Shown here in pieces: positions 1-26,201 of a stretch of 26,201 bases of DNA; positions within the stretch are counted from its first letter, which is position 1; each line of letters opens with the position of its first letter. Both the position numbers and the translations under genes were made by a program. This stretch comes from a virus: IMG/VR virus record IMGVR_UViG_3300023184_000463, positions 1 to 26,201 of that record; one strand, written 5' to 3'. The notes beneath the pieces were generated by a model. That model did no database searches and was not told the origin of the DNA. It saw nothing but the letters and a program-made list of their open reading frames with translations.

Positions 1-441
1 CCTTCTTATGGTGCTGGTGGCGGCGGCGGTGCAGGAGCTGCTGGATCTAATGGAGATACAACAAAAGGTGGAGATGGTGGCGATGGTGCCAGTAATTCAA
101 TAACTGGAACTGCAATTTATTATGCTGGCGGTGGTGGTGGAGGAACTGACAATACAGCCGGATCCGGTGGCGGAGGTCGTGGTGGTCGTGGCGGTGGTGG
201 TTATGGTGGATGTGGAACATCTACAGTAATCGCCAATGGCGGAAAGGGATATATTAATACCGGAGGCGGTGGTGGTGGTGGTGGTTGGAATGCTACCAGT
301 ATAACTGGTGCTGGCGGATCCGGAATTGTAATTATTAAATCTCCAGTAAAAGCATCTATGACAACAGGAAATCCAATTATTACAATGTCTGGAATAAATT
401 ATATTTATCAATTTACTGGCGATGGGAGCATTACCTTCTAA
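1..441 (+). CDS. Glycine-rich tail fibre adhesin, 3' part
   Basis: The 5' end lies outside the window; 146 codons are visible, open from base 1. The product is dominated by runs of glycine (GGGGG, GRGGRGGGG) with interspersed Asn, Ser, Thr and Tyr. It then has a conserved-looking tail: GSGIVIIK, a Thr/Ser/Asn linker and the ending FTGDGSITF. Runs of glycine of this kind form polyglycine-II helical bundles in the receptor-binding tips of some phage tail fibres (known for T4-like S16 gp38). The same C-terminal pattern recurs in the next gene, so the two are tandem paralogues. The stop overlaps the next start (TAATG). Receptor binding is inferred from composition and position before tail genes; no catalytic motif is visible. 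Confidence 0.75.
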   Translation, partial: PSYGAGGGGGAGAAGSNGDTTKGGDGGDGASNSITGTAIYYAGGGGGGTDNTAGSGGGGRGGRGGGGYGGCGTSTVIANGGKGYINTGGGGGGGGWNATSITGAGGSGIVIIKSPVKASMTTGNPIITMSGINYIYQFTGDGSITF

Positions 442-1394
442 TGGCTATTCGCAAATTTTCTAACTTAAACATAAACAATGGAATTAAATTAAGCACAACT
501 AATGACCCATTGACTAATATCTATGAAGTTTTAGTTATTGGTGGTGGCGGTTCTGGTGGAAGAAATGTTGGTGGTGGCGGTGGAGCAGGTGGTGTTCTAT
601 ATCGTGCTGTTAAATTCAATACAGGAATTACATATACAATAACTGTCGGTGCTGGAGCAACTGGCCCTACTGCTGGTGAAGTTAATGGAGCAAATGGTTC
701 AGATTCAAAAATTACTGGAACTGGTTTAGCATCAATACTTGCTCATGGCGGAGGAGCCGGTGGTGCAAGAACTGGAAATAATGTTGCCCCTTGTGGCAAT
801 GGTGGTTCTGGCGGTGGCGGAGGAGGCGGAACATCAGGAACTTATACCGGTGGTTATTCAGTAAATAATCAAGGAAATAATGGTGGAACTGGTTATTCTT
901 CTGGATCCGATTTCAATGGCGGCGGTGGTGGGGGTGCAGGTGCTAATGGATCAAACTCTCCGGGAAGTTACACGGGTGGTAATGGTGGTATAGGAACATC
1001 TGCGTATTCTGCATGGGGTTCTGCAACTACATCAGGAGTAAATAGTGGAGGAACTTATTATTTTGCCGGTGGTGGTGGAGGAGGCGGAGCATCTGGATCG
1101 GGTACGACTACCAAAGGAACTGGTGGAACTGGCGGAGGTGGAGACGGTGCTTCTAAAAGTCAATCATTAAATGCTGTAGCTGGAACTGCTAATACTGGCG
1201 GTGGTGGTGGAGGAGGTAGCAATACAGGAACTTCTCCAGGAAATGATGGGGCTAATGGAGGTTCTGGTATTGTAATTATTAGATACCCAGATACTATTTC
1301 TGCTGCTTCTTCTACAACTGGTTCACCAAGCACAACAACTAATGGTGGATACCGTTACTATAAATTTACCGGCGATGGAACTATTACTTTCTAA
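441..1394 (+). CDS. Glycine-rich tail fibre adhesin
   Basis: A 317-aa protein starting at the ATG in the TAATG overlap with the upstream paralogue. A short N-terminal segment (about residues 1-25, LNINNGIKLS) resembles a fibre-attachment head. It is followed by alternating beta-like stretches (YEVLVIGGGGSGG, YTITVGAGATG) and long Gly/Asn/Ser/Thr runs to about residue 275. The C-terminus has GSGIVIIRYP, a Ser/Thr linker and YKFTGDGTITF. This build (VLVIGGGG... IVIIRYP... YKFTGDGTITF) is familiar from glycine-rich adhesins of aquatic phages. It probably sits at a tail fibre tip and contacts the host surface. Having two adjacent copies suggests either a two-component tip or a host-range repertoire. 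The role is inferred. Confidence 0.75.
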   Translation: MAIRKFSNLNINNGIKLSTTNDPLTNIYEVLVIGGGGSGGRNVGGGGGAGGVLYRAVKFNTGITYTITVGAGATGPTAGEVNGANGSDSKITGTGLASILAHGGGAGGARTGNNVAPCGNGGSGGGGGGGTSGTYTGGYSVNNQGNNGGTGYSSGSDFNGGGGGGAGANGSNSPGSYTGGNGGIGTSAYSAWGSATTSGVNSGGTYYFAGGGGGGGASGSGTTTKGTGGTGGGGDGASKSQSLNAVAGTANTGGGGGGGSNTGTSPGNDGANGGSGIVIIRYPDTISAASSTTGSPSTTTNGGYRYYKFTGDGTITF

Positions 1395-1403
1395 GGAGTA
1401 AAA

Positions 1404-1763
1404 ATGGCACATTTTGCAAAACTAGATGATAATAATAAAGTCATTGCTGTTCATGTTGTTAATAATGATGTAATTATTGTTGATGGAAGTGAATCGGAAC
1501 AAGCAGGTATTGACTTTTTAAGTCAACTTCATGGTCACTCTAAATGGAAACAAACATCATATAACAATTCATTTAGAGGAAAATTTTCTGCTATTGGGGA
1601 TACATATGATGAAACATTAGATCAATTTATATCTCCAAAAATATATGATTCTTGGGTATATAATAAAGATCTTTCTATTTGGGAAGCACCTATCCCATAT
1701 CCAAATGATGAAAAGCGTTACAACTGGGATGAGTCAACAACTTCTTGGGTTGAACGAGTTTAA
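1404..1763 (+). CDS. Small tail-associated protein of an aquatic-phage family
   Basis: A 119-aa protein with a clear Shine-Dalgarno (AAGGAG) overlapping the previous stop region, 9 bases before the ATG. It begins MAHFAKLDDNNKVIAVHVV, continues with SEQAGIDFL, WKQTSYN and GDTYDE, and ends in YNWDESTTSWVE. I recall many marine and freshwater phages carrying a protein with this exact architecture beside tail or fibre genes, usually annotated as hypothetical or virion structural. The acidic, Trp-rich C-terminus (SIWEAPIPYP..., YNWDES) is typical. There are no transmembrane or catalytic motifs. It is presumably a small tail or fibre accessory protein; molecular function is unknown. Confidence 0.65.
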   Translation: MAHFAKLDDNNKVIAVHVVNNDVIIVDGSESEQAGIDFLSQLHGHSKWKQTSYNNSFRGKFSAIGDTYDETLDQFISPKIYDSWVYNKDLSIWEAPIPYPNDEKRYNWDESTTSWVERV

Positions 1764-1847
1764 TTAACTTGAAACAGGGGCAGTTTAGAAAGTGTTCTCG
1801 CCCAATGTCGTAAGTAAGAACTTTCACTAATATTGTAAGGAGCTGGC

Positions 1848-3851
1848 GTGGTATTAAAGCAATCTAAAGCACCGGACATTTCAGAGTCCGTCATCCTTGA
1901 CCTCACAGGTCGAAGCTCTCAATACTACGATCCAAACACCTATGCCTTTGATGTGGCTATTGGTGGTCTGCCATTTCTTTTGAATGTGAATGACACAACT
2001 CCTTATCGTAGATCTACTGCCCGATGGAAGTATGAGCGTGTTGACCAAGCTCGTGAACCGGGTGAGCAGACTCTTGACTCAGGTCTTTGGGTTCGATCAC
2101 AGACATCATTTCACCTTGGTGAAGGTGTCCAGTATCAGGAAGCATTAGAAGGTAACGCAGAACAATTACGCTTTCGTTACTTCACAGGACAAGGCATTGA
2201 CCCATGGACTCCGGGCCAGATTTCTTTACTTAAAGATACAAGCAAGATTTACCCAGCAGCAACTAGCTCATCTGGAAGAGTAATCTCATTACCTGCCACT
2301 ATTAGTGGTGTTGATTATGTATTGCACATTGACTGTGCAGCAGCAGGTAGCACAGCAGTTCGTGTTGCCAGAGTAACAGCAGGTGGAACATCTACTTCAC
2401 TCATCCTTGGATCTGCTTTATCTACTGAAATTTTAGCGGCAGAGACAGATGGAACTACACTTTATCTTGCCACCGCTACATACATTTATGATTACGATCT
2501 AACTGCCGCAAGTCCAACACTTCATGCTCACTATCAAATCAATACTGCCAACGCTACAAGCGTTGTCTTACAGTATGTAAAGAATCGCATTATGGCTGGT
2601 GTCAGTTATGTAACTGGCACAACACCAGTAGCAGCAGTATATGAACTTCCATTTACTGGTGGTCATGGTGGTGCAGCAACGAACCTTTCTACTATTACAT
2701 CAGTAGCCAACACAACTACAGTTCCTGTTGGTTGGATCTGGTCTGATATTGCTGAAGGTCGTGGTGCAATCTATGTATCTGGCTATGCTGGAGATAAGTC
2801 TGCAATCTTTAAGATTGCCCCTGACTCAACCGGTGCCTTGGGTGCTGCTGTATCAGTAGCAGACATACCTCGAGGAGAAACAGTTCGATCACTCTTTGGA
2901 TACCTTGGAACCTACCTTGCTATCGGAACTTCTCGTGGTGTCCGTATTGCAGCTATTGCAGATGATGCAACTATTGTCTATGGCCCATTGATTTTTAATA
3001 CAACCAATCCAATCCTTGGTTTTGCAGCTAGAGATTCTTACATTTATGCAGGTGTAAAGGCTGGCATCGGTGGTGCTTCTGGTATCTATCGTATCTATCT
3101 TGGACAACTACTAGATGATGGAACTTATCCATATGCCACAGACATTGTGGCTACTGGAACTACCGGATCAGTAGATGCTTTGGGATTCTTTCCTACATCA
3201 GCACAACTATTCTTTTCTGTTCATTCAAGTGGAACATGGTTGCAACACGCAACTAACCTTGTATCAGAAGGAACTCTTCAGACAGCAATCGTTAACTGGG
3301 GAACCTTGGAAAAGAAGGCATGGAAGCGTGTCCGTGTTGAGACCGGAACCCTTAATGGAAACATTGAAATCTATGCAGATGCTAATGAAGGCCGTACTCA
3401 GATTACAACCCTGACTACTGGTAACTCATACAATACAGACTTCGATCTATCTGCTGCTTATGCATCAACTCAAGTCAATGGGCAGTTGGCCTTTACCTTG
3501 TATCGCAATGCAGATAGTGCAACTACTGGTGCAATCATGAAGGGCTATGCCATCAAGGCTATCCCTAGCCCTACTAGATCACGCCTTATCCAGCTCCCAT
3601 TGATGTGTTATGACTTTGAATCAGACCGCCGTAACACTCGTTACGGAACTTTGGGTGGAGCTAAGTATCGCCTGTCAGCTTTAGAGACTGTTGAATCAGA
3701 AGGTGCAACAGTTCTCGTTCAAGACTTTACATCCGGTGAAAACTTCGATGCTGTTATTGAAGAGATTGCCTTTACTAGAATGACTCCTCCATCTGGTAAC
3801 AATGAAAACTTTGGTGGAATCATTACCATTACTATGAGAACGGTAGTCTGA
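1848..3851 (+). CDS. Probable tail protein, 667 aa
   Basis: Starts at GTG, chosen because TAAGGAG lies six bases upstream. The N-terminal 110 residues (DLTGRSSQYYDPNTYAF, WKYERVDQAREPGEQTLDSG) resemble the start of large minor-tail-type proteins of actinobacterial phages. The middle (about residues 115-480) is rich in short beta segments with Gly/Asp turns (YIYDYDL, AIYVSGYAGDKSAIFKI, SYIYAGVKAGIGGASGIYRIYLG). This periodicity suggests a beta-propeller or similar repeat fold, but I cannot prove it. The C-terminal part (WKRVRVETGTLNGNIEIYAD, FTLYRNADS, RSRLIQLPLMCYDFESDRR) looks like a jelly-roll-type extension. It follows the adhesins and precedes lysis genes, so a distal tail or baseplate role is likely. 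The stop overlaps the next ATG. Confidence 0.6.
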   Translation: MVLKQSKAPDISESVILDLTGRSSQYYDPNTYAFDVAIGGLPFLLNVNDTTPYRRSTARWKYERVDQAREPGEQTLDSGLWVRSQTSFHLGEGVQYQEALEGNAEQLRFRYFTGQGIDPWTPGQISLLKDTSKIYPAATSSSGRVISLPATISGVDYVLHIDCAAAGSTAVRVARVTAGGTSTSLILGSALSTEILAAETDGTTLYLATATYIYDYDLTAASPTLHAHYQINTANATSVVLQYVKNRIMAGVSYVTGTTPVAAVYELPFTGGHGGAATNLSTITSVANTTTVPVGWIWSDIAEGRGAIYVSGYAGDKSAIFKIAPDSTGALGAAVSVADIPRGETVRSLFGYLGTYLAIGTSRGVRIAAIADDATIVYGPLIFNTTNPILGFAARDSYIYAGVKAGIGGASGIYRIYLGQLLDDGTYPYATDIVATGTTGSVDALGFFPTSAQLFFSVHSSGTWLQHATNLVSEGTLQTAIVNWGTLEKKAWKRVRVETGTLNGNIEIYADANEGRTQITTLTTGNSYNTDFDLSAAYASTQVNGQLAFTLYRNADSATTGAIMKGYAIKAIPSPTRSRLIQLPLMCYDFESDRRNTRYGTLGGAKYRLSALETVESEGATVLVQDFTSGENFDAVIEEIAFTRMTPPSGNNENFGGIITITMRTVV

Positions 3852-4051
3852 TGTCAGCTATGGACTGGGCAGCATTTACAGTATCTATCCTTGCAATTAT
3901 TGGCGGCTTTGCTGCTGGTATTCGATGGATGGTTATCCACTATTTGCAAGAACTTAAAACCAATGGGGGCTCAAGCCTCAAGGATCAGGTCAATGCCCTA
4001 CAAATAAAGGTAGACTTAATCTATGACATCATCACATCCAAGCGAAAGTAA
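3851..4051 (+). CDS. Small single-helix membrane protein
   Basis: A 66-aa protein starting in a TGATG overlap with the tail gene, so probably translationally coupled. Residues 5-30 form one hydrophobic helix (FTVSILAIIGGFAAGIRWMV). It is followed by a polar, mildly basic tail with coiled-coil character ([19 protein letters not shown]) ending in SKRK. Proteins of this size and shape often occur near phage lysis genes and are called holin-like or tail-associated membrane proteins. No specific family is recognised. Its 3' end overlaps the methyltransferase gene by 29 bases. Confidence 0.6.
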   Translation: MSAMDWAAFTVSILAIIGGFAAGIRWMVIHYLQELKTNGGSSLKDQVNALQIKVDLIYDIITSKRK

Positions 4052-4628
4052 GTATCCCAACTGGTTCTCCCTCTATGCACAGGACTACTTTAAGGATTTA
4101 CTGACTAAGTTTAAGGACAAGCCAAACCTGCATTTCTTGCAGATAGGTGTCTATACCGGTGATGCCAGCCTATGGCTGATGCAGAACATACTTACTGACA
4201 AGAGTTCCATCCTTACCGATGTTGATACTTGGCAGGGATCTGATGAAGAGATCCACCACGAGATGGACTTCTCAGATATTGAGAGAGTCTACGATGATAA
4301 GTTAAAAGAATTTTCTAATGTAATTAAATGCAAGATGGAAAGCCACAAGTTCCTTGCCACCACCGATGATAAAGAGATCTACGATTTCATATACATCGAT
4401 GGAGATCACACAGCACAAGCAGTATTTCTTGATGCCAGCCTAGCGTGGAAAGCACTTAAGCCCGGTGGGATTATGGCATTTGATGATTACCTATGGGAGC
4501 CAGAGTTCCCAATCAATCTACGACCACAGCCAGCGATTGATCTATTCGTCATTCTAATGAAAGACCATTTAACTTTGTTAGGAACAGGATCCCAAATATG
4601 GATAAGAAAAGAGTTAGAAACCTACTAG
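4023..4628 (+). CDS. Class I SAM-dependent methyltransferase
   Basis: A 201-aa protein with a methyltransferase fold of the Methyltransf_24 type. The SAM-binding glycine loop is [14 protein letters not shown] (about residues 38-51), with an acidic residue ending the next strand (DVDTW). A conserved [11 protein letters not shown] follows near residue 123. Then comes [13 protein letters not shown] (about 145-157), typical of small-molecule or sugar O-methyltransferases encoded in glycan clusters. The substrate cannot be read from sequence. Its position between tail and lysis genes suggests modification of a virion or surface glycan component, but that is inference. The gene overlaps its neighbours by 29 and 31 bases, so it is part of the late operon rather than an insertion. 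Confidence 0.75.
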
Positions 4629-6208
4629 CAGTATTCTTTTTAACTTTTGGAACATCACTATGGTTTATACCTGAATCTCATGCTGAGCAGACAGGACAAA
4701 TAACAGTTACCTGTGCCAATGCAGGTGGTGAATCAAGAGAGTTCAGAGTTGGTTGGGATAACACAACTCAATTCTTTCAAGGCAAAGGAAACATTGCTGC
4801 ACTCTTTTGTTCTATTGCTACACAGAATCAATGGCAAACTTTTGTATCTACAACTGCACCGGAAAGCACTTGGTATTACAACGGAGTAGCACCTACTCCG
4901 GCACCGTCTCCAAGTCCAACACCGACTCCAACTGAGACTTCAGCTCCGCCAAATGTTCCTGCGACTGAACCAAGTCCAACTCCAACGCCTGTAGCCTCGC
5001 CTTCTGTGGAGCCGACCCCTGAACCCAGCCCACAACCAACCCCGACACAAACCCAAACACCATTGCCAACACCAACGCCGATTGTGGATCCATCGCCTAC
5101 TCCTTCTCCATCAGAATCACCCATACCAACCCCAGTAGTAAGCCAGTCACCAAGCCCACAACCAAGCCCCACTCCAGAGCAGCCAAGTCCAACACCGACA
5201 CCAGAGCCGCTACCCACGCCAGTAGTAACGCCAGCAGTAGAGCCTTCACCAATACCTTCACCTACACCCACCCCGGTTCCAGAACCTCAACCGACTCCTC
5301 AACCTGTACCAGATCCGGTACCAATGCCAGAACCGGTGCCTCTTCCTCAGCCAGTTCCTCTTCCTCAACCAACCCCACTTCCAGAGCCAGTTCCAGTACC
5401 TCAGCCCGAACCTGTGCCATCTCCTGAGCAGTTACCCGAACCACCTGCTCCAGAGCCTGAACTACCAGCTCCAGAACCCGAAGCAATTCCGGATCCTGCC
5501 CCTGTGCCAGAGCCTGAGCCAGAGCCTGTTCCAACTCCTGCTCCCGAGCCAGAGGTAGTTCCTGATCCACCAGCTCCTGAACCGGAATCTGAACCTCCAT
5601 TACCTGTTGAACCTCAACCAGAGCCAGACCCTGAACCTATTCCAGAACCTGCCCCAGAACCTGCACCACTTCCTCAACCTGAACCTCCTGTTATTGAACC
5701 TGAGCCACCAATGGTAGCAACGGAGGAATCAACTCCGGAAGAACGACAGGCTATTGCAGAAAATTTAATTGAAGAAGCTGCTGCTTCAGGTAAAGCAGTA
5801 ACAGCAGAAGCGATCCAAGAAGCAGGTCTGACTTATGAAGACTTGCCACCTGAAACACCAGTTGAAGTTCGTCAAGATGAGAACGGAAACGAAGTAATTA
5901 TTACTGCTGAAGTGGCTGCTGCACTTGTGTTATTAGAAAGCCCAGCAGAACTTATCTCTGCCATCTTCGATAATCCTGCTCAAGCTTTACTTGCTATCAC
6001 AAGTATTGGTGCTGATATGAGTGATGAAGAAAGAGCAGAGTCAGAAAAGATTATTGTTGCCTCGGTTATCGCAGGACAAGCAGCAGTAACAGCCGCCGGT
6101 ATGGCGGCATCCTCTACAACCAGAACCCCCTCTGGTGGTGGATCTACAGGTGGCGGCGGAGCCGCATCGGGTAGAGAAAGTAAAGGCGTAAGGAGAAGAA
6201 AACCTTGA
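4598..6208 (+). CDS. Secreted or surface proline-rich repeat protein
   Basis: A 536-aa protein starting inside the methyltransferase 3' end. Residues 1-29 form a signal peptide: basic MDKKRVRN, a hydrophobic core [16 protein letters not shown], and a likely cleavage after SHA. A small domain (30-95) holds two cysteines (39 and 71) that could form a disulfide. Residues 97-371 are low complexity: PSPTPTP-type units first, then PEPEP and PVP units, an extended polyproline rod. Residues 372-480 are helical and acidic. Residues 485-504 are hydrophobic ([20 protein letters not shown]). A Gly/Ser linker and a basic end (RRRKP) follow. The layout suggests an exported protein spanning the wall, with a possible C-terminal membrane anchor. 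The lysis genes are next; a spanin-like or surface-exclusion role is conceivable but unproven. Confidence 0.7.
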
Positions 6209-6378
6209 AGAACTTCTTTAGAGATATGTTGGATCAGTTATGGACACTACTCGGCATGGGTATTGCATGGGTAGTCCTTGATGGTTCAGCAAAGCAGATC
6301 GTAGGTATCGCCATCTGGGGAACACTCCTTGCATGGTGCATTAGCTACCCAATTCGTAACCCAAAGGATGATGAATAA
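6205..6378 (+). CDS. Small two-helix membrane protein
   Basis: A 57-aa gene starting at TTG, supported by AAGGAG about ten bases upstream and a 4-base overlap with the previous stop. The protein ([17 protein letters not shown]...) has two hydrophobic segments, about residues 11-26 ([16 protein letters not shown]) and 32-48 ([17 protein letters not shown]). It ends in a charged tail (RNPKDDE). The stop overlaps the next ATG (TAATG). An internal ATG at 6226 is a less likely start, having no ribosome-binding site. It lies between a secreted protein and the endolysin cassette, so a holin-related or accessory lysis function is plausible; no family is firmly recognised. Confidence 0.65.
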
Positions 6379-6617
6379 TGGATACATTAAAAAGCATTCT
6401 CTCAAGAATCGTTGCAGTAATTGCAGCAGAATCATTGGGAGTAATCGGTGCTGGTTCACTCGTTGGCATTGAGGTATGGCAGGCAGCAGTCCTTGCCGGT
6501 GCCTTGGGTGCAGCACGAGTATTAGAAGCTCTTGCTCGATTCTATCTAGCAGATGGCCAACTATCAGCCGAAGAGATCAACGAAGCATTTGCTAAAGTTG
6601 ATAAGAAGGCAAGCTAA
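6378..6617 (+). CDS. Holin-like membrane protein
   Basis: A 79-aa protein, start ATG in TAATG with AAAGGAT upstream. Residues 8-52 are hydrophobic and Ala/Gly-rich (IVAVIAAESLGVIGAG, VWQAAVLAGALGAARVLEAL), which can form one long or two short helices. An amphipathic acidic C-terminus follows (LSAEEINEAFAKVDKKAS). Size, position directly before the endolysin and the Gly/Ala helix resemble r1t-type holins of actinobacterial phages. A holin would permeabilise the cytoplasmic membrane to release the endolysin. Two other small membrane proteins flank it, so which one is the true holin is uncertain. Confidence 0.55.
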   Translation: MDTLKSILSRIVAVIAAESLGVIGAGSLVGIEVWQAAVLAGALGAARVLEALARFYLADGQLSAEEINEAFAKVDKKAS

Positions 6618-6619
6618 TC

Positions 6620-7132
6620 ATGGGTCAAAGAGCAGACTTTATTGCAGTAGCAAAGGGTGAACTCAATGTCATCGAGGGCCCAAAGGATAACGAGACCAAG
6701 TATGGAGCCTTTACTAAGGCTAACTTCCTACCTTGGTGTGGTTCATTTGTGATGTGGTGTGCCAACGAAGTTGGCTTGAAGATTCCTAGCTGTGTATCCA
6801 CAGTAGCCGGAGCCACAGCATTCATGAAGAAGAATCAATGGGAGAAGGCCAGCGATGAAGCGACCCCTCTACCCGGAGACATAGTCTTCTTTGACTTCCC
6901 TAACGATGGAGTAGATCGAATCTCTCATGTCGGTATCGTGGTCAAGGATAACGGCGATGGTACTGTTACCTGTATCGAGGGCAATACTGCCCCTGATAAG
7001 AAGGGTGACCAACGCAATGGTGGACAAGTCTGCCTGAAGGTTCGTGCCTTCAAAAAGAAGAATGGTTCCAAGCTACGCAAGTCACAAGCCGTGACAGTCG
7101 TTGGCTTTGGCAAGCCAGTCTTTAAGTCATAA
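6620..7132 (+). CDS. CHAP-domain endolysin
   Basis: A 170-aa peptidoglycan hydrolase consisting of essentially one CHAP domain. The catalytic Cys is C40 in PWCGSFVMWC, the His is H103 in ISHVGIVV, and the third residue is E120 or N122 in CIEGNT. PLPGDIVFFDF (about 83-93) is the typical strand before the His motif. CHAP enzymes cleave as amidases or endopeptidases within the peptide part of peptidoglycan. There is no signal peptide and no obvious separate wall-binding domain, although the basic C-terminus (FKKKNGSKLRKSQ) may bind wall. It lies three bases after the holin-like gene and ahead of another small membrane protein, so this is the main lysis cassette. Confidence 0.85.
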   Translation: MGQRADFIAVAKGELNVIEGPKDNETKYGAFTKANFLPWCGSFVMWCANEVGLKIPSCVSTVAGATAFMKKNQWEKASDEATPLPGDIVFFDFPNDGVDRISHVGIVVKDNGDGTVTCIEGNTAPDKKGDQRNGGQVCLKVRAFKKKNGSKLRKSQAVTVVGFGKPVFKS

Positions 7133-7151
7133 GTCCAAAGGAGGACTAAGT

Positions 7152-7361
7152 ATGAAGATCAACCTATTCATGAAGAACCCAGCCGCATGGGCTGGCCTTA
7201 TTCAGGCATTGGTAGCAGTTGTTGCAACCTATGCAGACATTCCACAGGAAGCAGTATTGGCTTTCATTGCAGCAGCAACCGGACTTTCTTTGAAGGCTCA
7301 GAAGATTGAGAATGAAAAGACATTGGCAGCTCTGTATACAGATCCAGAAGATGCTGACTAA
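7152..7361 (+). CDS. Small membrane protein, possible holin
   Basis: A 69-aa protein; the ATG at 7152 was chosen because AAAGGAGG lies 9 bases upstream, whereas an in-frame earlier codon at 7101 lies inside the endolysin. Residues 9-46 are hydrophobic (AAWAGLIQALVAVVATYAD, AVLAFIAAATGLSL) and form one or two helices. A charged tail follows (KAQKIENEKTLAALYTDPEDAD). It is the last gene before the strong terminator. The helix-loop-helix plus charged tail is consistent with a holin or antiholin acting with the endolysin, but no specific family is recognised. Confidence 0.6.
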   Translation: MKINLFMKNPAAWAGLIQALVAVVATYADIPQEAVLAFIAAATGLSLKAQKIENEKTLAALYTDPEDAD

Positions 7362-7380
7362 AACTTAATAGTAACTAGAT

Positions 7381-7409
7381 GGGGCCCCTTCGGGGGCCCC
7401 TCTTTTTTT
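7381..7409 (+). terminator. Rho-independent terminator with UUCG loop
   Basis: An eight-base perfect stem (GGGGCCCC at 7381-7388 pairing with 7393-7400) closes a TTCG tetraloop and is followed by CTTTTTTT. It ends the tail/lysis operon 20 bases after the last stop. Confidence 0.9.
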
Positions 7410-7454
7410 GTGCCATAAAACTACACCGGCAGAAGAGCTTTAAGAAATGCCCCC

Positions 7455-7483
7455 CTACCCCCCATAAAAATTATGGTGGTTAG
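7455..7483 (+). repeat. Imperfect hairpin in control region
   Basis: CTACCCCCCATAA (7455-7467) pairs with TTATGGTGGTTAG (7471-7483) at 11 of 13 positions; the inner CCATAA/TTATGG arms are perfect, with a three-base AAA loop. It overlaps a possible -35 region and could be an operator. Function is not known. Confidence 0.4.
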
Positions 7484-7500
7484 GTGCTACACCGTATAGT
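7471..7500 (+). promoter_or_regulatory. Possible sigma70-type promoter
   Basis: TATAGT at 7495-7500 is a good -10 match. TTATGG at 7471-7476 is a weak -35 with 18-base spacing. The site follows the terminator and would drive the replication operon from a start near 7507, leaving a leader of about 107 bases that contains the hairpin at 7521-7538. The -35 is poor, so this is tentative. Confidence 0.35.
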
Positions 7501-7520
7501 GTCGCCTTGAAGTTTCTGCC

Positions 7521-7538
7521 CCACCTCTTGCGAGGTGG
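7521..7538 (+). repeat. Leader hairpin
   Basis: CCACCTC (7521-7527) and GAGGTGG (7532-7538) form a perfect seven-base stem with a TTGC loop. The stem can extend by TGCC/GGCA with one bulged C. No T-run follows, so it is not a standard terminator. It lies in the presumed untranslated leader of the replication operon. Confidence 0.5.
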
Positions 7539-7613
7539 CAGGACAATAACACGCCACGCCGACCTTGGCAAAATGGCCGAATGCTTGTCAGTCCTGTGTG
7601 TCACACTTATGCC

Positions 7614-7973
7614 ATGAACGAGAAACTCATAGAGGTCGACACGATTTATGCACAAATGTCCGAGTTCTCTGATCGTTCATTCCGCCCTCATCCATGGGTA
7701 ATGGGATTTTCCTATAGCAATGAGGGAGCAGTATCTGTATGGTGGGATCACGCTTACGAGTCGACTAAGTATCAACTCGCAAAGTTTGATCTTGTAGATT
7801 GGATGCATGAAAAAGATTTCATGGCAGACACAATGGTTAACCTAGTTCCATTGCCCGAGGAAAAGAATTTAATCTTGCCCGGTGTAATGATTATCTGGAA
7901 ACCACTCGATGGAGATGCGAAGATCTCCGAACTGGCAGAGCAATACATTAAGGGGCTACAGAATGTTGCTTAA
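7614..7973 (+). CDS. Hypothetical protein, first gene of replication operon
   Basis: A 119-aa protein taken from the ATG at 7614; an in-frame ATG at 7581 would add eleven poorly coding residues. Neither has a Shine-Dalgarno, so leaderless or weak initiation is possible. The sequence (MNEKLIEVDTIYAQMSEFSD, WVMGFSYSNEGAVSVWWDHA, NLILPGVMIIWKPLDGDAKI) is soluble, Trp-rich and acidic. I recognise no family. Its stop overlaps the next start. As the first gene after the control region it may be an early regulatory or host-takeover protein, but nothing in the sequence shows this. Confidence 0.6.
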   Translation: MNEKLIEVDTIYAQMSEFSDRSFRPHPWVMGFSYSNEGAVSVWWDHAYESTKYQLAKFDLVDWMHEKDFMADTMVNLVPLPEEKNLILPGVMIIWKPLDGDAKISELAEQYIKGLQNVA

Positions 7974-8118
7974 AGATTTTTACATAGATCAATTTACAAA
8001 GAGATTAAAAGCTATTGAACCCGAACCGACAACCGAATACAATCAGGGATTAGTAGATGGTTTAGAATTTGCAATCAAAATTTTGCAGGATGAAAGGTCG
8101 CCAAGTGCCACACAGTAG
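7963..8118 (+). CDS. Small hypothetical protein
   Basis: A 51-aa protein; the ATG at 7963 has AAGGGG seven bases upstream and overlaps the previous stop by 11 bases. The sequence is helical and charged (MLLKDFYIDQFTKRLKAIEP, EYNQGLVDGLEFAIKILQDE). It has no cysteine clusters or membrane segment. Its 3' end overlaps the glycosyltransferase start. The family is not recognised. Confidence 0.55.
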   Translation: MLLKDFYIDQFTKRLKAIEPEPTTEYNQGLVDGLEFAIKILQDERSPSATQ

Positions 8119-8839
8119 TAAAGAAACTTTATCAATCTCATGGTGTGACAATGGTGTGACTGATGGCAAGTTCACAGAAGGACTTGTATACACGATGCTT
8201 ATGGCACACACAGTTGGTGTGCCTATTAACAATGCAATGAGAGTTAAGGGTAATCAGATCTCTCGTCAACGCATGGAGCTATTCAATCTATGGGCTGACC
8301 AATCTAAAACTGATTGGCTGCTATGGGTTGATTCAGATATTGTTCTCACCAAGGAAGTTCTCAAGCTTCTATGGGAGACAGCAGACAAGGTCTCACGACC
8401 TGTTGTTACCGGTGTATACTTTGTTTGGAAAGACAGCATCAATAACCTACCGGTTCCTATGCCCACGATATTCAAAAAAGGAACGCATGAATATCAGATT
8501 GAATACATCCACCCACTACCTGAAAATGAAATCATTGAAGTTGATTCAGCCGGGTTTGGTTGCTTACTAATGCATAAGTCAATCATCCCTAAATTAAGGG
8601 ATAAGTTCAAGGATCAGAGTTTCTTTGCTGAGAAAGATCTTGGTGGAGATAGGTTTATTGGTGAAGACATAATCTTCTTTAATAAACTAAAAGAGACAGG
8701 CACCCCTGTGTATGCACATACTGGTGCATTGGTTACGCATATGAAGACAATACCTTTTGATATTTCTTACTATGCACTATTCTGGACAGCCTATAACAAG
8801 GTGCAAGAAGACATCAAGAAAGGTGTAGCAGATGAGTGA
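8090..8839 (+). CDS. Glycosyltransferase-like protein (GT-A fold)
   Basis: A 249-aa protein from the ATG at 8090; GTG at 8105, with AAAGG upstream, is an alternative start. A DSD motif (DXD type, residues 81-83 in WLLWVDSDIVL) is the metal/nucleotide-sugar site of GT-A glycosyltransferases. It is followed by VVTGVYFVWKD, an acceptor-side AGFGCLLMHKSIIPKL (GxGxxL pattern) and FIGEDIIFFNKL (ED motif), all usual in phage GT2-like enzymes. It could glycosylate DNA, a virion protein or a host glycan. Proximity to replication genes would favour DNA or regulatory targets, but the substrate cannot be read. It overlaps the nuclease gene by 8 bases. Confidence 0.7.
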   Translation: MKGRQVPHSSKETLSISWCDNGVTDGKFTEGLVYTMLMAHTVGVPINNAMRVKGNQISRQRMELFNLWADQSKTDWLLWVDSDIVLTKEVLKLLWETADKVSRPVVTGVYFVWKDSINNLPVPMPTIFKKGTHEYQIEYIHPLPENEIIEVDSAGFGCLLMHKSIIPKLRDKFKDQSFFAEKDLGGDRFIGEDIIFFNKLKETGTPVYAHTGALVTHMKTIPFDISYYALFWTAYNKVQEDIKKGVADE

Positions 8840-9788
8840 GATCAAAGATTTACTTATCCAAGTTCTACGAGCTAAGGATGCAAGTAAATCTCGTAGCACT
8901 CAAGTGCAGATAGGGCCATCAGAACTCGGTGGCTGTTCACGCAAAGTTTGGTTTCGGTTAAATGGACAAGCCGAAACTAATGACAACGAACTCAAACTAG
9001 CAGCCATCATGGGAACGGCCATCCATGCAGAGATTGAGAAATCAATCGAAGCTTTGGATCCGGATGGTAAGAAGTATCTAGTTGAGACCGAAGTCGAATA
9101 CAATGGAATGAAAGCCCATATAGATCTATTCATTCCTGAAACTGGTGCAGTCGTTGACTGGAAGACAACAAAGGTAAAGAACCTAAGTTACTTCCCATCG
9201 AAGAACCAGCGTTGGCAAGTTCATACATATGGCTACCTGTTGGAGAAGAACGGTTACAAAGTTAAGACCGTTAACTTGTGTGCCATAGCCCGGGATGGTG
9301 ATGAACGAGATGTAAAGGTTCATACTGAAGACTACGATCCAACCATTGCTGAAGAAGCATTGGCTTGGCTTGAGAGTATTAAGAATGCAGCCGATGCACC
9401 TGAACCTGAAAAGGATGCCAGCTACTGTCAGTTCTATTGTAAGTTCTACGACTCTTCTGGGGAGTTGGGTTGTACTGGACTAAAAAAAGAACTGAACAAA
9501 ACCTCGGAAGTCGAGATCGAAGATACTGAGGTGGACAACAATGCCTTGTTGTTCTTACAAATAGGAAACCAGATCGATGATCTGGAAGCGAAGCGTGAGA
9601 GTCTTCGAGCTTCACTCGAAGGCATCTTCGGTAGGACACGAAGTGGGGTCGACATTAGTTGGACTACTGTCGCAGGTCGTGCATCTATCGATGAGAAGGA
9701 AGTAGAGAAACTCTTGGGCTTCGTACCTAAAAAACCAGTCGGCAAAGAATCAGTCCGACTCAACATCAAACACATAAAGGAGAAATAA
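8832..9788 (+). CDS. Cas4/AddB-like PD-(D/E)XK nuclease with Fe-S cluster
   Basis: A 318-aa protein with ribosome-binding site AAAGGTG. The motifs of RecB-family exonucleases are in order: GTAIHAEIE (H65, E68), HIDLF (D98), VDWKTT (D109, K111) and QVHTYGYLL (Q129, Y133). Four cysteines, C35 in GGCSRK and C199, C203 and C214 near the C-terminal part, match the 4Fe-4S staple of Cas4 and AddB. Such enzymes resect DNA ends. In phages they support recombination-dependent replication together with an annealing or strand-exchange protein. The zinc-ribbon protein and RecA-like ATPase downstream are candidate partners. The last 80 residues form a charged helical extension not needed for the nuclease core. 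Confidence 0.8.
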   Translation: MSEIKDLLIQVLRAKDASKSRSTQVQIGPSELGGCSRKVWFRLNGQAETNDNELKLAAIMGTAIHAEIEKSIEALDPDGKKYLVETEVEYNGMKAHIDLFIPETGAVVDWKTTKVKNLSYFPSKNQRWQVHTYGYLLEKNGYKVKTVNLCAIARDGDERDVKVHTEDYDPTIAEEALAWLESIKNAADAPEPEKDASYCQFYCKFYDSSGELGCTGLKKELNKTSEVEIEDTEVDNNALLFLQIGNQIDDLEAKRESLRASLEGIFGRTRSGVDISWTTVAGRASIDEKEVEKLLGFVPKKPVGKESVRLNIKHIKEK

Positions 9789-9789
9789 G

Positions 9790-10197
9790 ATGGCCGAACT
9801 AGGCTTTCAAGTATCAACAAAGACAAACGATGGAACAATCTTTGTCATTGCAGATGCAACATATCAAGGCTTCTCACAGAAATTAGCAGAAGCTTTAGAT
9901 CCAAGTGGTGCCGAGTCACTACTACAAGCCATGGCTAACGCCTTTAGTGGCTCTCAACCAATGACCACACAAGCGATTGCACAGTCATTCAATGCAACCG
10001 TAATAACGCCACCACAAGATGCATGGGGTCAGCCAGCGAATGCTGCCCCTTCTAACGGCCCAGTCTGTAAGCATGGAGAAGGAGCCAAGTTAGTTCCTGC
10101 TGGAACTGCCAAAGCTTCTGGAAAGCCTTATCGTGCTTTCTATGCTTGCTCACGACCACAGGGCCAGCAATGCGACTTCAGAGCAAACGCTTCTTAA
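9790..10197 (+). CDS. Zinc-ribbon (GRF-like) putative ssDNA-binding protein
   Basis: A 135-aa protein with a strong ribosome-binding site (AAAGGAG). Residues 1-75 form a small mixed alpha/beta region (FVIADATYQGFSQKLAEAL). A Pro/Ala linker (75-90) leads to a compact C-terminal ribbon with C93, H95, C120 and C128, patterned CxH...C-x7-C around GKPYRAFYACSRP. Ribbons of this type (GRF or topoisomerase zinc fingers) bind single-stranded nucleic acid. Position directly after the Cas4-like nuclease suggests cooperation in end processing. Its exact role is unknown; it may be the phage single-strand binding protein. Confidence 0.6.
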   Translation: MAELGFQVSTKTNDGTIFVIADATYQGFSQKLAEALDPSGAESLLQAMANAFSGSQPMTTQAIAQSFNATVITPPQDAWGQPANAAPSNGPVCKHGEGAKLVPAGTAKASGKPYRAFYACSRPQGQQCDFRANAS

Positions 10198-10475
10198 TCT
10201 CGTTGGTGAGGCAGGGTAAACCAAATTACCCTGCCTTTACTGGCACCGAAGCTTGTGCTTCTATCGGCAACGAACATTTCTGCACAGAGGAAAGAGACTT
10301 CACCCATTACGAAACACTTCGTAATGTATGTGCAAGTTGTCCACTTCTAGAAGATTGTTTTAACTGGGCATTACATAATGAAGACTTCCATTTTTGGGGA
10401 GGAACTTCTGCAATAGAACGGAGAAGGATCCGTGAAGAATTGAAACTAAAAAGATTGAGGAGTATTGCTGCATAA
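10170..10475 (+). CDS. WhiB-family Fe-S transcriptional regulator
   Basis: A 101-aa protein; ATG at 10170 was chosen over the TTG codons at 10146 and 10203 and lies in a 28-base overlap with the previous gene. WhiB signatures are present: C29 and C38, then C54-x2-C57-x5-C63 (NVCASCPLLEDC), which ligate a 4Fe-4S cluster. The HFWGGTS turn (74-80) and a basic end (ERRRIREELKLKRLR) follow, which contacts DNA. WhiB proteins occur only in Actinobacteria and their phages and act by binding region 4 of the principal sigma factor. A phage copy may redirect host transcription, as TM4 WhiB does. This is the strongest evidence for the host group. Confidence 0.9.
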   Translation: MRLQSKRFLISLVRQGKPNYPAFTGTEACASIGNEHFCTEERDFTHYETLRNVCASCPLLEDCFNWALHNEDFHFWGGTSAIERRRIREELKLKRLRSIAA

Positions 10476-11329
10476 TGTTGAACTTACTGCAAGCGGTTCA
10501 CAGCACAAGCTCCTCTGCTAAACCCTTACCGGATGTATGGGCTGGACTTAGACAGCATGGTATGCGATTCCGTCAGTCACAGTTGTGTCTTATCGCAGGT
10601 CAACCAAACTCAGGTAAGAGTTTGATGGCGTTGGTATACGCCTTGAAGACAGGAGTTCCGACTCTTTACTTCTCGGCGGATACCGACCCCATTACTCAGA
10701 TGTTTAGAACAGTTGCAGGTTTGACTGGACTACCACAGCAACAGGTTGAAACATACTTGGATGCAGATTCACATTACTTTGATCCATTGCTACAGGAGAG
10801 AGGCTCACATATTAAGTGGGTCTTTGATCCATCACCGGACATTGATGCAATCGAGTTAGAGATCCTCGCTTATGGCGAGGTCTATGGCATGGCACCTGCA
10901 TTGATTGTGATTGATAACTTGATGAACTGTGTATCAGTTACTGGCGAAGAGTGGTCTGGTATCAGAGCCATAATGTCAGAGCTACACCATGTGGCTCGCA
11001 AGACTGGTGCTTGTGTCCTTGCACTAACTCACATGAGTGAGGCAGGAACTGGAGATCCAAAGATGCCAGCACCTCGCCGAGCAATACTCGGTAAGGCCTC
11101 GCAACTTCCATCAATGATCTTATCTATTGCGATGAACCCGGAGTTCCAAGAGTTCAGAGTTGCAGCAGTTAAGAATAGATTCGGTGAACACTCAGCAGAT
11201 GCATCTAACTTTGTAACGCTGGGTATCGATGCATCACGAGTTCAGATAGTGGATCGAGATGTTCAGGGCATGGCTGATCTAAGACCGGGGGTGAACTTCG
11301 TTGGACTCCAAGCAATCTCGGGCCAATAA
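10475..11329 (+). CDS. RecA/DnaB-type ATPase, probable replicative helicase or recombinase
   Basis: A 284-aa protein starting in a TAATG overlap. Walker A is GQPNSGKS (42-49). Walker B is LIVIDN (143-148). A sensor strand LALTHMSE (183-190) follows. The core resembles DnaB C-terminal or RadA/RecA-like ATPase domains. Absence of a DnaB N-terminal domain and the short length suggest a minimal phage helicase or strand-exchange ATPase. It lies upstream of a resolvase-like nuclease and the primase, so helicase-primase cooperation is plausible. The 3' end overlaps the next gene by 29 bases. Whether it is a helicase or a UvsX-like recombinase cannot be decided from motifs alone. Confidence 0.75.
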   Translation: MLNLLQAVHSTSSSAKPLPDVWAGLRQHGMRFRQSQLCLIAGQPNSGKSLMALVYALKTGVPTLYFSADTDPITQMFRTVAGLTGLPQQQVETYLDADSHYFDPLLQERGSHIKWVFDPSPDIDAIELEILAYGEVYGMAPALIVIDNLMNCVSVTGEEWSGIRAIMSELHHVARKTGACVLALTHMSEAGTGDPKMPAPRRAILGKASQLPSMILSIAMNPEFQEFRVAAVKNRFGEHSADASNFVTLGIDASRVQIVDRDVQGMADLRPGVNFVGLQAISGQ

Positions 11330-11678
11330 AAGAAAGGGTGCAACATGGGAGACAGATCTAGTTGAGTATTTTAGGGAGAAGGAATTCAATCCTGTTGAAA
11401 GACTAAGGCTCTCAGGCACTAGCGATGAAGGTGATATGTGGTTATGGGCACCGGACATCCAAAGTTTCATCGTAGTCGAGGCAAAGAATGAGAAGTCATT
11501 TAAGCTTGGGCCATGGGTAGAGGAAGCAAGTATTGAAGTAAGAAACTGGATGAAGAAAAGAAAGTCTTCGCCAGCGATACCAATCGTTATCGCTAAGCGT
11601 AGGCAGCATGGCATAGGCAAGTCATTTGTAATCATGGAGTTAGATACATTTACGGAGGTATTAAAATGGAAACAGTAG
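11301..11678 (+). CDS. Holliday-junction-resolvase-like PD-(D/E)XK nuclease
   Basis: A 125-aa protein starting at TTG with GGGGGTG nine bases upstream. The N-terminus is basic (SRANKRKG). The catalytic pattern is E17 (GATWETDLVEYF), D45 (SGTSDEGDMWL) and E60-A-K62 (FIVVEAKNE), the arrangement of Hjc-type and similar small archaeal and phage resolvases. Length fits that family (about 120-140 aa). It likely resolves branched replication or recombination intermediates before packaging. It is embedded in the replication operon with overlaps on both sides. Confidence 0.7.
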   Translation: MDSKQSRANKRKGATWETDLVEYFREKEFNPVERLRLSGTSDEGDMWLWAPDIQSFIVVEAKNEKSFKLGPWVEEASIEVRNWMKKRKSSPAIPIVIAKRRQHGIGKSFVIMELDTFTEVLKWKQ

Positions 11679-11857
11679 TAGGCGTATTGATCGTAATAGC
11701 AGGTGTTGCTTTGTATCATTTCTTAGAACACTTGTATTACACATTCGATGCAAGGTTAGAACAGAAGAAAATGGAACGGCGTATTGAAGAATACAACTCT
11801 TACCTTAAGCAGTTGGAACGAACTCAGAAGAAGAAGCCAGTAAGAAAGACTTACTAA
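11666..11857 (+). CDS. Small membrane-anchored coiled-coil protein
   Basis: A 63-aa protein with a good ribosome-binding site (GGAGG). Residues 3-26 form one transmembrane helix (VVGVLIVIAGVALYHFLEHL). The rest is a highly charged helix (RLEQKKMERRIEEYNSYLKQ) ending in a basic tail (KKKPVRKTY). It starts inside the resolvase gene and its stop overlaps the primase start (TAATG). A membrane tether for the replication complex is conceivable. The family is not recognised. Confidence 0.6.
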   Translation: METVVGVLIVIAGVALYHFLEHLYYTFDARLEQKKMERRIEEYNSYLKQLERTQKKKPVRKTY

Positions 11858-12237
11858 TGGCCGCCGACCCAGAGCTTCTCAAGGCTGTGGTCGAATACTA
11901 TGGTGGAGAAGTAAGAGAAGGCTATTCAAAGCCTGTTAGATGCTGTTTCCATAACGATACTCGAAGGTCTGCTGTTATGAGTACAGACGGAGAGAAGGCA
12001 GGACTTTACTTCTGCCACACCTGTGGCATAGGTGGAGATGCATACTCATTACTAATGTGGAAAGAAGGGGTGGATTTTCGTGTTGCTTTCGATAGAGCGT
12101 CTGACATTGCTAAACGAGCTGGCTACGACATATCACAAAAAGATAAACGAGGAGACGGTCTCTTACCTAAAAGGTCGGGGGTTCAGTCAGGAGCTGGCAA
12201 GCGAGCATCTTCTGGGAAGCGTACCAGTCGACTGTGA
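11857..12237 (+). CDS. DNA primase, zinc-binding half (frame 1 of a split gene)
   Basis: This ORF encodes the N-terminal CHC2-type zinc domain of a DnaG-like primase: C30-x-H32 (CCFHNDT), then C53-x2-C56 (YFCHTCGIGGDAYSLL). The usual helix follows (WKEGVDFRVAFDRASDIAKRAGYDI, here residues 69-92). After about residue 95 the reading turns to Ser/Gly/Arg-rich noise (KRGDGLLPKRSG...) and stops at 12237. The TOPRIM half lies in the +1 frame. A +1 slip (or -2) at the A5 run 12137-12141 (CAA AAA G) would yield one protein of about 290 aa. It may be a programmed frameshift, a frameshift mutation, an assembly error or two separately made proteins. Confidence 0.75.
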   Translation: MAADPELLKAVVEYYGGEVREGYSKPVRCCFHNDTRRSAVMSTDGEKAGLYFCHTCGIGGDAYSLLMWKEGVDFRVAFDRASDIAKRAGYDISQKDKRGDGLLPKRSGVQSGAGKRASSGKRTSRL

Positions 12238-12730
12238 CCCGAGCCATGTCCAATTCATTGGATGGTTATCCATTCCATACAGAGTCGTCAATGGCGTTGC
12301 AGGTTTCAAGTTCCGAAGGATTGATGAACTTCCGGGGCCTAGATACATGGCACCAATGCATCAACCAGCAAGATTGTTCAACGCAGTTGATCTACAAAAG
12401 CCTTCGGATACCATTGCAATTTGCGAGGGAGAGTTGGATGCAGTCATTGCTAGTCAACTCTTGCCTTCAGTTGGAGTGCCGGGTGTTAAAGCTTGGCGAC
12501 CACACTTCAATAGATTATTTGGTGGCTATCGAAGAGTCCTTGTCTTGGCAGACAATGATGATAAGAAAGATGGATCTAATCCGGGAATGGAGTTGGCCGA
12601 GAAAGTTTTACAAGAAGTTGAACACGCAGAGTTGATACCACTTCCACTTGGAAGTGATGTAAACTCTATAGTATTAGATGAGGGTTTAGATGGGCTACGA
12701 AGGAGACTGGGAATAGATGAGCGTGTATGA
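12080..12730 (+). CDS. DNA primase, TOPRIM half (frame 2 of a split gene)
   Basis: The C-terminal part of a DnaG-like primase. The true coding part seems to begin at 12143 with INEETVSYLKGRGFSQELA, the segment that normally follows the zinc domain. TOPRIM motifs follow: ICEGELDAV (catalytic Glu) and VLVLADNDDKKDG (metal-binding Asp residues). The only in-frame starts before this region are TTG codons at 12080 and 12113. The first has AAGGGG about eleven bases upstream, and both would add residues that look non-native. No start codon follows the GAGGAG at 12149. The TOPRIM half is therefore most simply made by frameshifting from the zinc half. Confidence 0.75.
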   Translation: MLLSIERLTLLNELATTYHKKINEETVSYLKGRGFSQELASEHLLGSVPVDCDPSHVQFIGWLSIPYRVVNGVAGFKFRRIDELPGPRYMAPMHQPARLFNAVDLQKPSDTIAICEGELDAVIASQLLPSVGVPGVKAWRPHFNRLFGGYRRVLVLADNDDKKDGSNPGMELAEKVLQEVEHAELIPLPLGSDVNSIVLDEGLDGLRRRLGIDERV

Positions 12731-13157
12731 GCATGGAATCGGTAGATCTAATGACGATGCAGAGTTTGAAAGAATTATTGGAGGGGCTAGGCCTAAAAGT
12801 CCTAAGCCTAAAGCAAAACCCAAGTCAGCCTTTGGCCCTCGAGATAGTAGTTCAACTACCGCAGATCCGGTGATGAATCAGTTCGTTGCTGACTCGTGGG
12901 ATATTATCGATGAGCTTGGCAACCTACTGATTAGTAAGCAAAGAGACTACGGCCCGGGCAATATCAACAATGCATACGGTGGCCCTATCAATGGGTTGAT
13001 GGTTCGTATGGGTGATAAGTTCGAACGACTAAAGAATCTACTTGCATCTGGTGAGAAGCCACAGCATGAATCCATTGAGGATTCTTTCAAGGATCTTGCT
13101 AACTATTGCATCATTGCCATGATGGTTACTCGTGGAAAGTGGCCAGAAAACAAGTGA
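12717..13157 (+). CDS. DUF1599-like (Nmad1-type) protein
   Basis: A 146-aa protein with AAGGAG upstream, overlapping the primase end by 14 bases. Residues 1-52 are a variable Pro/Lys-rich N-terminus. The conserved part begins at LLISKQRDYGPGN (71-83), followed by RMGDKFERLKNLL (97-109) and ESIEDSFKDLANYCIIAMMV (118-137). The KxxDYG, R-x-DK-x-x-R and E...D...DLxNY motifs are those of DUF1599/Nmad1 proteins, a MazG-like all-alpha NTP-binding group linked to phage nucleotide modification. It may bind or hydrolyse a nucleotide in the precursor pool. Whether this phage has modified bases is not known. Confidence 0.65.
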   Translation: MSVYEHGIGRSNDDAEFERIIGGARPKSPKPKAKPKSAFGPRDSSSTTADPVMNQFVADSWDIIDELGNLLISKQRDYGPGNINNAYGGPINGLMVRMGDKFERLKNLLASGEKPQHESIEDSFKDLANYCIIAMMVTRGKWPENK

Positions 13158-13255
13158 AGAAATTTTTTTTAATTGCAACTCTTGTAATTACATTGGTGTT
13201 CTTCGTTGCTAAGTTCGTGATGGATGCCATCATCGAACTAGAAGATGATGACTAA
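13154..13255 (+). CDS. 33-aa single-helix membrane peptide
   Basis: A tiny gene starting with GTG (GTGA overlap with the previous stop) and ending TAATG with the sigma-like gene. The peptide is MKKFFLIATLVITLVFFVAK followed by FVMDAI and an acidic tail ELEDDD: one transmembrane helix with a basic N-terminus. Overlaps on both sides support it. Function unknown. Confidence 0.55.
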   Translation: MKKFFLIATLVITLVFFVAKFVMDAIIELEDDD

Positions 13256-13896
13256 TGCAAGAAAAAGATCGTGCTGAGGATCATCTCGATGATCTCGTGC
13301 ATATATCCGCAGCACACATCCATCGCAGGTTTACTGGCTATGTAGACAAAGAAGATTTAATTCAAGAGCTTCGAGTCTATGTTCTTAAGCGACCTCACTT
13401 AGCCAAGATGTTGGATGAGGCTTACGAGGTAAGCAAGGATGAGACTAAGTGGGTAGCAAGACGGATCATGGCACGATTCCGCAGGACAGTTGAGAAGTAT
13501 TCTCGTAAAGAGAAAGCAGCAAAGCTTGGCTACTCAACTGGCGATGAATTCTTCTATGACACAGCAACGATTGCAAAGATGTTGCCGGTTGCATTTGAGT
13601 TTGATACTCACGGTGCAGTATTGGTGGACAAAGTAGATGATGGAACTCCACGCAAACCATCGGTGCCAAGTGAGGGTGGCAATATATTGGCGATGGTGAT
13701 TGATCTTAGATCTGCCATTGATTTACTGGATACTGATGAGCAGGTGATGTTACGCAACAGGTATTCCACTAGCCCAATGACTCTTTCTGAGATAGCAGAA
13801 GAGATGGGTATTAGCGATTCAACAGTAGATAGAAAGATTCAAGGCTCACTAAGAAAGATCATCGATCACTTAGGAGGGCCAACGCCTTGGGTCTGA
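13255..13896 (+). CDS. Sigma-70-like RNA polymerase sigma factor
   Basis: A 213-aa protein. Residues 15-48 (AHIHRRFTGYVDKEDLIQEL) resemble sigma region 2 core-binding helices. A basic segment follows (KWVARRIMARFRRTVEKYSR, 65-84). Residues 152-204 are a clear region 4 helix-turn-helix: AIDLLDTDEQVMLRNRY, then MTLSEIAEEMGISDSTVDRK. The middle linker is unusual. It is probably a phage-encoded alternative sigma directing late transcription, perhaps of the structural genes. Its co-occurrence with WhiB, which binds sigma region 4 in the host, suggests coordinated takeover of RNA polymerase. The gene begins in a TAATG overlap and ends overlapping the next gene. Confidence 0.7.
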   Translation: MQEKDRAEDHLDDLVHISAAHIHRRFTGYVDKEDLIQELRVYVLKRPHLAKMLDEAYEVSKDETKWVARRIMARFRRTVEKYSRKEKAAKLGYSTGDEFFYDTATIAKMLPVAFEFDTHGAVLVDKVDDGTPRKPSVPSEGGNILAMVIDLRSAIDLLDTDEQVMLRNRYSTSPMTLSEIAEEMGISDSTVDRKIQGSLRKIIDHLGGPTPWV

Positions 13897-14363
13897 AGAT
13901 AACTCTCGAAAGATACGAGGTAGTTCTTGCTGCTAACACAGCGATTGAACGCTATGTATCTACGATGAAGAATGTACAGATGCGTGGGTTGCAAGACATG
14001 GATCCTTGGCAAAGAATCCTTCTTGATGTAGATGGTTGCGGTGCTGAGATAGCAGTAGCTAAGTATCTTGGTGTCTACTGGGGTGGTGCCTTCGGTCAAG
14101 GTGGTGTAGATATTGAACCAAACATCGATGTTAAATACACAAAGCATGAGCAGGGTAGATTACTTGTTAGACCTGATGCTAAAGATGATGTGAAGTTCGT
14201 ATTAGTTAGAGGTGGTATGCCTAACTACGAATTGATTGGTTGGATCATGGGTGCAGAAGCAAAGAACCCGGAGTGGTTGGATAAACCTGACTGGCGTAGA
14301 CCAGAGATCTATTGCGTACCAGAGGAGAGTCTAAGAAAATTCAGAGGGAGTTACAATAACTAA
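13887..14363 (+). CDS. Putative PD-(D/E)XK-type nuclease
   Basis: A 158-aa protein starting at TTG, chosen because AGGAGGG lies eight bases upstream; it overlaps the sigma-like gene by 10 bases. The motif set GCGAEIAVAKYLGV (E54), then NIDVKYTKHEQGRLLV (D81-V-K83), then VKFVLVRGG and GWIMGAEA, matches a group of small phage proteins with a restriction-endonuclease-like core. It may be a structure-specific or host-DNA nuclease. Only part of the active site can be assigned, so the fold call is tentative. The stop overlaps the next ATG (TAATG). Confidence 0.55.
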   Translation: MGLKITLERYEVVLAANTAIERYVSTMKNVQMRGLQDMDPWQRILLDVDGCGAEIAVAKYLGVYWGGAFGQGGVDIEPNIDVKYTKHEQGRLLVRPDAKDDVKFVLVRGGMPNYELIGWIMGAEAKNPEWLDKPDWRRPEIYCVPEESLRKFRGSYNN

Positions 14364-14545
14364 TGGCTACATACGAATACAGTTGCAGTAAGTGTGGGAT
14401 CAGCGTTGAGATCGAACGCAGAATGACAGAGGAAGAAGCTGCACCTAAATGTGATTGTGGTTTGATGATGTCTCGAGTATGGACAGCAACGCCTACAGTA
14501 TTCAAAGCTGGTGGTTTCTACTCGGTAGATAATCCAAGGACATAA
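14363..14545 (+). CDS. FmdB-type zinc-ribbon protein
   Basis: A 60-aa protein with the classic opening MATYEYSCSKCG (C8, C11), a short acidic hairpin, then KCDCGLMMSRVW (C30, C32) and a Phe/Tyr-rich end (FKAGGFYSVDN). This is the CxxC_CxxC_SSSS/FmdB putative regulatory family, common in actinobacteria and phages. It binds zinc; no biochemical function is firmly established. It is the last gene of the replication operon, just before the terminator. Confidence 0.75.
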   Translation: MATYEYSCSKCGISVEIERRMTEEEAAPKCDCGLMMSRVWTATPTVFKAGGFYSVDNPRT

Positions 14546-14552
14546 AACTAAA

Positions 14553-14570
14553 GCCCTCCCGAAGGAGGGC
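14553..14570. terminator. Bidirectional hairpin terminator between convergent operons
   Basis: GCCCTCC (14553-14559) pairs with GGAGGGC (14564-14570) around CGAA, which reads TTCG on the minus strand. Outer CTAA/TTAG arms extend the stem. On the minus strand the stem is followed by TTTAGTTTT, so it best terminates the minus-strand operon, while it also closes the plus-strand replication operon. Confidence 0.75.
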
Positions 14571-14582
14571 CTTAGCACCTAG

Positions 14583-14601
14583 AGTGGGGAATCAACCCAC
14601 T
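14583..14601. repeat. Second hairpin in convergent gap
   Basis: AGTGGG (14583-14588) and CCCACT (14596-14601) form a perfect six-base stem with a seven-base loop, 16 bases after the last minus-strand stop. It may assist termination. No T-run follows on either strand. Confidence 0.45.
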
Positions 14602-14616
14602 ACATTTATCTTAGCA

Positions 14617-15021
14617 TTACTTTCCGTAATCTTCTTTTAAGAATCTACCACAATATGGCCAAGGCTTAGAGCCTCGATCAACATAGATGTGAAGAGCTAC
14701 ATAGAACTGTTCGAGCAATGTGGAATCTTTCGGTTGCTTGCCGCTGTTGCCACCGTGAGCAATCCAAGTCCGTGGATACTCAATCTGGAATGCCCCCTGA
14801 AACTGTTTGCGTTTGCCGCTGACGGCGTTGAGCCGACCAGAGGATTCACACATAGCCAATTTTTGCCACGATAAAGGTAGTTGATCCAAAGATAAGTCCG
14901 GAATCTCCACGACTTTTGGAACTACCTCTTTAGATTTTATTTCTAAATGGATCGGGGCGTTTGGGGTCAGCGAAATCGCCAACCCCAAAGCCACCAATCC
15001 AATTATGAATCGGTGATGCAT
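14617..15021 (-). CDS. Rpf-like peptidoglycan hydrolase (secreted)
   Basis: A 134-aa protein; ATG at 15021 was chosen because AAGGAG lies seven bases upstream and the start overlaps the preceding stop (TAATG). Residues 1-22 form a signal peptide or anchor (MHHRFIIGLVALGLAISLTP). Residues 50-134 form a resuscitation-promoting-factor/transglycosylase-like domain: WQKLAMCESSGRLN with the catalytic Glu at 59, FQGAFQIEYPRTW, and C124, which could pair with C58. Rpf enzymes cleave glycan strands and are characteristic of Actinobacteria. As a phage product in an operon opposed to the main lysis cassette, it may remodel the wall early, or weaken it during lysis. It is the terminal gene of the minus-strand operon. 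Confidence 0.75.
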   Translation of the reverse strand: MHHRFIIGLVALGLAISLTPNAPIHLEIKSKEVVPKVVEIPDLSLDQLPLSWQKLAMCESSGRLNAVSGKRKQFQGAFQIEYPRTWIAHGGNSGKQPKDSTLLEQFYVALHIYVDRGSKPWPYCGRFLKEDYGK

Positions 15022-15149
15022 TACTTCTCCTTCCACAATAGGGCTGTTATCAGCCCCAGTATCGGTATCGCAATTAGTATCGGTTGATTCTCCGCTATCC
15101 CAACAGGGAGAGTAAAGAATAAAAGTATGACTAGGATAAAGCCTACCAA
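15021..15149 (-). CDS. Two-helix small membrane protein, holin candidate
   Basis: A 42-aa gene starting at TTG with GAGGTGG about six bases upstream, inside the 3' end of the previous gene. Its stop overlaps the Rpf start. The protein has two hydrophobic helices, VGFILVILLFFTLPVG and PILIAIPILGLITALLW, separated by IAENQ, and ends KEK. Immediate coupling to a wall hydrolase suggests a holin or export helper; that is inference from position. Another reading frame is also open across this stretch but encodes no recognisable features. Confidence 0.65.
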   Translation of the reverse strand: MVGFILVILLFFTLPVGIAENQPILIAIPILGLITALLWKEK

Positions 15150-15283
15150 CCAACCACCTCACAATCTCGGTCAGTCGTGCCACACGCAGGGCAACGAGTC
15201 ATAAAGCAGCCTTCTTCGTGACCCTTGATGTCGCAATCGAGCCAATCCCAATCTTCAGGGGATACACATTTATTCTGAGTCAT
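15143..15283 (-). CDS. 46-aa cysteine-rich protein
   Basis: Starts MTQNKCVSPEDWDWLDCDIK and contains six cysteines (6, 17, 26, 31, 34, 41), including C31-x2-C34 (RCPACG), which suggests a zinc ribbon. AAGGGG precedes the ATG, and it overlaps both neighbours (14 bases upstream, 7 downstream). Function unknown. Confidence 0.6.
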   Translation of the reverse strand: MTQNKCVSPEDWDWLDCDIKGHEEGCFMTRCPACGTTDRDCEVVGW

Positions 15284-15428
15284 AGGGATTCCCCTTCGCC
15301 GTAAAGTTGAATGACTTGTATTCGATTACGAGCTTGATAATTTCATCTAAGCATTCGCCGTCAGTCATGTCCTCTCCGTCAGTAGCGATTACTTTTTCAA
15401 TGGCATGAACTAATTCGTAATCTCTCAT
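15270..15428 (-). CDS. 52-aa hypothetical protein
   Basis: ATG in GAGGTAGCCTAATG: the Shine-Dalgarno is formed by the last sense codons of the upstream gene. The protein is acidic and helical (MRDYELVHAIEKVIATDGED, then ECLDEIIKLVIEYKSF). An internal ATG at residue 21 (15368) has GGAGAGG upstream and could give a shorter form. Function unknown. Confidence 0.6.
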   Translation of the reverse strand: MRDYELVHAIEKVIATDGEDMTDGECLDEIIKLVIEYKSFNFTAKGNPYDSE

Positions 15429-15592
15429 TAGGCTACCTCGCCTTGATTATTCCTAGTGATCTGACCAATGGAATGAATCGAATAACTTTCATCTTCATCT
15501 AAGTTTAGAAAGTTATCCCAATCCCATTTGGCAGGGTCGAACATACTTGTAATTTCGAAAGTGATTAAGTAAGTCTCGGGTTTCTTATTCAT
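15428..15592 (-). CDS. 54-aa hypothetical protein
   Basis: Start in GAGGTAGCGTAATG, coupled to the upstream stop. The protein is MNKKPETYLITFEITSMFDP, then WDWDNFLNLDEDESYSIHSI, ending GEVA. Alternating beta-like and acidic segments are seen, with no cysteines or membrane helix. It is similar in style to its 81-aa neighbour. Function unknown. Confidence 0.6.
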   Translation of the reverse strand: MNKKPETYLITFEITSMFDPAKWDWDNFLNLDEDESYSIHSIGQITRNNQGEVA

Positions 15593-15837
15593 TACGCTAC
15601 CTCTCTCTCTTCGGTTACGGGGAAACCGTTTATCTCAACGATAACTAAATCATCACTTATGACTCCCCCAATATTGTTCGAATCTATTAGACAGCAATCA
15701 ACGAACCAATCGCTTTCGTTACGAATCCAATCGCTTGCTTCTGAAACAGACTTGAATTCCTTCATAGTGTAAGTCGAATGTTCCGGCAAAACCTTGCCGT
15801 CAATGTCTCTTACTTCATACTTCACATGAATAGGCAT
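15592..15837 (-). CDS. 81-aa hypothetical protein
   Basis: Start chosen at the ATG in GAGGTGGAGTAATG (15837) rather than the in-frame codon at 15870. The protein opens with a beta hairpin (MPIHVKYEVRDIDGKVL), has a helix SVSEASDWIRNESDWFVDCC, then DDLVIVEINGFPV, ending EREVA. The beta-alpha-beta order suggests a small compact fold. Function unknown. Confidence 0.65.
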   Translation of the reverse strand: MPIHVKYEVRDIDGKVLPEHSTYTMKEFKSVSEASDWIRNESDWFVDCCLIDSNNIGGVISDDLVIVEINGFPVTEEREVA

Positions 15838-15947
15838 TACTCCACCTCGCAATCGTGTCCGTAATACCACTCTTCAGCTTGTGATTCGTCTAGTAAATCG
15901 AAGATGCGTGAGCATTCAACACACTTCGCTTTCGTCTGAATCTTCAT
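15837..15947 (-). CDS. 36-aa zinc-finger-like protein
   Basis: MKIQTKAKCVECSRIFDLLD, then EEWYYGHDCEVE: C9-x2-C12 ... H31-x-C33, a minimal zinc knuckle. The start follows the recurring AAAAGGAATCAAA leader; the stop is in GAGGTGGAGTAATG. First gene after a hairpin-containing gap, so possibly the head of a sub-operon. Function unknown. Confidence 0.6.
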   Translation of the reverse strand: MKIQTKAKCVECSRIFDLLDESQAEEWYYGHDCEVE

Positions 15948-15971
15948 TAGTTTGATTCCTTTTCTCTAGGT
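15945..15971 (-). promoter_or_regulatory. Recurring leader motif, copy A
   Basis: Reads ACCTAGAGAAAAGGAATCAAA, written here in two parts (ACCTAGAG, then AAAAGGAATCAAA), then CTAATG on the minus strand. It contains the ribosome-binding site AAAGGA. The same element precedes the starts at 17139 and 17844, and in shorter form 17362. Confidence 0.6.
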
Positions 15972-16000
15972 AATTCGGTATTCAAGATGAACACCCCACA

Positions 16001-16024
16001 GGGCAGGGAGATAAACCCCTGCCC
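16001..16024 (-). repeat. Hairpin in intergenic gap
   Basis: GGGCAGGG (16001-16008) and CCCTGCCC (16017-16024) form a perfect eight-base stem. It lies just after the stop of the 55-aa gene on the minus strand and before the recurring leader. There is no T-run, so it may be a weak or attenuating terminator or an RNA-stability element. Confidence 0.5.
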
Positions 16025-16033
16025 CATAGGTCG

Positions 16034-16201
16034 CTAATCTTTCAGTTGTGTTAGGTCAATCATTCGAGTCGCTGTTCTGCTTTCTTCAGCATTATCTCGG
16101 TCAGTAATCCACCACTCCAGCCCCTTCAGCCTTTCGCCGAGGTCATGGTTTGCTAATGGATCACTAGAATAAATCACTACCCATGTCTTATGAACAGTCA
16201 C
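16034..16201 (-). CDS. 55-aa hypothetical protein
   Basis: Start GTG at 16201 in a GTGA overlap with the previous stop, with AGGGGGTGA upstream; an ATG at 16231 lies within the neighbour and is less likely. The protein is MTVHKTWVVIYSSDPLANHD, then LKGLEWWITDRDNAEES, ending DLTQLKD. Mixed alpha/beta, no cysteine. Function unknown. Confidence 0.55.
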   Translation of the reverse strand: MTVHKTWVVIYSSDPLANHDLGERLKGLEWWITDRDNAEESRTATRMIDLTQLKD

Positions 16202-16293
16202 GCAGTCACCCCCTCTCCACACTTTTCGCATTCACAATTCGCCACACAGATAGGGCAGTCAGTCGAGCAATCGCCCAGATGAATAGTCGTCAT
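16198..16293 (-). CDS. 31-aa cysteine-rich peptide
   Basis: MTTIHLGDCSTDCPICVANC, then ECEKCGEGVTA: seven cysteines in 31 residues (9, 13, 16, 20, 22, 25 and neighbours), with CPIC and CEKC pairs, plus His5. Likely binds zinc or another metal. GAAGGGA precedes the ATG, which overlaps the upstream stop (ATGA). Function unknown. Confidence 0.55.
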   Translation of the reverse strand: MTTIHLGDCSTDCPICVANCECEKCGEGVTA

Positions 16294-16646
16294 GTTCTTT
16301 TCCCTTCTCGGAATTCATAACCCAGCGAATCCATATCTAAATCTTCTGCCCATTCAGGACAGGAAATCATTTGGTCGCCGAGATACCAAAAGGAATCTGA
16401 ACTATTTTCGGTATACAGCCCAACCCAGCGATAGGTCACGCCGTCATGCTTAATGATTACGGAATCTTCATAAGCAAGGGCGACAGATGTCGCCGATAGA
16501 ATTTCAACGCCAACGCCGTCAACGCCGCCGTCATGCTTTTGGCATTCACAGCCACAGCATGAGCAGTCGCAGTCATGGTGATTCGATTCACCGCAGGTTT
16601 GGCATAGCCAATTCGAGCATTTGCACTCTTCACACATTAGGGGCAT
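16290..16646 (-). CDS. 118-aa protein with N-terminal cysteine cluster
   Basis: ATG in GGGGGGAAGTAATG. The first 38 residues hold about ten cysteines and several histidines (CEECKCSNWLCQTCGESNHH, then CDCSCCGCECQKH), giving several CxxC or CxC sites for metal. The remaining 75 residues form a beta-rich acidic domain (VALAYEDSVIIKHDGVTYRW, ENSSDSFWYLGDQM). The second half looks like a small domain with the metal cluster appended. Function unknown. Confidence 0.65.
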   Translation of the reverse strand: MPLMCEECKCSNWLCQTCGESNHHDCDCSCCGCECQKHDGGVDGVGVEILSATSVALAYEDSVIIKHDGVTYRWVGLYTENSSDSFWYLGDQMISCPEWAEDLDMDSLGYEFREGKRT

Positions 16647-16813
16647 TACTTCCCCCCTTCTTCAGGGAAGAAGCATTCGGAGATAGTTCCCCAGCAATAG
16701 CCCCTTTCGGTATAAGAGACATGACCCGAGATATAGAGAACCCCAGCGATTAGAGAACCCCAAAAGAGAACCCGAACAGCGAACCGAATTCGGTAATAGT
16801 TGCGTGATCTCAT
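16646..16813 (-). CDS. 55-aa single-helix membrane protein
   Basis: Starts in an ATGA overlap. The N-terminus is basic (MRSRNYYRIRF), then one hydrophobic helix (AVRVLFWGSLIAGVLYISG) and a short external-type tail with two cysteines (C40, C46) ending EEGGK. The stop overlaps the next start (TAATG). The GGGGGGAAG coding for its last residues is the ribosome-binding site of the next gene. Function unknown. Confidence 0.6.
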   Translation of the reverse strand: MRSRNYYRIRFAVRVLFWGSLIAGVLYISGHVSYTERGYCWGTISECFFPEEGGK

Positions 16814-17139
16814 AGCCCGAATTCCGATTCGACTTCGAGAAGCTCGGAGATGAAGCCCCGAACATCATCAGGGCGGTTTGCGTAATCGGTAAGTGCATCA
16901 GCCAAAAGCCCTAATTCCATGTAGCCGAATGAATCGGCAGGGTCTGCCCACGAATCAAGGCTCGAACCGTATTCGTCAGCACTCCAGCCGATTAGGTCGA
17001 GGAACTTTCGGAAAGGCTTAAAGCCTTCGTGATTAGATGACCATGAATAAAGTCTTTCGACTCCCTCAGCATAGGCAGGGGCAGAATCTGAAGCCCACGC
17101 CAGCGAACCCGATTCTTTCGGGGTCTTAGTTTCGTTCAT
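16810..17139 (-). CDS. 109-aa acidic hypothetical protein
   Basis: Start after the recurring leader (AAAAGGAATCAAAAGAATG). The protein is strongly acidic (SADEYGSSLDSWADPADSFG, then RPDDVRGFISELLEVESEFG) with several aromatic residues and no cysteine. Acidic early phage proteins can be DNA mimics or anti-restriction factors, but no ArdA or Ocr signature is visible, so this is only a possibility. Confidence 0.6.
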   Translation of the reverse strand: MNETKTPKESGSLAWASDSAPAYAEGVERLYSWSSNHEGFKPFRKFLDLIGWSADEYGSSLDSWADPADSFGYMELGLLADALTDYANRPDDVRGFISELLEVESEFGL

Positions 17140-17161
17140 TCTTTTGATTCCTTTTCTAGGT
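17137..17161 (-). promoter_or_regulatory. Recurring leader motif, copy B
   Basis: Minus strand reads ACCTAGAAAAGGAATCAAA then AGAATG. It is identical over 19 bases to the copy at 17842-17867 and includes the ribosome-binding site. Confidence 0.6.
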
Positions 17162-17168
17162 GTCTTTC

Positions 17169-17189
17169 AATGTCTAACCCTTAGACATT
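17169..17189. repeat. Perfect 9-bp inverted repeat
   Basis: AATGTCTAA (17169-17177) and TTAGACATT (17181-17189) around CCC. It lies in the 91-base gap upstream of the 109-aa gene. Hairpin in the leader, or operator. Confidence 0.6.
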
Positions 17190-17194
17190 AGGCA

Positions 17195-17220
17195 GGGGAG
17201 AGAACCGAAGCCCTCTCCCC
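17195..17220. repeat. Perfect 8-bp inverted repeat
   Basis: GGGGAGAG (17195-17202) and CTCTCCCC (17213-17220) with a ten-base loop, directly after the stop of the 43-aa gene on the minus strand. Terminator-like without a T-run; with the 17169 hairpin it makes a tandem structure. Confidence 0.55.
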
Positions 17221-17230
17221 CACTTAACGA

Positions 17231-17362
17231 CTAAGCGAGAACCGCTTCGATTCCTGCTCGTGAATAAGCCTTCACTAAGGCGTTCATTCGGGTCTTACTT
17301 AGTGGGGCAATTACTAGAACCTCACCAGTAGCCGAATCTTTCAGAATGATGTCGTGCTTCAT
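17231..17362 (-). CDS. 43-aa hypothetical protein
   Basis: MKHDIILKDSATGEVLVIAP, then LSKTRMNALVKAYSRAGIEA, ending VLA. The ribosome-binding site GGAGAGGA is embedded in the last codons of the upstream gene, and the ATG overlaps its stop (TAATG). A beta hairpin followed by a basic helix is predicted by eye. Function unknown. Confidence 0.6.
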   Translation of the reverse strand: MKHDIILKDSATGEVLVIAPLSKTRMNALVKAYSRAGIEAVLA

Positions 17363-17380
17363 TAGTTTGATTCCTCTCCA
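17360..17380 (-). promoter_or_regulatory. Recurring leader motif, copy D (coding)
   Basis: Minus strand GGAGAGGAATCAAACTAATG. The AGGAATCAAA core shared with the other copies here encodes the C-terminal residues ESN of the upstream protein, so the motif was kept even inside a coding region. Confidence 0.5.
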
Positions 17381-17844
17381 GCAATTACATCTGAAAGAGA
17401 TTCGATTCCTGCAACGACTTTTGCGTGTAGTTCTTTTGCCATGTTCTCGAATAGTTCAACAGGATAACCAGCGTTAAAGCAACGAACCAAAAGAGAACCG
17501 AGAGAATATTCCGAATCTAATTCGGAAGCCTTACTCAATGCCTTTTGCGTTAGTTCCTTATCTCCCTTTCGGTATTCGCTCAATGCGAGCAGGGTATAAA
17601 GCCCGACAGATTCGCCAGCCGTAGCAATTAAGAAGCGAAAGAATGCCGAAGAATCTTCCGCCGTTAAGTCGATAAGTGTTCTCCCCATTACATAGTCACG
17701 AATCTGAATTCCAGCATTAAAGCCAGCGACAGCCGAAAGAATCTCGTTCTCATTTATCGGAGATGAATCTCGGAATGAATCGAGAACAGAATCGAAAGCC
17801 TTAACGGCTTCGGCATGAGTAGGGGTCTGAATTGTTGCGTTCAT
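17362..17844 (-). CDS. DUF4192-like protein
   Basis: A 160-aa protein, first gene of the minus operon, starting after the recurring leader. Residues 45-150 (YVMGRTLIDL..., LYTLLALSEYRKGDKELTQK, LDSEYSLGSLLVRCFNAGYP) resemble the C-terminal part of actinobacterial DUF4192 proteins. In that family a helical segment with RxGD and DPxYSLAxLL-type motifs recurs. The usual N-terminal half of the family is missing, so this is about half length. The family has no assigned biochemical role. It is likely host-derived. Coding sequence is unusually dense in GAATC/GATTC words. Confidence 0.6.
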   Translation of the reverse strand: MNATIQTPTHAEAVKAFDSVLDSFRDSSPINENEILSAVAGFNAGIQIRDYVMGRTLIDLTAEDSSAFFRFLIATAGESVGLYTLLALSEYRKGDKELTQKALSKASELDSEYSLGSLLVRCFNAGYPVELFENMAKELHAKVVAGIESLSDVIAGEESN

Positions 17845-17867
17845 TTATTTGATTCCTTTTCTAGGTT
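17842..17867 (-). promoter_or_regulatory. Recurring leader motif, copy C
   Basis: Minus strand ACCTAGAAAAGGAATCAAA then TAAATG. It precedes the first gene of the operon. Confidence 0.6.
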
Positions 17868-17898
17868 ATGAATTCGGAAGCCCCGAACCCATGACCTA
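17862..17898. repeat. Compound hairpin upstream of DUF4192-like gene
   Basis: Outer arms TAGGTTATG (17862-17870) and CATGACCTA (17890-17898) pair at eight of nine positions. Inner arms TTCGG (17873-17877) and CCGAA (17883-17887) are perfect. Probably a leader structure or operator. Confidence 0.5.
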
Positions 17899-17941
17899 AT
17901 TGTGAAGCAAAAGCACCGGCAATTCAAGAACCGACAGCCCC

Positions 17942-18042
17942 CGAATTACGCAACACCGGAAAAGAAGCTCGAAGATCACGAGAGAGAATTCGAGCGTGAA
18001 TTCGACCCATTCCGAAAAGTGTCTCCAGCGAATTACGCAACA
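17942..18042. repeat. 14-base direct repeat CGAATTACGCAACA
   Basis: Identical copies at 17942-17955 and 18029-18042, 87 bases apart, with GAATTC words between them. Possible iteron-like or operator pair. Confidence 0.5.
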
Positions 18043-18101
18043 TGAAGCCCCCGAGCCCTGCCCCATGTCTGCCCCATTCCCTGCCATGTCTGAAGCCTTA
18101 G

Positions 18102-18130
18102 CCCCTGCCCCTGCCCTACCCCCTGCCCCC
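18102..18130 (-). promoter_or_regulatory. G-quadruplex motif
   Basis: On the minus strand five G-runs of three to five bases are separated by two-base CA or TA loops. This satisfies the G4 consensus. It would lie in the transcript or template upstream of the minus operon. Confidence 0.5.
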
Positions 18131-18418
18131 TTGATTCCATGCCGTAGGTCTTAGGCGATTAGTTAGAACCCGAACATTAAAAGCCCCTAGTTCTCGGGCG
18201 GTCTGCCCCTCTCCATGTCTCCCCGACACGCCGAGAATCTTGGTTTACATAATGTTAGTTATCGGCATAGGGGGGCTCGACACGCAGGCAGGCTAAATTG
18301 ACCCGAGTGCTTAAAACGGCTGGGGCCCCTGTATATATGTACCCAGAAAAATATTTTTGATAGGATTTCGAGCTGTAAAATAGGCTCTGAGCAGGACTTT
18401 TACACACAATAGATAGAA

Positions 18419-18434
18419 TGTGATACAAATCACA
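18419..18434. promoter_or_regulatory. CRP/GlxR-type binding site
   Basis: TGTGATACAAATCACA matches TGTGA-N6-TCACA exactly, the consensus of CRP-family regulators including actinobacterial Crp and GlxR. Its centre is about 60 bases upstream of the start predicted from TATAGT at 18475-18480, a class I activator position. Confidence 0.6.
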
Positions 18435-18445
18435 GGGCATAGTGT

Positions 18446-18466
18446 GGGATAAAACCTATTTATCCC
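18446..18466. repeat. Perfect 8-bp palindrome, candidate operator
   Basis: GGGATAAA (18446-18453), ACCTA, TTTATCCC (18459-18466). It covers the position where the -35 of the adjacent TATATATAGT promoter would be, so it may be a regulator-binding site. Confidence 0.55.
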
Positions 18467-18470
18467 GGCT

Positions 18471-18480
18471 TATATATAGT
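18471..18480 (+). promoter_or_regulatory. Candidate -10 element for packaging operon
   Basis: TATATATAGT offers TATATA or TATAGT as -10 with no recognisable -35, as expected for an activator-dependent promoter. The terminase start is about 180 bases downstream. Confidence 0.4.
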
Positions 18481-18487
18481 AGGAGGA

Positions 18488-18509
18488 TAATTACTTGCTA
18501 AAGTAATTA
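18488..18509. repeat. Perfect 9-bp inverted repeat
   Basis: TAATTACTT (18488-18496), GCTA, AAGTAATTA (18501-18509). It falls around the predicted transcription start. Confidence 0.55.
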
Positions 18510-18519
18510 GACGACTACA

Positions 18520-18567
18520 CCGGCTCTAGGGAGCCGGAGCGAGCCCTAGCGAGCAAAGGCGACCTAG
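18520..18567 (+). repeat. CTAG-rich hairpin cluster
   Basis: CCGGCTC-TAGG-GAGCCGG (18520-18537) is a perfect seven-base stem. An alternative pairing joins CTAGGG (18526-18531) with CCCTAG (18544-18549). Further CTAG words follow in ACCTAG and CCCTAG. The two pairings are mutually exclusive, so this could be a structural switch or a packaging-site element. Confidence 0.5.
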
Positions 18568-18641
18568 AAGCCCCTAGTAAATGCCCAGTAGTCTGTTCTT
18601 TTTCAGAACCGCTAAACCCAATGAAAAATCTTTGGCGACCA

Positions 18642-18658
18642 CGCCAGCGAAGCTGGCG
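18642..18658 (+). repeat. Hairpin abutting terminase ribosome-binding site
   Basis: CGCCAGC (18642-18648), GAA, GCTGGCG (18652-18658): perfect seven-base stem, directly followed by the GAGGAGAG that precedes the terminase ATG. Possible translational control or mRNA-stability element. Confidence 0.6.
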
Positions 18659-18667
18659 AGGAGAGAT

Positions 18668-20521
18668 ATGAGTAAACAAGAAGAGACAGCCAAGATCAAG
18701 GCAAAAGTAATCCGTCTGATTACAGAGGGTTGCACAGTCGAAGATGCCATGCGGCAGGTCGGCAGATCAGCAAAGCTGTGGGATTACTACCGCTCCACGG
18801 ATAAAGAATTCAAGGAGACTGTAGATAAGGTTCGTGCTGCTAGATCAAAGCATGGCCGCATCCAGTCTGAAGAATCCCTCGAGATGGACTTCCGTACTTT
18901 CCGCAAGGAGTATCTGGAAGCAGACACCTTTCCACATCAGATGAATATCATCAACCTTCTTGAAGGTAATGAACCTGAGTGGATGCATAGCTCTATGCAA
19001 TTTGAGCAAGGCCGCCCCCAGTATGTTCTGGTGAATGTGCCCCCTGAACACGCCAAGTCGATGACTACCTCGATTGACTATCCGGTATATCGGATCTGTA
19101 TGGATCCAAATGTCCGTATCATGATTGTCTCGAAGTCACAGCAGAAGGCAACAGAATTTATCTACGCTATTAAACAGCGTTTGACTCACCCATCATGGCA
19201 GAAGCTGCAACTGGCTTACGCTGCTGGCTCAGGCTTCAAATCTAAGTCAGCCACATGGCAGGCTACGCAAGTTTACCTCGGAGACGAACTGCGTGATTCA
19301 GACCAGAAGGATCCTACGATTCAAGCAATCGGTATCGGAGGACAGGTATACGGTGCGAGAGCAGACCTGATTATCCTAGACGACTGTGTGACTATGTCGA
19401 ATGCCCACGAATACGAAAAACAGATTCGATGGATTCAGCAGGAAGTCCTTACTCGACTTGGGCCTACCGGCAAGCTTTTAGTTCTTGGAACTCGAGTAGA
19501 TTCCATTGACCTCTATAGAGAACTCCGTAACGGTGAACGCTATCCAACAGGTAAATCACCTTGGACATATCTGGCCATGCCAGCAGTTCTAGAGTTTGCA
19601 GAAGACCAGAAGGACTGGAAAACACTTTGGCCTAAATCAGACCGCCCTTGGCAGGGCAGCGATGAAGAGGCAGACGAAGACGGTTTATACCCACGCTGGG
19701 ATGGCAAGTATCTATCCATGCGTAGAAGTGCATTAGACCCAAAGACTTGGTCGATGGTTTACCAGCAAGCAGATGTTGATGAAGACTCAACCTTCAACAT
19801 GACTTGCGTTAAAGGTTCTATCGACAGAATGAGAATGATCGGGCCAATCGTTCCGGGCAATCCCGGACACCCCGAGACAGTAGAAGGTCTCACCATCATC
19901 GCAGGGCTTGACCCAGCGATAGTTGGTGATACGGCGGCAGTCGTCATGGCTGTAGATCGTAGACGGAAGAAGAGATACATCTTGGATGCCGCTACGATTA
20001 CTAAACCGTCACCGCAAGCCATCCGTGATCTCATCACTACATTTACGGAAAAGTACAAACCATCGGAATGGATGGTTGAACGAAACGCCTTTCAGGGTTA
20101 TCTGACACAGGATGAGAATTTACGGCAATGGTTAGCAAGTCGTGGTGTGCTTCTTCGAGAACACACTACTTCTAGAAATAAGTGGGATGTTGGATTTGGT
20201 GTCGCTGCAATGGCTTCCTTGTTTGGAAGCGTTGAATCCAATGGTAAGCACCATCGAGATAACTTGATGCACTTGCCTTCAGATAGACACGAAGGCATCC
20301 GATTACTTATTGACCAGTTAGTAACATGGTCGCCAGAGACTAAGAACAAGACAGACCTTGTTATGGCCCTCTGGTTCTGTGAGATTAGAGCAAGAGAGAT
20401 CTGCCAGTTTGGTGAGTATGGCGGAAAGTTCGTACACAATGAATTCCTCACCCGAGCAGATGCCGAAAAGCGACAGGTCATCAACCTTGATGAGTGGGCC
20501 GCAGATCGCCGTTTGGCATAA
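18668..20521 (+). CDS. terL: Terminase large subunit
   Basis: A 617-aa protein; ATG at 18668 was chosen for its GAGGAGAG ribosome-binding site over an in-frame start at 18581 in the hairpin region. Residues 1-62 form a helical, HTH-like domain (AKVIRLITEGCTVEDAMRQV, LWDYYRSTDKEFKETVDKVR) resembling small terminase DNA-binding domains. The ATPase has a variant Walker A PPEHAKS (125-131) and Walker B LIILDD (234-239). The nuclease has D415 (IIAGLDPAIVGDTA), E471 (WMVERNAF) and D563 (NKTDLVMALWF), the RNase H-like triad. It translocates and cuts phage DNA during head filling. No separate small terminase is seen; the N-terminal domain might substitute. Confidence 0.9.
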   Translation: MSKQEETAKIKAKVIRLITEGCTVEDAMRQVGRSAKLWDYYRSTDKEFKETVDKVRAARSKHGRIQSEESLEMDFRTFRKEYLEADTFPHQMNIINLLEGNEPEWMHSSMQFEQGRPQYVLVNVPPEHAKSMTTSIDYPVYRICMDPNVRIMIVSKSQQKATEFIYAIKQRLTHPSWQKLQLAYAAGSGFKSKSATWQATQVYLGDELRDSDQKDPTIQAIGIGGQVYGARADLIILDDCVTMSNAHEYEKQIRWIQQEVLTRLGPTGKLLVLGTRVDSIDLYRELRNGERYPTGKSPWTYLAMPAVLEFAEDQKDWKTLWPKSDRPWQGSDEEADEDGLYPRWDGKYLSMRRSALDPKTWSMVYQQADVDEDSTFNMTCVKGSIDRMRMIGPIVPGNPGHPETVEGLTIIAGLDPAIVGDTAAVVMAVDRRRKKRYILDAATITKPSPQAIRDLITTFTEKYKPSEWMVERNAFQGYLTQDENLRQWLASRGVLLREHTTSRNKWDVGFGVAAMASLFGSVESNGKHHRDNLMHLPSDRHEGIRLLIDQLVTWSPETKNKTDLVMALWFCEIRAREICQFGEYGGKFVHNEFLTRADAEKRQVINLDEWAADRRLA

Positions 20522-20529
20522 GGAGAAAA

Positions 20530-22284
20530 ATGCTTTCAGTTCAAGAAGTTGCAGCTAAGGTTGAACGCCTTAAAACACGCAACATGGATCGTGATCGCCG
20601 TATGGCAGATGTTCTTGCTGTCCGTCAAGGTCGTATGCAAGATGTTTTCTTCGGTCAGTTCTCTGATGAGTATCCGAAGCCACTCATCGCTAACATGGTT
20701 GACATTGCAGCTCGTGACCTTGCCGAGGTAACTGCCCCTCTTCCAGCAATTAACTGTGCCTCATCCAACATGACCTCCGATGCAGCTCGTAAAAAGGCTG
20801 AGATTCGTACACGCATTGCCAACCACTATGCCAACAAGTCTGATCTACAACTTCAGATGTATCAGGCAGCAGACTGGTATTACACATATGGCTTTGCAGC
20901 AGGTATGGTGGAGATTGACTTTGATACTAACAATCCACGCATTCGTATGCTTAATCCTTTCGGTCTTTACTTTGAAAAGGATCGCTTTGGCTCAGTAGTT
21001 GCTATGGCTCAGATCATTATGTCTGATTCAGAGTCTCTATCCCTACAGTATCCAGAGTATAAGGCTCAGATCAACAGCAAGTATCGTATGAAGTCTACGA
21101 TTTCCATGGTTCGCTACCATGATAAGTATCAAGATTTAATATTTTTACCGGAGTTAGATAACCTAGTTCTATCTAATACCCCTAATCTTCTAGGCAAAAT
21201 CCTTGTAGATGTAGCAGAACGACCAACAGTTGATGGTCAAACTCGTGGTCAGTTCGATGATGTCCTACCAGTTCAGATGGCTAAGGCTCGATTTGCACTC
21301 CTTCAGCTTGAAGCAGCGAAGAAGTCAGTCAATGCACCTATCGCTATCCCACCAGATGTCCAAGAATTTACCCTTGGCCCAGATGCTTTGCTTCGATCTA
21401 ACACACCAGAGAGAATCCGTAGAGTTCCAATCGAACTTCCTAACGGAGTCTTTGCTGAAACACAGAACCTTGAACGAGAACTCCGTATGGGATCTCGTTA
21501 TCCAGAAGGCCGAACAGGTCAGATCGATGCATCTATCGTTACAGGTCGTGGCGTTCAAGCCCTTATGGGTGGCTTCGATTCACAGATCAAGGCAGCACAG
21601 GCAGTCTTTGCTCGCTTCTTTGTAAACCTTATCGGTATTGCATTCTGTGTAGATGAGCAAGTATTCGGTTCGACCCAGAAAACTATTCGTGGATCCGATG
21701 ACGGAACACCATACGAATTAAAATACATTCCATCACGAGACATCAATGGTGATTACACAGTAGATGTCCAGTATGGCCTCATGGCAGGACTAGATCCTAA
21801 CCGTGCCGCAATCTTTGGATTGCAACTTCGTGGAGATAAGTTGATTTCTCGTGACTTCCTCCGCCGCAATCTTCCATTCTCAATCAATGTCACACAAGAA
21901 GAACAACGAATTGACATCGAAGAACTTCGTGACTCATTAAGAACCGCAGTAGCACAATATGCAAACGCAATCCCAATGCTTGCTACTCAGGGTGGGGATC
22001 CAACAGAAGCTGTTAAGAGGCTCGCCGACATCATTGAAGGTCGAGCAAAAGGTCAAGCATTGGAGTCAATCGTTGCAAAAGCGTTTGCTCCAGTAGAACA
22101 ACCGGCAGCGACTGCGATGGCCCCCGGTGCTTCGCAACCCCCTATGGGGGTTCCGGGAGCGGCCCCGGCTGCCGGTTCCCAAATGGTATCTGGCCCCGGC
22201 CAGTATTCTCGTAGAACTGATCTAGCACAAGGTGGAACCCCACCGATGGCTGATCTTTTAGCTTCCCTAACTGGGGCGGCTTAA
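20530..22284 (+). CDS. Portal protein
   Basis: A 584-aa protein with AAGGAG before the ATG at 20530, directly after terminase. The N-terminal helix (VQEVAAKVERLKTRNMDRDR), the QGRMQDVFF and IANMVDIAARDLAEV segments, WYYTYGFAAGMVEIDFDTNN, RIRMLNPFGLYFEKDRFG and the helical stem (FDSQIKAAQAVFARFFVNLI) fit actinophage portal proteins. Residues 535-584 are a Pro/Ala/Gly-rich disordered tail. Portals form the dodecameric ring at the head vertex, where terminase docks. The assignment rests on position and overall pattern; there is no short diagnostic motif. Confidence 0.8.
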   Translation: MLSVQEVAAKVERLKTRNMDRDRRMADVLAVRQGRMQDVFFGQFSDEYPKPLIANMVDIAARDLAEVTAPLPAINCASSNMTSDAARKKAEIRTRIANHYANKSDLQLQMYQAADWYYTYGFAAGMVEIDFDTNNPRIRMLNPFGLYFEKDRFGSVVAMAQIIMSDSESLSLQYPEYKAQINSKYRMKSTISMVRYHDKYQDLIFLPELDNLVLSNTPNLLGKILVDVAERPTVDGQTRGQFDDVLPVQMAKARFALLQLEAAKKSVNAPIAIPPDVQEFTLGPDALLRSNTPERIRRVPIELPNGVFAETQNLERELRMGSRYPEGRTGQIDASIVTGRGVQALMGGFDSQIKAAQAVFARFFVNLIGIAFCVDEQVFGSTQKTIRGSDDGTPYELKYIPSRDINGDYTVDVQYGLMAGLDPNRAAIFGLQLRGDKLISRDFLRRNLPFSINVTQEEQRIDIEELRDSLRTAVAQYANAIPMLATQGGDPTEAVKRLADIIEGRAKGQALESIVAKAFAPVEQPAATAMAPGASQPPMGVPGAAPAAGSQMVSGPGQYSRRTDLAQGGTPPMADLLASLTGAA

Positions 22285-22304
22285 CACGCATCTGGAGGTG
22301 CAAT

Positions 22305-22451
22305 ATGTTCGGAGTAAAAAAGGGTGCAGTCGCTAAGGCCCTAGTTCTAGGCCCAATCATGGGCAAGAAGTCTGCAAAAGGTAAGTCAGCAGAACAGAAA
22401 ATCGGTTTTGCAGGTAAGCCAGCATCAGCAGCAGGAAAGAAAGCTAAGTAA
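22305..22451 (+). CDS. 48-aa basic protein
   Basis: Starts with ATG after GGAGGTG. Very basic and Ala/Gly-rich (MFGVKKGAVAKALVLGPIMG, then KKSAKGKSAEQKIGFAGKPA, ending AGKKAK). It could be a virion or DNA-binding peptide; sited between portal and structural genes, so possibly packaged with DNA. Function unknown. Confidence 0.65.
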   Translation: MFGVKKGAVAKALVLGPIMGKKSAKGKSAEQKIGFAGKPASAAGKKAK

Positions 22452-22472
22452 TAATCTTAGGAGGGCGAGTCA

Positions 22473-22712
22473 ATGTCAGAAGATAACTTCGATGAACTCG
22501 ATGATATGTTTGTATTGGCTCGCCCTGCAAAGAAAATAGATTTTGTTTACGCAGTAGCAGATTTACTATATAAAATAAGTTATTCATTCGCAGATTTTTT
22601 CTCATTGATAACAAAGATTATCCATTCACATTCTGTAAACGAAGCAAAGAAGCAGTATATGTGGGAGAAGATGACCAAAGACATTGAAAAAATGGAGGCT
22701 AAAGATGGCTGA
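22473..22712 (+). CDS. 79-aa hypothetical protein
   Basis: Ribosome-binding site AGGAGGG. The N-terminus is acidic (MSEDNFDELDDMFVLARPAK), followed by a helical stretch with aromatic residues (FVYAVADLLYKISYSFADFF) that is amphipathic or membrane-interacting, then a charged C-terminus (YMWEKMTKDIEKMEAKDG). Overlaps the next gene by 8 bases. Probably virion-associated by position only. Confidence 0.6.
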   Translation: MSEDNFDELDDMFVLARPAKKIDFVYAVADLLYKISYSFADFFSLITKIIHSHSVNEAKKQYMWEKMTKDIEKMEAKDG

Positions 22713-23088
22713 AGGCCCATACATTGGTAGGCAGGCAGCACAATCCATTACCGGTGGAGCATATGGTGACAATCAAGAACTCACTCAATTACAAACTGCT
22801 CCCGGAGTTCCATTAGCAGCAACTGAGACAGGTGCAATGGGTGGCGGAATGGGCCCTATGATCGCAGCACCTGCTATGCCACAGCGTAATTTTTCTACAC
22901 CTAATCCAAATGTAGATCAATCTATTACATACGGTGCAGCTTTTGGTGATGGCCCGGGTAATGAAGTATTACCTATTCCACCATCAGCACCTGATGAAAC
23001 TGCCACACTTGTTCGTCAACTTATTGCCCTATATCCAGATCCAGACTTGGTTCGATTAGGTCAAAGATTAGATTATGAGAAGCGTTAA
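22705..23088 (+). CDS. 127-aa hypothetical structural-region protein
   Basis: ATG at 22705 with GGAGG upstream; an in-frame ATG at 22684 is inside the previous gene. Gly/Ala/Pro/Met-rich and mostly disordered (SITGGAYGDNQELTQLQ, TGAMGGGMGPMIAAPAMPQR), with a C-terminal helix (ETATLVRQLIALYPDPDLVR). Low complexity suggests a linker, decoration or scaffold-type virion protein. The stop overlaps the next ATG (TAATG). Confidence 0.6.
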   Translation: MAEGPYIGRQAAQSITGGAYGDNQELTQLQTAPGVPLAATETGAMGGGMGPMIAAPAMPQRNFSTPNPNVDQSITYGAAFGDGPGNEVLPIPPSAPDETATLVRQLIALYPDPDLVRLGQRLDYEKR

Positions 23089-26000
23089 TGGCAGGAAAAA
23101 CCGGAGGCACATTTGGTGCTGGTAGTCTCGGTGCATCGTTAAGTTCAATTCCTCAAGAAGGAACAGCAGCTTACGATACATACATTCAGGCCCAGCAATC
23201 TAAGTATTTAAGTCCAGACTTTGCCAAGCAGTTAGCTGCTATGGCTAAGGCCTACCCTGCTGCATCTGTCGGCACCGTTATGGGTCTTACAAAATCTGGA
23301 GCCCCTATCGGTGGCAATACAGCCAATGCTATGACCACACTCGATGGATCAGCATTGATTGATGCACAGCGTAACGCAGCCATTGCTGCTGCTGCTAAGT
23401 TAAAAGAGCAGAACTCTGCAAAGAAGGGTTCACCTGCTGACTTCTTAGCACCACTTACTCGTACTGCTTTCATGCTTTTATCAACACCATTTGAAATGCT
23501 AGAAGCCACCGTTCGTAACGGTGTATCTGGCAAGGGTGGCATGAATGTTCTTGATGAGACACAAACAGGTCAAGCTCTTATCAACCTTTTCAAAACAGGC
23601 AAGATTGATGTAGGTACTGGTTTTCTTGGTGCAGATCAAAACTCTGCGGTAGGTAAAGCATTACTTAATGCAAAGATTGCTGCTGGCCCTACGATGAAGG
23701 GTGGAGTTCCTTGGACTTATTCAAGTGGACTTACACAAGCACTATTCGATAACCCAGAGACTAAAGCCGCTAGAACATTCCAAGCAGTTTCAGGATTCGT
23801 TCTTAACCTAGCAGCAGACCCACTTACTTATGTTCCCGGTGTAGGTTTACTTAAGATCGGTAAAGAAGCTGGAAAAGTTGGCGTAACACTTCGTGTTGGG
23901 CCAAAAGCCGCAGCTCGTGCAGCAGAAGCGAAGGCAGCACCGATCAAGGCTGTGGCTCGTGATGTTGAAGATGTCATGGGTGAAGTCGGTAAAGTCCGTG
24001 CAGAAGCAAGAGTTGCATCTGGCGACATCAATATGCTTGAAGCAGACATAATCAAGCACCAAGATGATCTCAATACTATCGCCGAAAAGGTAGATAATAC
24101 ATACCAGACTTATTACAAAGCAAAGTCTGAAGCAGATTTATTAGATGCAGAATACGGTCAACTCCGTCAACAGCGTGATGCTTTAATCACAGGTCTTAAG
24201 ACTGCAACTGATACAAAAGGTCAACTTGTAGGTGAGGCTCGTAGAGCTGAAGATCTTATGGCTCACCGTATTGAACTCAATACTGCTGGTCGTGCAGCAG
24301 AAGTTCAAAGCGTTCTTGATGCTAAAGGTTTTGATGAGGTAGTCCGTGCAGGACAAGTCCTTAAAGAACAAGAACAGTTGGCTCCCGGACTTATCCACAC
24401 TCTTGATGAAGCAGCCCTTAAGAAGGGTGATCGTGCAGCTACTCAGGGTATTCGTAATGGAGTAGATGCTGTAGTTCGTGTAGCAGCAAAGCAGAAGCCA
24501 CGCCTTATCAAGTGGACAGGTCTTATCAAGGCTGGAGATTCACCACAGGCAACTCGTGTATCTAACGAGATTGGTTCTAACCTTATTGATATTGGAACTG
24601 CTGCTGGTATCCAAGAGTCTAAGTTGCAGACCGTTCTTGATGTAATCGATACACCCGGTGCAACACACGCAGAACTTATTGATTCAGCAAAGAAGGCTGG
24701 ACTAACAGAACAACTATTTGCAGCATACGAAAGAGCCGGTATTCAAGGCTTTGAAAATGTTGGTGCAACTCGTGGTATGGGTGGTGGCGGATACGCTTAC
24801 TTCCCACGAACAGTAGATCCATTTGATGCAAAGATTTCTGACTTTGGTCGCTTCAAGGCTGATGCTATTAACTCACCTGACATCAACGATCTTGGTGTTC
24901 AAGCACTTACAACTAAGGGTGCAATTACCCAGCAGGTTACAGGGCTAGTTGAAGGTGCAGCAGCACCTCGCCTTACAGTCATGGAACAACTTGCCAACAT
25001 AAACAGAGATCTTTCCGAAATGGGCAAGGTTACAAAAGGTGTCCAAAAGGAACTCGCCAAGGCTGAAGAAGCTTGGAAGAATAATCTTAAGTATGTTCAA
25101 GATCGAGTCAAGTCTGATGATGAGGCTCGTACACTTCTTGAAGAGGCTAGAGGTCGCAAGCAACTAGCGATGGAAGCAGAGTTCGGTCTTATGACCGTAG
25201 GTGGTAAGCAGATCCTTGATTACCAGCAAGCTGCTAAAGCATTCTTTGGCCCAATGGGTCAAAACGCTGCAAAGTTTATTGCTGTCCACTATGGCCCAGA
25301 ACAATACGATGATCTATGGCGAGCAATGAATGGCAACATCACAGTTGATCTAGCCAAGCGTTTGGCTGCTGCTACTTCCGAAAAAGAAGTTATGGGATTA
25401 CTTGCCGGTGAAGTTGGCCTAGAACTATCTCGTGGAACCAAGGTTGGACTTGCAGCTCAGTCTCGTGCAATCCAGTTCCAGTCAAGTTTCTATGCACCTA
25501 ACTCATTGAAGTTGCACCATGAAGGCTTTGCTAACTTCCTGCTTAATGCAGAGAATGATGCAAGAGCATTCCTAAGAACTAATAAAGTAACTGCACCGTT
25601 CACACGGTTTGCACCTACTAAGAATCTTATTCACCTAGACGATGTAGATACATTGGTCAAGGAAATGAATGACACTTTGCCATTCCTTAAAGCATCTCCT
25701 GAATTACAGAAGACATCCGTTAAGGCAATGATGGCGGCTACAACCTCGACTGAACGATTCAATGTATTCATTGACACGCTTAAGTCTTTGGTTAAGGAGA
25801 AGGCTCCTAACCTAACAGAAGAACAAATCCGTATGCTTAATGATGCGGCTCGAGTATTTAAGAAGGAAGCAGATGCTAACCGAAAGTTCTTGGCACAAGT
25901 TGCTGGCAAGGACATCGGCACAAGAGAATTTAAGGTCGCTGGAAAGACCCAAAAGTTCACTCAGTTGGATCCGCTTATTGACTCTCAACTTGCAAATTTT

Positions 26001-26201
26001 ATCAAGTGGCCTGACATCGACTCAATCCGTCAGCTCACAGGAAAGACAAGAAACCTTTTCTCACAGTCACAAAATGCACAGCAACTCAGAACAGTAACTA
26101 CTGATCTCTTCGATTCATTCTTTAAGCAGACAGTTCTCGTAGGTCGTGTTTCATACATCCTACGAAATGTCGGTGATATGCAGGTTCGTTCATTCCTTGG
26201 T
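23088..26201 (+). CDS. Giant virion protein, 5' part (at least 1038 aa)
   Basis: An open frame runs from the ATG at 23088 without a stop to the window end, exactly 1038 codons. The N-terminus is Gly/Ala-rich (MAGKTGGTFGAGSLGASLSS). Residues 130-250 contain hydrophobic segments (FLAPLTRTAFMLLSTPFEML, AVSGFVLNLAADPLTYVPGV) that might contact membrane. Long charged helices and coiled coils follow (about 280-460 and 620-700). The last visible part is SYILRNVGDMQVRSFLG. Next to the portal, it could be an internal virion or ejection protein, or a very large head-tail protein. I see no lysozyme, protease or MuF motif in the visible part. Confidence 0.65.
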   Translation, partial: MAGKTGGTFGAGSLGASLSSIPQEGTAAYDTYIQAQQSKYLSPDFAKQLAAMAKAYPAASVGTVMGLTKSGAPIGGNTANAMTTLDGSALIDAQRNAAIAAAAKLKEQNSAKKGSPADFLAPLTRTAFMLLSTPFEMLEATVRNGVSGKGGMNVLDETQTGQALINLFKTGKIDVGTGFLGADQNSAVGKALLNAKIAAGPTMKGGVPWTYSSGLTQALFDNPETKAARTFQAVSGFVLNLAADPLTYVPGVGLLKIGKEAGKVGVTLRVGPKAAARAAEAKAAPIKAVARDVEDVMGEVGKVRAEARVASGDINMLEADIIKHQDDLNTIAEKVDNTYQTYYKAKSEADLLDAEYGQLRQQRDALITGLKTATDTKGQLVGEARRAEDLMAHRIELNTAGRAAEVQSVLDAKGFDEVVRAGQVLKEQEQLAPGLIHTLDEAALKKGDRAATQGIRNGVDAVVRVAAKQKPRLIKWTGLIKAGDSPQATRVSNEIGSNLIDIGTAAGIQESKLQTVLDVIDTPGATHAELIDSAKKAGLTEQLFAAYERAGIQGFENVGATRGMGGGGYAYFPRTVDPFDAKISDFGRFKADAINSPDINDLGVQALTTKGAITQQVTGLVEGAAAPRLTVMEQLANINRDLSEMGKVTKGVQKELAKAEEAWKNNLKYVQDRVKSDDEARTLLEEARGRKQLAMEAEFGLMTVGGKQILDYQQAAKAFFGPMGQNAAKFIAVHYGPEQYDDLWRAMNGNITVDLAKRLAAATSEKEVMGLLAGEVGLELSRGTKVGLAAQSRAIQFQSSFYAPNSLKLHHEGFANFLLNAENDARAFLRTNKVTAPFTRFAPTKNLIHLDDVDTLVKEMNDTLPFLKASPELQKTSVKAMMAATTSTERFNVFIDTLKSLVKEKAPNLTEEQIRMLNDAARVFKKEADANRKFLAQVAGKDIGTREFKVAGKTQKFTQLDPLIDSQLANFIKWPDIDSIRQLTGKTRNLFSQSQNAQQLRTVTTDLFDSFFKQTVLVGRVSYILRNVGDMQVRSFLG

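Follow-up and report, generated by a model that had tools for sequence, protein, structure and literature searches.

Paired RNA hairpins probably mark message cut sites in a small-gene operon of a freshwater actinobacterial phage

The early mRNA of phage T7 is processed by RNase III, and cutting at its intercistronic hairpins can yield stable mRNAs of gene length; the operon described here also carries intercistronic hairpins, their cutting being only putative. Perreault et al. proposed that hammerhead ribozymes clustered in prophages divide long phage RNAs into mRNAs the length of an operon or a gene (2011, PMC3088659), and these type II hammerheads are like the present elements in being RNAs placed between short phage gene blocks with a proposed role in transcript cutting. 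In cluster K mycobacteriophages, a short conserved motif (SAS) and a Shine-Dalgarno sequence stand before some starts, with an upstream inverted repeat (ESAS) whose sequence is conserved and whose pairing is not maintained (Pope et al. 2011, PMC3203893); a motif, a Shine-Dalgarno sequence and an inverted repeat are likewise found here, among non-structural genes of an actinobacteriophage. Finally, the Planktophila phages LanE43AprE7 (E7) and F5 have a minus-strand run of tiny genes adjoining terL, as does the phage studied here, and the hypothetical genes of their variable island have been described whereas the junction elements have not (Kavagutti et al. 2023, PMC10202952).

The window, that is the whole stretch of viral DNA that we analysed, is 26,201 nt long. 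The nearest named TerL proteins are those of E7 and F5 (49% identical), and the phage encodes, as they do, a WhiB protein and a sigma factor (sigma-70 r4, 13255-13896). Its G+C content is about 0.40-0.53 per kb. Judging from terL relatedness, whiB, the sigma factor and about 45% G+C, it belongs to the Ca. Nanopelagicales phage group of E7 and F5, and it is solely on relatedness to these two that its host is assigned. No tRNAs were found in the window, and no defence families were found. Searched at the nucleotide level against phage records, the region gave no match, and g01 (160 aa) used alone against viral contigs gave no relatives; the relatives were reached via terL and then through alignments of g07 and g14, giving a comparison set of about 130 related contigs.

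The original prediction proposed fourteen small minus-strand genes coupled at nearly every junction. All fourteen ORFs are present from 17844 to 14617:

17362..17844, minus strand: g01, 160 aa, C-terminal part of DUF4192 (Pfam PF13830, E=3.7e-7; 28 distinct homologues, dN/dS 0.31)
17231..17362, minus strand: g02, 43 aa (26 distinct homologues, dN/dS 0.28)
16810..17139, minus strand: g03, 109 aa, phrog_33275, unknown function (E=6.4e-8; dN/dS 0.26)
16646..16813, minus strand: g04, 55 aa, one membrane helix (47 distinct homologues, dN/dS 0.38)
16290..16646, minus strand: g05, 118 aa, Cys-rich N-terminus (dN/dS 0.41)
16198..16293, minus strand: g06, 31 aa, Cys-rich (27 distinct homologues, dN/dS 0.20)
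16034..16201, minus strand: g07, 55 aa, GTG start (56 distinct homologues, dN/dS 0.13)
15837..15947, minus strand: g08, 36 aa, Cys-rich (29 distinct homologues, dN/dS 0.11)
15592..15837, minus strand: g09, 81 aa (4 distinct sequences, dN/dS 0.19)
15428..15592, minus strand: g10, 54 aa, nearly orphan (no relative at E<=1e-3)
15270..15428, minus strand: g11, 52 aa (14 distinct homologues, dN/dS 0.14)
15143..15283, minus strand: g12, 46 aa, Cys-rich (7 distinct sequences, dN/dS 0.18)
15021..15149, minus strand: g13, 42 aa, TTG start, hydrophobic (membrane) peptide (56 distinct homologues, dN/dS 0.18)
14617..15021, minus strand: g14, 134 aa, signal/anchor segment and transglycosylase (Rpf-like) domain (PF06737, E=6.2e-11; dN/dS 0.14)
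14948..15001, minus strand: RNA hairpin in the codons for the g14 N-terminus, maintained through synonymous codon use

The starts are ATG except for g07 (GTG, 16201) and g13 (TTG, 15149, retained in relatives). As for the coupling, 11 of the 13 junctions do overlap, nine by 1 or 4 nt (TAATG, ATGA, GTGA) and two by 7 or 14 nt (15149/15143 and 15283/15270), but the other two are true gaps, of 91 nt (17230-17140) and 86 nt (16033-15948). The fourteen-gene operon is thus real, yet it is no single unbroken chain: the gaps divide it into three cassettes, g01-g02, g03-g07 and g08-g14.

Conservation and purifying selection were both found for 13 of the genes, each having in-frame homologues at 6 to 123 loci of related contigs, with median dN/dS values of 0.11-0.41 and substitutions clustered at third codon positions. 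For these reasons the ORF set is, on sequence evidence, more than a product of chance. The exception, g10, has one weak match to a longer ORF in the related contig L010 (35%, E=0.002). The products had been expected to be mostly undescribed tiny proteins, and most of these conserved proteins indeed lack Pfam, PHROG or PADLOC matches; the two predicted to be DUF4192-like and Rpf-like both scored above the Pfam gathering cut-offs, the g01 match spanning only positions 199-319 of the 321 in the profile. The g14 protein combines its profile match with the catalytic Glu of the CESxG motif (here CESSG), E59 being invariant among the aligned homologues, and g13 family members usually lie immediately upstream of the Rpf-like gene; for both proteins an action on the cell wall is conceivable at any time. 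The hairpin inside g14 gave z<-2 against synonymous shuffles in 47 of 47 distinct homologues (median -4.4, control -0.7). Moreover, alignments of g07 homologues show conserved GLEWWIT and TQLKD motifs, g08 has a homologue in the cultured phage E7 (67%, E=5e-11), and in g05 the Cys-rich N-terminus is fused to a domain that elsewhere occurs in another gene.

Both gaps are built in a common order: the stop codon is followed by a strong hairpin, another hairpin, ACCTA, a Shine-Dalgarno sequence and the start codon. The first reading of the sequence overlooked these junctions, which are the main regulatory anatomy of the operon. Their parts are:

17192..17223, minus strand: hairpin 1 of junction A, at the predicted 3' end of cassette 1 (covariation of a 24-pair structure)
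17168..17190, minus strand: hairpin 2 of junction A, in the predicted 5' leader of cassette 2 (covariation; match to the junction-B model, E=1.4e-7)
17157..17161, minus strand: ACCTA start-associated motif of g03 (CCTA enrichment at gap-led starts)
15996..16029, minus strand: hairpin 1 of junction B, at the predicted 3' end of cassette 2 (covariation of a 21-pair structure)
15977..15995, minus strand: hairpin 2 of junction B, in the predicted 5' leader of cassette 3 (pairing in 100% of helix 2 cells)
15967..15971, minus strand: ACCTA start-associated motif of g08 (CCTA enrichment at gap-led starts)

At junction A (24 pairs, 15 sequences), 93.9% of cells are paired, 11 pairs show double changes and the covariation is 0.404 against 0.142 when shuffled; at junction B (21 pairs, 27 sequences), the corresponding values are 95.2%, 9 pairs, and 0.306 against 0.205 (0/500). 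Within a single genome the arms of the junctions differ in sequence, the pairing alone being kept, which is the opposite of ESAS. It is therefore highly improbable that a DNA-binding regulator uses these inverted repeats as operators, the role proposed for ESAS, although palindromes do recur upstream of several genes of the operon, as those of ESAS do (PMC3203893), and a sequence-specific operator was rejected on the same ground. A model made from junction B alone recovered junction A of the window (E=1.4e-7) and, in 542 kb, junctions of divergent relatives; outside junction B, 35 of 35 examined matches end a few bases from a start codon, and where the upstream gene is visible they begin just past its stop codon.

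CCTA occurs no more than 37 nt from the start at 66 of 73 distinct gap-led starts, against 55 of 455 coupled starts. The full leader motif is ACCTA[C/G]A-AAAGG, its ACCTA[C/G] part lying 18-23 nt from the start, whereas SAS is the 13-bp GGGATAGGAGCCC at 3-8 nt. None of three cluster K features was found at the junctions, neither the 13-bp motif, nor sequence-conserved repeats, nor a SigA-like promoter inside the element; the window adds, on the other hand, a hairpin after the upstream stop. Within the leader, sequence conservation is highest from ACCTA through the Shine-Dalgarno sequence to the start, a segment that hairpin 2 closely precedes. This arrangement, also present in the leader of the first gene, would suit translational insulators or standby structures that uncouple the translation of successive cassettes and leave the Shine-Dalgarno sequence accessible, with no cut. 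We regard this as rather improbable, since it explains neither the longer additional hairpin right behind the stop codon nor the replacement of these elements by hammerheads in relatives.

In phages related to this one, hammerheads stand at the corresponding junctions. Type II hammerheads (Rfam RF02276, at or above the gathering score, with the GAAA, NUH and CUGANGA core) were found in six related contigs (L013, L128, L132, L139, L145 and L150), each just before a start, and wherever the upstream gene is visible its stop codon abuts or overlaps the hammerhead (8 of 9). Before the same gene family, that of g04, L013 has a hammerhead where L101 has a twin hairpin (proteins 43% identical, E=1e-14), and the hammerhead cut would fall between the counterparts of the two hairpins. 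The window junctions consist instead of two simple hairpins and ACCTA; they gave no Rfam match and contain no known ribozyme core. A degenerate hammerhead was rejected, as neither GAAA and CUGANGA cores nor an RF02276 match, even at E<=10, was found in them. In E7 and F5, the gaps (95-105 nt) are also structured, but they fold as a three-way junction plus a hairpin, and their leaders carry GACAGGAGAAT in place of ACCTA, which is absent there; these three-way junctions were rejected as hammerheads for want of an Rfam match. Because the paired hairpins stand in the same places as self-cutting RNAs of related viruses, they probably mark sites where the message is cut.

The ends of the operon differ from its internal junctions:

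17899..17927, minus strand: predicted SigA-like promoter, TTGAAT (17927-17922), 17 nt, CACAAT (17904-17899) (consensus match only)
17868..17892, minus strand: leader hairpin before g01, equivalent to hairpin 2, followed by ACCTA (17866-17862) (hairpin in about 25 distinct relatives)
14547..14576, minus strand: ordinary intrinsic terminator with a T-run, at the operon end

Before g01, a TTG hexamer, an exact 17-nt spacer and a second hexamer with A2 and T6 are found in 25 of 26 distinct relatives. This promoter, and the placement of the operon on the strand opposite to the virion genes, would be compatible with early expression; the early host-takeover role suggested at the first reading is a conjecture. 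In the g01 leader, which would form the transcript's 5' end, hairpin 2 and ACCTA are present and hairpin 1 is missing, which is what one would predict were hairpin 1 part of the cassette before it. Each junction might instead combine a terminator (hairpin 1) with a fresh promoter, making three separate transcription units. The parts would be in the order seen at the gene 90-91 junction of Adephagia, a hairpin followed by an ESAS promoter and SAS (PMC11373665), hairpin 1 lies directly behind the stop codon, and unrecognised internal promoters are possible because the phage encodes its own sigma factor. However, hairpin 1 has no T-run, unlike the phage's real terminator, and was not flagged as an intrinsic terminator, a candidate that we rejected at both junctions. 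Promoter-like hexamers (at least 8 of 12 positions), present before g01 in 16 of 26 cases, are no commoner in the internal gaps (7/73) than at coupled control starts (32/455), and hammerheads in the equivalent position make sense only if the RNA runs through. We therefore judge three separate units unlikely. Hairpin 1 could also terminate transcription, a point that counts against cutting, as do the possible internal promoters, the absence of a known ribozyme core and of an Rfam match in the twin hairpins, the loose agreement of ACCTA with the RNase E site given below, and the missing ACCTA in the gap leaders of E7 and F5.

We favour a single transcript that is cut at the structured junctions into cassette mRNAs, with a probability of roughly 0.58. 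The computed support is gene conservation, covarying pairing, position, a promoter-like sequence at the head only and hammerhead matches in relatives; from these we infer cotranscription, cleavage and a cleaving enzyme. The proposed scenario is as follows. Genes g01 to g14 would form a single transcription unit, from the SigA-like promoter to the normal terminator past g14, and the two structured junctions would partition the long mRNA into g01-g02, g03-g07 and g08-g14. Hairpin 1 would leave a protective 3' end on the upstream cassette, and hairpin 2, together with ACCTA and the Shine-Dalgarno segment, would become the 5' leader of the next one, copying the leader of the primary transcript. 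The cut would most likely lie between the hairpins or in the single-stranded ACCTA. In some relatives a type II hammerhead within the RNA, at a comparable position, would make this cut; in the lineage of the window a nuclease of the host, RNase III or RNase E, is the probable agent. ACCTA fits RN|CNU, the site of mycobacterial RNase E (PMC10641625), loosely (A-C-C-U in 65 of 66, a purine at -2 in about 41 of 66). As a consequence, cassettes would be swappable among phages, each having its own mRNA stability and translation.

The twin hairpin appears to be new to description. We give even odds to its being, with ACCTA, a kind of RNA punctuation not described before, one that belongs to freshwater actinobacterial phages, is interchangeable with hammerheads and cuts polycistronic mRNA into swappable cassettes; that the twin hairpin is itself a new self-cleaving RNA seems very doubtful. 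In these abundant freshwater phages, many conserved proteins of less than 60 residues are likely missed by standard annotation. As for the purpose of hammerhead ribozymes between phage genes, one phage group here carries hammerheads, twin hairpins and three-way junctions in the equivalent place between small-gene cassettes, once before the same family. Such equivalent placement of three kinds of RNA makes the hammerhead question directly testable, and the group includes a cultured host with its phages, Planktophila LanE-43 with E7 and F5, in which RNA ends could be mapped.

The original prediction held that the small ORFs of the minus-strand operon (g01 to g14) are genuine genes. They are arranged as follows:

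17844-14617, minus strand: fourteen ORFs, flanked on both sides by plus-strand gene runs.

Relatives were collected with three queries (terL, g07 and g14), and in-frame homologues were found for 13 of the 14 ORFs, in 6 to 123 loci per ORF. Median dN/dS values ranged from 0.11 to 0.41, with a surplus of third-position changes, so that conservation under purifying selection is borne out for all these ORFs except g10, which is nearly an orphan. Contigs of the same population occur among the relatives, and the tests of selection and of pairing were confined to distinct sequences.

The run of ORFs is broken by two gaps, at 17230-17140 (junction A, between g02 and g03) and 16033-15948 (junction B, between g07 and g08). 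Both follow one order, namely the stop codon, hairpin 1, hairpin 2, the motif ACCTA, a Shine-Dalgarno sequence and the start codon, and the leader of the first gene, g01, has hairpin 2 and ACCTA only. At junction B (27 distinct sequences), 95.2% of cells were paired, with double changes in 9 of 21 pairs; no shuffle reached the covariation score, and offsetting each partner by 1-3 alignment columns lowered pairing to 44-54%. At junction A (15 sequences), 93.9% were paired, double changes occurred in 11 of 24 pairs, several pairs showed three different pair types (for example AU, CG and GC), and the covariation score was 0.404 versus 0.142 when shuffled. Moreover, a covariance model trained on junction B alone and searched against 542 kb recovered the window's own junction A (E=1.4e-7), leaders of first genes and, in distant relatives, further junctions. 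For every one of the 35 matches checked outside junction B, the end lies only a few bases from a start codon, and each match whose upstream gene is visible starts shortly after that gene's stop codon; weak antisense hits reflect the same hairpins read in mirror image. Across 114 operon loci, the 73 distinct gaps had a mean folding energy of -35.2 kcal/mol versus -18.3 for shuffled letters, and CCTA preceded 66 of 73 gap-led starts versus 55 of 455 coupled starts.

At equivalent junctions, six related contigs (L013, L128, L132, L139, L145 and L150) carry type II hammerhead ribozymes at or above the Rfam gathering score. Each Rfam match directly precedes the next start, and the upstream gene, visible for eight of the nine, has a stop codon that adjoins or overlaps the ribozyme. 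A pattern search added L041 and L122 and revealed compensated stem II pairs (GUC/GAC, GAUC/GAUC and GGC/GCC). In type II hammerheads, stem III and stem I are consecutive hairpins with the cut site between them; the counterpart of stem III would therefore be hairpin 1, and that of stem I hairpin 2. In L013 a g04-type gene, encoding a small membrane protein, follows a hammerhead, and in L101 a gene of this type (43% protein identity) follows a twin hairpin. The window junctions gave neither a hammerhead core nor an Rfam match. Single-sequence folding of the gaps in phages E7 and F5 gave a three-way junction plus a hairpin.

The main rival explanation is a terminator plus promoter at each junction, as suggested for the Adephagia 90-91 junction (PMC11373665). 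The internal gaps showed no excess of promoter-like hexamer sites. Ahead of g01, 25 of 26 distinct relatives have two hexamers, a TTG-type one and, after exactly 17 nt, one with A at position 2 and T at position 6; in one of the 25 (L119), these promoter-like hexamers lie at a different distance. The corresponding site in the window, left unlisted by a stricter scan, is:

17927-17899, minus (operon) strand: predicted promoter with hexamers TTGAAT and CACAAT, by consensus match only.

Transcription from this predicted promoter would begin at the base of the leader hairpin. The layout of the window junctions also resembles the SAS/ESAS elements of cluster K mycobacteriophages, but the junctions failed three defining tests of these elements.

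RNA structure is also selected within a coding sequence. The N-terminal (signal/anchor) codons of g14, the Rpf-like transglycosylase gene, form a strong hairpin (15001-14948, minus strand) that is more stable than synonymous shuffles in 47/47 distinct homologues (median z -4.4; control stretch -0.7), and is thus kept by synonymous codon choice. Directly upstream of the transglycosylase gene there is usually a TTG-initiated gene for a 42-aa membrane peptide (15149-14617, minus strand, for the pair), each being present in more than 120 loci. The peptide may serve as a holin-like or export partner, although a CHAP endolysin is encoded at 6620-7132.

By terminase, this 26,201-base virus record stands closest, among named phages, to two cultured Planktophila phages, LanE43-AprF5 and AprE7 (49% identity; PMC10202952), which the window also resembles in its WhiB-like gene and sigma factor. 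This kinship and these common genes point to a freshwater actinobacterium of Ca. Nanopelagicales as the probable host. The public records of F5 and E7 carry no annotation; F5 has about twenty tiny ORFs in a minus-strand run adjoining terL, and an apparent WhiB-like gene, judged by eye, at 5030-4677. In the window, the non-coding interval that separates the operon from terL (18045-18580) is 87-93% identical to that of L002-L007, related contigs in which the adjoining operon is shuffled, and might contain promoters or a packaging site. A long repetitive Pro/Glu-rich ORF (4598-6208, plus strand) adjoins the virion genes.

The operon gene set is a mosaic, since phages with nearly identical terminases nevertheless have different neighbour genes. 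From phage to phage, the gene after junction B is drawn from at least five unrelated families, and the Cys-rich N-terminus of g05 is fused to differing C-terminal parts. In the window, g05 (16646-16290, minus strand) joins this N-terminus to a domain that belongs to the post-junction-B gene in L004, L005 and L010.

Comparable processing has been proposed for prophage hammerheads by Perreault et al. (PMC3088659), and the ACCTA segment fits the mycobacterial RNase E site RN|CNU (PMC10641625) only in part. Judging from sequence, the simplest account is that the operon would be made as a single transcript and cut at the structured junctions into cassette mRNAs, with a ribozyme making the cut in some lineages and a nuclease probably doing so in others.
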